Source: Branchiostoma floridae (Eukaryota > Chordata > Leptocardii > Amphioxiformes > Branchiostomatidae). Taken from it: a stretch of DNA of 64,000 nt. Position 1 is the first letter of the stretch. Each line of letters opens with the position of its first letter. Below the pieces are notes generated by a model. That model did not search any database, was not told the DNA's origin, and saw nothing but the letters and a program-made list of their open reading frames with translations. A program made the position numbers and the translations under genes. Location: contig NC_049982.1 in the NCBI RefSeq assembly GCF_000003815.2, forward strand, positions 33,075,746-33,139,745, read 5' to 3'. Shown here piece by piece: positions 1-64,000 of the stretch.

Positions 1-77
1 AGGAGGCATGACCCTGATGCCGACGAAAAAATGGCAGAATTTCCCCCAGTCCCGTCAGGGCTAGGGTCATGCCTCCT
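1..77. repeat. Terminal hairpin (inverted repeat)
   Basis: The first 15 bases (AGGAGGCATGACCCT) are the exact reverse complement of positions 63-77, with a 47-base loop between them. This is a short foldback element, or one end of a larger element cut by the window edge. Confidence 0.7.
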
Positions 78-410
78 CGTAATTTATAGCTCGCAGACTC
101 GTCGTCCCATCGAATCGCGCCTAATGTGAGGGAGGTATTACGACACATTCCGAAGTGACCGATCTCAAAAGTAAGGCCTAGAAAAAAGTTACCCGACCGA
201 CGGCTGGATACCAGGCTACCGACCCTATCCCTTTTTGGGGTCGACCATCATCTTTTATATCTGACCCTCTGAGTTATAAGATTCAAAGGAGACTTCCTGT
301 GATTCACAATCATTTTAACAGTTGGTGGAAGAATGCGTAGTTAGCATTGTTCTTCTTTGCATGGTTTATCAACGTATGTGTGCTTGTATAATGTAGAGTC
401 TGTATTATTA

Positions 411-500
411 CTATACTATACAATACTATACAATACTATACTATACTATACTATACTATACTATACTATACTACACTATACTATACTATACTATACTATA
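411..500. repeat. (TATAC)n pentanucleotide microsatellite
   Basis: About 18 near-perfect copies of a 5-bp unit (ctata/tatac) run without a break, with a few single-base changes such as caata and ctaca. Confidence 0.95.
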
Positions 501-2935
501 TGATATCAAAAATACCAGTACCTGATACATTTCAGTCTTACGTGTGTATTGTTCTACAGTATCTGTAGGATCACTTGGGCTGAAATCTTAAACAAAAACG
601 TTCTGAGTCCTCATGCCTCCATGAAAAACTTGGACCATTAGTACATTTCTTCCGTCAATTGTTGTCGCATTTATCATGCAAGTCAAGATGTAATCAGCAT
701 AATATATTCTACTTATGTCGGTCATCTCAAGCAAAAGTACATGTATTGTATATGGTGTTATATAGTCGTTTCGTTTGGCAAAATTCCATGTTAACATTTT
801 ATCATAAATTATGGAAAATTGCACGTTTGTGTAGTCTGTACATAGTGGTGTAAACATTTAAATAGCGTACACATGTCACAAGTGGGTGATTTTCACGCTG
901 TCGTGTTCAGAACTTCAAGAGAAGACGCCCCCTTACGCGTGGGTGGCAGGTCGGTCTGGATGGAAGGCAGAATGGACGGAAGGGAAACTAATTACTCGTG
1001 TCCTAACGAATTACACGTTATTTCTCCTCAAAATAAAAGATGACGTTGGGTCAAAATGACACAAAGCAAAAATATCAATCACAAAATAAGAGAAGGTAAG
1101 GGGAATGGGACAACGAGAATAAAAAGATTGAATATTGTCCATAAAATATGGTCCAGATGAAAATGAGAAGAATGATAAACCTAAAAATCCTTACCGTCAT
1201 TATTCAAAAGAGAGATGAGAACTTTCACAGTGTTGGAGTATTGAATTACTAGTCGATAAAGATTTGTGACTTTTCCAAGGTTTTTTAAAACCTCCTTGCA
1301 TTGGTTATCCTAAAAACATAATAATATGCTAACGACGCCAATAGTATCCACGGGGATGTAACTAGCATCCATTTGCTCCTTTATTAATGTTGTTGCTAAG
1401 CAACCGACCAAAACCACGGAGCATCTTGGCTCAGCACAAGGGGCGGTTCACTCGTACGGGGGTGGAGAAGCGAGCGCCATCTTCCTTCATGGTTCTTGTT
1501 TCTGGGATGCTGTACATGTTTTGAAGGGACTTCTCCGAAATACTTTATCGACACGGCAGCTTTTCAATCATCGCACCTCATTATTAATAAAAAAGTCAAA
1601 ATACCGGTAAAACTGAAGGGAGTGATAAGAATAGAAGTGCAAGCTTCATTGCGCCATCATACTTGCAGAGCGTATCCATTGCCCACCATCTTTACTACTA
1701 AGTATAAAGTCGAGATGATGAGATAGAAACCAATAAGAGATTTGATACCATAGTACTAAATGCTTCAACCATCTGCTATTACCAAGGACATTTGGAAGGA
1801 ACACTGTGTGCTACTTATTCCATGTAAACCGATTTCCCATTTCATGTGTGTCATGAATATAAGAATATAAGTGCTCTCATATTAAATGTAGATTTAGAGA
1901 ATGCCCAAGTCACGTCAATACCAGGCAAATTACAAAAAAAAATATTTATTCTTTTTTTGCGCTGTCAAACCCATGGCAGAAAACACCGGATACTTTATGA
2001 GATATCTAATTTGACAGAACTAGGGCATCCAATTACTAATACACACATGATTGGGCAGGTCGTGTGGTCAGATGTTCGAGACAAGAAAACCAACATTTGG
2101 GGACAAATGCAAGATGTTCGTAGACGTTTTCTAAAACGAGGGAGCCGCCGTACAAAAGGTATCATATTGAAGAAAAAAAACGCCAACAAACAGCACCTGT
2201 AACGTTACATGTTGGATGGTGCTTTGTTTTACTTTATGTGACAACTTGATTAAACAGCGGTATATGTAACTAACATGCACTGATGACTAAAATTCCACTT
2301 TCTACACTTACGGTTGTCCCTACAGCTCAGTAAGTAGAAGCTTCACAATACAGCCCCTGCTTCAAATTGGCTGAGAAAACCCGGTTTGTATCTGGGGAAG
2401 GTCTCCTTGCAGAGGGCATACGAAATGGGGGTCCGTGCCCACGTTACAACAGCCCCATTACTCTGAGGGGTACCTACTGGCTGGAGTAACACAACAGGAA
2501 GCTGAGTGATTTCAAAAGCTTCCATGGCCTTATGCTGTCATTTACTATAAATAGCAAATGACTGGAACACTTTCCATTAAAGCACCCAGTCTTTATTATG
2601 AAATGACTTTTAAGAATGAAAGTCAATCCACTTCCTCCATATATTCTAACGTTCTAGCCCATTTCTATAATCAGATGTTCCTGTGATTCAGCGTCTTCCC
2701 CGAAACGTATCAGCCCCGGATATTCTACCTTCCCTACATTTGCTGTACCTTCCCTTCACCCTGTGACAGATGAGCAATCAAGCTTGGGTTATGAATACAA
2801 GCTTTCTGCTCCAATGCCTGTCAGTGCTAATTTTGGTCTCATACATACCAGGTTTTCTCATACATTCAGACATATAAACATCTTGTCTGTACACTCGACA
2901 CCTATCTTTGGTGTAAGAACGATATCTTTATTTAT

Positions 2936-3125
2936 TGTGGGCAGACTACTCTCTCTTCGCAGCCAGGGGCTGAACTGCAAGGAGCTTACAATAGGTGGGG
3001 ATAAATCACAAGTGTCTGGAGCGAGCTGCCATTCAGCAACACTCAGTGACCTCAATACGACAGTCATTTCCCCAGGTGCAGCCATGGGACTGCAGGTTTT
3101 GAACCACTCACACCGGGAAGGACCC
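2936..3125 (+). repeat. Interspersed repeat, also present near 32.4 kb
   Basis: The segment with 'gcagccaggggctgaa' followed by 'ggagcttacaatagg' and 'ctgccatt' recurs at 32,400-32,480 inside KANSL3. The family is not recognised. Confidence 0.6.
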
Positions 3126-3149
3126 CTGCTCTTTTTGAGAAGTCTTGTG

Positions 3150-3400
3150 GGCTCTTAATTCAACAGGCTCGACTTGTCTCAAACACAGCACTCCATTTAA
3201 CGTCCTATCCGAGGGATGGCTCTAACTGAAGCTAGGTTTACATTTTCACCTGAGTGAAGTGGGTAAAGTCGTGTTAAGTGCCATCCCCAAGGGCACAACA
3301 TCAGGACAAATCAGCGGTTTCGAACCAGTTACCTTTGGGGTCTGGGTCAAACACCTTACCAATTGCACTACAAGTTAGTAACCACATTACCAATAGTGCC
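3150..3400 (-). repeat. tRNA-derived SINE, Deu-like body (minus orientation)
   Basis: Read on the minus strand, a tRNA-like head with B box GGTTCGAAACC is followed by the body motif 'gttgtgcccttggg', then 'ccctcggataggacgttaaa'. The same body follows the tRNA-like head at 44.56 kb, so this is a diverged member of that SINE family. Confidence 0.65.
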
Positions 3401-3439
3401 GGGGATAATACTAGTATGATCTGGTATAACAAAGTGCTT

Positions 3440-3610
3440 TATTCACAACCAACCCACACGTGCGATGGTGCGGTGTGCGTTGGTGCAAATCCTTGGTGAT
3501 CACCCGGATGGAGGCCTGGCGAACCTCTGTCTCGTATCAGCCACATGGTGAATTACATCACTCACCCGGACGGGAGACCTGGCGCATCCCCGTCTTGTAA
3601 TTAGCCATAC
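3440..3610 (+). repeat. SINE 3' body fragment
   Basis: Contains 'cacacgtgcgatggtgcggt', 'atcacccggatggaggcctg' and 'cgtatcagccacatggtga', the same order of motifs as in the full SINE at 44,770-44,900. No tRNA-like head is attached in this orientation. Confidence 0.6.
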
Positions 3611-4015
3611 GAAAGGGTATGTCGACCCGTAAGGGGCGGTATAACCCCGTCGTGTGTAAACATGTGCGAACATGTTTGATCACGTCGACCGATGATGATG
3701 ATTCACAACCACGTTTTTTAAGTGGACATATCAATGACGATCTGTTATCTTCTTCAGGGCAAAACCCATGCGGTGGTAAAAATATGCTTCACTATTGCAG
3801 TTAAAGGGGTATTCTACTCCAGAAGGGCATATCAATATTAATTTTGCAAAGTAATAAATGCATACTACTTCACAATATACCATTATAAGTACCCATTAGC
3901 CCCACGCGCATCAAAAAGGATTCAGTCTTCTACTAACTCTACTTACTGTACTTTTTATTGAGTCCATAGTTTCTTTGATAGCTTCAGATTCTCCTGTTTC
4001 TGGTCCAAGGATCTA

Positions 4016-4107
4016 GCCCGGTATCCAGCCATATTATAGCTCCCAAGTCTCTTCTGTCCTCTCTGCAAATATGGAGCTATAATACGATTGGATACCAGGC
4101 TATGAAG
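4016..4107. repeat. Short TIR element (AGCCYGGTATCC family)
   Basis: AGCCCGGTATCCAGCC at the left faces GGATACCAGGCT at the right, with a further inner inverted repeat (ATTATAGCTCC / GGAGCTATAAT). Related termini occur near 200-222 and in the foldback at 40.1 kb. Confidence 0.55.
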
Positions 4108-4679
4108 GATCCTGTTGGAATCTGCATCGTATTGTAACAGCTGATCTGGAAACCTCTTCTCTACAATTCCAGATCACATCCTCCCAACACTTCATTCACA
4201 ACTTGTGATGGTCAGGAGGAACAGGTCCATTCATACTAACCATTTTCTTTCTTTGGACCAAGTGTTGCTGTAAGATAACCTGGTACCATCCGGGTAGTAG
4301 TTTGCTCCTGGTACCTGTCTGGAGACCTGCACATTAAAACCGTTTCGTGCTAACGTCGGTTAATTAAGGAATAGGTTCTAGAGCACTCGTTCGATGACAA
4401 CAGTCCCTCCCACGAGCAGATGGAGGGCTTTTCAGGTGTTGGAATGCCTGTTCGAACGAGCGCTTGAACCCATTCCTAATACGCTCATGTGTAGGGACCA
4501 ATCAGCACCCTCGTACAAAAATTTGGACGATTCCAGACGTTATCGTGGCCAATGATTCCAGACGGAATAGCACAAAAGCGACTGTATATAGTTTATGATA
4601 AATGTCAGAGCAAGAAGCAACTGTACTATAATTACTGCCGGAGCGAACTACTTTCCAGATGGTACCCAGGCTAGCTGTG

Positions 4680-5231
4680 TCATGACAGCCAGTTAGCCTG
4701 GATGTTTGTCTGCTCTTCTCTACAGCCAGATGTTTCCAGATTCTCTGCTGCTTCATCTCTGGGCTCACAGTGAAAGAATGTCGGAGGTGGTAGAGGCAAG
4801 GACCTCGGACATGGGAGGTGTTGGGTTTTGGATGCATATTTGCCATCATCCTTGATGTTGGGAAGGATATGCTGAAACTGTTCCATGTTTCTGTTGTACT
4901 TTGCTGCTTTTCTGTCTTGTATGGAAGTTTGGCTTTGTTCGGGTTTCCCTTCAGTATAAGGTTGTTCCTCAAACTTGCTGCTCCTTGTCACGTCATTATT
5001 ACTGCTGGGCCTTACTTTCAAAGCATATAAATGTGATTCTGAAGTTTCTATACATTCCATTCTTTCCAGTATTGATCTGCTGGGCTTTGCAATGCACATA
5101 CTTTGCTGAGCTGCTATCATCAGGCTTGCGATGGTGGGTTTGCTATGTAATTGTTCTTTGTTGTTGTAACTCTTACATGACGTTGTGACTGTGTGTTGAC
5201 CAGTATTAGCACCAACACCTTTAAACAACAT
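4680..5231 (-). other. Uncharacterised 183-codon open frame
   Basis: A frame open for 183 codons ends in a stop at 4,680. The translation is Ser/Gln/Lys-rich and polar with no domain I recognise and no clear splice link to the gene whose stop lies at 5,899. It could be an alternative 3' exon, a decayed exon or chance. Two overlapping frames are open as well, which weakens the coding case. Confidence 0.2.
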
Positions 5232-5898
5232 AAGAAGTCAGGCTTCAGTACAATAGGAACAGTTGAAAGGTATTTTCGAAAAATCATTATCGACTTTCTT
5301 GTCATGCAAACTCACAAACACTTAAAGGAGTCAAGGAGGAGGGTCAAAGGAACCCAAGAATGATAGTTGCAGGAAAGCATAAAGCATACAAGCGCACCAT
5401 AAAGTAGTAAAAAATGTTTAATAATCTGAGAGAAACTGAAGCTTGGCATAAAATACATGAGCAAAAGTAAAGTCCCTGTCACACATTGATGACCTTCCTT
5501 ACCACTCCTCAGCCAAACTCGACACTGGCCTGGAATCCATCCTACTCTAGATTCTCTTTTCACATACAAACAAAAGATGATGTTTCCAACTTTGATTTTT
5601 CATAATTCATAGTCGTCTGATGCAAATGACTTTTGAAGACAACCTCGTCAATCAACTCCCAACATAATTGGTCTTGCTCACGACCACCTCCCAACCATGG
5701 TCTGGAGAAGGACGGAAGGACATGATTGGCCACATGTATGTGTGACAGGGGCTTTAGACTTCCTAGTCAAGGGTTCTAAATATGAAAAACTTGCAACTTC
5801 AGACAAAGATAAACATGCATTACTCCATCTGGTCCTTTCTGGAGAGCTTATTTACTACAAGCTTGTTCGCAACAAGTCCAAGAAGGCTGGCTGCAGGA

Positions 5899-8800
5899 CT
5901 ACCAACCATGAGTGTCGAGGTACAACATGACTTCCAGTATGGTGCCAGGCATAAATCCACTCTCCTTTAGAACTGTTTTCAGTTCGCTCCTGTTAGCCTG
6001 CAAAGTTGTATCCTGGAGGTACAAGAGGGTACAGGTATCAACAGGGGCAATCACACAAGAGTAAGAGGCTTAGAGCAGTAAACCTCCCCAATGTACATAA
6101 TGTTTGATTGAAATAACAAACTCTGTAAACTGTCCTGGTATTTAATGGTAGCCTTTATGTACTGATGAAAGTGCTAGTACCATCTATACAAGCAGAAGCA
6201 ATGACAACTCACTCTGATGCCATTCTCCTGGAACTTGGGGAGGAACTCTTCCAGGCTCAGATCTGTCAGCATTGCTCGCACTGCCTTGTAATGGTCCTTC
6301 TCTTCATCCTGAGGTGAGCTGGCTTTGGAGATGTCTCCATTTGCTGTTGTAGGAGGCTGTTTGCTGTCAGTCTCCGTCCTGTTTTCTCCTGTGGTGTTAC
6401 TTCTCAGCACTGCCTCAGCTGGGAAATACAACAATTCTTCATTTCTTTGGAAACTGAAACTACTTTCAGTCTCAGCGTTGTAGCCAGCACCCGTCCTCCC
6501 GTACTTTGACGGAATTTTGCAGCTGGGGACAAAAAAAAACTTTGCCCATTCTGTCGTCTGTCACAGACAAAAATCAAGATGCAAAGGTATATAAAAACCC
6601 TTGTATCCCTTGTGTAATTTTGCACCAAAACAGATGCCAATAAACAGCTTATTCTACGCATATTTACAACTAAAAATGCAGGAAATAGCTTTTCAACGGG
6701 TCTGGATTTCAAAGTTTTCATGCATGTGTCCCGACCCCCCTAGGAACGTCGCACCTGTGACATCTCGCACCTTCGGCGCTCAAAACGATGCAATATCGAG
6801 GGGACGGAAAATTATTTCAGGCTGGCTACAACCCTGCCATATTCCTTACTCAGGTGAACAAGAAATTTTGCTACCTTCTTCTACAACTGAGCCCTCTGAG
6901 TCGTCCTGGCTGCCATTTTCCTGAGATGAACTCTGCTCGACCCAGCCACTGGCACGCAGCAGAGCAAGTTCTAGCAGGCTGCTCCGAACCACCCTGATCA
7001 ACACAAACATGCAGTCAAGTCACCCTTCATCCACACCATCCTCCCATGCAGGGACATCCAACGACAAAACCGTCTGTCTGGATGTACCCTGCTTTTTCAA
7101 CTATCACTCTTAGTTCCTGTGGCCGTCCTCTCCAAACCAGCTGTCAGCCAATCAGAGAATAGGCCTTTCAGTTTTCAAAAGGGCTTGCATATATATGGGT
7201 AACCTCATTCATATTTATAAGCAGGGCGGTCAGGAACTAAGGGTGACGGTTGAGAAAGCAGGGTTTCGCTGTTGGATGTCCCTGCATAAGAGGATGCATC
7301 CACATGTGCATGGCTCTATATATATTATTTGGTAAAGTTGATACAGTCAACTGATAGATAGGTTATAAAACATGCTGTTCAACAAGATGCTGTGTCACTG
7401 ACGAAAGATAGTGGATGCTATCTGAAACGTCTGGCTGTTTCAAAAATCATATCCAGTTACTTGAATAACTCCTTTTTGCCAATTTTGGCGTTTCGTACCT
7501 CATACATAAATTGAGACACATTTCTCTGTGAACATTTTGTTTGGAAGCAATTCAAACAGAACTAGGCAAAGCTTGATGAGTGTAGTACCAGTACTGACCT
7601 GGGAAGAGTCTCATCAAGGATCTTGTTGTTGATGGTGCCAAAGTGCAGCTGCATCAGTTCCCTAGGTTTACACATCATGGTTAGTTGTCATCCATGAAAT
7701 GCATTTCATATATCCCCTGAGGCCATGTATATACCATTATATGTATCTGCATGCATACGTCCATTTCAAAATTAAAAAAAAAAAAGATTTTCCCACCATA
7801 CTGTTAGTATAAGCCATACAAAGCAGCTGAAAAAGGAGCAAATATGTGCCATTAATTGCACAAAAATAATATCTGAAAACAGATACTAATGTTGTTGACT
7901 ATCAAAGTTAATTTGGATTCCTAAGTCAAAAAGAAGATGTGCAGAACGGAAATGAAGAATATGATATACAGTCTACCATGTTCTGTGCATTCAGTTATAT
8001 GTTCAACCTTCCAAACATCTTTCTTTCTGCAAGCTTGCATCAGTTAAGCCTGGGGCACAACCCGCCGTACGTGCAATTTGTCCGTACGTTTTTTGTGGAG
8101 GCCACGTCCGCCACGTATTCCTGAAAATGTTCAGGCTGTACAGGGCAGGTGCGTCGCCCGTACTGGCACGTACGGAGGGTGAATCCACAGCCCGAACGCA
8201 GAGAAAGTTCTGCATGCAATTAAATTTCTACGGCGCGTCTGCGTGCTCCCAAATCCGTGGGATTCGCCACGTGTTCGTACGGAAACGGTACTTACCACTT
8301 ACGGATACCAAAAGATTGCCCACGTTTTGGCACGTAGACAGTACGCACTTGCAAGTACGGCGGGTTGTGCCCCTAGCTTAATGGGGCTTCAAGAGGATGC
8401 CATCCATACAATCTCATGAACATGGCCCAAGAAGTTAGAGCCAAAATACTACTCTGGAATTAATATTCAATGATAGGGCTGATCACCAAATTCAATAACT
8501 GCTAGTGACAATACGAGTGACATTTCCAAGGGAATTGTCTAGGCTTTCTACATTGTTAATGTGAGCAGGCTAACCATAGCTATTCCAAAATGAACCGTAT
8601 GATATAAAAACACTATTTTCTGATCAGGATTGCAATTTTTTTATCATACGAACGCTTTGGACTGCACCATTTCATTGTGATGATAGATTTCTCATTGCAG
8701 TTTAACCTTAGACCTAGGAAAAATGTTGCGTTTATCCAACTGACCCTAGTATGAGCAAAAACCTGTCGACCAGAGCAGTTGTACTGGTAAAGATACAATT

Positions 8801-11800
8801 TTTGATCTGAGCAATGAAATTCAAAATAGAATCTCAAGCAGTCTTGCAAATTTCCTTGCAGACTTCTGTATTTGACCCTATGCTAACAGATGAAGGTTTT
8901 GAACTGGCAACACAACAATGATTTTCGTTGGCCTTTGTTTGTTTGTAATATATTCCCAGTATGGTGCCCCATAGCAGAACACACCAGGTTTGTACAGAAG
9001 AGTACAAGCTGGATATCCTAAGTGGTTGAGATTTTGTGACCAAGCAGTCTGTCTGAAATATTTCTGCACGAAGTATACCCCAACTGACCTGCCAGTGGAG
9101 TCCAGCTCTGATCCCACCACTCTCAGCAGAGAACACAGACAGTTGGTGCACACCTCCACCACTTCCTCAACCTGCCATGGAAGATAGCACCACAGTCATG
9201 GTGCATGTTGTAAGAACTCAACACACTTATGAAGAAGAGTAGGGATGACATCGTGTGCATGGCCAAATACAGGAGCTGTGGTTAAGTCTCAGTGCACTAC
9301 TAGCTGTCGGGAAAGTGTCTGAGGTTACCATTAACCACTTCACCTTACGCAACAACAATCTGGATTATGTTATATAACATGTGCATATTGTCAGGTAACA
9401 TAGTGACTCCAAATGTGGGTCCAGAGAGGGTTGTAGCCAGCACCCGTCCTTCCGTCCTTTGACGGAATTTTGCTGCTGGGGATTAAAAAAAAATTTGCCC
9501 ATTCCGTCCACTGTTGCTGACAAAAATGCTGATGTAAAGATATTGTGTACTTTTGTCACCAAAACAGATACTGTTGAACAGCTTAGTCTACCAGCAAAAT
9601 TTACATCTCAAAAATAGCATTTCAGAGGGTCTAGATTTCAAAATTTTCCAGGGGAGCAGGTCTCAAGCCCCCCCCCCCCCCCCCTGGGAAGATCAAGCCT
9701 TAGGTGCTAGATAGGATTCAAAATTGAAAGGAAGGAAAATGATTTCAGGCTGGCTAAAACGCTGGTCCAGAGATTTCTGAGAACCTCCAAAAAAGGTGTG
9801 ATACTAGATAGTAATACTAGAGAAGAGAGTAGGATATGATATTAGCACTAAAATACTAAGTACCTATATTTTCCTGTCAATCTTAAAAGTAATGTTGAAC
9901 GAGACTTTCAAACAACCCATCAACTCTTGGTGAACTTCTGGGGAAAACTGGAGTCAACTCTTTGTTATAGATGAAAGAATTTTCCTACCTGGGTGTTGAT
10001 ATGGAGCCACTTCTCCAGGGCCTTCAACATCATGCCACAGACACAGTCTTGGAACTCTTGCCTGTAATCATGACAGTATAGCACACAATGAGTACTTATA
10101 CACCCTTTGTCAGAGTTAGGGACTGCACAATATTCAGTGGGGTGAGGGCCAGTCATCAGAAGGTTGGGTTAAAATGTTTCCATGGCCCTTCTCCTGGTCA
10201 AAAAAATGTCCATGGCACTTCCCTTATGAGGACAAAATTTTCCTTGGCCCTCCTCCTCCTATCAACTCTTGCAAAATACTCAAGATGGCAAGAAAATCTT
10301 CCATCCAAAAGCGTGCTTTGTGTCCTATGTTGACAAGATTTCATCTCAAAGCAGATCTTTCCAAATGTCTTAGTCAACCCTAGCAAAAAAAAAAACAGCT
10401 CAGAGCTGATGGTAATATGCTTATACATATGCGATACTATAAGCTTGGAGGCTAGTACATCCTTTCTATATATGGTGTCACCTCTCTGAGAATGAACTGA
10501 ACTGAACTTTCTGAGAAGTTCAGAGCCCATTCTTAGACATCTACATATTTGTTTGAAGGTTCGCGGCCCTCCCCATGCCAACTTTTTTCCATGGCCTTCC
10601 CCCTAGCGAAAATTTTTTCCCTTGGTCCGTTTTTCTACTAAATATCATTCAGTTTAAACATCGTCCAGTTCCTTAGCTGTATGAAATTGTGGACATATTC
10701 AAAAGCTGTACATGTATTAGTAGAGCAGTAAATTTCATCACCAAGAAGCTAAGAAAATTCAGCACTCCAGTCACCTATACAGGCTTTTCATTGACGTCAT
10801 ACTGATTATAATTTGAATCCTCCGACGACCATGTTGGTGGGTAATTGAATTAAGCAGTACTGCCAGTAGCATCTTCGTGTGGTTAACAGACGTACGCTGT
10901 CATCCAACATGGCACAGATGACGTCAAATGTAAAGCCTGTATAGAAAATAAGTTAGAAAGTGACATTTGTGGAGCATGGAATGGTAGATCAGGGCTCAAA
11001 ATACCACCTGCATATGCAGGTTAGTGCATTAAAATTGGAGCTGTGCAGGTATCTCTGGTGACTAACCTGAACCTAACCTACACTGGTCCATGTACTGGGT
11101 TTTATACCTAAATATCCTATGGTGTAGGTCCATGTGGATGGTTATTAGCTGCATTGACTGTTACCACCTATTAAGTGTAATATAATGAATCCTGAACAAT
11201 TTCAGTATGATCCATACTTCCTAAATTCAGAGTGGTGCAGGTAAAATTTGTCTGGTGCAGGTAATTTTCAATGCCACCTGCACCAGTGCTGGTATGCAGA
11301 AAAAAGTATTTTGAGCCCTGTTGATGATCTATCTACTATGACCAACCCTCACCCTGATGAGTTGTTTCTTGCCTGAAGATAAAGATTGCCTAGGGTCTTA
11401 CTGTAACCTTCATACAGGCGTTTGGCATTGGTGGCCCCGGACACCTGAAGCAAGAAGCATGGTTAAGTTAAAACTGTGTAAGTCACACTATACAGCCTAG
11501 TCTTAAAAAGAGGCAAATTTCAGTTTTAGAAGCACAATATGAATGTTTGTTTACTTGTTGTTAAGCCACAACTGATGAGAAATTATCATACAGTTTACAA
11601 AATGTAGGTCAATTCCAAATGCCCAGATTGTCTCTGCCTGTGTAAAAGTCCTCACCTTGCAGTAGGATGCCTGTTTCTCCAACAAGACACTGCTCAGGAC
11701 ATCCATGCTTTTTTGATACAGGTCTGAGGAAAAATGCAATCAGACATTTTTTACTTCCTCAACAGAGAAATGATGCACATATGCATTGGATATCTAATTA

Positions 11801-14800
11801 CTAGCTACAACTTACTTGTTTGCAAGGCTATTGTTGGAACTTGGAAGGAAGCTGCAATGTTTTACAAATGAATCATTTGTTTCTGATGGGATGTTCCTGT
11901 AGCTCAACGGGTGCTAGTAGCAGCTTCATAGTTCCTAGTTCAAATTAGTTGGGAACTTGGTGATGCCAGTTCAGACCCTACAGTTTAAAAAAGGCATCTT
12001 TTTGGGCTGCACAAGCCTTTAAGAAGGGATGTAAAATGAGGGTCCAAGGTGATGGCTAATGTACCTAAATTGCTTCATGTCAAATGATTGAAATCTCAAT
12101 ATGAAATGTCTTGTACTAATAAAGAGAAAAGGAGGTTATGGGGAAAGTCCTGTGTAATCCTGTTAGTATCAGACTTGTCTTTTGAGATTCCAGAATGCAA
12201 TAGCCAGTTTTAACTTGAATAAAGGAAGTGTTATGTTTGGATAACAAGAAAGAAAATTGGTCCTTTTGCAAAGTAGAGAACAAATGGTTACTTACTACAG
12301 AAAACTGTGATCAGTTTTACTGTGGCAAGTCTGGTGTCGTCCTTCTCTACTGCAAGAGTTAGCAACAAGTCTACCAGCACCACCTCCGCACCTGGCATGG
12401 GGAACTCTGCCAGCCTGCCTCCATCTGCAACAATCAAAAACCAACCAACCAATTTCTCCATTTCCAATTCTGAGTTTTCATTGGCTAAATTCAGAAGAAA
12501 ACTTCTGGGTTTTGATTGGCTAAATTCACAAGAAACATTGGAACCCGGTGGAACCTGGCTACAAAGAAAAAAAAATGTTTACCTTTGGAAACATAATTAC
12601 ACTTACAAGACAACAAACTCAATATTAATCATATCCAGGGACTCAAATTTCTGTCGTCTCTCTATTGCCAACTTCAATGCCCTTTGCTAAAAAGCAGTTA
12701 CTATTCCAAAATCCAGTTGCTTGAGTAACTGCTTTTTGGCGTATCTTATTACCTGGATGTCTAACCTTCATCAAGGTACAGGGCTCGAAATTCATTTTTG
12801 GAATTAGGTGCACTGGTGCACCCAGCTTTAATAACAAAACTTAGTTACAAGCTATCAAATTCTTAAACAAGTAACATGACATTTTTATTATCTTTCTAAC
12901 ACTTAGATGTCAAGAATATAATGTATACTAGTAGGGTTGGGTATCGATACAGCGTACCGGTACAAAATCGTTTTTTCTTATTGGACCGGTCCAGAAAAAC
13001 TGGACCTGAAAAAATTAGTTGTACCAGATGTTGGACCGATTAGAAAATTAACAGATTATTTTATCAGGCATTCACACGTTTTGACGCTTGCAGGTGGAAG
13101 AAAATAACAAGAGTGAAGTAGAGTAGAGTTTATAGTAATTTCTACCAAGTTTTACAGCCAATCGCACAGGTGCAGTTAGCGTTGTAGGATTTTAAAACGC
13201 CAGTGCAGGTCTAATACTCCACCAAACAGATTTCTTTGTAGTGAAATGGACCATTGGTATGAGTCATACTGCATCAGGTTCAGGTTCAGGTCCGGACCTG
13301 GACCTGATCCTTTGGACCTGAACCGGACCTGGACCTGAATTTTCTGTACCGGTACCCAGCCCTATATACTAGTATACTTGATATCTTTCCATACATAAAC
13401 CTAAGAAAATATTTGGGTGCACTCTGTGAAAAAAATTGGGTGCGCAGTTCCAATTTTGGGTGCACCTGGGTGCACATACACCCAGTATTTCGAGCCCTGA
13501 GGTATCAACGTCATTTGTTTGTGATGGTACTTGGATGTATGAATACAGTAACTGTAGAATGCTATCGTTATGTAGACAGTACCTGACTTCATAATGGTCC
13601 AAAGGTCCTTAGCAGCCACTTGTTCTTCTCTCTCCTTCTGTGCATCCAATACCTTATAAGATAAAGCAAACATCTGATCATATTTCCTCTTCTCAGTCAA
13701 AATCTCACTAGCAATAAGACCACTGTTGCAAATTGTCCAACAAGACAAGTTCAACATAGTTAAATATGTTTCTTTCTCATCTAGAGGCACTAGAAGCTTT
13801 AGGGCCAACATGGCAACACCTTTTAGAACTAAAACTCAACAGTTTGCAACCTCATACATCCCAAGACTCATTAGTATTTGGAATGGGCTAGATGGAAACC
13901 TTAGAGCCATGGGCCGCTATGTCTCTCAGTCCTCACACATATCTACCTACAAACGACAGTTGTTAAAACACCTACACAACGGATTCACACACCACTACGA
14001 TACAGACACCCCATGTACCTGGACCTCGTTCTGCTCCTGTTTGACGTGCTTTGCAACAAGTCGTTTCATTTTGTATTTATTCATTGTGCATTTTGTATAT
14101 AAGTTATATTTTGTTTCCGATTATCACTGTATATACCATTTTGATTCTTATCATTTACTTGAATGTGTATTTTGTTTGTTTCTGGAGACAACTTGCAGAG
14201 GTGGCATGTCACCTGTTTTGTCCATTTTATATGGAAAGTGCAATAAATAAATAAAGATGATATGGCAATACTAATTCTATATGTTTTTTTCTTGAAATCA
14301 GCGCTCCTAGTTTTCCCAATGAAAAAAAAAAATTGGCCACACCTCACATTCACAAATTTTCACTTCCTTTCAGCTCCCAAATGAACGTAAACTTAACGTA
14401 CCAGCACATTTCTTTTTTCTAGGCACATACTTATTTGACAGTACAGTTGACAATTGACTTGTCATTCATGTATTTTGAACCATGATTTTCTTCTTCTTTC
14501 CTACCTTTTTAAACTTGCGCTCGAGCTGGAACCTCCGCCAATCATACTCAGCCTTGACCACCTCAGGGCTAGCCTGCGCTGCTCGGACTTCAGACATGCT
14601 ATTTCTCCTACTACCAGGTTTACTGGACACATTGTCTTTGTGTGGACCAAGCTGGGCCTGCTCTGCCGGCCCATTTTCAGCACCAGTAAGGGTTCCTTTG
14701 GAAGGAGTCTGTCTCCATTGTCTGCTGCCTTGTCTATTCATGTCTAAGCTTTGTCTCCCTCTGTTCCCTGCTATCTCCTTGGATACACACTTACCCCCCT

Positions 14801-16551
14801 GGCTAGTTCCATCTTGTTTGAAGCCATGTTGTTCCTCCCTTGTGTCTCTTCTGCTGACTGGGCTAGCTGCAGATTTGGGCACATGGTCTGCATTGCTTTT
14901 AATCTCTTTCCATGGGATCTTCTTCACTTTCTTTGGTTCCTCCTCAACTTTCTTTTCAACATAAGTCTGGTATGATTCCATTCCCAGTATCTTGACACCC
15001 AGTCTATCTTGTTGCATTTTTTCCGGAGTTTTCGAATTGTCCTTCGTCAGTCCATTGTTTTGCTCTGGTGGGGTCTGTGCAAGCTTATTGCCTCTATCTT
15101 TGGAGCCATGACGGGGTTTTGGTGGTGTATCATTGAGTGGATATGCATAGCCACCTGCTGCTGCAAGCCCACCATACATGCCCTCCACATATGCTGCATA
15201 GATATTGCTGTAGAAAACACAACTTGGGTTTAAGCACTCTCAAGCAATACGAGCAATCGCTGTTGTTTATATCCAGGGTATTCCACGGCTGCTGCCTACC
15301 AGGATGTCAGTAGATTGGATCAAAAATTCATATCCAAAGTAGCAGGTTAAATTACTGGTTAATATGTAAATCAATATTTTGTAAAACACCTGCTTTTTGC
15401 CTACCACTGCATCACGGTGACATAATCGCAATATAGAACACAAGCATAGTTTACAAAAGTTACAACATGATAAAGTTGGCCCAGGCTTGACATACATAGG
15501 GACACAGTAATAACTGTCTTATTGTTTGACGATGGCAATACGGTATCATGTATGTACGTTGCATGAAGGAAGGAAAATGTCTTGACCAATTCAGATACTA
15601 CATAGAATTAGATGCTTGTAATGAGGATGATACTTTCTACATCCCAGTCAGCCAGTGTGGGGACACTTGTGTGTTCAGGTGCATGAGAGGCCTGTCCACT
15701 CACATGAGACTGTCGGACCTGTGCCGGTACATGAGACTGCCAGGCTTGTACAGGTACATGAGACTGTCTAGCCTGTTCAGGCACATGGGACTGCCAGGCC
15801 TGTCCATTCCAGGCCTGTCCATTCAAATGAGACTGCCAGGCCTGTACAGGTACATGAGACTGCCAGGCCTGTACAGGATGTGTTGTGGGGGCCACAGGAC
15901 CACCAGGAATGGAAACTGAAGGTTTTTTCAAGCTTCCTCTTCCAATACCTAGACTTGCAAATGAAAGAAAATATTACAGTTTGGCTATTGCAAACACAGA
16001 AATACATATACACATCCTGATATCAGTATTAATAGGCAACAACTGAGTTCTGCTATATCATGTATGTATGACATTTTAACATCCTTTTCATGCTTGCAAT
16101 ATTTGTCACTTGAAGTTGCTGGCAGATGGAATTCTCTATGCCATAACTCATGATTCATGCAGTATGCCTATCAGCACATTGTTGTACCCACCTAGCTGCT
16201 GTAAAATGTGCTCCCTTGCTGCCAGCATCCCCTTCATGTGGGCAGGTGGAGCATCTGTCTCTGCAGCTGCTGGATTGTGAATGTTGAGAGATGCAGCAGG
16301 TGGTGAGCTCATTGTGTCCTTTAGCCACAGGAGCTGGGAGTCTGTCAGGCCCAGTTTGGGGGTGCCTGCATCCCTCACCCCCTCTGATGTAGGCTTCCTG
16401 AGATCTGACTCACCAGTGTAATGGTTCTGGTTCAATGTTGATGATGATGATGGGGCAAGGATGATGAAGCAATACACTCTGGCATGTATGGACTGGACTT
16501 TTGGGGCTGGCACCACCAGTTCTCCCCTTCTCCGTTCATTGAAGGATCCAT
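5899..16551 (-). CDS. MIF4G/ARM-like domain protein with C-terminal SAM-like segment (13 or more exons)
   Basis: Minus-strand exons, 5' to 3': 16551-16192, 15948 to about 15620, 15207-14505, 13652-13583, 12424-12296, 11723-11656, 11444-11353, 10061-9989, 9171-9089, 7662-7599, 6993-6875, 6418-6213 and 6012-5899. Eleven junctions use GT-AG with matching phase; the junction between 15620 and 15207 is unresolved. The N-terminal half is polar and disordered, with a WQSHVP-type repeat and a Lys-rich block. The helical part runs from LAEFPMPGAEVVLVDLLL to SSLLELALLRASGW and resembles MIF4G domains of the MIF4GD/CTIF/PAIP1 group, which act in translation. The end (LEEFLPKFQENGIRDT to LEVMLYLDTHGW) resembles a SAM domain. 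Function in translation or RNA binding is inferred. Exon 1 changes frame (see findings). The start ATG at 16,551 has a good context (AAGATGG). Confidence 0.65.
6473..6836. repeat. hAT-like MITE, copy 1 (TIR GTTGTAGCCAGC)
   Basis: Left end GCGTTGTAGCCAGCACCCGT, right end GGCTGGCTACAACCC. About 330 bp of the interior aligns by eye with 9,431-9,762, including 'ttgacggaattttg' and 'ccaaaacagat'. It lies in an intron of the MIF4G-like gene. No clear target duplication is visible here. Confidence 0.65.
7046..7287. repeat. Palindromic MITE (TIR TGCAGGGACATCCAAC)
   Basis: ATGCAGGGACATCCAACGAC at the left faces GTTGGATGTCCCTGCAT at the right. The inverted similarity continues inward (cttagttcctg / caggaactaag), so most of the element can fold on itself. 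It lies in the intron between exons at 6,993 and 7,599. Confidence 0.75.
8044..8381. mobile_element. piggyBac-like MITE flanked by TTAA
   Basis: TTAA occurs at 8,044-8,047 and 8,378-8,381, just outside inverted ends GGGGCACAACCCGCCGTAC and GTACGGCGGGTTGTGCCCC. The interior carries many copies of CGTACG-like motifs. A TTAA duplication is the hallmark of piggyBac-type insertion; the family is otherwise not recognised and there is no transposase frame. Confidence 0.65.
9431..9762. mobile_element. hAT-like MITE, copy 2, with direct-repeat flanks
   Basis: Same family as 6,473-6,836. The sequence TCCAGAGA stands on both sides (before GGGTTGTAGCC and after AAAACGCTGG), which fits the 8-bp duplication of hAT transposons. 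A poly-C run sits near 9,668-9,685. Confidence 0.65.
10120..10640. repeat. PIF/Harbinger-type element remnant
   Basis: TTA followed by GGGACTGCACAATATTCAGT resembles the ends of the elements at 19.8 and 36.4 kb. Inside are the family's repeats of 'catggcccttc' followed by A-rich runs, at both ends of the segment. The right terminus is not preserved. Confidence 0.5.
10990..11320. mobile_element. MITE, CAGGGCTCRAAAT family (copy 1)
   Basis: Starts CAGGGCTCAAAATACC and ends AGTATTTTGAGCCCTG. Flanks TAGAT and TTGAT are a one-mismatch 5-bp duplication. The interior is closely similar to 33,125-33,463, including the motif 'acctgcatatgcaggttagt'. Confidence 0.75.
12779..13499. mobile_element. MITE, CAGGGCTCGAAAT family (copy 2), interrupted
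   Basis: Starts CAGGGCTCGAAATT and ends ATTTCGAGCCCTG, with exact 5-bp flanks AGGTA at 12,774-12,778 and 13,500-13,504. The body has 'ggtgcactggtgcaccc' type repeats. It is split by a second element at 12,932-13,364. Confidence 0.75.
12932..13364. mobile_element. hAT-type MITE nested in another element
   Basis: Ends are TAGGGTTGGGTATCGATAC and GTACCGGTACCCAGCCCTA. The flanks carry a perfect 8-bp duplication TATACTAG (12,924-12,931 and 13,365-13,372), the hAT signature. The interior has inverted 'ggacctggacctga' motifs. It is inserted inside 12,779-13,499. Confidence 0.85.
13791..14258 (+). mobile_element. LINE 3' end fragment (reverse-transcriptase C-terminal tail)
   Basis: The frame reads ...FATSYIPRLISIWNGLDGN... 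followed by a YKRQLLKHL-like helix, the typical tail after the reverse-transcriptase domain in CR1/L2/Jockey-like LINEs. It then passes into a T-rich 3' UTR and ends with AATAAATAAA. The element is 5'-truncated, as LINE copies usually are, and sits antisense in an intron of the MIF4G-like gene. Confidence 0.65.
15690..15890 (-). repeat. 27-bp coding minisatellite
   Basis: About seven imperfect copies of a 27-bp unit (plus strand gtacatgagactgccaggc plus tgtacag) lie inside the second exon of the MIF4G-like gene. On the coding strand each gives a 9-residue repeat of the type QAWQSHVPV. The period is a multiple of three, so copy-number changes keep the frame. Confidence 0.8.
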
Positions 16552-17459
16552 CTTCTTAGTTTCACCACAGTTTCTCACAGGAAATCTTGTCCTCTCCACC
16601 TTCTTGGCTAAACTAGGCCAACACAATCAGTAATTTCATAACTAAAAAAAAGTTGATCATTAAGTAAGCTACCAGCTTCTGATAAACACTGTAACACTGA
16701 TTTTTAATAATCTCTCTTTCAATCTTTGTTTTTTTTTATTTCAAACGGGTTGTAAAGACATTGTGTCATATTTGTTTTATGCCTAATAAGGGATCTATCA
16801 ACATAACAGCCTTTGCAAATGTATGCAAATTCTGCTGCACTGGAAGGAACACAGTGATGGTAAATCATCAATTTGTCTTTGATAAGGTCTTTTTACATTT
16901 CAAAGACCTCATAAAAGATGTACTTGATTACCCAGTGCTTGAGAAGGATGAAAGGTGTCCACTGGCAAGACTTTACATCCAATGAAACAATTCGCTGTAG
17001 AACAAAACAACCATCATTCGGCATCAATCAGTTCTAGAATTGCCAAGCAAAGGATGACCTTCCTAGGACAGGCGTCAAGAGCAGTTCTCACTCAGGACGT
17101 GATAAAACTGACAACCTCGGACCCTAACCCTGCTTGGGGAGATGGGAAGACCAGATCTTTAACACTCTCAAAGAGCTGGGTGTTTCCAGATTATGATGTC
17201 TGCGAATGATTGCTGATTGACTGATAAAAGATGTACATCGATGAGAATGACCACAGTGTCACTGACATAGCCCTCCTCCCTGATAACCAATTTGGTGATG
17301 TGGCACAGGATGGGCAGGGACTTTACCACGTATCATCAGCAGTTTAATTCTTCTCCCAGAAATCTTCAAAAACTAGAAAGCAAGAGTACAAGAGGTGACC
17401 TGTCAAAAGATAACATGCACAAGACAACCAACTTCACTAGAGAGAAGTTGTGAGAAAGT
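16552..17459. other. Region between divergent units
   Basis: Upstream of the MIF4G-like gene and of the plus-strand ORF at 17,460. Short frames occur, for example a 38-codon one from ATG at 17,231 (MYIDENDHSVTD...) and others at 16,761-17,209, with no recognised domain. They may be decayed 5' parts of the element encoding the ORF at 17,460. No TATA box is evident. Confidence 0.4.
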
Positions 17460-18647
17460 GTGGCAACACTAAGAAGATGTATTCTTCAAACTTTGAGTGA
17501 GGATGAGGAGCTGGATTTGCTGACCCAGCAAGCACTGGAAGTGGTGTGTGCTGCCATCCTGATATTGCTGGAGCGTCAGGCAGAGGAGCAGCTACCTGGT
17601 GGCAAATACTGGCAGCCAAGTGAAGCTGAGCAGCAGAAGTCGCAGCATGTGCCAACCACAAATGTTGTGTCTGAAAGGGACTTTGCTGTGCTCAATAACT
17701 TAGTAAGATCCAAGCCCAATGCAAGCTCCTTGTCGTGTGAGGCATACATCATGTGGCTGAACAATCAGACCAGCATGTGGCTCGACAACCTGGATGCTGA
17801 AGAAAAAGAACGCCACATGGCATACGCCAGAACGCATGCAGCGAGTATTCATGCAAAGTTCCTGGAAAAAAAGCAAAAAATCAAGGAGCAACGTCTTGAG
17901 GCGTTGCTAAAGAAGCAGAAAGAAAAAGAAGACAAGAAACAAAAGGCTCGACAGAGGAAGGTGGCACTGACAGAGAAGGTTCTCAAAATGGGCGGAGTGT
18001 GGAAAACTGCCGAAGAGGTGGACGAGAGGGTGGGTTCTCTGAACAGAGAACAAGAAAAGCTGGAGGCAGTGAAGAACCAGCTCCAGTTCCACAAAAAAGT
18101 GCTCAACTCTGAGGGCAACAAGGAACTGTTCCAGATGACAATCACCAGGCCGGGAAGAGGAAGGCATGTCTTCTCCTGTAGTGAAAAAATCTCCCATCTA
18201 AAAGAAGTCATCTCTAAAAACGTCACACACAGTACAGACATCAACAGCGAGTCTGAAGAAGAGGATGAAGAGAGGGAGTACGTGACGCTGAAAGAGCCTG
18301 AAGCCCGTACAGTACAGGGCATACATGAAACACAGAACAAAAAACTTCAAGCCGAAACAGAAAAAAGAGAAGTGAATAGGCAGAAGTTGTCTTTACCGGA
18401 CTACCTCAAAGACCCGTCCAAACTGGTCGGCTGCAAGATCAGGCAGAAGTTCAATACTAAAGATCAAGACGGTAACAAGGTCCAGACTTGGTACACAGGG
18501 ACAGTTACCGAGATGATGGACGGGGCACAAGACCCAAAGGACACTGAGTACCTCATAGTATACGACGACGAAAATGAGAAGGATGAGGTGTACAACCTCC
18601 TGTCTGACTTAGAAAAGGGAGAGCTTATTGTACTTAACAGTGACTAA
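17460..18647 (+). CDS. Mobile-element-type protein, C-terminal part, with coiled coil and Tudor-like end
   Basis: A 395-codon open frame. Residues about 65-120 (NVVSERDFAVLNNLVRSKP then MWLNNQTSMWL) look like the C-terminal 'TN..SER.F' part of transposase-like proteins that are multicopy in invertebrate genomes, a resemblance I recall and could not search. A Lys/Glu-rich coiled coil follows (about 120-240), then an acidic stretch and a domain from about 310 (GCKIRQKF...WYTGTVTEM...YLIVYDDE) with the aromatic-strand pattern of Tudor/chromo-barrel folds. The frame opens after TGA at 17,451 and has no ATG until about residue 98, so the 5' part is missing, spliced or decayed. No introns are needed. 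It may be an intact 3' exon, or a pseudogene of a mobile element. Substrate and role unknown. Confidence 0.5.
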   Translation: MATLRRCILQTLSEDEELDLLTQQALEVVCAAILILLERQAEEQLPGGKYWQPSEAEQQKSQHVPTTNVVSERDFAVLNNLVRSKPNASSLSCEAYIMWLNNQTSMWLDNLDAEEKERHMAYARTHAASIHAKFLEKKQKIKEQRLEALLKKQKEKEDKKQKARQRKVALTEKVLKMGGVWKTAEEVDERVGSLNREQEKLEAVKNQLQFHKKVLNSEGNKELFQMTITRPGRGRHVFSCSEKISHLKEVISKNVTHSTDINSESEEEDEEREYVTLKEPEARTVQGIHETQNKKLQAETEKREVNRQKLSLPDYLKDPSKLVGCKIRQKFNTKDQDGNKVQTWYTGTVTEMMDGAQDPKDTEYLIVYDDENEKDEVYNLLSDLEKGELIVLNSD

Positions 18648-19303
18648 ATGAGGATGTATTAGTATATATGTACAGTAACTGATACAATTTGTGATATGGT
18701 TGACCTGTTGAGACCTTTATTGTCTCGCCTTTTTTCTTTATTGTTGGCTATACTATACTACAGTACTCCCTTGAAGCACCTTGGGCCTTCCAACTTAGTA
18801 GACATAGGTGCAATTTCCCTTGTGTGTTGAGCATTCAAAAGACTTTCTGTTCGTGACATGGCTGTAAGTTTTTACGAGTACAGTTTAAGTTCATGTAGTT
18901 TCATAGAACTGGTCTGGTATGTTAGTGGACGAAGAAGTATCTGTGTCACATGCTTGAGAAATCTGAAAGAAAGGAAAAGAAAGATTAGTATGTTTTAAAA
19001 GGAAAAGTTCAAGTGCATAGATTTGTAAGTTTGTACATTAGTTAACCTGTTACGAGGAAATATCATTCTGTATGATCAATATGTTGTCGTGGACCAAACT
19101 TGTGATACACTGTTTCGCAGCCGACTAGTCTAATGATGATGATGTTGTAATATATCTATGTACATGGAAATTGTATGCTGTTTTCTCATTTATTGACTTG
19201 ATTAACTTAAGATATCGTATTAGTAAAGGTACAGGCAATTTTCTGGAGTCAAAACTAGTCAGAACTGTCCAAGAAACAGGAAAACTGGTTCCCAGCATAA
19301 ATT

Positions 19304-19352
19304 ATGCAAATGACCTAATTAATTATGCAAACCATACATTAATTATGCAAAT
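19304..19352. repeat. Three AATTATGCAAA repeats (octamer-like)
   Basis: ATGCAAAT occurs at 19,304-19,311 and 19,345-19,352, with ATGCAAAC between them, each preceded by AATT. The perfect copies match the POU-factor octamer. The regular context suggests a small local duplication. Confidence 0.5.
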
Positions 19353-19809
19353 TAATGTAGATATGCTTGATGTTAACATGTATACCAACTTTGAAGATCA
19401 TAGGCCCTACCATTCTTAAGATACGTTAGCCCAAGTAATGTCTTAAATTTCTTGTAATTTTTACCATTGCAAACAATAGGACAGTGGTGCCATCTTCATA
19501 CTCATTGACCCCATGGTTAAAGCCTTTGTTTTTGGTGACCCAAATCCCTGATTTCCAAGAAATGAAATTTTTGTAACTCCCCAACCATACATCATAGAAA
19601 GATGAAATAAAAACCATTTTAATTGTCACAATTTGCACTACAATTTGATATAAGAATCAATATCCTAGGACAAAGTATAATTTTTGACCTGAACACCCTA
19701 TTCAAAGAACTCGGAAAGGCTTCTGACGAAATAGGCACATTCTGTCATAACTAAGAGCTCCATGTCTGTAAGTTTACACAACTGCCCTTGGAACATCCAT
19801 TTCCTGTAA

Positions 19810-21376
19810 GGGACCGTACGATATTTATCGGGGGGGGAGGGCTGGTGCATTGGAAGTCGGATCAAAAAATTTTTTGATGGCCCTCCCCCCCATCTCAAAA
19901 AAATCTAACGTGACCCTCCCCCTCCACCTCAAAAAAATCAACATGGCCCTCCCCCCCGACAGGCATAATCAAACGGGTAGAAAAACAACCGATAAAATAA
20001 TCTTAATATAGTTAGACGTCAGGGCACAAGGGCGCCAGTGTTCTCGCCAGGATTTTTTCACAGCGTCGGGGCAGGGGTCCGGGGGCATGCTCCCCCGGGA
20101 AAATTTGGATTTTCAAACCCTTTAAAACAGAATTTCCTCCAATTTGAGAGGAAAATTATGCCCTTGAGATTGGATGCCGGTTGCCTTTTTTACTCCCGTT
20201 TTTCAGTAATCGACGTCCGCCCTCCCCCAAAAATATGTTATAACTATAAGCTCGGGGAATCAACAGTTCGTGATCTGGCCCGGGTATTATGTGTCCAGTC
20301 ATGTCTATATGAAAATTTTGGGTTTTTGATGCTTCCAAACAGGGATCTAGCCAGTGAGTTCGTCAGCCCATGGAAAAATTTTTTTCCGACATTGAATAAA
20401 GAATGCCTACCTCGTGCGATCGATGTTGCGCCCTCCCGCATCAAATGCTAGTAGTTTTTCCAGAGGATAAAATAACGGCGCCATCACACCTTGTGTTTTT
20501 TTTTCTATTTTGCCCGATGATTTTACTAGAATTTATCATTTATCGAATCGGTCGGGTTTTACAAGGCCGCGCCGTCATTTTCCACGAGCGTGCGTTTGTT
20601 TCGTGCGACCTCAGGTTACCCCGTTTTCGGCGTGAAATCTTTGGCTCACCGCTGGATTTCTTTTTACATAGAGACCAAGAACGTTAAACATTATACGAAG
20701 GACGGTGATCTGCTGCGTCTTTGGCAGTGATCAGTGCCGGTGTAGCCTTGAAGGAGTAGCCAGAAAAGACGTCCTAACGTGCTGGGCGCTGCGATCGACA
20801 GTCCGTCTGGGGAGGGGGGCGTGCCGCGCCATGTGCCACAGACGACAATGCCAGTGCACAGCCGACTTGATCGACGCTTAAAAACAATATTGCGGCCCCT
20901 TTTCTGCCGCAAATTTTGTCCTTTTGAAACAAAAGAAATGTTGTAAATAAAAAATAAAGTGTAAAGTTTTGGATTCTTCACATATTTACCGCGCACCGCT
21001 TTTGTAACTTAAATATTTGGGGAAACTCAGCCGAGTGCGTCTTTCCAGAAAAAAATAAGTCCGGAGACGGAATGACGTATGCCTGGCGGGAACGCTGGTC
21101 CAGGGCAGCGCCACTTTGGGGGACCTAGGGGGGCGAAGCCCCCCGGAAGCTCTTGCATTTTAGGCTATTCAGAAGGCTTATTTTATCAGTTTTAGGGCCA
21201 TGTCAAGATATTAAAACAACAAATAGTATAAACAATTCTTTCAAAAAAATTAACATGGCCCTCCCCCTATCTCAAAAAAAATTAACATGGCCCTCCCCCC
21301 AGCTCAAAAAAAATTAACATGGCCCTCCCCCCCTAACGCACCAGCCCTCCCCCCCTGAAAAATATCGTACAGTCCC
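19810..21376. mobile_element. PIF/Harbinger-type element, 1.57 kb, non-autonomous
   Basis: Left end GGGACCGTACGATATTTATC and right end AAATATCGTACAGTCCC are inverted. TAA flanks both sides (19,807-19,809 and 21,377-21,379), matching the TWA duplication of PIF/Harbinger. Subterminal 'catggccctcccccc' repeats lie at both ends. No transposase frame is visible. A second element is nested inside. Confidence 0.75.
20035..21098. mobile_element. hAT-like element nested in the Harbinger-type element
   Basis: Ends CCAGTGTTCTCGCCAGG and CCTGGCGGGAACGCTGG are inverted repeats. Target duplication is not exact. The ends resemble the CCAGCGTT.../AACGCTGG ends of the family at 9.4 kb. The interior shows no long frame. 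Confidence 0.55.
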
Positions 21377-22589
21377 TAACTAGTGTAAGTCTGTCAGATG
21401 GCATACCTTGTAGCGACATTACAAATCTCCTAATATTACGGTTTGCCTTGAAACCTAACTATTTGTCAGTATCCTTGGAATGATTTGGAATGGTTCCTCT
21501 TTCCTCATCCCCAAACTATACAATGTGGCAGCTTGTGTGAATAGGACTCTTGTATAATGCCATCCATTTGTAGACAACTTACACCTGGTGAAGTCAGCAG
21601 TTCCCACATGTAAGTAACACTTGTTTTTCTCTGTAATTGGTATCACAAAAGCATGGATACCCTGGGCAGTTTCTCATTTAACAGCTAACAGTTCACACCT
21701 AGTAAGCAAGGGTACTCATAGGAAGTACACGGACAATCTGGCCAGCCTCATTCAACTTCATCCAAATTTAGGGCAAAATACATATCATAAAATCAATTCA
21801 GAAAGGAAATCTCATTCTTTGCTTCTGACACTGGTGAAAACTAGAGAGAATTGATAGGTTAAGAATGAATATATCATTGTGTAAGCTACGGCAGCTTTTA
21901 GGGAAGAAGACACAGTAGAATGAAAGGAAGAAAGACTGATTACAGCCAGAAGATGTTGTAACTACCGTATACGTACTGATCTGCAGAATAAAGTGGATTA
22001 TCATCGTCAATATTGTACATGTCACACCAAGGACTGAGATAGATGAGCTGGGACACTGGATCAGGAAGACTGCACATGGCGGAGCTCTGACCAGGGATGC
22101 AGACAGGCTGTTGTAGATGGGGAATCAACTGGCAAACAAATGACCATGACTCCAGGTCTTCAGCTGAGTGCCATTTTGCCTGCATTGGCATGTTTTGCAA
22201 TGAAGAGCTCTGCTCAACCACTGAGTAACTGCTCGCTTGATTCAATTCATCACTTGCTCCAAACAAGGGATACTGCTATCAGTACTGTGTCTTTCTCATT
22301 TCTACGTAAGGATCACACCAGAGACAACATTAGAGTTTTTTTACCACAGTATGGCAGAGAGTATTGAGGTACAACTTTAAGTTGAAGAAACTGATATATA
22401 TCTGAGGGTCCCCAAGAGAAAGAAGTGCAAGATCGGCAAGAAAGAGCAGTGCCGTGGGTGTGTGCAAAAGGAAGGGGTTCCAAATTTCTGTATGTGAGCA
22501 TTCTGGGATCTGGACCCTGGTATGCGGTGAAAATGTACCATATTCTGTTGCAGCTGAACTTGAGTGCACTACGTTCACGCTAGCATGAA

Positions 22590-22910
22590 GACGATAGATG
22601 ATAGATGAGTGATTGTTTGTCAACAAGGAGCTCCAGTGGCCCCCTCTCCAGTAGAGGCGAAGAAGCGAAGACTGATTACATTCTACAAGTACCACAACAG
22701 CTCACTCATCATCAACTCAAGGAGCAAGCCCACTCCTAGTGAGCCGCCCAGGAGTACTCGGAGCACTCACTCAGCCTACTACCAGATGCCCCCATGCCGA
22801 ACCAACTACAGGTAGTAGCCTTCTTCCCCAGAACTGTGAAGGACTGGAACGGTCTCCCAGCACAGGTAGCCCTCAGCGCCACTCTAGACAGTTTCAAATT
22901 ACAAATATAG
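22590..22910 (+). mobile_element. LINE reverse-transcriptase tail fragment
   Basis: The frame ending at TAG 22,908-22,910 reads FFPRTVKDWNGLPAQV followed by LDSFKLQI, the conserved C-terminal tail of CR1/Jockey-type reverse transcriptases. The upstream part (SRSKPTPSEPPRSTRSTHS) lies in another frame, so the copy carries at least one frameshift. Confidence 0.7.
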
Positions 22911-23023
22911 CTCCCTCCCCTCCCGTTCTCCCTCCCCGTTAGGGACCTGACGTTATTTACTGGGCTGGAGGGGGGTGGGGGGAGGGCTGGTGCAAAGTGG
23001 GTCTGGTAAAAAAAAAAGAGCGA

Positions 23024-23972
23024 GGCTATTGACACACCCAGTGTGTCAATAGCCTAACAGGCTATCGACACACTGAGTGTGTCGATAGCCTGTTTAGGCT
23101 ATTGACACACCCAGTGATAGAAACCACTAAAATGAGGAAATCTTACGACTATATTTGACAATCAACACTCTGAAAAATACAAATGGCATCCTGTGTCCAT
23201 TATCAACCCAAAATACGATCTTTTTCACGTGTTTACGGCACAATTTTAAACATCGGAATCTGCTATATCATATAGGGTGCTAGTTTTACTGTCACCGCAT
23301 GTGATCATGGCAGCCATGTTGGGTCGGTTAGGAACACGTTTTCAGCTGTGTTTACCGACGAATTCCTGCCATATTGGAGAATTTTCGGCCTCAAAACTTA
23401 TATCACTAAGGAAGCGAAGTTATAGTTGTTGTTTTACCTCCATTATTTTTAATGTGAAAGAAATATTCTTCCGAGTCGCTGCCGATAGCGCCGGAACCAC
23501 ACGGCCGAAAATTATGACATGTTTTGTGGTCAGTGTTATTTTTGGTTTATATTGTTAACAGAAACTTTAAAAGTTGTTTATATATAAAATATTCTTATAT
23601 CAAATGGATGTTTAAAAAGGGACAAGAAAAATTGAAAAAAAAAAAAAATTTAAAAAACTCCGGCGCAGACTCGAACCGGGTCGGAGCTGGTATCATGAAT
23701 TCCCGGGTCAACGCTCTATCCACTACCCTACGTCAAACATACACGATGAAGGCTGTATTATTAGGTATCCAAATGTAGGGCATAACTTGAATACGTCCGT
23801 TCATTCCAAGATTCAAAGATTCCAATGTCTAATCTTCCAAACAATGTCTAATTAATTATTGCTTGTGTAAAATATTGCCGGAAAGGCATGTTACAAGCTC
23901 TGATTGGCTGACTGGCATCTCGGTGTGTCAATAGCCTGTTTGGCTATTGGCACACTGAGTGTGTCAATAGCC
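23024..23972. mobile_element. 0.95-kb MITE with palindromic ends (GGCTATTGACACAC)
   Basis: GGCTATTGACACACCCAGTG stands at the left and CACTGAGTGTGTCAATAGCC at the right; each end is itself a tandem of palindromes of the same motif. AGCGA lies next to both ends. The interior includes a tRNA-like segment and no transposase. Confidence 0.7.
23660..23738 (-). repeat. tRNA-like (A box/B box) segment inside a MITE
   Basis: On the minus strand, TAGTGGATAGAGCG resembles a pol III A box, and GGTTCGAGTCTGC 40 bases later resembles a B box, followed by a T-run. The ends do not pair as an acceptor stem, so it is tRNA-derived, not a functional tRNA gene. Confidence 0.5.
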
Positions 23973-24993
23973 ACAGCGAAAAAAAAATTTCCATGGCCTC
24001 CTAGTCCTAGGTATTATTAATCTCAAATAATGTGATGCCATTGATTTGGACAATGAATGATCTGTCACCTGAAACAATTTCAAGCCCTTCGCAGTCTTCT
24101 TCTTATCTATTAACAGGAAACTACGTAAACATAGGTTATGAAGTTGGTACATGTATTCTTGCTGTGAAGCATCTCACTTGACAAGATAAAAGCCCCTTGG
24201 TTAAATATAGTAAGTAAGAGTTATCTTGTCTTTCGTAGCCAGCAAACAGTTCTATTGATAATTGAATAATGTTCTGTTCCAACAAAAAATAAACCAATTA
24301 ACTTTGGTAACAGGCAGCATATCTATGCAATTCCTTCAAAATTCGTTGTTGTTGTTGTTGATGTCTCATGATACTGAACAACAGTAAACTTTTTAAAGAC
24401 CATGAAAGTTTATAGAAATTCATGTTGAGTGATAACATGTGACAATGGACAGCGATAAAAATTGTAAAAGAAACAACAACAAGACACTTATAGTTGGCTA
24501 TATCTAGACAGGATGGGTTAAACTTCCTTTTTGGAAGCAGAGGAAAGTCGCACTTTTCCTACAATTTGAGAAAATTATAAACAAACCTACTAGACAAACC
24601 TTCACTTCAGAGTTCAGACAGGCCGCGCTGAGAACTTTTTTACCCCGGTACCCAATGGAGCACTCTACCCATCATCCAATTCTACCGCACGCGTGTACAG
24701 ATAATGCCGCAGTGCACGCCGGGAGCTTTAAATTTAGTCAATATTATTTTGTGGTAAACAATTCACCCAAACACGTGTAGTATTACTACACGCTTTCTGA
24801 AACCAATCATCGGAGTATTATGAAATAAACAAATTTTCAGTCAAATCCATGCATCTTATGACTTTCCGATAACTTGAAGTGACTAAAGGTAGTGCAAATC
24901 ATTTATCGCAAATTACTAAGGCCAAGTCAATATAGCCAAATGAAGAAAATAGTTCCGACGGAGGCACAAATTTTCTGCCTGGCGTTAAGCTAC

Positions 24994-25004
24994 CAAGATG
25001 GCGG
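24994..25004 (+). promoter_or_regulatory. YY1-type site in the KANSL3 promoter
   Basis: CAAGATGGCGG is a close match to the YY1 core that marks start regions of many TATA-less housekeeping genes. It lies about 500 bp before the KANSL3 ATG. Its ATG also opens an 8-codon upstream frame (24,998-25,024). A 5' UTR intron is likely from GAG|GTAGGC at 25,077 to TACAG at 25,496, just before the start codon. Confidence 0.55.
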
Positions 25005-25497
25005 ACGCGGGAAGACTAATGTAGCGAAAATGGAAAATATTTAACATTTTGAAGACATTTTCGACCGTTCACAGAGGTAGGCTTACAATGGTAGATTGCA
25101 GTGACATATAAGTACACCGTACGTCTGTTTCTTTAATATCTGTTGGCTTTGGCCACTGAATATCACCAAATGTTTTTGGTTTGGAACGAAAAAAAGACAT
25201 CACCACGCGTTTCTGGCGATATTCGTTCTAACAGCAACAACAGTCTCCAAATGTGATTTTCGGTTCATGGTATTCGCATCATGTTTTATTTCATCATCTT
25301 TTTAGCTTGTAAGGTACTTACTTGCTAACGATCACCATACATATTCTGTCCCTCATTAATGCAACAATGCAGTTACAAAGTTAGTCGCAAGGTGACGTGC
25401 TTGACCTAGTGTGGAAAGACCAAATGACGTGAATGCAAGGTGTGTGACCTAAGCTTTGTTGAGTAGACAGAGACCATAGTTTCTACATCTGTACAGT

Positions 25498-28400
25498 ATG
25501 GCCAGTCTGATGACATCACCTAGTACCAAGGAGGGGACCTTCCTGTACCACAGCCGGCTGGGCAGCTCCCTGCTGTACCAGCTGTCAGCTCGGGAGAGAG
25601 AGCTGGATCTGGTGCTGTTGGACCACTGTTATGCCAAACCGTGGAGTCAGCATCCCGATGCCAGCCATGCACGCCCCGCCCGAACCCTGTTTGTGCCAAA
25701 GAATATCCGACACCAGCAGAACGACCCAATCAATACGTAAATCAATCATTTTTCCATGTTCTTATTTTTACACATTATAGTAGAAGCCAGTTAATTGCAC
25801 AATAGATTAATGCACACTTCTGTTAACTGCACACAATCCCCAAATTCCAAACCGGTGCGGTCCAGCTGGATAACTTCGCATAATTGCACAAGCCGGATAA
25901 TTGCACCAAATTCACTGGCAAATAGGCTGTGCAATAAGCGGCTTCTACTGTATATCCTGAAATAGCTGCTATAGACTTACAGGAAAGCTAACAGGAACAT
26001 GCGTTTACAATTAACAATATGGGAATGTTGCAAGCTACAAGAATTTTAGAGAATTAGGAAAATATGCATAAATTTTTTTTCCTTTTATTATTAATCTTTG
26101 TAAATTCATATATGTCATATATGAATACAGTGTCATGAAGTAAAAAAAAAAGGAAACAATTTTATGTGATTTCAAAAGAATGCGTTATATAAGTTTTCAA
26201 CTAGTATCTACTGAGTGTCAGATTGTCTACCATGTTAAGTTGACCCTCTTTTCCTCTTATTTTTCCCCACAGAAAAGCAGAGATTCCTGTAGATGTGGTG
26301 GGAGCGCCCAAGCCCGTGGCTGTCCCGTACGACGGCGTGAAGGCACGGTCTGTGATGAATGAGTGCGAGCGTCACGTGAACTTTGCGAGAACAGACTCGG
26401 TGGAACCACCAAATGATGACGACTGGGAGGAGAGACTGACCAGGTACAAATGTGTCCCTTGTCTGTACTTCCTTATACTGTAAATGCAGAAACTTTCGCG
26501 GTGGATTAATGTTCGCGGTTTTCGTGGTGGCCGCTTCACCGCAAACTTAAAACCATCGCGAAAATTTTTCCATGACAGTAAGAGAAATTAAAACCAACGC
26601 GAAAAGTCCCTTTTCCTGCTACCGCGAAATTAAATCCCCGCGAACTTAAATACATTTACAGTAGTTAAGTTAAGTTTTGTGATAACTATTCTTATTGTAT
26701 TGATCAACATACCTATTTGCACTAAAGATGGCCGAATTTGCACCACTTTTCCTCTTGAGTTCTCTGAGCCCCAAAATTGAAACATCTCACTGTCCAGAAT
26801 CAAACTTCCAGTTTGGGATTAATGAGAAAAAAAAAAATTGCTTCCAGCTCGGCAATCATCTGACCCCAGGCTGACCTTGTGACTTTTTGTCCTCCTGATG
26901 ACCCAAATGGGGTATTTACGACCCAGTGTAATTTAGTGGTATTAATGGCAAGCCTTGTTAATTAGCAGGAGCCAAAAATGGTAAGCTGCATTCCACACCC
27001 TATAAGGATAATGAGCTCGTTGAAAGGTTATTACAATTTGCCAGTCGACTGAGTTCCCAAGCCACATGCCAGGCCTTCCAATGATAAGTTCCATAAAAAC
27101 TGGGATCATTTCATGAAATTTTCCATCACCAGAAAAAGCCAGGCATGTGTCCTAGCCTTGACAGGACTTGTAGTAGTTGTACATCCTTTTATTTACATGT
27201 CGTATGAATAGCAAGGACCATCTTTGTGATTTTGTGGAGGAAATTGATGAGACTTCAGCAGAAGGAAGAATGTGATGAGCTGGGCATGATCAGATTAAAC
27301 ATTAATTACAGTAAATAATAACCTAAGTAACCCCATGGTGACCCCTACTTGGGACTGTACCCAGGTTGTTGTTACCATCCTGACATTTTGGTTGAAAAGA
27401 AGTTTTTAAGATTGAAATACAGGATTATTAAGATTGAAATACAGGGTTATTACTTTCATAAAACATGGTTTCAGTGTATTTTGACATGCTTTCCTATGTC
27501 CAGCCCTAACTACGTAATGTTCTCTCTGTGATGTTTCCCTTGTTGAATTGAAGTAACCAAATGACTTGAATTATTAAACCTATATAGTAAAAGGGGAAAA
27601 AACAACAATTGACTGCATCAAACTACACAATAAAAGTAGTGTCTGTATCAGAAAAATGCAGAAAGAACAGAGATAAAATTATAGAAGCTATGGTTGGTCT
27701 CGGTGTTTGAGCTGCAAAAAAAAAGCGTCTGGGTAGTAGGAGGAAAGCTTTCCAAATGCTTGAGAAATTGAAAATTAAGTTTTTACGAACATCTTGTTTT
27801 TGTTGTTTTGTTTTTAGAACTGGCTGGACTCCAGCCCAGAACAAACTGTTCAACAAAGTGCTGAAGGCTCTACAGGCAGACAGACTGGCCAGGCTCACAT
27901 ATGAAGGGGTAAGACACTGGCAGTAGTACTGGAATCACACCTACATCTTACAGAAGGCTCAAAACATTGTACACCCAAAATTGGAGCTGTGCGCTTTAAT
28001 CTTACATATTTGTGTGGGAATAGGCGTAGGAAAAAATGTTGTGTTTTCTTACTTGCACTAGAATACAGAATACTCTTGACATTTAAGTGTCAGAAAAGTT
28101 CATAGAATCTTTGATGCATTATTTGTTTCAACTCTACAGAGGCAGTAAGATTTATAATAAGGCTTTGCTGACATTAATGTATGTTGTGACATGTTTTCTG
28201 TGCATATGAATGCTTAGGTGAGGTGTAGTAGTGAACCTATTCTCAATAATGAATCTCAGGCCACATTTTAGAATGAATGTCATTCATTCAAAGCATAAAA
28301 GTAGTCCATGTGATATTGTAACCAATGTCTGCCATTGTTTTCCATTGTAATGTGTGTAGGCTGTTAACGAGCCTGTGATGAGGAGGATCCATGTGGACAA

Positions 28401-31400
28401 GTGTGCCAGAAGGGTGCGGCAGGCACTGGGCAGTGTGTCATGGGTCAGTCCACCAATCCTCATACTCCTACAACTAGTAATAAACTTTTCCATCCAACGC
28501 ACACAAAAATATTTTTGCATCCAAACTGAAGAGGTACCACTGACAGTTCAGTAAACTGCCGTTTTCATGCGTTATGAATGTAAAGTGTGAAGTGAAAGTA
28601 AATACATGTACCTGGGAAATTTCTCTAGCTCTTCTGAACAAGCACAATCGGTGGACCACGGCTTAACGTCCAATTCTTGCGTTCAGTCCAGTATTTTTGT
28701 TATTTGTACAGTTAGAAGTATAAGGCTGAGTCCCTTTCCCCTGCAGGACCCCAAGTTGACCCAGTGGCTGCACCAGACCCTGGTGGACAGTCTGAGCAGG
28801 CCGTTACTAGCAGCATACCTGGACGTCCTGCAAACCCTCAAGTCGAAGGTTGGTGAAACGTGCCTGTTTCATGTGTGTGAATACTCATGATAACAACATT
28901 ACATTGTTGTGGACAGTTGTGTAGTCAAGATAATTTTGTGGTTACCCCTTTCATCATCATCATACCCCTTTGGAATAAGTGTTTCCCGTTTACCGTAGAA
29001 AAATCTCCCAACCCTAGCCTTTTTTGGGTGGGCAGTAGAGTCGTACAATTTCTAATTAGAATTTTTATTCAGCCTGTTTCCTATTGAAGTAAAAACCGCT
29101 TGTCCTATCTAATGAAGGATAAACATGTCCACGGGTTTGCAGCCATTATGTACAAAATTAAAATTTGACATTGAAAAAAATCTATAAGAAAAAAATAATC
29201 TCTACCTTCTGACCCTATTATATTTTCAGGAAACACGAAATTTTTTTCCGTAGGCCTTATCATGTTCCATGTGCTCACATGTGTAAAATAAGTGGAATCA
29301 TATAAATCCTTTCAGTTAACTTAGATGTCTGTATGATGAATAATTTCAAGAAACATAAGTCTGTATAAGACATGTCCAGTGTCTCACCCTGCTGTTTGCC
29401 CCTGTAGGTTCCAGGCTTGGTAGATAAGATGTCCAGTGTCTCACCCTGCTGTTTGCCCCTGTAGGTTCCAGGCTTGGTAGATAAGATGTCCAGTGTCTCA
29501 CCCTGCTGTTTGCTCCTGTAGGTTCCAGGCTTGGGTGATAAGATGTCCAGTGTCTCACCCTGCTGTTTGCTGCTGTAGGTTCCAGGCTTGGTAGATAAGA
29601 TGTCCAGTGTCTCACCCTGCTGTTTGCTCCTGTAGGTTCCAGGCTTGGTAGATAAGATGTCCAGTGTCTCACCCTGCTGTTTGCTCCTGTAGGTTCCAGG
29701 CTTGGGTGATAAGATGTCCAGTGTCTCACCCTGCTGTTTGCTGCTGTAGGTTCCAGGCTTGGTAGATAAGATGTCCAGTGTCTCACCCTGCTGTTTGCTC
29801 CTGTAGGTTCCAGGCTTGGGTGATAAGATGTCCAGTGTCTCACCCTGCTGTTTGCTCCTGTAGGTTCCAGGCTTGGTAGATAAGATGTCCAGTGTCTCAC
29901 CCTGCTGTTTGCTCCTGTAGGTTCCAGGCTTGGTAGACAAGATGATCAGTTTGTCTACCTCACAAGGAGCGACAAGCGCCGAGGCTCTGAGCCTCCTACT
30001 GAAGCGTCCCTGGGACCCTGCCGTCAGCGTCTTTACCACCCACAAACCGGTATGCAGCTTGTATGGCGAGACAACCACAAGCTCCGCCCATGTAAGGAGG
30101 TGAACATGGCCGACCTTGCTTATCTGAAAGTGGCTCTACATGCAAATTGTTGAATGAAATGAATTGTGACCTTAGTACAATTTTCATGTGATGGAGGGCC
30201 GTAGTTTTCAGATAAGCAAGGTTGGGCTGTATGGTGAAGGTGTAGAAATCAGAGAAAGATGTCTTTGAAATTTTGTTACCTGTACTGTATGGACTGAAAA
30301 CTTTTGATGTAGTAAATCATGAATGTAAACTATATACTAGTATAAGGAATGTTTGAATTCTACCAGGTGGTTGCGAGCATACTTCAGTTGTTCTACAGTT
30401 AGGCTATGTTGATTTGATTATATGGTAACATCCTCTGGGAACCCCAAAACTGATGTGAGCATGCTAATAAAAAAACGTTGCATTCCTTATGTTATGAAAT
30501 CTAATTGGTCAGAAAGGTTGAACAAATGTCTGAGCACACAGTGTTTTATATTATACCAAACAATAGGTCCTTCATTTTTGTTCTTTCACATTTCCTATCT
30601 TGACCATGGAATTGACATGGGTATGACATCAGTATACATTATTCTAGCAATGCATGTATCTGCTCATTTTGCAGCTCCTTTTTGCAATTTACTATATGGT
30701 TGAAAACTTTTTTTGGAAATGACCAAAAATTGATGCAGGCGTGGATGTCATTAATGTGGCCTTTCTTGTGGAAAATGAGAAGAAATGTGTAATCCTACAT
30801 AAATGTCCCAAGAGTGAAATCTTGTCATGTTGAAACTCTCACAGCGGAAGTTGCCGGGGTCGCCCATCTTGCTGATCGCGCCCTGCGGCCCCACCCACCC
30901 GTCGGTGCACCACTCCCGCCGCATGCGCCTGTGGAACAACCACCTGTCCAACCTGGGCAAGGTCATCCCCGTAACCATGCACACGGTCAACGGGGGGTCA
31001 GGGGTCACCGTGTCCCAGCTGCTGGAACACATGGTCAGTGCTGTCAAGAACAAAGTGGGAGAGGTGAGCGGTCAACTCTACACATTTTTTTTCAACCTTT
31101 GACCTGAGCCGGTTTTCAAGGGTTCAAGGTTTGGAGCAGGCTAAGACGTCTACCATTACGTTATTTACAATATTACAAACATTTGCTATTCCATAATCGT
31201 ATTCCCTTAGTCAGTCCATAGTTACTCGTTTGTGTTTCGTAACATGTTCTTCAAAGTTACTCCTGAGTTTGCCTCTCGTACCTTTGGTCTTAAACTGTTC
31301 CATCGCACTGCACCTGAGTAGGGTATTGATCTTGTAAACACTTCCCTACGAACCATTGGTACATACAACAAGTTTGACTCGCTTTGTCATGTTGTTCTAG

Positions 31401-34400
31401 CTGCCCTGTCAAGGGCACATAAGTTCAAGTCTAGGTAACAGGTACAATTTACCTGTTACCAAAGACTGTGCCTGTAGTTACAACTACAATCTATACTTAG
31501 GTTCTTAGCTATATGGACACAGTTAAGTGTTGTGTGTCTGCTAAACGGGCACATACATTTGTATGTCAATACTCTAAGTTGCTATTTTACTGTCCCTTTT
31601 TTGTATGGAGGGATAGATATGTTTTGCAATGAGGTATTAATGTATTTTGCATGGAGGTATAAATGTATTGGTCTACATGTATAGAAATTTTAATCAATGA
31701 CTGAAAATCTTTATTTAGTGTGCTATGTTCTGTGAGCCAAGAAATTTGATTGGTGTGACAGTCATGGATCAATAATTGTTTTCCCTCAGCTCCGAGGCCA
31801 TTTCCCAAACAGACCCATTGTGCTGATTGGATGGTCAGTGGGCGGTCTCATCGCTCTTCATGTAAGTACAAAAACCATATTTTGCAGGGTTCTAGTTAGC
31901 TTATGTATTTGTATTTGTGACTACCAAGCTTATTTGAGGATCATGTTTGCTAGTGTTTACTTGTGTAATACTGTCAAGTCAAATGTGAAAAATGTTGATA
32001 TGACCCTCCAACTTGACAAAATATTCTTCTTATTACTTGTGGATAAGTACGAAATAACTCCCCCATGGATACTCTCAGAATGCAAAATTTTACCTTGCAT
32101 TTTCACAGTCTCCTCACTGTGAAAGGGCCAAGACTTCCATTCTACCCCATCCCCCTACTTGATTCCTTCTCTACCTCACTATTTACCAGTATGCTATTTA
32201 CCATCTGAACCAAGTAGCACAAGCTGTGTTGTTGGTTTGTCTTACCTCTGTGTTGTTGTTCACTATTTGTACCTGCAGGCTGCTGTGTCCGAGTCCGTAA
32301 ATGCAGTCGTGTGTCTGGGGTTTCCCTTTGTTGGAATGGAAGGAGGGCGTGGGGTGAGTGTCTCATTTCCTCGGTTATTGGGTGGGCTGACTACTCTCTC
32401 TTGGCAGCCAGGGGCTGAATTAAAAGGAGCTTACAATAGGCAGGGCTGAATCGCAAGGGTCTGGAGCAAACTGCCATTAAATTACTCAAGCGAATGATGA
32501 ATCCGGATCACCCCCTACATGATCACCCCCTACATGATATAGTCTCTCCGGTCAGGGCAGGGGTCACTGGGAGGTCACTGCAGTTCAGGTAGCATCTCTG
32601 TTCACAACTCCTTCCTACACTATATAACAAATCATTGACTGATGCTCAAGTGTTTTTTTGTCTATGTACTATGTACTTTTGTCTATGTCTACTATGTACT
32701 TTTGTCTATGTCTAGTTATCGTATAAGATCAACAGTATTCAGAGGTACTACTGCTAAGGGGTAACTCTGCAATGTTGATGTAGTGATTAAAGATTGATTG
32801 AAAGGTTGTGTTCAGGACATAGACGACCCTCTCCTGGAGCTGAAGACACCAGCCCTGTTTGTGGTTGGTCAGGACTCGCCCATCTGTTCGGTGGACGACA
32901 TGGAGGATTTCCGGGAGAAGATCAAGGCGGATAATCAGCTGGTGGTGGTGGGCGGGGCCGACGAGATGTTACGCCTTACCCGCGGGAAGAAGAAACAAGA
33001 GGGTGTGACCCAGACTATGGTGGACAGGTGTATACAGGTGACAATGATTGACAGCTTTCTGATGGAATGCAGATTTTTGGGGTCTATACTTAAACAAACA
33101 ACGTGCTATCCCCATTATCAATGTCAGGGCTCGAAATACCACCTGCATATGCAGGTTAGTGCAGGTAAAATTGGAGCTGTGCAGGTATTTCTGATATCTA
33201 CCTGCACCTAACCTGCACTGGGCCATGTACTGGGTTATATACATTAATGTCCTATGATGTAGGTGTATGTGGATTGTTATTAGCTGCATTGACTGTTACC
33301 ACCTAATAGGTATAAAAAAAAAATAGCAATAGTTCCTCAACAATTTAGTATGATCCATACTTTCTGAAGTCAGAGTGGTGCATGTAAAATTTGTCTGGTG
33401 CAGGTTATTTTCAATGTTACCGGCACCAGTGCAGGTATGCAGAAAAAAGTATTTCGAGTCCTGAATGTGAATAGCAATCTCCATAAACGTCAGCCAAATA
33501 GTTAGAATTTATCCAGTTGAGAATGTTTTTGTTTTCTAGTATATGTGCAAGATAGAGTGTCCATCGTAACACATTGCTTATTATGTGTGACTCCTTCTGT
33601 AACCACAATGAGTGAGTTGTTCCATCTCTGCCCCAGGATGAGATCAGTGAGTACCTGGGGGGTATCCTGTCTGCCCAGGTCAGCTCCGGCACCCTCACCC
33701 CACACTCGGACCCCCCTGCCGACACGGAGGGGGAAGTGCAGAAGAAACAGAGGCGGCGCAAGGTCCAGCGCGACCTGAGTACAGAGCTGGGCACCACATC
33801 CTCCCCTGTAGCCAAGCAGAGACCTCAGACACCTAGTAACAGTAGTGAGGTGAGTACAGAGCTGGGCACCACATCCTCCCCTGTAGCCAAGCAGAGACCT
33901 CAGACACCTAGTAACAGTAGTGAGGTGAGTACAGAGCTGGGCACCACATCCTCCCCTGTAGCCAAGCAGAGACCTCAGACACCTAGTAACAGTAGTGAGG
34001 TGAGTACAGAGCTGGGCACCACATCCTCCCCTGTAGCCAAGCAGAGACCTCAGACACCTAGTAACAGTAGTGAGGTGAGTACAGAGCTGGGCACCACATC
34101 CTCCCCTGTAGCCAAGCAGAGACCTCAGACACCAATGCCAACCACACTTGAAGTGAGGATGACTGCTTTACCATGTACTTTTGTACATTGTCCTTTTCCA
34201 GGGCGTGGCATCCCTTCCCAGCACCCCTGGCACCCCCGGGTCCAAGGGTGAGAAGCCCTCCCCACAGAAAGTGTCGACGGGAACATCCACTACCATCAGT
34301 GGCTCCCTGTATGCAGCACAGTATGCAGCTTTCCTTAAACAACAGGCCAACAAAGCATCACTCACCACGCAGAAGGCACCAGGTTGGTCCTGCCTTGTAC

Positions 34401-37400
34401 CTTGTTCAAACAGAGCTGTAGAAATGGTATTACATTGTGCTCACCTCTAGGATTGTGTATTTTTCTACATTGTTTAGGAAGAGTCAGGAAAATTTCGTAC
34501 TCGTAGCTTTTAAGGCTTAGCAGCATCACTCTTCCAGTCAGCATTGTCTGTGTGAAAATTCTTGAATTAATGTCTTACTGTCTTACTCTGCAAGACAGTG
34601 GTCCACTTTGCTACAAGGGAACACTGTATTTGGTCGATCTGGTCCAATACAGTACTGGCACGGTAAAATCCGATTTTAAACAATGCTAAATGCCAAATTT
34701 ACCCTGATTTCTGTCTTGTCAAGTTTGAATGTCCACTGTAAATTTACATGGTAAAAGAGGACCAGTGGTGTCCTATGGACATGGTTGAAACATTTACTGT
34801 AATTCACTTTGTCTTCTCGGTACCAAACTTTCACGATCTGAGAAAATTTAACTTGTTCTCGGAACTAAATGTTCACTGTTGCGGCAAGTGCACATAAAAA
34901 AAGTCTGTGAATTATTTCTTATCAGTAATGATAAATTCACGTTACAGTCATCACCGTGAAAACCGTGAACATAACAGTACATTGAAAAACAGGAATTACA
35001 GTATGTAGTACAGTAGCAATTACTTTGGAAAGTGTACAATATTTGCAGTGTCATGCATTCGTGGCGGAGTGGCACCTCTGTCCTGGGATGGAAATGAACT
35101 TTTGGATATTTCTCCCCATCTGTTTATTAGGGCATGAAAAGGCTTTTATAATATCAAAATGAGGGATTTAACAGCAACGATAATAACACAGGCTTTAAAA
35201 TTCCAATTGAATTGAATTGTGCCTTTTCCTTACTTCCTTACCAATTTCCAAGGCTAAGGATAACTAGTAAGTGGTAAAAAGGGTACTGATCCATTCTATA
35301 ACATGATTGTTGGCAGACATATCTGTAGAAGAGTTATGTATGTCAGCTCTATCAGTTTATGAAGTTTTGGTGCCAATCTGTTTCCTTATAAGTCAGAAAC
35401 TTGAAAGGATTGGTCTCTTAAAAAGTATGTTGTTCTTGGCAGTCGGTCCTACTGCTTGCTGATTGGTCCTCTGGACAGGTCTCTGGAGTGCCAAAGGTCA
35501 CAGAGAGTTCATGACCAGACAATTGCCCCCACCCTTCCTGATACAAACATGTTCTGTAAACAATCTTCTTTATGGGCATTCCAGGCTATATATCCTACCA
35601 GCTTCCCAGATTGTATCTTTGGTATCAGGTTTTATTGACAACATCTGAATCCACAACTGCTGCTAAATTCAGACCAATCCAATCCTGAGTTGACCCCTGG
35701 AAACCCCACTTCTAAGACTGTTTACTGTATGGATACAAGTCTTGCAGTTAGTTTGAAGTAACACAATAAGATGTGGGAGCAAGGATGAACATGGATGTCC
35801 AGGCAGCTAAGATCATGAGAACTTCATTTTGAGAAGTGTAGTGCAGAAGAAAAGTGAGTTCAAAGAAAAGAAGTTTGTATCAGACCTGAGTCAGCTTACA
35901 AATGTGCCCTATGTTAGTACGTAGCAGAGATTCTCATAGATATTTTACCATGATCAATATTTCTGGAAGGAGGCCATATATTATTTATCGTTTGAGGACC
36001 AAGTCTTCCAGCCTTGGTCACCTCTGGTATGACCTCACCCCAGCCCTGTAATCTGTAGCACCACTCAGGCCAGTGTGAAAAGCTTGAAGTAAAAGGTCCA
36101 GATACTGTAAATGCAGAAAGCTTTGCGATGGTTTAATGTTTGCAGTTTTTGCAGTGACCACTTCACCATGAACTTAAAACCACCGCGAACACTTCTCCAT
36201 GGCAGTAAGAGACTACAGTACAGTGCATGCTGCTACCTCGAACATGCAACCACCGCAAAAAGTCCTTTTTCCGGAACCGAAAAATTAAATCCCCACGAAA
36301 TTAAATGCATTTACAGTACTGCAGATGTCTGGGACCATGGAAGAACCCCATGGAGCAGGTCATCCTTGGGGTGGTGTTTTCCCCTCCTGTCTAGATGTAC
36401 TGTTGGAACTGATAAGGGACTGGTCGATATTTAGCGGGGGGGGAGGGCCGGTCGTCAGAGGGTCGGGTCAAAATTTTTTTCCTAGGCCCTCCCCCCCGGT
36501 CAAATTTTTTTTCCTAGGCCCTCCCCCCAAGTCAAAATATTTTTCCTAGGCCCTCCCCCCTCCTATCAAATTTGAAAAATATTCAAGACGCAATTAAATC
36601 ACCGCGCTCCCGCTTGGAAATATCCTTTACGCCATACTGATGATACTGGTTTTCCGTTTTTAGGCGAAGCAGATCTCTTACCCCTAGCAAAAAAGGGAAA
36701 TTGAATGGCTCGGAGCCCATAAATATATTCTTTATGGAGGTTACTTTATTCTTTTGATATTCATAAATGATGCCACTGACTCTACGTACCCACTGAACAA
36801 CACCGCAAAAGTATTTTGTACCTGGATTTCTAGTAGATTTGCGCCGCTTCGCGGCGCGCGCCCCGCCCCTTTACTAAAACGCATTGCAAGCTCGTGGGGT
36901 CTGGAGCAGCTTGTCGGAGACTATTTTCAATGTACATACCTTTGGGACTTGATGGTTCTGTGGTGGTAATAACTGACTGTGACTCGGGGGGAAATGCCAA
37001 CAAAAACGTCAGAACGATGCGACTAACCAAAACTGTAGTGGGGAGGGGGGCGCCGAAGCGTACTGAGGACGATTTTCCCACGGCGAGCCGGGGTCGACCG
37101 GTCGCCTTCAGTCTCTACCTCTCCCGGCGGGCGTTAGAACGCAGACTTCTACTCGGGAGATCTTTTAAAAATGCCACGCTTTTTGTATATCCATTTTGTC
37201 GGTCAAAAATGACGGAATGGGCCTGCACATAGAAGGAATATTGCGATGATTTGAAAAAAAATATTTACGTTTTGCCCGCACGATGTTGCAGCAACATGTT
37301 ATCTTTATGTCTGTATTGTGTCACTATTATTGATGAAGGCGCGTAAGAAAAGTTCTAAATCAAAAGGCCATTTGTACTGGTGTTCTAGGTGTACTGGCAC

Positions 37401-40400
37401 ATGAACAAGCATGACAAAGGATTATGATACTATTTATTCGGTAACATTCACTTTTATTCACGATTCTAATTTGCAATGCCTGCAAACTCCGATCGGAATC
37501 ACCCGGATCCTGTACGATTTAAAAAGCATTTTGACTGGAATTTATGTATTTTTTGACACGTTAGTTCAGATTCTTTTCTCAGTAGCTGTGTCTGTATCAC
37601 AGGCCTCGTGAACTGTCAAGCTTCCGATTTTCATAGTTTTAAAACTATCGACAAAGGAATCGTTTAAGGATGTTTTCCTCCTGGTGCAAACTGTAAACAC
37701 ACGTCACACACCACTCGTCTCCGGTGTGACAAATGCACTGCCGCCTCTTGCGCCATTTTTCTTGGATTTGAGAGGCTCGAGCCGTCCTCCGCGGCTCCGA
37801 CATCATTTCCTCGCGATCTTTGCCAGCCCTGACTCCACCGCTGCCCCTTCTCCCTGTTCCTCAACACTTGTAGTAGAAGCAATAGTTTCCGCGTCGTCCA
37901 CTTCTTCTTGACAAGTCGACGCCTTGGCGAGATACTTGTGTATGTTGTCCAGTGCCAAACATTGCAGTTTCCCGGGTTATTCCCATAGTTTCGCGCCTTT
38001 TTGGCGCCGCTGTGGGCTGTGATTGGTCGCAAGTTAATTCGATTTACGCATAAAGTGGTACGCCCTGTCCAATCGGTACATCTGAAGACTGCAGCCAAGG
38101 CTGTTGCCATGGTAACGACACGTACAACATGGGAATCGGCTTGCACACGTCTTGTACTGCGTGCGGTTGATAATTATGATAGTTCCCAAGCCGAGCACTC
38201 GCTGCTAGCTGTACAGGTTATAACAAGGACGTTGTGTAAGATTTTATAATATAGTAGTGGGGAAAGAGATGTCCTGTCTGCAAAATTTCAGGTTGCGCAG
38301 TGGGTTTAAAATCACGTTGCGCCAAGCAAAATATTCCAAGCCCTCACGATGTGCCAAGCCCTGTGACAGTCGTCTTTTTTTCCTTCTAAGCAAATTGAAC
38401 ATTGTCGACAAAGATTTTGATCTCCAAACACACCTATTTGCTGACGATGTACAGCGAGAGAAAGCGAACATGAAACGAGGAAAGCCGAATTCACAAGTCT
38501 CACCGGCCGTTTCACAGACGGCACTTTGTCACAGGTCATCTTCCAGAGCGGAGCGTTCCAAATTATGAAAGAAAATAGAAAATACGCATTTTCACGTAAT
38601 TTTTTTGCGGTAAAATATGAGGAAAAATACCGACACGTGTTGGTGCGCAGATGTTGACTAGACATGCAAGTACGCTAAATTTTGTCACCGTGACTGAATG
38701 GTAGCATTGCAAACCGGAAGCAACGTTACATTTTACGTCGCATTTTGATAACTTTATCGGCTTCATGCCTTTGCCGCGCCAGCTTCATAAGAAAGGAAAA
38801 CAAATTTGACTGATATTTTCTCCGCCCACCTCTATTAATACAAGCGTTAAAACGGAAAATGAACACTGTAACATCAATATTTTCACAACGTTGTAGCGGT
38901 GTTAAACAGAGATAGAGTCAAAGGCGCGGCAGTGAAATATTACTGAGCGAATTTTCAGCATGTGGAGCGGGGAGCCACCGGCCTTTTTTTTTACCATGCC
39001 GAGCGCCGAACTCGGGCGCGAGGCGTCTCAAGCTTGTGGAGACCCGGGGAAATTTTGAAATCTTGACCCTCTGAAACGCCAATTTCCGGCATTTTGAGGG
39101 ACAAATTATGCTGGTAGTCCGATCAAAAATTTTTCCTAGGCCCTCCCCCCAGCTCAAAATTTTTTTCCTAGGCCCTCCCCCCGGCTCAAATATTTTTTCC
39201 TAGGCCCTCCCCCCTCTGACGACCGGCCCTCCCCCCCCGCTAAATATCGACCAGTCCCTAAGGGCAGGGCTAGGGAGGACCACACCGTTTTATGGGCCAT
39301 CTGGGGAGGCCTACTCCAGCAGTTCATACAGAGGTCACGGGTGGCAGGGTAGTTCATAGCCACTTTCTATAATCTGTACCTTTTCCTGGTATACAACTGA
39401 CAACAAGCGTAAGCTCTTCAAAACAAGTCAGCTGATTAAGGTAATGACATTGGGAGAATGTCTGCCTGGCTGTGTGAGTGAGTGAAATGGGTCCAAAGAA
39501 CACCATGCTGACTTGATTAAGTGGCCAGATTTGCTGGCTGTGAGGTACACATTCGTCTTTCCCAGTGTGTTTACATCCCATGGTCTGTGCTGGCTGGGCC
39601 AGGATGCCCTGGCTACCACCCCAGGAAATTGATGTTGTGCCAACATGGAACATTACAGCATGTCATGTACCACATTAATCAGGGCTGGGATGCCATGCCT
39701 TCACACTACCACTGGTTTTAGGTTACTATTTAGAGGAAGCTGGCAATCAAGTGAAGGGTTATCAACAGTGATACCATGCATGCACCCAGTCCCAGTTTGA
39801 CATGTTGGTATTAGATTGACCCAGACCTGACAGTTTACCCCTTGGCTCACATATCTTGCTCAGTGAGGAGTAGATTAGGGTCCAGGCATGAAATAGTTAT
39901 CAGCAATGTGGTCTGACTTGATCCAAGGACCCAACAACTTGAACAAGGCCAGAATTCTTTTTTACTGTGCCGAGTTTTATAGATTTTGGAGCAGCCACCA
40001 AAACAGCAAGGCAATTTTGTAGATCAGCATCTGTCTTTATAATTGCTGTAATCTGTGGCTATTCTCACTGAAAAACTGAAAATCCCTATTTTGCACATTT
40101 CAGTGAAGCCTGGTATCCAAACCCCAGCCCGATCTCAAGTATCTATCGTGCCACGCGAAAGATATTTGAGGTTGGGGTATGGTATCCAGGCTTCACTGAA
40201 ATGTGCAAAATAGGGATTTTCAGTTGAAAAATAATACAGCTCTAATTGCTTTAGAAAGCCAAAAATGATTGGCTTTGTATTGCAGACAGGTAACAATTAT
40301 GTTACCTTTGACTTCAAGTGACTTTATTCAGATCCACTTTTAGCTATTACCAATAATATTTCTCACAACTAAACAGGACACTTTACTCTTTTTTCTTCAA

Positions 40401-43400
40401 AATGGGTTACAGTGTTGTCTCCATCATTTAGGTATAAAAGGTTGTACCCAGGAACATTTAAAAGATGGACAGCTTTTTTGGCACAAGGGTTAAATAGATG
40501 ATGAATCAAGCGTCCAACATAGCAACGTTTGTTATAGTAATTTTTGTACGTTTTTTTGTCAAGCAATGTGGGCTACAAGTAGCAGTCAACAATCCTTTCT
40601 TGTCTCTTGAGAAAGCCAGAAAAACTCAAAAGCATCACAAAAACGGCAATTTCTAGTCATATACGTGGTAGGTAATATAACCAATGCAGGTTGTAACCGT
40701 CTTTATACCCGTGTACAATGAGTTGTTTCATTGTCAAGAAAGAAAGAAAAGAAAGGAAGAAAGACAGTATTTTGCACAAGGACAGCTTGGCAGGCTGTGT
40801 ACCAGTACTCCCAGGTTGGTTGTACCAAGTATGTGCCAATAGCGCTCAAAACAGAAAATGCCAGGATTTTGAGTGTTTTAAACTGTTACTGCCAACCCAT
40901 CCACCGAGTTGATGGGAGAGACATGTCCAGACTGCATGTACAGGGGCGGCTGAGTGTGAAAAAGACAAAATACATAGCTGAGACCCTGTCCCCATCTTCT
41001 GTCTTGGAATATTACTTTATATAGTGGCATGAGTCCCGATCTCTGGCTGGGATGTTCATTTAGCTGGAGTTAAATGACAAGGAAATCCATGCTGCCCTGG
41101 GTCTGAACCATGTCCAGCCCACATTCTCCTGCTGTTCAAAGCATACCTCTCCCTGTGTGTGTCCACATGTGCAGCCTCCATAGCCATTTGTTATGTTTTA
41201 TTGCAGGACAGTGACAGGGCATTCAGAACGCTCACAAAGATGACTGTAGGAAATACAACTTAGTTACATGCTAATGTTTCATGGGGTGTACTCTTTCTTG
41301 TTGTGAATTATAATGTAGAAATACTGTATATTAGCAATATGAAGAAATACAGTCTGTTTGTACCATAGATGGTTTTGGCCACGTAGCAGGGTCTGCACGC
41401 CATTTTCCATTAAGTGTTATGATCCATTTTAATTCCTTGTTAATCATTGCCTGTCCTTCAACATTAAGTATTATCGGGATGTTATTCGTGAAGTGTTATT
41501 TGCCGTTTTAATTCTATGTTAAGCGTTATTTGCTGGTCCGATGTCACCCTTAAGTGTTAACAAGAAATTCTTCATAACCTGTCACACTCACAAAGTCAAA
41601 TGCCAGATAGAGCCCCTGAAATTGCAGGAAATGGGGGTCCAGATTTCAAATTTCTCAAAACCTCCCGGCATATGTTACGGAAACGTCACCCTCAAAAACC
41701 TTTTCACATTTCAGTGTCTTAGTTTCAGGCAAAATGTGCTTCTTGAATGTAGTAAATGATGTTTCAGATGGTCAAGACTTCCTCGGACCTACCTTGCAAC
41801 GGCTTACGTCTTTGGCACTCCCTACTACATGACAAAAATATGTTGGTGCCACGGGTCGCCCTTACAAAACTTTTTTCTCTAATAGAATATCATTTTGATA
41901 TAGCTTAGTCTGCAAGCAGCATTTTTTCCTCAAAGTGCATAAATGACATTTCAGAGGGTCCAGCTTTCAAAATTTCTTTGGACTTTTTAGCTTTTAATTA
42001 AACCATGTATAATTTCAATGGAAAAGTGTAGTACTTAAGCAAAATTTACTGGCAGACCCCCTATGATTGTTGCACCTTCCGCGCTCCACATTCTGAAAAT
42101 TTTGTCAACAATACTTTGCTACTTATGTCTGATACTCTAATTGCATTTAAGTTTGCGGGAATTTACGTTTGCGGGAATTGGATTTTGCGGTGGCAGGAAA
42201 AAGAACTTTTCGCTGTGTTTTCAAGTTCGCTGTAGCACCATGCACTGTAGTCTCTTACTGCCTTGGAAAAATGTTCGCGGTGGTTTTAAGTTTGCTGTGA
42301 AGCGGCGGAAACCGCTAACATTTAACCACCGTGACAGTTTCTGCATTTACAGTAATCCACTTCCTTTGCTGGTGATGATTCCAGGCCCTCCACCCGTTAG
42401 CATGAAAAGTGATTAGGAGAGTCATGATGTCAAGGTTTGGAAAGAAAAACTACGGTATGTTGTGATTGCCTTTAAAAGTGCAGGAACATATAAAACATTT
42501 CTTTTCATGCATACAAAGGATTATCCACTGATATCTGTATTTTGTTGTGTGTACAGGAAAGGGACGAGCCCAGGCACCAAAGCGCAAGCGGGCAGCCAGT
42601 TCAGCCACCATCGAAGATGGCTCCAGTGCAAACAAGAAACGTGCCCGGCAATCCTCTGCATCGGAGAAGATTTCATCCAAAGCCAGAGTTCCAGATGAGT
42701 CTCGAAATGTGCCCCCCTCCCCCTCTGCTCCCTTCCCCACCCCATCCACTCACAGTACACTGACTAGTCTGCTGCAGTCCCCTCCAACCAGCCCAACGGT
42801 GTCAGCTGCTGCAGGTGTCACAGCACCTGCGGGGCCAGGTCTGGTCTCCGCACCCTCCGCTACCAAGTCTCTGTCTCAACTACAGCAGCAGTCTCTGTCA
42901 CAAATGGGTCTTCCCAAAAATGCCTCTCACAGCAGCATCTTACAGGGACTTAGTTTACAGGCCCAGCAGCACATGGGTGGGGCTGGGGCTGCTGCAGCAT
43001 CAGCACTGTCCCTCAGTGGGCTGACCTCCCCTCTCAGCCACAGTGAGCACAGTCCAACAGCACAAGGGATGCTGCTCACCACAAACCAGCTGTCACTGTC
43101 AAAGGGAGATGTATCCCAGGAAGGATCACAACCCACCGTTTCCACTTCCACCTGCTCATTTTCAGTGTCCACTGTCTCTGGTACAATGCCACCAGTCGTT
43201 AGCACAGCAGTGGACAATCACCCCGTCGCAACCTCGTCTGCAACCATAGCCAGCATGTCACAGATCCAGCAGCTGCTGTCTGGCATGCAGAAAGCCCCAC
43301 AGAAGGCAGGTGCCCTCACCCTAGCACTCTCCTCCACTTCTACAACTTCATCTTCCATAGCCAGTCTGCTGACTGCTCCGAAAGGCACTGTAGCCGCCCT

Positions 43401-44104
43401 GAGTCAACAGAGCACCCCCCAGGCTGCCGGCACCCTACGCCAGAGCCCCAAATCAGCCTTTGTGGCCATGCAGCAGCGAGCAGGCATGGATGTGGACGTC
43501 AGCGACCCCACCAAAATCGAGGTGATTCAGAAGCTCCAGTTCCACGACTTCCCCCTGACCACCGGCAGCCTGACCTCCGCAACAAGCTCCGTCACACAGG
43601 CCAAGATTCTGAAGAGTCTGGACCTGGGAAAGCTGCCTATTCTGTCCGAATTCACCAAATCGTCTGAGAANNNNNNNNNNNNNNNNNNNNNNNNNNNNNN
43701 NNNNNNNNNNNNNNNNNNNNNNNNNNNNNNNNNNNNNNNNNNNNNNNNNNNNNNNNNNNNNNNNNNNNNNAGCAACGTACTCTCTTGGTCGGCTTGGGGC
43801 AGTGTCGTCGACGTCGTATAGTCAAGAGGCGGCGGTGCAGGGTTCGGACAGACCTCATCCCAGCGTGGCAGACTCCGCTGCCGAGTGCGATATTGCAGAC
43901 ACTGCCCGCAGCATCGCCCTGGGTAGGATCCCTACAGTGGACCCCTCTGATGGTCAGCAGCCCTGCCCTTCCCCTGTAGCTACAGCAGCACCAGACAGCA
44001 GCAGTCTATCCACTCACATGTACACCATGGACACGGCAGGAACAGGTATGGTACAGGGCAACGGCAGAGGACGCAGGGGGAAAAATGGCAAAAGCTTTCA
44101 ATAG
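25498..44104 (+). CDS. KANSL3: KAT8 regulatory NSL complex subunit 3 (KANSL3)
   Basis: Exons: 25498-25736, 26273-26443, 27818-27908, 28360-28443, 28747-28848, 29921-30049, 30845-31063, 31790-31861, 32279-32353, 32816-33037, 33637-34074 (or another donor copy), 34202 to about 34385, 42557-43670, gap, then 43772-44104. Every junction up to the gap is GT-AG and in phase. The protein follows vertebrate KANSL3 closely: [18 protein letters not shown] near the start, [10 protein letters not shown], then an alpha/beta-hydrolase fold with nucleophile elbow GWSVGG in exon 8, and exon 10 with [17 protein letters not shown] and [12 protein letters not shown]. The C-terminal half is Ser/Thr/Gln-rich and disordered. 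KANSL3 is a scaffold of the nuclear NSL complex with the acetyltransferase KAT8/MOF, which acetylates histone H4. The last exon is broken by 100 N; the flanking frames differ, so the gap length is nominal. Confidence 0.93.
26476..26663. mobile_element. MITE, TACTGTAAATGCAGAAA family (copy 1)
   Basis: TACTGTAAATGCAGAAACTTTCGCGG at the left faces TACATTTACAGTA at the right, with runs of 'ccgcgaa' and 'ttcgcgg' inside. It lies in KANSL3 intron 2. Confidence 0.7.
29371..29920 (+). repeat. 57-bp minisatellite carrying ten copies of a 3' splice acceptor
   Basis: The unit begins GTTCCAGGCTTGGTAGATAA, and GTTCCAGGC starts recur every 57 bp at 29408, 29465, 29522, 29579, 29636, 29693, 29750, 29807, 29864 and 29921, the last being exon 6 of KANSL3. 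Each unit ends with a polypyrimidine tract and TGTAG, the acceptor of that exon. A partial unit precedes the first. In the sense frame each unit is 19 codons ending in TAG, so an upstream acceptor would run into a stop. The antisense frame is open for 267 codons purely as a by-product. Confidence 0.9.
32561..32587 (+). promoter_or_regulatory. Three nuclear-receptor half-sites (DR5 plus DR4)
   Basis: GGGTCA, five bases, AGGTCA, four bases, AGTTCA, all on the plus strand inside a KANSL3 intron. The sequence just upstream belongs to a repeat found at 2.9 kb, so the sites may have come with a mobile sequence. Confidence 0.35.
33125..33463. mobile_element. MITE, CAGGGCTCGAAAT family (copy 3)
   Basis: Starts CAGGGCTCGAAATACC and ends GTATTTCGAGTCCTG, with an exact 5-bp duplication AATGT at 33,120-33,124 and 33,464-33,468. 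It lies in the KANSL3 intron before exon 11. Confidence 0.85.
33778..34152 (+). repeat. 75-bp coding minisatellite carrying copies of a 5' splice donor
   Basis: The unit AGTACAGAGCTGGGCACCAC... recurs exactly every 75 bp, at 33778, 33853, 33928, 34003 and 34078. It encodes a 25-residue repeat ([18 protein letters not shown] then SNSSEVS). The junction AGTGAG|GTGAGT, a strong donor, ends each of the first four copies (after 33849, 33924, 33999 and 34074). The fifth copy diverges after 'cagacacc' and ends with a weaker donor GAA|GTGAGG at 34,152. All are in phase 0 with the next exon at 34,202. Confidence 0.9.
36103..36318. mobile_element. MITE, TACTGTAAATGCAGAAA family (copy 2)
   Basis: Left end TACTGTAAATGCAGAAAGC, right end GCATTTACAGTA. 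The interior keeps 'ttaaaaccaccgcgaa' and 'ccatggcagtaagag' as in copy 1. Confidence 0.7.
36416..39258. mobile_element. PIF/Harbinger-type element, 2.84 kb
   Basis: Ends GGGACTGGTCGATATTTAGC and GCTAAATATCGACCAGTCCC are perfect inverted repeats, flanked by TAA at 36,413-36,415 and 39,259-39,261. Both ends carry subterminal 'cctaggccctcccccc' repeats, and a C-rich stretch with TCTGACGACCGGCCC follows. The interior has a minus-strand frame at 37,664-38,146 with no recognised transposase motif, so the element is probably non-autonomous or decayed. Confidence 0.85.
40076..40223. repeat. 148-bp foldback element
   Basis: CTGAAAATCCCTATTTTGCA and the following bases through 'cctggtatcc' reappear inverted at the right, ending GGGATTTTCAG, giving arms of about 50 bp around a 45-base loop. 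The inner AGCCTGGTATCC matches the element at 4.0 kb. Confidence 0.85.
42135..42354. mobile_element. MITE, TACTGTAAATGCAGAAA family (copy 3, inverted)
   Basis: Right end TTTCTGCATTTACAGTA is the inverted terminus of copies 1 and 2. The left end is diverged. The interior has 'gcggtggttttaagtttgc'. Confidence 0.65.
43671..43770. other. Assembly gap (100 N) in the last KANSL3 exon region
   Basis: Exactly 100 N, a nominal gap size. The open frame before it and the one after it are not in register, so either the real gap is of another length or it hides an intron. Confidence 0.95.
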
Positions 44105-44551
44105 ACGTAGACTTCAGATGAAGGCAGAGGTTGGTGTGGCATGGCATCAGGACAACTATTCCTTTGCTTTGAAATGCTTAACACTGCAAGAAAGACAAAA
44201 TACCTTCTGTTGAAGCAATTTAAGAGAGTAAGGGCAGTCTAGGTACTTCAGTAAAGGTGTCAATCATCTCACAAGGACTGAGCAAAAGAAGAACTGTCAT
44301 TACTCAAAGAGCCTCTCCCGCAGCAAATAGTACTAGTAGTGGACAACCTCAAGCCAACCATACACACTTTATATGCCACATCTTCAGAAAAGACTCGGCT
44401 GCATAGTGTGTTTTTTCCATGGTCAGAGTTTAGATGACCCAAAATGTAATATTTTCTGGCTTTTATATGCCAGGGTCAAACTGCCCTAGGTGGCTTAACC
44501 ACATCTATCTGCAAGCATTCTTTAAAACTATCCAGAGAAGTTGTTGTGGTG

Positions 44552-45045
44552 ACCGCGTGGCGCAGTGGTAGCATGTTTGGATTTGCACCGAGAGGTTGCG
44601 GGTTCGAATCCGCCTACCGTGCCACCGATCTTGTGCCCTTGGGAAAGGCACTTTACACTACTTTCCTCACTTTACAGTTTACTCAAGTGAAAAATGAGTC
44701 GTCCCTCGGATAGGACGTTAAATGGAGGTCCCGTGTATGGGGAGAGTCATACCCCATGCACGTTAAAGAACCCCCACACGTGCGATGGTGCGGTGTGGAT
44801 GGAGCAAACCATTCTGTCTGGAGTTGGTGATTCACTACAAATCACCCGGGCGGAGGCCTGGCTAACCTTCGTGTCGTATCAGCCACACGGTGATTTACAT
44901 CATTCACCATGCCCCCGAGAGGAGATAGGCGCCGCCAGGGGACTAAAATGCCTATTGATACAGCACAACACTGATGTTGTGCTGCCCCTATGGCTGATTA
45001 ATCAACCTACGGCTGATTAAAAAGGCTATGGGACGAAAGAAAGAA
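44552..45045 (+). repeat. Full-length tRNA-derived SINE
   Basis: A tRNA-like head (GTGGCGCAGTGGTAGCATG as A box region, GGTTCGAATCC as B box) is followed by 'gatcttgtgcccttgggaaa', 'ccctcggataggacgttaaa', 'cacacgtgcgatggtgcggt' and an A-rich tail with AAAGAAAG. This is the reference copy for the family in this window. The arrangement resembles deuterostome Deu-domain SINEs. Confidence 0.8.
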
Positions 45046-45284
45046 GAGAAGTTGTCCCTACTGTACTTGGTGATAGCATGTACTTGGTGATAACATATGC
45101 AGACTTTCATGTAGTTTACTGCAGCTGTACTAAAAATGATGTCCTAAAACTGTGATGTGAAAATGAAACACTCCCTATCCATTGATATCTTGTGACATTG
45201 TTAGCCAGGACATGTGGTATTGTGTAAAATGTATATACATGTACATATATGTGCACTGGTATATAGGTAGTGCTATGAAAAGTC

Positions 45285-45384
45285 NNNNNNNNNNNNNNNN
45301 NNNNNNNNNNNNNNNNNNNNNNNNNNNNNNNNNNNNNNNNNNNNNNNNNNNNNNNNNNNNNNNNNNNNNNNNNNNNNNNNNNNN
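45285..45384. other. Assembly gap (100 N)
   Basis: Exactly 100 N between KANSL3 and CYP26. Confidence 0.95.
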
Positions 45385-45779
45385 CTGCAGTGTCTGAGTC
45401 AGCAAAGTGTTTATACTTCTGATCACTGAGGGAAGTGATATTTTTAAAGATATTTCAGGCAACAGTTATTCATTCAAACCCCTCCCAACCACCTCTATAA
45501 ATAGGCACAGTGCCCATCACTGTTTCTATCACCCATGGACCACACAGTAAGGTGCTAGTCCGCTGATGGTAGGGTGTGTTCAACTGCTATAGAAAACAGT
45601 ATGGATGGATCATCTGAACTGTTGAACCAGGGCAGGTAGAGAGAATTGCTCTTTTTTGCATATTATTATAAGTAAACCAAGATGTTTGTGCACTTTTTCA
45701 AAGTAACCGAAGACAAGTATGTGGTATGATGCTGTGTGTGTAGGGTGTGTAATTTTTATTTTCAGATTGTTAAAAGATG

Positions 45780-46015
45780 GGATGGTGTGGAGAAACTGCA
45801 AGGTGTTTGGACCAGAAGCCAGAGGTCTTGGGTTCATATCCTGTCATGCTACCGATCTTGTGCCCTTGGGAAAGACACATTGCACAACCTTCCTCACTTC
45901 AGCCAGGTGTAAAAATGTGTACCTCACTTCTGTTGGTTAAAGGTGGTGGGTTGGGCTCTCTCAATACCGTGCCCAAGACATGCCATCCCTGCGACCTTTA
46001 AAAGGCTATGGGACT
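45780..46015 (+). repeat. Diverged SINE copy
   Basis: 'ggtcttgggttcatatcc' is a degraded B box, followed by 'accgatcttgtgcccttggg' and 'aaaggctatggga' as in the copy at 44.6 kb. Confidence 0.65.
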
Positions 46016-46249
46016 ACCCTTAGTAGAATGTTAACATTGCCGCAAAATTCATAGGAGAAGTACCTAAAGTGCAAAACGTGTGCCATTCCAGTGTCTTCAG
46101 ATGCAATTTGGCAACAGGAAGATGCTTTTCAAAGCGGTTAGAAATGCCCATATTTTCCAGGGGAGCTTGCCCCCTGACCACCTTGCTTCTTTGACTCCCC
46201 GCCCCAGGATGAATGCCTTCTACAGTCTAGCCCCATGGGTATGATGTTC

Positions 46250-46349
46250 NNNNNNNNNNNNNNNNNNNNNNNNNNNNNNNNNNNNNNNNNNNNNNNNNNN
46301 NNNNNNNNNNNNNNNNNNNNNNNNNNNNNNNNNNNNNNNNNNNNNNNNN
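46250..46349. other. Assembly gap (100 N) at the edge of a palindrome
   Basis: Exactly 100 N, directly adjoining the inverted repeat that starts at 46,350. Confidence 0.95.
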
Positions 46350-46663
46350 CAACAAAAATTGGACTCACCCAAATTTTCGACTGAACAGCACCAGTCTTTG
46401 TCAAGGAATGAACGATCCACTGCTGTCTTGATGCCACATTATGCAGATAGAACACGTGACTCAGTGAGCAGTGGATCATAAGTTGCAGGAACAGAGATGG
46501 TGGGCGCCATAGACTTCCTGCAACATATGATTCACTGCTTACTGAGTCACGTGTTCTATCTGCATAACAACGTGACTTCAGGACAGCAGTGGTTTGTTCA
46601 TTCCTTGACAAAGACTGGTGCTGTTTGGTTGAAAATTTGGGAGAGGCTAATTTTTGTGTTGGA
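46350..46663. repeat. Long palindrome (foldback element, about 310 bp)
   Basis: The left arm (CAACAAAAATTGGACTC ... CACCAGTCTTTGTCAAGGAA ... AACACGTGACTCAGT) reappears inverted at the right, ending near AATTTTTGTGTTGG. Arms are imperfect, about 140 bp each, around a short centre near 46,500. Confidence 0.8.
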
Positions 46664-46756
46664 AATAACAGTTTAACTAGTCCAATAATGACTTCTACCA
46701 ACACAGATGAACTTTCAAGTAAGTGGTCACAAACTTGTGTCTGATAGATTGATAAC

Positions 46757-46762
46757 TTTATT
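46757..46762 (-). terminator. Candidate polyadenylation signal of CYP26
   Basis: AATAAA on the minus strand, about 650 bases after the CYP26 stop codon. It is the first clear signal downstream; cleavage here is inferred. Confidence 0.4.
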
Positions 46763-47217
46763 ATAGCATTATATAGCCATATAACGTATGATTGTCGTAA
46801 AAATAGACAGTGCTCCACAACTAAACGTATAAAAATGATCCATATAAATAAGTGGTGTAATAAAATAAATAGTTCTGTGCTGTATATAATAAATAAATAT
46901 CAGCATGCAACTATATACTGGGTATTTAATTAAGTCCCACCTTTTAATGACATACATCAAGTTTTAAACAAGCATTGGTCTTAGTGGGGTAGTGATTGTC
47001 ATCATTGCTAGACCACAAGCACAATCCCATATTCACAAGTTGTACATGTACCATAGATGCTTGCATATAGATGAAGTAATCAAACCTGATAACGTAACAG
47101 CACAGACATAAGGTCATATTTACAAGGTTTGGCAAGTTGACCACAAGCCATGCGTCCTTTCAACAGTTTCATGTTTCGCTTCAAAGTTTTCTGATTACAC
47201 ACAACTCTGGGTGTTGG

Positions 47218-47345
47218 TGCGTGTGTGTGTGTATGTGTGTGTGAAGGTACGCGCATTTGTGCGTGTACATGTAGGTGGGTGCGTGCGTGCATGTGTGTGT
47301 GTGCATATGGGTGGTTGCGTGTGTACATGTGTGGGTGTGTTTGTC
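47218..47345. repeat. (GT)n-rich microsatellite
   Basis: Interrupted runs of gtgtgt with gtgcgt and gtgtat variants, in the presumed 3' UTR of CYP26. Confidence 0.85.
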
Positions 47346-47415
47346 AATATGCATAAGTTGATAGACAGCTAGCTTACTAATTACTACAATCGACTGGCTT
47401 TTTTTCCAGTTCCAT

Positions 47416-50400
47416 TTAGACAATGTTGGACAAGTCCGGTCCAACCACCGTCACAGTGTCCGGGGAGTTTTGCTCGCTGGTCGGATACAAGTTCCCGTTT
47501 TTGTCCAAGGTCAAACAGGGGTCACTTCTCGTGACCAGGTCGGTGTTCATCAACGGAGCATGCGCGGGAGCAGCAAGTCCGTCTGCATCCTCACGTTTGA
47601 CGGTGACGTCATCCAAAGAGACAAGGTTTACCGGAAGTCCATTGGCGGGATGAAGAACAGGGACTGATTTCATCTCTGGCACCTTGCCGTCCGCCAGCTC
47701 CCAGCGGCAGCTTCTCACCAGCTCCACGCACAGCAACTTCAGCTGCAGCTTGGCGAACTCCTTCCCGGCACAAGCGCGAGGTCCGGCACCGAAGGGTAAG
47801 AAGTCGTACCTGATGGCCGTGCTGTCGGCAGCCGCCCACCTGTCCGGGTCGAACTGCTGCGGCGACGAGAAGAGCTGTGACGCGCTGTGCGTGTCTCTGA
47901 TGCTGTACATGACGGCCCAACCTTCCGGAACCTGGAAGCCCTGTGTACGACAGATGAATCGGACATGAGCCATGACTCAAACACTTGTATTCAAACTGGT
48001 GTTCAAACCTACTCTCCAAGCAGAGGTTAGGCTCCGGCTGTTTTTAACGTTTTTTGGTCGTTTCTATCTAGTTCAAAACCTAGTTTTTGCAAGGTACAAT
48101 ACAAAATAGAAAGCCCTATAAAAACGACTAAAAAACAGCCGTCTAACCNNNNNNNNNNNNNNNNNNNNNNNNNNNNNNNNNNNNNNNNNNNNNNNNNNNN
48201 NNNNNNNNNNNNNNNNNNNNNNNNNNNNNNNNNNNNNNNNNNNNNNNNCTTGGAGAGTAGTTCAAGACAGCAATTGTTACTGTTCCTTTTATTGGGTTTA
48301 ACTCCGACCTCCGGACAAATAAATTTCCGACCTTCTCACAAGCCCTCGTTCAGACCGTGGCTGAGTTGTGAGAAAAGCCGTATTTGGTTGGGGTTTGTCG
48401 ACAAGGTTGGCTATTAGTCTTCAAATGTACTGGTAACCTGCGCAGCGGTATTTGTTGAAACATCAGGTAACCAGTCTGGTGGTATAAATGATTGTGAAAT
48501 ATTTTGATCTAAACATACCCGAAGAAATCCACCAGTGCAATATATCGACGAGCGCCATCTATCGACGTAGACGCAGGACGCAGCTGAACCTAGCTGACCA
48601 ATTACATTGCTCGCTACTCATTTCTAACAATGTCAACTTTGGTCTGGACTCTGGATAAAGTCGGGAGGCCATGACTGACCTATGTGTGACCTACAGTGTA
48701 TAAGCCTGGTCAAGCACATCGAACTCGAAACATGATGATTTCGATAATTATTAGTGCATGTAAGTAACATGCGGCGTCGCCAGGCCTTTTCTATCAGCCT
48801 TGCTAGTCGGTGTTCTCTGTTGAAATGTTTAATAGTCGTCTCCGGCTGACTTGGCAGAAATCATACCCAAACAAGTCTTTAGCACCCCGCATGTAACAAA
48901 AGCGATTGCCTGTTTAGCTTCTTCAAGCCACATCACATGTAGATGCTTTCCCAACGTTACCCCAAACTTCACTTGCGGGAAGCCAGACTTCTCAAGAGAA
49001 ATTCATTATGGGAAGTCATGGCGCTATGATCGAATATGCCATGAATGTTTTTTTGTTTTTTGTTTTTTGTATTAGGTCTACGATTCGAAGCCTCAAAAGT
49101 TATCACATACAAAAATACAATAGCATTGACTGTCAATGGGTATGCTAGATGCAAAACTTCAGAATTGTTCTCATTTACTACATGTATGTCCGAAACGTTT
49201 AGATCGAACCTTTTCTACAGGTAATTTGCTTTATTTGTAGACTTACGCCAATCGCGAATGTCTTGAGAGCCTTCCTGAAGCCTCCCCCTATAGGTGGACT
49301 GATCCTGAGCACCTCCTTGACGACCTGCCCCACGTACGTCAGCCTGCCGACCTGCTCCAGACTCAGAGGCTGGTCCGGCTGCAGCAGCCCGTGCTTCTCC
49401 AGGTCCTCCTGCACCTTCTGAACCACCTGTGGCTGCAGCGCCAGGTGCATGATGAGGGAGGTGGCGGCGCTGGACGTGGTCTCGTGCCCGGCAAACAGCA
49501 GCTCCACGGCCGTGTCCAGCAGCTGCTGTTGGTCCACAGCCTTCCCTTCCTCCTTCGCGCTGCTGATGATGAAGGACAGCACGTCATCCGGGACCTCTCC
49601 GCTCCAGATCTGCGCATGCTTCTCGTGGATGTGACGTTTCAGCCATTCGTCGATTTCCTGGCGACACTGCAGAGCCTAGAGGAGATGAGGTACGAGACAT
49701 GAGCTTAGATACAGTTGTGGTTATGAAAAAGAACTGCTAGGGGGGCTCGAGATGTAACCCCTTCTTTTTGTCTACCTATAAAGAGTGCGTTAGTCCTCTA
49801 TTCTGTACAATGAGAACAGTCATTCACAACTTCGTTACCGAAAAGTTAACTTCTTCCTCATATAAAATCACCAAGGGCAACTAGCAGTCGCCTAAATTGA
49901 AAATTGTGTTGTTAACTACAATAGAAGAAATGAACGGTATAAACCGCTACAGTTCTAGTGTCTTCTAGAGAAATCTACAAGGATACCCAAAATCGAATGA
50001 GAATGAACTCACTTTTCTGAGTGCGCTTCCTGGCACGTTCAATGGTAAGGAGAAGATGTTCTTCACAGCGGTCCTGAAAAGTGACCCAACTCTCCTGGCC
50101 TCTTCCTCATCTTGATGGAATCCGACCAGAACAGCTATGGCGAGTCGGAACATCATCTCTCGAGCGGCGGGGTAGACTGCCAGCGGCTGGGGCCCCCTGC
50201 ACCAGCCCCGCAAGGTGTCCGCGATCATGGCCTGCATGCTGTCCGTGTAGATCTCCAGTGCATCATGGCGGAAGGCACGCATGACGATCTTCTTCCTCTG
50301 CCTGTGGAGTGGCCCGCTGCCGCACATGGCCAGGTTCTCCGTCCCCAGCACCATGCGGAAGTTGTCCGGCCACATGGTGCCCACGATGTCGTTCTCTCCG

Positions 50401-53400
50401 CGGAGAATCTTGCGCACGTTGTCGGCGCCTCGGACGCGGATGGTCGGGCGGCCCAGGATGTGGGTTTTGAAGATGTCTCCGTACAGGGCATGCCGTTTCC
50501 TGGAGAAATCTGCCCCCTGTGAAAACGGAACGGTCGGTCTCGTTAATAATACATCTACTAACAACAGTAGTAACGCATTCACTTCAGGTGGTTTCAACTG
50601 AAACCTTATGATATTTGTTATTGTCGCTAAGCTAGGTAAAACGAAGGACAATTTTGACCCTGTGCCACATAGCGGCTTTTATTGGTAGTACAATAGAATT
50701 TCCAGGTCTTGCATCTTATTTTCTGAACTGTTTATGCGTGAGTGATGGGTTGTCATACGCGGTTTTTGCCGTCAATTGCACGTCACCTGAGCAATCAATG
50801 AGGAAAGTAGCTTACTTTCGACTGACTATCTTTCATGTGATATATCTAACTTGGATCTAGGTGAACAGCATGGTCAGTCACAAATGGATATTAATGTGTA
50901 AATTAGGACATTATTTGCATAATCATGAGGAAATACTGTTGTAAATGATGGGAATTCCTAACAAAGACTGCGGTCAGAAAAAAGGACGGTTCTAAGAAGT
51001 GGGTCCCCATAACCCATAACAAGTGAACGCTAGGTCAGGTGCTAATGGCCCTTCCCGCACCACATTCCGAGTAGAAAAGGCAGCATCTAGACTTGCTTTT
51101 CGCCCTCATGTCAGTTTATTTACACACCAGGTTATATATAACCTCCTTGAACTCGAAGGGCTTGAAGGAAGGTAAGTCTGCGCGGGCTCTGTACAATCTT
51201 CGTGACTCAACAATAAAGAATCAAAGTCAACGTTATAAGACCACCAGGTGTGTTTCCTCTTATTATACCAAAATGAAATTCTCGGTAGCAGGCGGTGAAA
51301 CTCCACTGAGGAGTGACGTGTGTTCAGGGGAATCGTGCCGAGGACAGGGTCGGGCATTACACCGGGAAACCAACAGTGCTGACAAAAAACTACCGCTGTG
51401 TATTCTTTATATCCATGGGATTGTAGTTTAGTCAGCATATGCCAATAGAGACTTCCGACAGCAGTGTAGTTAGTAGCGCCTGCCAGAGAAGGCCCACGTG
51501 CATGATGATCGTGACATGGAACAGTAGCCTGTAGAAAACTAGAGTTCCACGACCTCGTACCTTCGCCAAATGACGGCAACCTTTTCAAGTGACATTTTGC
51601 AAATGATCACAAATGTTTCGAACTTATTATGCAAATAATGTTCTTGCGTGCTCATGCCCTCGTCAATATAATTTTCTCTGTTTAATAGCTTTTATGGTGG
51701 ATACCAGGCACCTCCAACAGTACACCATTGGATTTGGGCCAGCGAAGAGGCGGGAAAGCTACTCCAACGCTTTTACCAGGATCCGCGGATCGTTGGACAA
51801 ATAGTAGATAAATAAATAGTAGAAATAGTAGAAATTGGCCGCAACTACTAAGAATGAATAGAATGCTAGGGGGACCGGCCTATCGGACCCTATAACTCTA
51901 TTTCAGTATTTGGCCACTTTCTACTGAAATTCTAGCTTTATCCAGCGATCCTGGTAGGGCCTGGGTAGAGGCTATCTTGAAATATCACGGTGTCCGTGTG
52001 AAGATCTCATGACACAGTCGGGGTGTGGGTCGGTGCACGGGCGGCCTGTCATTCCGATGTTTAGGGTCCCCCGGGGACCAGCGCTATCTCTGTCCGGCCG
52101 CGCCCGCACGCGGGAACGGCGCTCTGGAGGAGCTGCAGGGGGCAAAGTGTCTCCAGTGTGCCGCCGGGTGCAGGTTTTACGGTCTCATTGATGAGTTTTT
52201 TCTTCCCATTACGTACTTCCCATAGACTTCTATGTTATAATACGTGTTTTACATGGGCGCGTTCATAATAGAGCTGCTTGAAATATATTGATATTATTCA
52301 TTCTTTGTTGAGCACATTCACCCTTAATCATGTAAAAAAAATCCCAATAACCTCTAGACATTTAGTGTTTTTTTTTTTTAATGACAATTACAAAATGCAG
52401 TTCCAAGCATCGCAACAGGCACTTTTGCGCTGCCACCAGTCAACCGCACCACTCAGAACCCACGACTGTGTACCTCCGACCTAGCGCGTGGCTGCCAAAC
52501 TTTACCTGCTATTAAACTTCCTGATCATGAGTTCGGCTGGCTAAAAGGGAATTTCTCACCGCTAAAAATATGCGTCCATGCAGCCGTTTAGTTTTTGGCT
52601 CGGATCTATTTTCATATAATATGTAATACATCACTGAGACCTTACTTTCCAAGCAGAGGTTGGTGGGGAAGACTGTGACCTTCTTATACCATATGCTCCG
52701 TTTTTTCCGCCCTCCCAGCAGGCGACAAAAGAGATCACAATTTTACTTTCGACAAAGACAAATCCAAAGTAAGTCTTTCCCTTCTTTCTTTCAATTTAAT
52801 GATACTGCACTTCAAACATGTAGGATATCAATGCCGAAAGATTCGTTTTATTTTGTGATGCACAGTACTTAACAATGTGATCATGTAAATCATGTCTTGT
52901 AAGTTTCAGAGAGCCTCTACCAGGCTCCGTGGATCGCTGGACAAATAGAAGAATTGGCCAAATCAAAGAGTATTTAGTTAGGGGAGTCGGTCGGGCATCG
53001 GGTCCAATGGCGAACAGCGGCGGAGGCTATGTTTCAGATATATTTGAGACACAGCAACAGTACACAGACTGCAGCATCTGTCCTGAGGACCCAGTCAAAT
53101 ATTCCGGTGTTCTGGTAAGCCCTATGAGAGCCTCAGCTCGGTTGACCTGTCATTCACCCCACCTGCCGGTGTCAACTTTCCCGTTTACACGGTCGGGGCG
53201 GCAGGCTGTCACTCAGGGCTCTGGCAGAGAACGACAATTACATGGTCCCGCTCTCAAACTGTGTATGGTTTCCTGACTAATCGCACTTGTCGGAGTAAAT
53301 CAGACTCACTGTGGAACAACCTATTAGTGGTGCGGGAATAAATAACTCTCAGCTGTCGTGTAGCGGCACGTTCGGCAAACCTGGCCCGGAAACGGTGAGC

Positions 53401-55082
53401 GCTCAGGCATCGACAGGCCTGCTACAGCCGCACAGTCGCGCAGAAGGAGAAAAGTCTCAACAATGTCAAAATTCACAATCTGTCTTGCTCCTCCATCCAG
53501 CAGGTATGGCAAGGAACTGAAAACTGCAGTACATCATGAACTTAACTATGAAATTTGTGGTCAGTACGATTAGGTGGCCGACAGGTTGCTGTACGTTACC
53601 ACCGCATGTTTCCCGTAGAATAAAAAGAATGGAAATCGGGAACTCATTAACGATTGGCAGAACACATGGTCAAGGCCGCCACCCTTCCAGCGAGTCGGCA
53701 GCAGCAAGACTTCCACACTCATGAAAAAAGGAACGTGGGCTCACTTGGCGCCACCGACTTTACGAGACCGGTTGTGAAGAAGACAAGAGGAGCCACGGAA
53801 AACTAATGGGCAAACTAAGTGCTTTAGTTAGGACCTACACTTCTGCTCTTTGCGGTGTTCACTAGATTGTAGGCAATATTTTTTGCACAGAAGCTTCACC
53901 TCACGGAGTTATGTTAGGCTTATTATAAAAGGAGTCAGAGTAGGAGTTGAAGAACAGTGTGTGGTACAGTTGTCATACTCCGACGCCCCCTGCTACAGGC
54001 ACGGGTTAAAGTACGGAAAGTGGCGCCGAGCACGGGTCATGCTGCAGATAGATATGCCAACAATGCTGCAGTAATTAGGACCGCTATCTGTACAATTAGA
54101 AGTTCCCATAAAACAGCGCTCTGTATGAGTGATCCAGATGGGGAAGTCTGCCTGGAACAGTGCCGCAGGCCAGGCAGGACGGGACCCATGGTCGGGCCCG
54201 CGCGCTGGGAGGCAGGGCGCCGCGCCACGACTGTGGGTACCCACAGTTCGCATCCACCGACCACACATTCACAAAAAAATCGATTTGGTCTGTACACGGT
54301 GAAACATACAATGAACACCTAAATCACTGACATACATTGATTTGATGTAGGCACTAATAGTCTGTCAAACCAATAGCGCTCATCAGCGAAAGATGGTCAA
54401 ACATGAAACTTAAACAATGACGGATAACTACATTAAAATACAGAATATCGTTGATAAATAGAGACTTCTTTTTTACTAATGCCCTCATCGTATGATGTAT
54501 TTGTAGTTATTCTGGGGGATTTCCCAGTTTTAATGTCTTTTAACAATACTAACGATGTGAACACTGCTTCCTTGTAGCGACGCATGCTTTACCATCAACC
54601 AGCCTGTCATTTTCCGGAAAAAAAATACCACAAATATCTAGCCAAAAATCTGGGGTCGATGGCGTTTTCTTCTTTTGATTTTGTTTTTGCCGAAGCCTTG
54701 CAACAAGTGAAGAAGTAACGAATGTGAATCACCTGAAGATGACACGTCGAAAGTTTGCCGTTCATTTCACAACTCTGCGCCTAGCTTTAGTAGTCTTGTT
54801 GCGCGTTTCACAGTCTACTTGGCAAAATTATTTCTTGCGGTATATTAAAGATGTTGTGATGCAGACACTTGAGTTATACAAAAGAGTCAAACAGGGGAAA
54901 GATTCTCTTACCTCCAATATGAAGGACAAAGTTTCGCCGATGATCGGAAAGCCCGTGGTCCCCGCGGGTAGAGGCAGGGCGCAGGCCGGGTCCGACGGAG
55001 TGGCGTAGCGCCCCCAGAGTTTCCAGGAAAGGACCATTAGAAAGGCAGGGAAGACAAGATACCCTACAACTTCCTCCAGCAT
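47416..55082 (-). CDS. CYP26: Cytochrome P450 family 26, retinoic-acid hydroxylase
   Basis: Four exons on the minus strand: 55082-54912 (57 codons), 50516-50013 (168), 49675-49247 (143) and 47940-47416 (174 plus stop). All junctions are phase 0 GT-AG, giving 542 residues. A hydrophobic anchor lies at about residues 7-24, followed by a Pro/Gly hinge (LPLPAGTTGFPIIGE). Later come FKTHILGRPTIRVRGADNV, the I-helix AGHETTSSAATS (proton-delivery Thr), the K-helix EVLR (ExxR), GGFRKALKTFAI and VMYSIRDTH, typical of CYP26, and the haem loop FGAGPRACAG with the ligand Cys. CYP26 enzymes sit in the endoplasmic reticulum and 4-hydroxylate all-trans retinoic acid, clearing it and shaping its gradients. 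Lancelets have several lineage-specific CYP26 copies, so a vertebrate A/B/C label is not given. The C-terminal 50 or so residues after VNLVSLDD are an extension. Confidence 0.95.
47508..47524 (+). promoter_or_regulatory. DR5-type direct repeat within CYP26 exon 4
   Basis: AGGTCA AACAG GGGTCA fits the RGKTCA N5 RGKTCA consensus on the plus strand. It overlaps codons of the C-terminal extension, so it may be coincidental. Confidence 0.3.
48010..48260. repeat. Inverted-repeat element containing an assembly gap
   Basis: ACTCTCCAAGCAGAGGTTAG at the left faces GTCTAACC (before the gap) and CTTGGAGAGT (after it), and 'ggctgttttta' faces 'aaaaacagcc'. The 100-N gap at 48,149-48,248 lies inside the right arm. 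It lies in the last CYP26 intron. A related end occurs at 52,648. Confidence 0.6.
48149..48248. other. Assembly gap (100 N) in the last CYP26 intron
   Basis: Exactly 100 N inside an inverted-repeat element. No coding sequence appears affected. Confidence 0.95.
51747..51990. repeat. Foldback element, TACCAG...GATCGCTGG family
   Basis: TTTTACCAGGATCCGCGGATCGTTGGA at the left faces TCCAGCGATCCTGGTAGG at the right, followed by GGGTAGAGGCTA. It matches the ends of the elements at 59.3 and 63.7 kb. The arms are more diverged than in those. Confidence 0.6.
52911..52985. repeat. Single arm of the TACCAG...GATCGCTGG foldback family
   Basis: GAGCCTCTACCAGGCTCCGTGGATCGCTGGACAAATAG is present with no facing arm nearby, so the copy is truncated. 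Confidence 0.55.
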
Positions 55083-55231
55083 TTTGCCGACCGACGAGAG
55101 AGTCTTGTGGCGTGGTTACAAGCTGTGATATGACGGGAGCCTGGTCCGGGGTCGGGCGGGAGCAGGAGAGTCTCCTCTGCGTGTAGGACAGAGGCTGGGC
55201 AAGAATGGGCTGCTCGAGAACCACTCACTCG

Positions 55232-55238
55232 TATTTAT
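55232..55238 (-). promoter_or_regulatory. TATA-like box of CYP26
   Basis: ATAAATA on the minus strand, 150 bp before the ATG and 35 bp downstream of the DR5. A transcription start around 55,200-55,210 would follow from its position. Confidence 0.45.
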
Positions 55239-55272
55239 TCCCCCGTCAAGCACGCAAATGTCATTAATAAGT

Positions 55273-55289
55273 GGTTCATTCAGAGTTCA
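55273..55289 (+). promoter_or_regulatory. Perfect DR5 retinoic-acid response element, CYP26 promoter
   Basis: GGTTCA TTCAG AGTTCA matches the RGKTCA N5 RGKTCA consensus bound by RAR/RXR in both halves. It lies about 190 bp before the CYP26 ATG and 35 bp before the TATA-like box. Vertebrate CYP26A1 promoters carry a DR5 of the same AGTTCA type in a similar place, which drives induction by the enzyme's own substrate. Confidence 0.7.
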
Positions 55290-57244
55290 GCTCGTTTGGA
55301 TCGACGACACGGGGCTGCCCGATTACGTCATCAGTCGTACCTCCCACAAGGCCACGCCCCTTGTCGTCTGAAGAACCGCCTGTAATGACCACGCCGATTG
55401 GCTGACAGAGGTCCAATTGGACCGCGGCTAATAAAATAAGTGCAATGCCCGCGCCGAGGGACTAATGAATATTGACAGGTGGAGTGAACGGACATGTTAC
55501 GTTATTTGCTGGCTCCTGAGTGCAAGCCTCCCGACTGACAGACAAGAGACAAGCCAACGCCCTGCCTGACCTCCCGGCCCATCGCTCACAACACGGACTT
55601 TAATTGTAGTGGCCTGTCAATTATCTGCCAGGGCGCTGTCACGACTAGTCATCTTTGCTAGATTCCCAGAATAACGAGAGAAGCAAATAAACCTTGGATG
55701 TGTTGCTGAGTGCCAGGGGTCAAACCCGGGTCTCTGTCATCACTCCGGTACCCAACACGTAGGTCGGGGTACTCTGAAGGGTTCTGTCGGGGTCAGTAGA
55801 CAGTAGTGCGCGTAGTTTTTAACTCCGACGTCTGTCTCTCTGTGGACCACAACAGAACCCCCCCCCCCCCCCGTGGGTATACCTAACGTCTTGAAAAGAA
55901 ATATATCGTGAAAGTCATTGGCAATAAAAACATAAAAACACAATGTTTGATACACTGCAAAAGTTAATCTCTTTCTGCTAGGGGTACCTGGTGTTGCGAA
56001 CGTTCGAACTTTACGGCTTACTGTACTATTGGTATATCAAAGGTCTTCTGAGAAGATGAAATAATCAATGTAATACTGGTATTAACATGATTGGCGTTCT
56101 TTGTATCAATATGGCTTGCCGTGTAACCTTCCGCTGGAATGCTAATTGGGTTTTTATAAGGGAAAATAATGTTCTTCTCTTTACTCTCTTTTTTTTCGAA
56201 AGTTACTAGATACCCTAATCAGCCATACGGCATTACTTAAGGTAAGTTGAAGTCCTTCCCGTACCAGATGGTGCATAGGACGGCACCCATCTCCGTTTCT
56301 GTAGCCCCGGGCCACACAACTTTTGTAATCACTACAGCAGGGGGCTAGTCCACTGGTAGTGGTGTGTGTTCAACTACCATGCTCCTTCTCAAATTCTTCC
56401 TCACATGCTGCTTTCTCTAAGCAGAGAAAGCAGAAAGTACCATATCTGAAGTCTCTTTGACATAGCGCATGATTTGGCCAGGGATCCACCAACCGAATGC
56501 AAGGCGAACATCATTGCAGTGGCGTTTAATAGTGCAGCTGAAACGCACTCAGCGCCGCGGATCATACATAGACATCAAGCAGAAACTGTGGTTCCGTAAC
56601 CGCTGAGCAATGTTCTCCTGTCTATTCTATTTGCAGAGATCGGGATAGACATCTCCTGAGAGAGTCCTCGTGTGAAGTGGGTGGGGGTTATTGACCTCGA
56701 GCCTACTGACAATTTCTGATAACCCTCCTCAAGTGCCACGCCACTTTACAGCACTTATCAAAAAGAGGGCCCTTAACCGGAAGTAACCCCTGTCTGTACG
56801 TTCTCTTTTATAGGTACATGTTTGAGGGGAAAACGTCGTCGCTATCTTTGTTCACTCTAAAAATGAATCCTATGCCTTCTTCGAAACAGATAACGTTAAA
56901 GTTGTGCGGAGAACAGCGAAGTTAGTGAGACTGAAAGGTTGTGAACAAACTCTGTCCGCGTTTGTCGTGCTAGACTTTGAGCTTTCTAGATCATCAATAG
57001 ACATAATTTTATGACATGTATGTAACAGCTTCAGTATCGTATGGGGGGGGGGGGGGTCCTCTTGCTATAACAACTGGGATGTCGACTACCCGCTGCTCAG
57101 CAAAATGTCGTATGATAAAGTAGAAGAAGTTCTTCAACACTTTGTACAAAGTCTTTTTCCTCTGCATCTGACTCAATATCCGTAGAACTTCTTGGAACAC
57201 GGTTGCAGCCACCTTTCTACAACGGTCTCACAGCTAATTAGTAA

Positions 57245-57257
57245 AGGTCACAGGTCA
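57245..57257 (+). promoter_or_regulatory. Perfect DR1 nuclear-receptor site
   Basis: AGGTCA C AGGTCA is an ideal DR1, the site type bound by HNF4, RXR heterodimers and COUP-TF. It lies 2.2 kb upstream of CYP26. Function is not established. Confidence 0.35.
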
Positions 57258-59044
57258 ACATCTGGGCTGTTTGAGCTGCACCTAACAATCATAGTAACAT
57301 GGCCACTTGCCGTCTGCAGCTTTGAGGTCTCTTCAGATTGTTACCTCCATGAAAAATGGAGGCATAGTTTTTGGTGTGTCTGTGTGTGTGTCTATGCGTG
57401 TGTGTCTGTTTGTGTTTCCGGATATTTGTGGTCACCATAACTCTGGTTGGGTTATAATGATATTTGATATGTGGGTAGGTATTGCAAAGACGAAGGTCAG
57501 GGTGATTTTGGGCCCCCTGGTGTGTGACCTTGGTACTGCAGCAGAACGACTTTTTGTATCTTTTGACCTGGACATGCTATGGTCTTGATTTTTTGGTGGC
57601 ATATAGCTTGTAATGTATCATAAGAAGTGACTGGACGTCAGGTCGTGGTTTGATTGAGTATGCTGAAACAGTGTATGTTAAAACACCATGTGAGACACAA
57701 CAAAAAATTAAATATGTTAGAATATCTACCAGACTACTGACTGAATATTGACAGGGCAGGGGACTTTGGATAAGCTTGAAATAAAAGCCTAGTTAAGTGG
57801 TAGTAAGAGTTATAGATAGCTCAACAGACTGCAAAAGACTTACTGGAAATCCCATGACAATTTACTGGTCCCTATTTGACCAGACTGTTCTCTGTTTTCA
57901 TCCACCTGACACGTCTGCCTGGAGACTATAGACACAAGTGTCTACTTAAAGTCTACCACCCACTGTCGTCAAAATCTTGGAAATACGTCTTAGTCGTATC
58001 AACGGTAATGTATTGCATAACGTATAATATATACTTTTGGTACTTATTGCCATTGTCAAGATCCTATTTCTGAACAAGAGCGATGTATCCTTGTTAGAAA
58101 TAGATATTACAGAAGTCCTTTGACGGTACGCACGAATCTCACCATTGGTCCTCAAAAGCTCATACTTACTTTGGAGAGATGTTGTCAAAACATGTTCATT
58201 TGTTTCATTTCTTAAACAACGTGTATGTAAGAAGAAAAATACGCTTGTCTATATTACATGTTCATTCTCTTTGTACTACGAGAAAAATGAGAACAGTACT
58301 ACAGAAACATTGGCACTTTATAGTCCTATTTTAAGATTTGACATAGAAATACAGTCATAGAAATACAGTCTACTCTGGTGCCATCCACCCCCTAAACGTA
58401 TCACACCATTTGGTACTTGATTACTTTAACGAATTTTTTACTACGCCGCCTGGCCGGCTATAACGGGAAACACTTGACCTAGCTGGGCCGACAGACAGCC
58501 GGGAGATATTTCTGGCCTCGGACAGAGGCACTTCTCTGGAAAGGATTATGTGTGTGTTCTCCACACATGTTATCGTTCACTCCACTGATGATAAATCGAG
58601 GAGGAGGGGCAAGATTTGGGTGGACAACCATCGGACGACAAGTTGAGTACTCATTGAGAGCTATTCCCCTGAAAGTTCGACTGGACAAAGTATTACCATG
58701 GGGTGGCAAAACGGAAAGAAAACGTTCTGAAGTAGGGAAGTATTATTAGTGGCAGTTGGTGGCTTTCTCGGTCATCGTTTTACAGAAAACTGAACCTTTC
58801 TTATTCCCAACATTCCCGTGTATCATTTACAGTTGATGTGGAAAAGACAGACTTCCTAATTAAATAATTCTATTGGATACGAGCATCGATGAGCGAATCA
58901 TGCCTGTTGTCTGACATACCAGGCGCCTTTGCCTTTGGCCCTATTGTTTCTCGTCTCTCGCGTTTGGGCGAGTGAGCGACGCGAAAATAAGTCAATAAGT
59001 CAAAATTGTGTGTCAAACAACTTCCCTTCAGTCTAGTCCTATTG

Positions 59045-59195
59045 AATGAATGAATGTATAAACGAACGAACGAATGAACTAACGAACTACTAGTGAATGA
59101 ATGAATGAATAAATGAATGAGTGAATAAATGAATGAGTGAAAGAATGAAGGAAGGAAGGAAGGAAGGAAAAATGAATGAAAAATGAATGAATGTA
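59045..59195. repeat. (GAAT)n microsatellite with GGAA interruption
   Basis: Imperfect runs of gaat/gaac with a central (ggaa)n block. A second, short (gaat)n run lies at 61,342-61,365. Confidence 0.85.
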
Positions 59196-59302
59196 ACCGA
59201 GTCAGACTATACTATACCTCATATCAGTAAAACATAAATGCTGAGAGAAATTTCATCTGCTAGACAAACTTTCCCTACTTTGATGTAAGCGTACCGTTCG
59301 AC

Positions 59303-59501
59303 TAGTCTCTACCAGACTCCGGATCGCTGGAAAAATTGTAGAAATGGAACAAAAAATAGAGGAGTAAGCCGGCCAGAGGAATATAACCGGCCAGGGAACA
59401 GCACGCACCGTAGATCGCGAGCTGTTCCCTGGCCGGCTATATTCCTCTCTATTTGTTCCATTTCTACGATTTTCCAGCGATCCGGAGTCTGGTAGAGACT
59501 A
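59303..59501. mobile_element. 199-bp foldback element with 9-bp target duplication
   Basis: TAGTCTCTACCAGACTCCGG at the left faces CCGGAGTCTGGTAGAGACTA at the right, and the arms stay complementary for about 85 bp. CCGTTCGAC flanks both sides (59,294-59,302 and 59,502-59,510). A 9-bp duplication is typical of Mutator-like elements. No coding capacity. Confidence 0.85.
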
Positions 59502-59857
59502 CCGTTCGACCTCAAGCCTGGGTGCGCCATCCTCTGCAGTAACCGCTGGTTAAATCCAAAGTTTTGCTTGCTAACAACAAGGTGTCCAGTATGAAAGTCG
59601 TATCTTATTATTTGTGCAGAAGAGGTCCTGATTTGCTTGAGTTTATCTAATGGTGCTTGATAAACTTCTTAAGTATGAAATCCCCGTCAGAGACCTTTAG
59701 AGTAAGATTATAGTATTTCGGACTGATTGTGCATATACGATCTTGATTTGCGTGTTTGATATCTAAGGATGTGCCTCTCTTTTACAGTTACATTTGTCAC
59801 ATGTTTCAGAGATAAATCATTGACAGCAGCGGATTTACTAAATAAAAAGAGTAGGTT

Positions 59858-59882
59858 ATGCAAATTTTCTCCTGATTTGCAT
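59858..59882. promoter_or_regulatory. Inverted pair of POU octamers
   Basis: ATGCAAAT and ATTTGCAT face each other across nine bases. Both match the octamer perfectly, inside an AT-rich repeat-like context. Confidence 0.3.
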
Positions 59883-60905
59883 AATTTACATATGATTTGA
59901 AAGTCATGACGCTTCTAGTCGCCACCGTGTCTCTGATACGCTCCCGTATGAAGACATGGGTCTGTCTCGGCGCACGCCTGACCCGGTCATAGCTCTGAGA
60001 ATTACAGCGAGAACTTTGGGTGAACTCGGGACGACTCCGGACCGCACGCTTGGAGTCATGACCTAATCCACAGGAACATTGTAAACACTGCCTGTCCTCC
60101 CCGCCCATGGACTTTTTATTGTTAGTGACCTCCCCATGACTCGTAAACCAGCTGCTTACGACTTTCAGCTGTGCGAGTCAAGGCCGGACTATTTGGAGCC
60201 CGGAGCTGACGGGGTTTACGGAGTCACTTGGCGCAAGGACTGAGAGGGGTCTGTATTACAATGGAACCGTATTTAATGCCTGGAAGATATCCTGCTCACT
60301 GTAAATGACATTACCTCGTGGTCTAGCTTTTAATACGGGTCTGCACGCAACCCACCGCGTCCCTCCGGTCTGTAACGTCTTGCAACTTTTATTTTCTTCA
60401 TCTGGTCGGTTTACGTGCGAGCGATTCTGGCACGCTAGCTTGTGTCGTTCCAGAGAATCGGGTATCCCTTCTAGCCCATTTCGCAACACCCACCCGGCAA
60501 ACTTAACTCCGTGCGACAAAAAAAAAGGAAAAACCGTCTCCCAAGCCTTGTAACGTTAAACAGTGGCTATGGTGAAAAACAGCTTCTTTGTTTACTCGGA
60601 CAGGACGTCTTGGCTGTGGGGTGGTTAGGACATGTCGGTTGAGTCCTTGCCACATCATGACGTTTTTAAACATACTGAACTTAATTTGTATCGTAGTGAA
60701 AGTTTGGGGGCAAAATTGTCGAGTACCTCACTACGAAGACGCGCGCACTTATTACGTCATAATCGCCGGTGTCTTTATACCCCCGGCGACGCATCTGATC
60801 ATTGGCAGGCATCCATAACACAAACAGTAGTATCGTTCATTTTTATTTGCTTTCAATGCCGCGTTGGACAAGTAAGATGCCCAAACACTTAGATATGGGT
60901 CAAGG

Positions 60906-60957
60906 GGGTCATGGATCGGAAGGTCAGGGAGAGTTCAGGAGGGTCATTTAGAGTTCA
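60906..60957 (+). promoter_or_regulatory. Cluster of five half-sites forming two perfect DR5s
   Basis: AGGTCA GGGAG AGTTCA at 60,921-60,937 and GGGTCA TTTAG AGTTCA at 60,941-60,957 are two DR5s three bases apart. A further GGGTCA at 60,906 lies in the same direction. The cluster is 5.8-5.9 kb upstream of the CYP26 ATG. Confidence 0.55.
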
Positions 60958-62214
60958 CCATACCCTTGAGCCGGCAGTTTACGTCGACAATTTACTACAA
61001 TGTGTGAACTGGAAAAAACACAACCTCTTCCTGAACAAACTTCCCTTCACACGAGAACGGAGGCATGCTTTACGTACAGGCGGGCCTGGTGCACGGCGAG
61101 ACGACAGGTTGTACCGCAACATGCCTCCTGCCATGGGCTGCGCCGTAGGTGAACATAGAGTAGAGTAGACTTTTCTTCGGCCAGGTAGGAAACGGATGAT
61201 TCCATTTTAGGGCGCTCTTCGCTTCTATGTCACAGTCATTTCCAATGTTGTGGGGGGTACAACCGACTCAGACATGAAGATTACAGAATTAGAAACATGG
61301 ATCATTTCTATGGGTGAAACATTCTTCCTAACCTAGAGATCAATGAATGAATGAATGAATGAAGACCTTTATTGTACATTTTTGCCCAACCGAGCTATAT
61401 ATTAAAGTAGTGCAGGTTACGACAAAGACAAATCATGCATATAGAAGTACCACAGATCTTAAATCTAACACAGAAGTTAGGCTTTTCAATGAAAATGACT
61501 TCCGGATCTTTCATCAAGGGAACCGTATCTGTCATTCCGTCTCCAGAACACAATTAAAACATCTATCTAGGTAACACTTGGTGAATTTGAAAACTCGCAG
61601 AAATCTGAACACGACAGGTACGATTTGCGTTATAAGTTAACTTTAACTTTATTTGAATTGTAACGAGACAAGTTAGAAGAAACGCAGAAACAGATCTGTG
61701 TGACCCATGTGCTAACGTACAAAACGTAGGGTCATGTGCCACCATGTGACTCAGCACTGCAGGTATATACAGATTACATGTACATTCGCCAACCACTTCT
61801 TGTCTCTGGAAATGTGCGAGGTTATTGTTGAACATTTGTCTGTACTGCTGTACTACTCGTTCTTGTCACCATTATAACATTCTACGTGATTTTAAAGCAT
61901 GTCTTTCTTTCTATCACTATCGTATAATGTACAATCTGCCACCAAGGATGTGTTAATCGCCTCTCATTGACAGATCGTGCTGGGCTGGCAGTCCGACACG
62001 GATGTTGTGATGAGGGTGTGACTGCCGTGACAGAGGAAACAGCTACTGATGCGTGTTCACTTGTCATGCCTGCTCCGTCATTCCATCTGCCCGCTCTGCC
62101 AGCTGCAGCTGCCCCTATCCTCCGTTGCAGTCTTCGAACGGGGCTGGTTTTTATTTTAGGGGAGGAGGGGCGTTGGTTCGCGATTTTCAACGTTGGCTAG
62201 GTTCTCTTGTGCCG

Positions 62215-62275
62215 GGAAAGGGAGTTTGCCGTGGAAGGGAGTTTGCTGGGGAAGGGAGTTTGCCGTGGAAGGGAG
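62215..62275 (+). repeat. Short tandem repeat (GGGAGTTTGCCGTGGAA)
   Basis: Four imperfect copies of a 17-19 bp unit, alternating 'gccgtggaa' and 'gctggggaa'. Confidence 0.7.
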
Positions 62276-62936
62276 TGTTGCCCCGTCCTCGAGACGAGCT
62301 ATTAAAGCTGCCCCGTTCTAGACTGTACAGCCATAACAGAGCTACACTGCCCTGGCCCTTTCCCAAGCAAAATGATATTGGAAACCGCTGTAGATGAAGA
62401 TAGACTTTAGAGCCTCAATGATATCCTTTGAGACGTAACTGTTCATGGAAATAAGAAGTCCTTATTGCCACAACAAAATGACAGCGACTTTCGTAAGGTC
62501 TACAACTATTTACAGTGCATATAGAAAGACATAATGAATATCTATAGATAGGAATAAGTCAACATATTGATTCTAGCGTGTCATTTTGACTATTAGTTAA
62601 ACGGTATGAACATTCTTTGATATATTTGAATTATAAATATTTGCATATCTATACAAAGTAAGGGTTGTGGCCTCCCATAATGTAGTTGCTATCGAACGGA
62701 AAGTAAAATATACTTGAGAGCAAGCGGAAAGAAATGTGAACAGATTTGTGCGCTTATCGTGAACAATCCATAAGAAGGTGACGTTCATCTTCGATCTCAT
62801 TTGCGATGACTTGGGCAGAAAAGACAAATATGGAGGTTGGGAAGACTTGTGTGGATTGTAATGCTGCCCCACCGGCCGGTGAGGCTTTAGTTTGGGTCCA
62901 GTGAGGTGAGATGAGGTGAGGTCAGGGAAGGGTTCC

Positions 62937-63177
62937 TAGCCTCCTTCACCGGCCTTTCTGGGGGCAGTGAAGGAAATATGCCGCGAAAGGAAATATGCCG
63001 GGAAAGGAATATATGCCGGGAAGCTTGTACTCGCCCCGGCATATATTCCTTTCAAGGCATATTTCCTTCACGGCGTATTCTCTCAGTTGTAAATCGACCT
63101 AAAAATCAACCCCCCCGCCCCTCCCCCCCAACATATTCCGCCAATGCCCCCAGAAATGCCGGTGAAGGAGGCTATTA
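62937..63177. mobile_element. Foldback element with 9-bp flanking repeats
   Basis: TAGCCTCCTTCACCGGC at the left faces GCCGGTGAAGGAGGCTA at the right, and an inner inverted pair of 'ggcatatattcctttc' motifs makes a second palindrome. AAGGGTTCC lies at 62,928-62,936 and 63,178-63,186. The TAGCCTC terminus and 9-bp flanks link it to the foldbacks at 59.3 and 63.7 kb. Confidence 0.7.
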
Positions 63178-63701
63178 AAGGGTTCCGCTCTCCACCCCCA
63201 CCCCCTCACGAGAAACCCCAAGCGGACAGGGAGACCAAATGTCGTGCCTGTTTGTGATGAACCCCAGTCCTTTGTCATTATTCCTTTTGCTGTGACATTT
63301 GCGACAGCGCGGTCCCCTTCATCAGACAATTTACGACACCACTTTGTTTTGAGGACTGGTGCACAACTCCCCCCCCCCCTCCAACCCCCCGTCAGCCATG
63401 TGCTGACCAGCCCCCGTCACTTGCACGGCAATTTCCCACGATGAGAACATAGAGGACACAAACAAATCACCGTGGAAGAAGGCCCCGCACGCTGACTGAT
63501 GTGGTCAAAGTGCATCTCTCTCAACTGTCTGTCAGGCAACAATAGGTTGATCTCTCCTCGTGTGGTTTAAACACATTGGGGTTAATTGCTGCCGTCTCGT
63601 GTCAGGTTGTCCAAAGGTTAACCAGACTGGATAGGGTCATCTGTAGGGCACGTCGCCTGGGAACGATTCACGGCCGCGACTCAAGGCGCGAGCACACCGC
63701 G

Positions 63702-63801
63702 TAGTCTGTACCAGGCTCCCCAGGTCGCTGGAATAGTAGTAAAAATTGACCAGAGGAATTGGTTGGAACAGTTTGCGACCTGGGGAGCCTGGTAGAGGCT
63801 A
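63702..63801. mobile_element. 100-bp foldback element, TACCAG family
   Basis: TAGTCTGTACCAGGCTCCCC at the left faces GGGGAGCCTGGTAGAGGCTA at the right. Flanks CACACCGCG and CAAAACGCG agree at seven of nine positions, a decayed 9-bp duplication. Confidence 0.75.
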
Positions 63802-64000
63802 CAAAACGCGCGCAACGGCAATACTGCCAACCAACTCAGTACAGCAAAATGTTTTGATAAGCAGTATTACAATTGAGTTGTTTGTTTAAATTGGCATGAC
63901 ATATTATGGTAAGATGACTATTAAATGGGTAAAATTTAATCAAGAAGGTAGTATCCAGAGTCGACCCACAGAAACGTGTCTCTGACGCTTTAATAGCCCG

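Follow-up and report, generated by a model that had tools for sequence, protein, structure and literature searches.

The lancelet gene KANSL3 raises the question of which acceptor the spliceosome takes when ten near-equal ones stand in series: the nearest across the intron, or the nearest across the exon. Because its authentic end is known and its flanking introns are long, this array provides a clean natural test of spliceosome choice. In this work, we analyzed a 64-kb stretch of DNA that contains the gene (the window; C4:33,075,746-33,139,745). An initial annotation of the window had the anatomy of the acceptor array right, and it made no connection to the known class of lancelet boundary minisatellites termed mirages or to a second array, which multiplies donors in exon 11.

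A 57-bp minisatellite at the start of exon 6

TRF called an array at 29,372-29,944 with a period of 57, 10.1 copies, 96% matches, and a score of 1069. For comparison, the best score for any array with a period of at least 20 was 60 in 50 control windows, which were generated from a first-order Markov model with the composition of the window, and such arrays appeared in six of these 50. Alignment of the units (Table 1) moved the bounds from 29371..29930, as first annotated, to a start at 29,372 and an end at 29,941, and confirmed nine full 57-bp periods upstream of the authentic unit (29,372-29,884). The exonic share of the unit, previously given as 30 or so bases, is 21 bp, or 24 if the ATG common to the breakpoint is counted. 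The intronic part consists of CTCAC, a pyrimidine tract, and TGTAG. The A of CTCAC lies 22 nt upstream of the AG in copies 1 and 10, which were inspected, and the other copies are invariant there.

Table 1. Coordinates of the features discussed; slashes in sequence motifs mark splice junctions.
Feature	Position	Strand	Basis	Details
KANSL3 gene model, exon 1 to start of exon 12	25498..34202	+
KANSL3 exons 1-6	25498-25736, 26273-26443, 27818-27908, 28360-28443, 28747-28848, 29921-30049	+	Frame and GT-AG
KANSL3 exons 7-12	30845-31063, 31790-31861, 32279-32353, 32816-33037, 33637-34152, 34202 onward	+	Frame and GT-AG
KANSL3 exon 5	28747..28848	+		Ends ...LKSK, donor AAG/GTTGGT
Acceptor array	29,372-29,941	+	TRF and unit alignment	Ten 57-bp units
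Nine extra units	29372..29884	+		Per unit, last 36 bp of the intron and first 21 bp of the exon
Tenth, authentic unit	29885..29941	+		True acceptor end of intron 5 (AG up to 29920), then the initial 21 bp of exon 6
Example of a truncating read	29408..29464	+		18 residues from acceptor 1, stop at TAG of acceptor 2
KANSL3 exon 6	29921..30049	+		129 nt, phase 0, donor CCG/GTATGC
Array in exon 11	33776..34133	+	TRF and gene model	75 bp (25 codons); a partial fifth copy follows four full, identical ones
Four donors GAG/GTGAGT at unit junctions	33847..34080	+		Last exon bases 33849, 33924, 33999, 34074
Terminal weak donor GAA/GTGAGG and stretch to next acceptor	34150..34201	+		Donor at 34152, 49 nt, acceptor at 34201
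Globin locus L010, array	L010:954-1601 (C18)		TRF	158 bp, 4.2 copies
Kinase locus L065, array	L065:1182-1550 (C19:9,613,497)			Acceptor spacing 147-152 bp

The units are nearly uniform. Each has zero to two mismatches to the consensus over 57 positions, pairwise identity ranges from 54 to 57 of 57 (mean 55.2), and only five columns vary. Copy 1 equals 2; 3 equals 6 and 8; 4 equals 7; 5 equals 9; and the tenth, authentic unit is distinct, with GAC where the others read GAT. The AG is intact in all ten, ending at 29407, 29464, 29521, 29578, 29635, 29692, 29749, 29806, 29863, and 29920, which are the positions first annotated. At the left edge (TAAGAC/ATGTCC) and the right edge, the array is bordered by unique sequence; the tenth unit continues into exon 6 as ATGATCAG, and the other units begin the next unit with ATGTCCAG. 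The breakpoint of the original duplication is likely at the ATG common to both edges. A search of the 513-Mb assembly, which skipped very common words, matched the array at its own position only (one candidate). Block duplication of units was not supported by permutation of the unit variants: adjacent-pair repeats reach the observed value in 4272 of 7560 arrangements, and 8.3% keep every C after B.

The twelve exons of the gene model were placed by eye from the reading frame and GT-AG. With the last acceptor, the frame runs from the ATG at 25,498 to the start of exon 12 without an internal stop. The product of exons 1-10 (468 residues) matches Pfam KANSL3_1st (PF23154; 32.6 bits, cut-off 23) and Abhydrolase_11 (PF20408; 42.5 bits, cut-off 27). 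On this predicted product the gene is KANSL3, with a helical domain and an alpha/beta hydrolase domain that are both above the Pfam cut-offs; a search of PDB chains with the product of the model gave no match. Exon 5 alone matches PF23154 with an E value of 4.9e-05, and the full match spans residues 143-241, extending 12 residues beyond the exon 5/6 joint (residue 229), which supports a joint at 28,848/29,921. The end of exon 5 and the start of exon 6 are both in phase 0. An alternative in-frame joint, with donor GTTG/GTGAAA and an acceptor TTCCAG 7 nt further on, gives a product one residue shorter; it was rejected because its score is 29.1 rather than 32.6 bits and its PF23154 match stops before the joint.

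Acceptor and donor choices in the KANSL3 model

We scored splice sites with a position weight matrix (PWM) of approximate values. On this scale the array acceptors barely differ, at 11.03 (copies 3, 5, 6, 8, 9, and 10), 10.85 (copies 1 and 2), and 9.16 (copies 4 and 7); the initial annotation was right that ten equivalent acceptors stand in a row. For the ten acceptors elsewhere in the KANSL3 model, scores are 0.75-12.84 with the same approximate matrix, and 17 of 3922 AGs on the plus strand of the window reach at least 11.03, six of them in the array. Copies 9 and 10 are identical over 42 nt before the AG and 17 nt after it, so local sequence within this stretch offers nothing to distinguish the last copy. 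Past the junction, the authentic copy first departs from three of the decoys after 13 nt and from the other six after 17 nt, and for short reads over the exon 5 junctions, telling decoys apart requires reads that span the extended exon.

As first annotated, the sense frame of 19 codons ends at the TAG of the next acceptor: all nine upstream acceptors lead to an in-frame stop there, and only the last is productive. The decoy tail has VPGL(V/G) at its start, 11 further residues, and (P/L)L at its end, and any upstream acceptor would yield nearly the same 247-residue truncation. Exon 6 would measure 642 down to 186 nt from acceptors 1-9, and 129 nt with an open frame from the last. Since the truncated form still scores 31.6 bits against PF23154, the profile by itself barely discriminates between the truncated and full forms; the reading frame does. 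A stop more than 50-55 nt before an exon joint is the rule for NMD. At 129-585 nt upstream of the exon 6/7 joint, the decoy stops fall under this rule, and NMD would be expected for the decoy transcripts. Intron 5 is 1072 nt long if it ends at the last acceptor and 559 nt long if it ends at the first; intron 6 measures 795 nt.

Several other readings of the acceptor array were tried and rejected. Open frames on the minus strand run through it (286 aa at 29275-30135 and 199 aa at 29346-29945), and the 286-aa frame has weak Pfam matches (DUF5004, 2.5e-07; DUF3741, 1.2e-06; and two more). None of these matches has a single passing stretch, and we judged them to be repeat artifacts; because a 57-bp unit is 19 codons, any frame that is free of stops in one unit stays open throughout the array. 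Recursive splicing is suggested by TGTAG/GTTCCA, which resembles a zero-length exon, but no donor at that GT scores above -1 and a ratchet is unlikely. RNA folding of the array was not better than that of shuffled sequences (z -0.72; 5 of 20 shuffles equal or better). A hairpin is also predicted at the start of the authentic exon 6 (29930-29957; GGTAGACAAG...TTTGTCTACC) that is missing from the other nine units, with 10 bp and -13.1 kcal/mol, compared with -8.7 or -11.7 for the other copies. It was given no weight, as the plus strand of the window holds 45 stem placements of such quality.

The second array lies in exon 11. Its four GAG/GTGAGT donors score 11.63 and the other donors of the model 1.83-10.61 on the approximate PWM, and from any of the five exon 11 donors the frame continues in phase 0 into exon 12 and stays open. 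The terminal donor scores 7.34 and would leave an intron of 49 nt. This would be very short for a chordate intron, so the donor in use is expected to be one of the four strong sites. In this model KANSL3 shows both outcomes of boundary duplication, since the extra acceptors break the frame and the extra donors keep it. The two fates, nine truncating decoys and four in-frame donors, can therefore be compared in one transcript.

Mirages in lancelet genes

Arrays of boundary minisatellites in lancelet genes were named "mirages" in PMC3087553. Mirage units range from 10-72 bp in Adh3 to 150-160 bp in BflGb6, whose two haplotypes carry 6 and 3 units, and the mirage of BflGb9 is on the donor side (PMC3087553). 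PGBD5 has splice-site repeats of 60 and 108 bp, with 2 versus 7 and 3 versus 6 copies in two assemblies (PMC3902484). Published data on Adh3 and RT-PCR of globin transcripts point to regular splicing (PMC3087553), and TnC is described as a further mirage gene with normal splicing (PMC3902484). Across the Adh3, globin, TnC, and PGBD5 mirages, normal splicing is reported or inferred.

The KANSL3 acceptor array is a large new example of this class rather than a new kind of element. Its unit crosses the intron-exon boundary (36 bp and 21 bp), every copy contains the splice signals, the authentic boundary is at the edge of the array with the coding frame open (from exon 1 into exon 12), and its 57 bp fall inside the published range of 10-160 bp. 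As in the BflGb6 mirage, most copies contain splice signals and the authentic copy is last, whereas BflGb6 has larger units and 6 or 3 duplicates instead of nine (PMC3087553). Adh3 (Canestro et al., 2002, as described in PMC3087553 and PMC3902484) likewise has a boundary minisatellite, with normal mRNA reported; its somatic length instability has been shown, whereas the KANSL3 array is known here from one assembly. PGBD5 resembles KANSL3 in having two arrays within one gene but differs in its imperfect repeats and in the copy number that differs between two assemblies (PMC3902484). Outside lancelets, the human ABCA7 VNTR is also a minisatellite that starts at, and multiplies, an authentic splice site; unlike the KANSL3 acceptor array, it is on the donor side and has a 25-bp unit with 23.7 copies in the reference, and effects on expression and exon 19 skipping have been measured (PMC5954066). 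A search of the open-licence literature for KANSL3 in amphioxus found no relevant paper.

For comparison within the assembly, TRF was run on 64 loci besides the window's own, chosen by protein domains, and splice signals were read in five of the array-bearing loci (L010, L065, L051, L054, and L037). Nine globin loci were inspected as a positive control. Mirages were found in at least two of the 64 loci, a lower bound. The globin locus L010 has acceptors at 1035, 1189, 1347, and 1505 (scores 12.5-12.9) upstream of a globin exon. From its domain, unit length, and layout, rather than from published letters, this array seems to be the published BflGb6 mirage. The array of the kinase locus L065 has acceptors at 1201, 1348, and 1500 (scores 13.1-13.5), the last of which lies exactly where the kinase match begins (kinase exon at L065:1501), and it looks like another mirage. 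Together, KANSL3 and the kinase locus suggest that such arrays are no rarity in this genome. Separately, an 87-bp repeat at L051:3357-3552 has two strong donor-like CAG/GTAGGC sites near a kinase match and is a possible donor-side array.

Selection among the ten acceptors

We consider it probable, with real room for doubt, that in this acceptor-side mirage exon definition favors the last acceptor and some unproductive leakage occurs through the upstream copies. The array probably started with one tandem duplication linking intron 5, 36 bp upstream of its end, to exon 6, 21-24 bp from its start; unequal exchange or slippage would later have expanded it to ten units, each of which, by its motif, carries a whole acceptor. 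With long introns on both sides, exon 6 is probably recognized by exon definition, and the acceptor chosen would then be the one separated from the donor at 30,049 by the shortest exon, namely, the last copy. A minor share of transcripts probably comes from upstream copies, each an expected target of NMD. The array would be mostly tolerated and mildly costly, and not a designed switch.

In support of this explanation, long flanking introns were found to favor sites nearest across the exon and short ones sites nearest across the intron, with the change near 250 nt (PMC9225289). For introns of 1072 and 795 nt, this rule predicts the last copy. Among human alternative acceptors, an overall upstream preference was reported in both groups of 3' splice-site events; among near-equal acceptors with both flanking introns long, it was significantly reduced and not plainly reversed (PMC9225289), so leakage is expected. 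This preference counts against the favored explanation, and two further points do so as well. Reed and Maniatis, as told in PMC9225289, found that the upstream of two competing acceptors was chosen. Furthermore, decoy transcripts removed by NMD would be compatible with normal RT-PCR products in related genes and are not excluded by them.

The last acceptor might instead be used with perfect fidelity, leaving the mirage with zero functional effect. The published RT-PCR statements on lancelet mirages (PMC3087553; PMC3902484) and the fact that the shortest exon comes from the last acceptor fit this idea. We regard it as unlikely, since the other copies have no local sequence difference that would protect them and the surveyed acceptors showed a general upstream advantage (PMC9225289).

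Slightly harder to accept is a copy-number rheostat, in which the upstream acceptors would often be used, their transcripts would be lost to NMD, and the number of units would set the KANSL3 output of an individual. The near-equal scores of nine decoys that all truncate would suit such a device, as would the copy-number differences of the BflGb6 and PGBD5 mirages (PMC3087553; PMC3902484) and the inverse correlation of ABCA7 expression with VNTR length (PMC5954066). However, the mirages of the Adh3, TnC, and globin genes were reported to leave splicing undisturbed (PMC3087553; PMC3902484), and in ABCA7 the retention of one VNTR unit was unchanged with VNTR size, whereas exon 19 skipping changed (PMC5954066).

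An extended version, which we hold to be improbable, makes the acceptor array a length-variable brake, in which each added unit raises the odds of a truncating acceptor, while the donor ladder of exon 11 varies the protein in 25-residue steps with the frame kept. If true, an essential chromatin regulator would be set by a fast-mutating minisatellite.

It is very improbable that the inner units serve as alternative exons, now or in the future, from which a new intron or exon could arise. Ebner and colleagues proposed this model for globin mirages (PMC3087553), and each KANSL3 unit has donor-like GTs (CCT/GTAGGT, 3.84-4.84; TTG/GTAGAT, 2.42; TGG/GTGATA, 3.25) against 1.83-10.61 for the real KANSL3 donors. 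These internal donors are nevertheless weak, and an exon at 29408-29460 would have 53 nt and shift the frame. Least credible of all is an artifact of assembly: an older draft misassembled one published mirage (PMC3087553) and copy numbers differ from draft to draft (PMC3902484), but five columns differ among the KANSL3 units, the array edges are unique sequence, and the same assembly contains the two further boundary arrays of the globin and kinase loci.

Other features were observed in the window around the gene. Four short arrays with a period of 32-33 bp (19877-19957, 21243-21332, 36466-36560, and 39123-39214) have a common CCCTCCCCCCA-like core and perhaps belong to one dispersed minisatellite family. 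Runs of exactly 100 N at 43671-43770, 45285-45384, 46250-46349, and 48149-48248 are possible assembly gaps or withheld sequence, the first of them inside a long open frame downstream of KANSL3. Also downstream, on the opposite (minus) strand, is a cytochrome P450 exon at 47416-47976 (PF00067, 85.3 bits).
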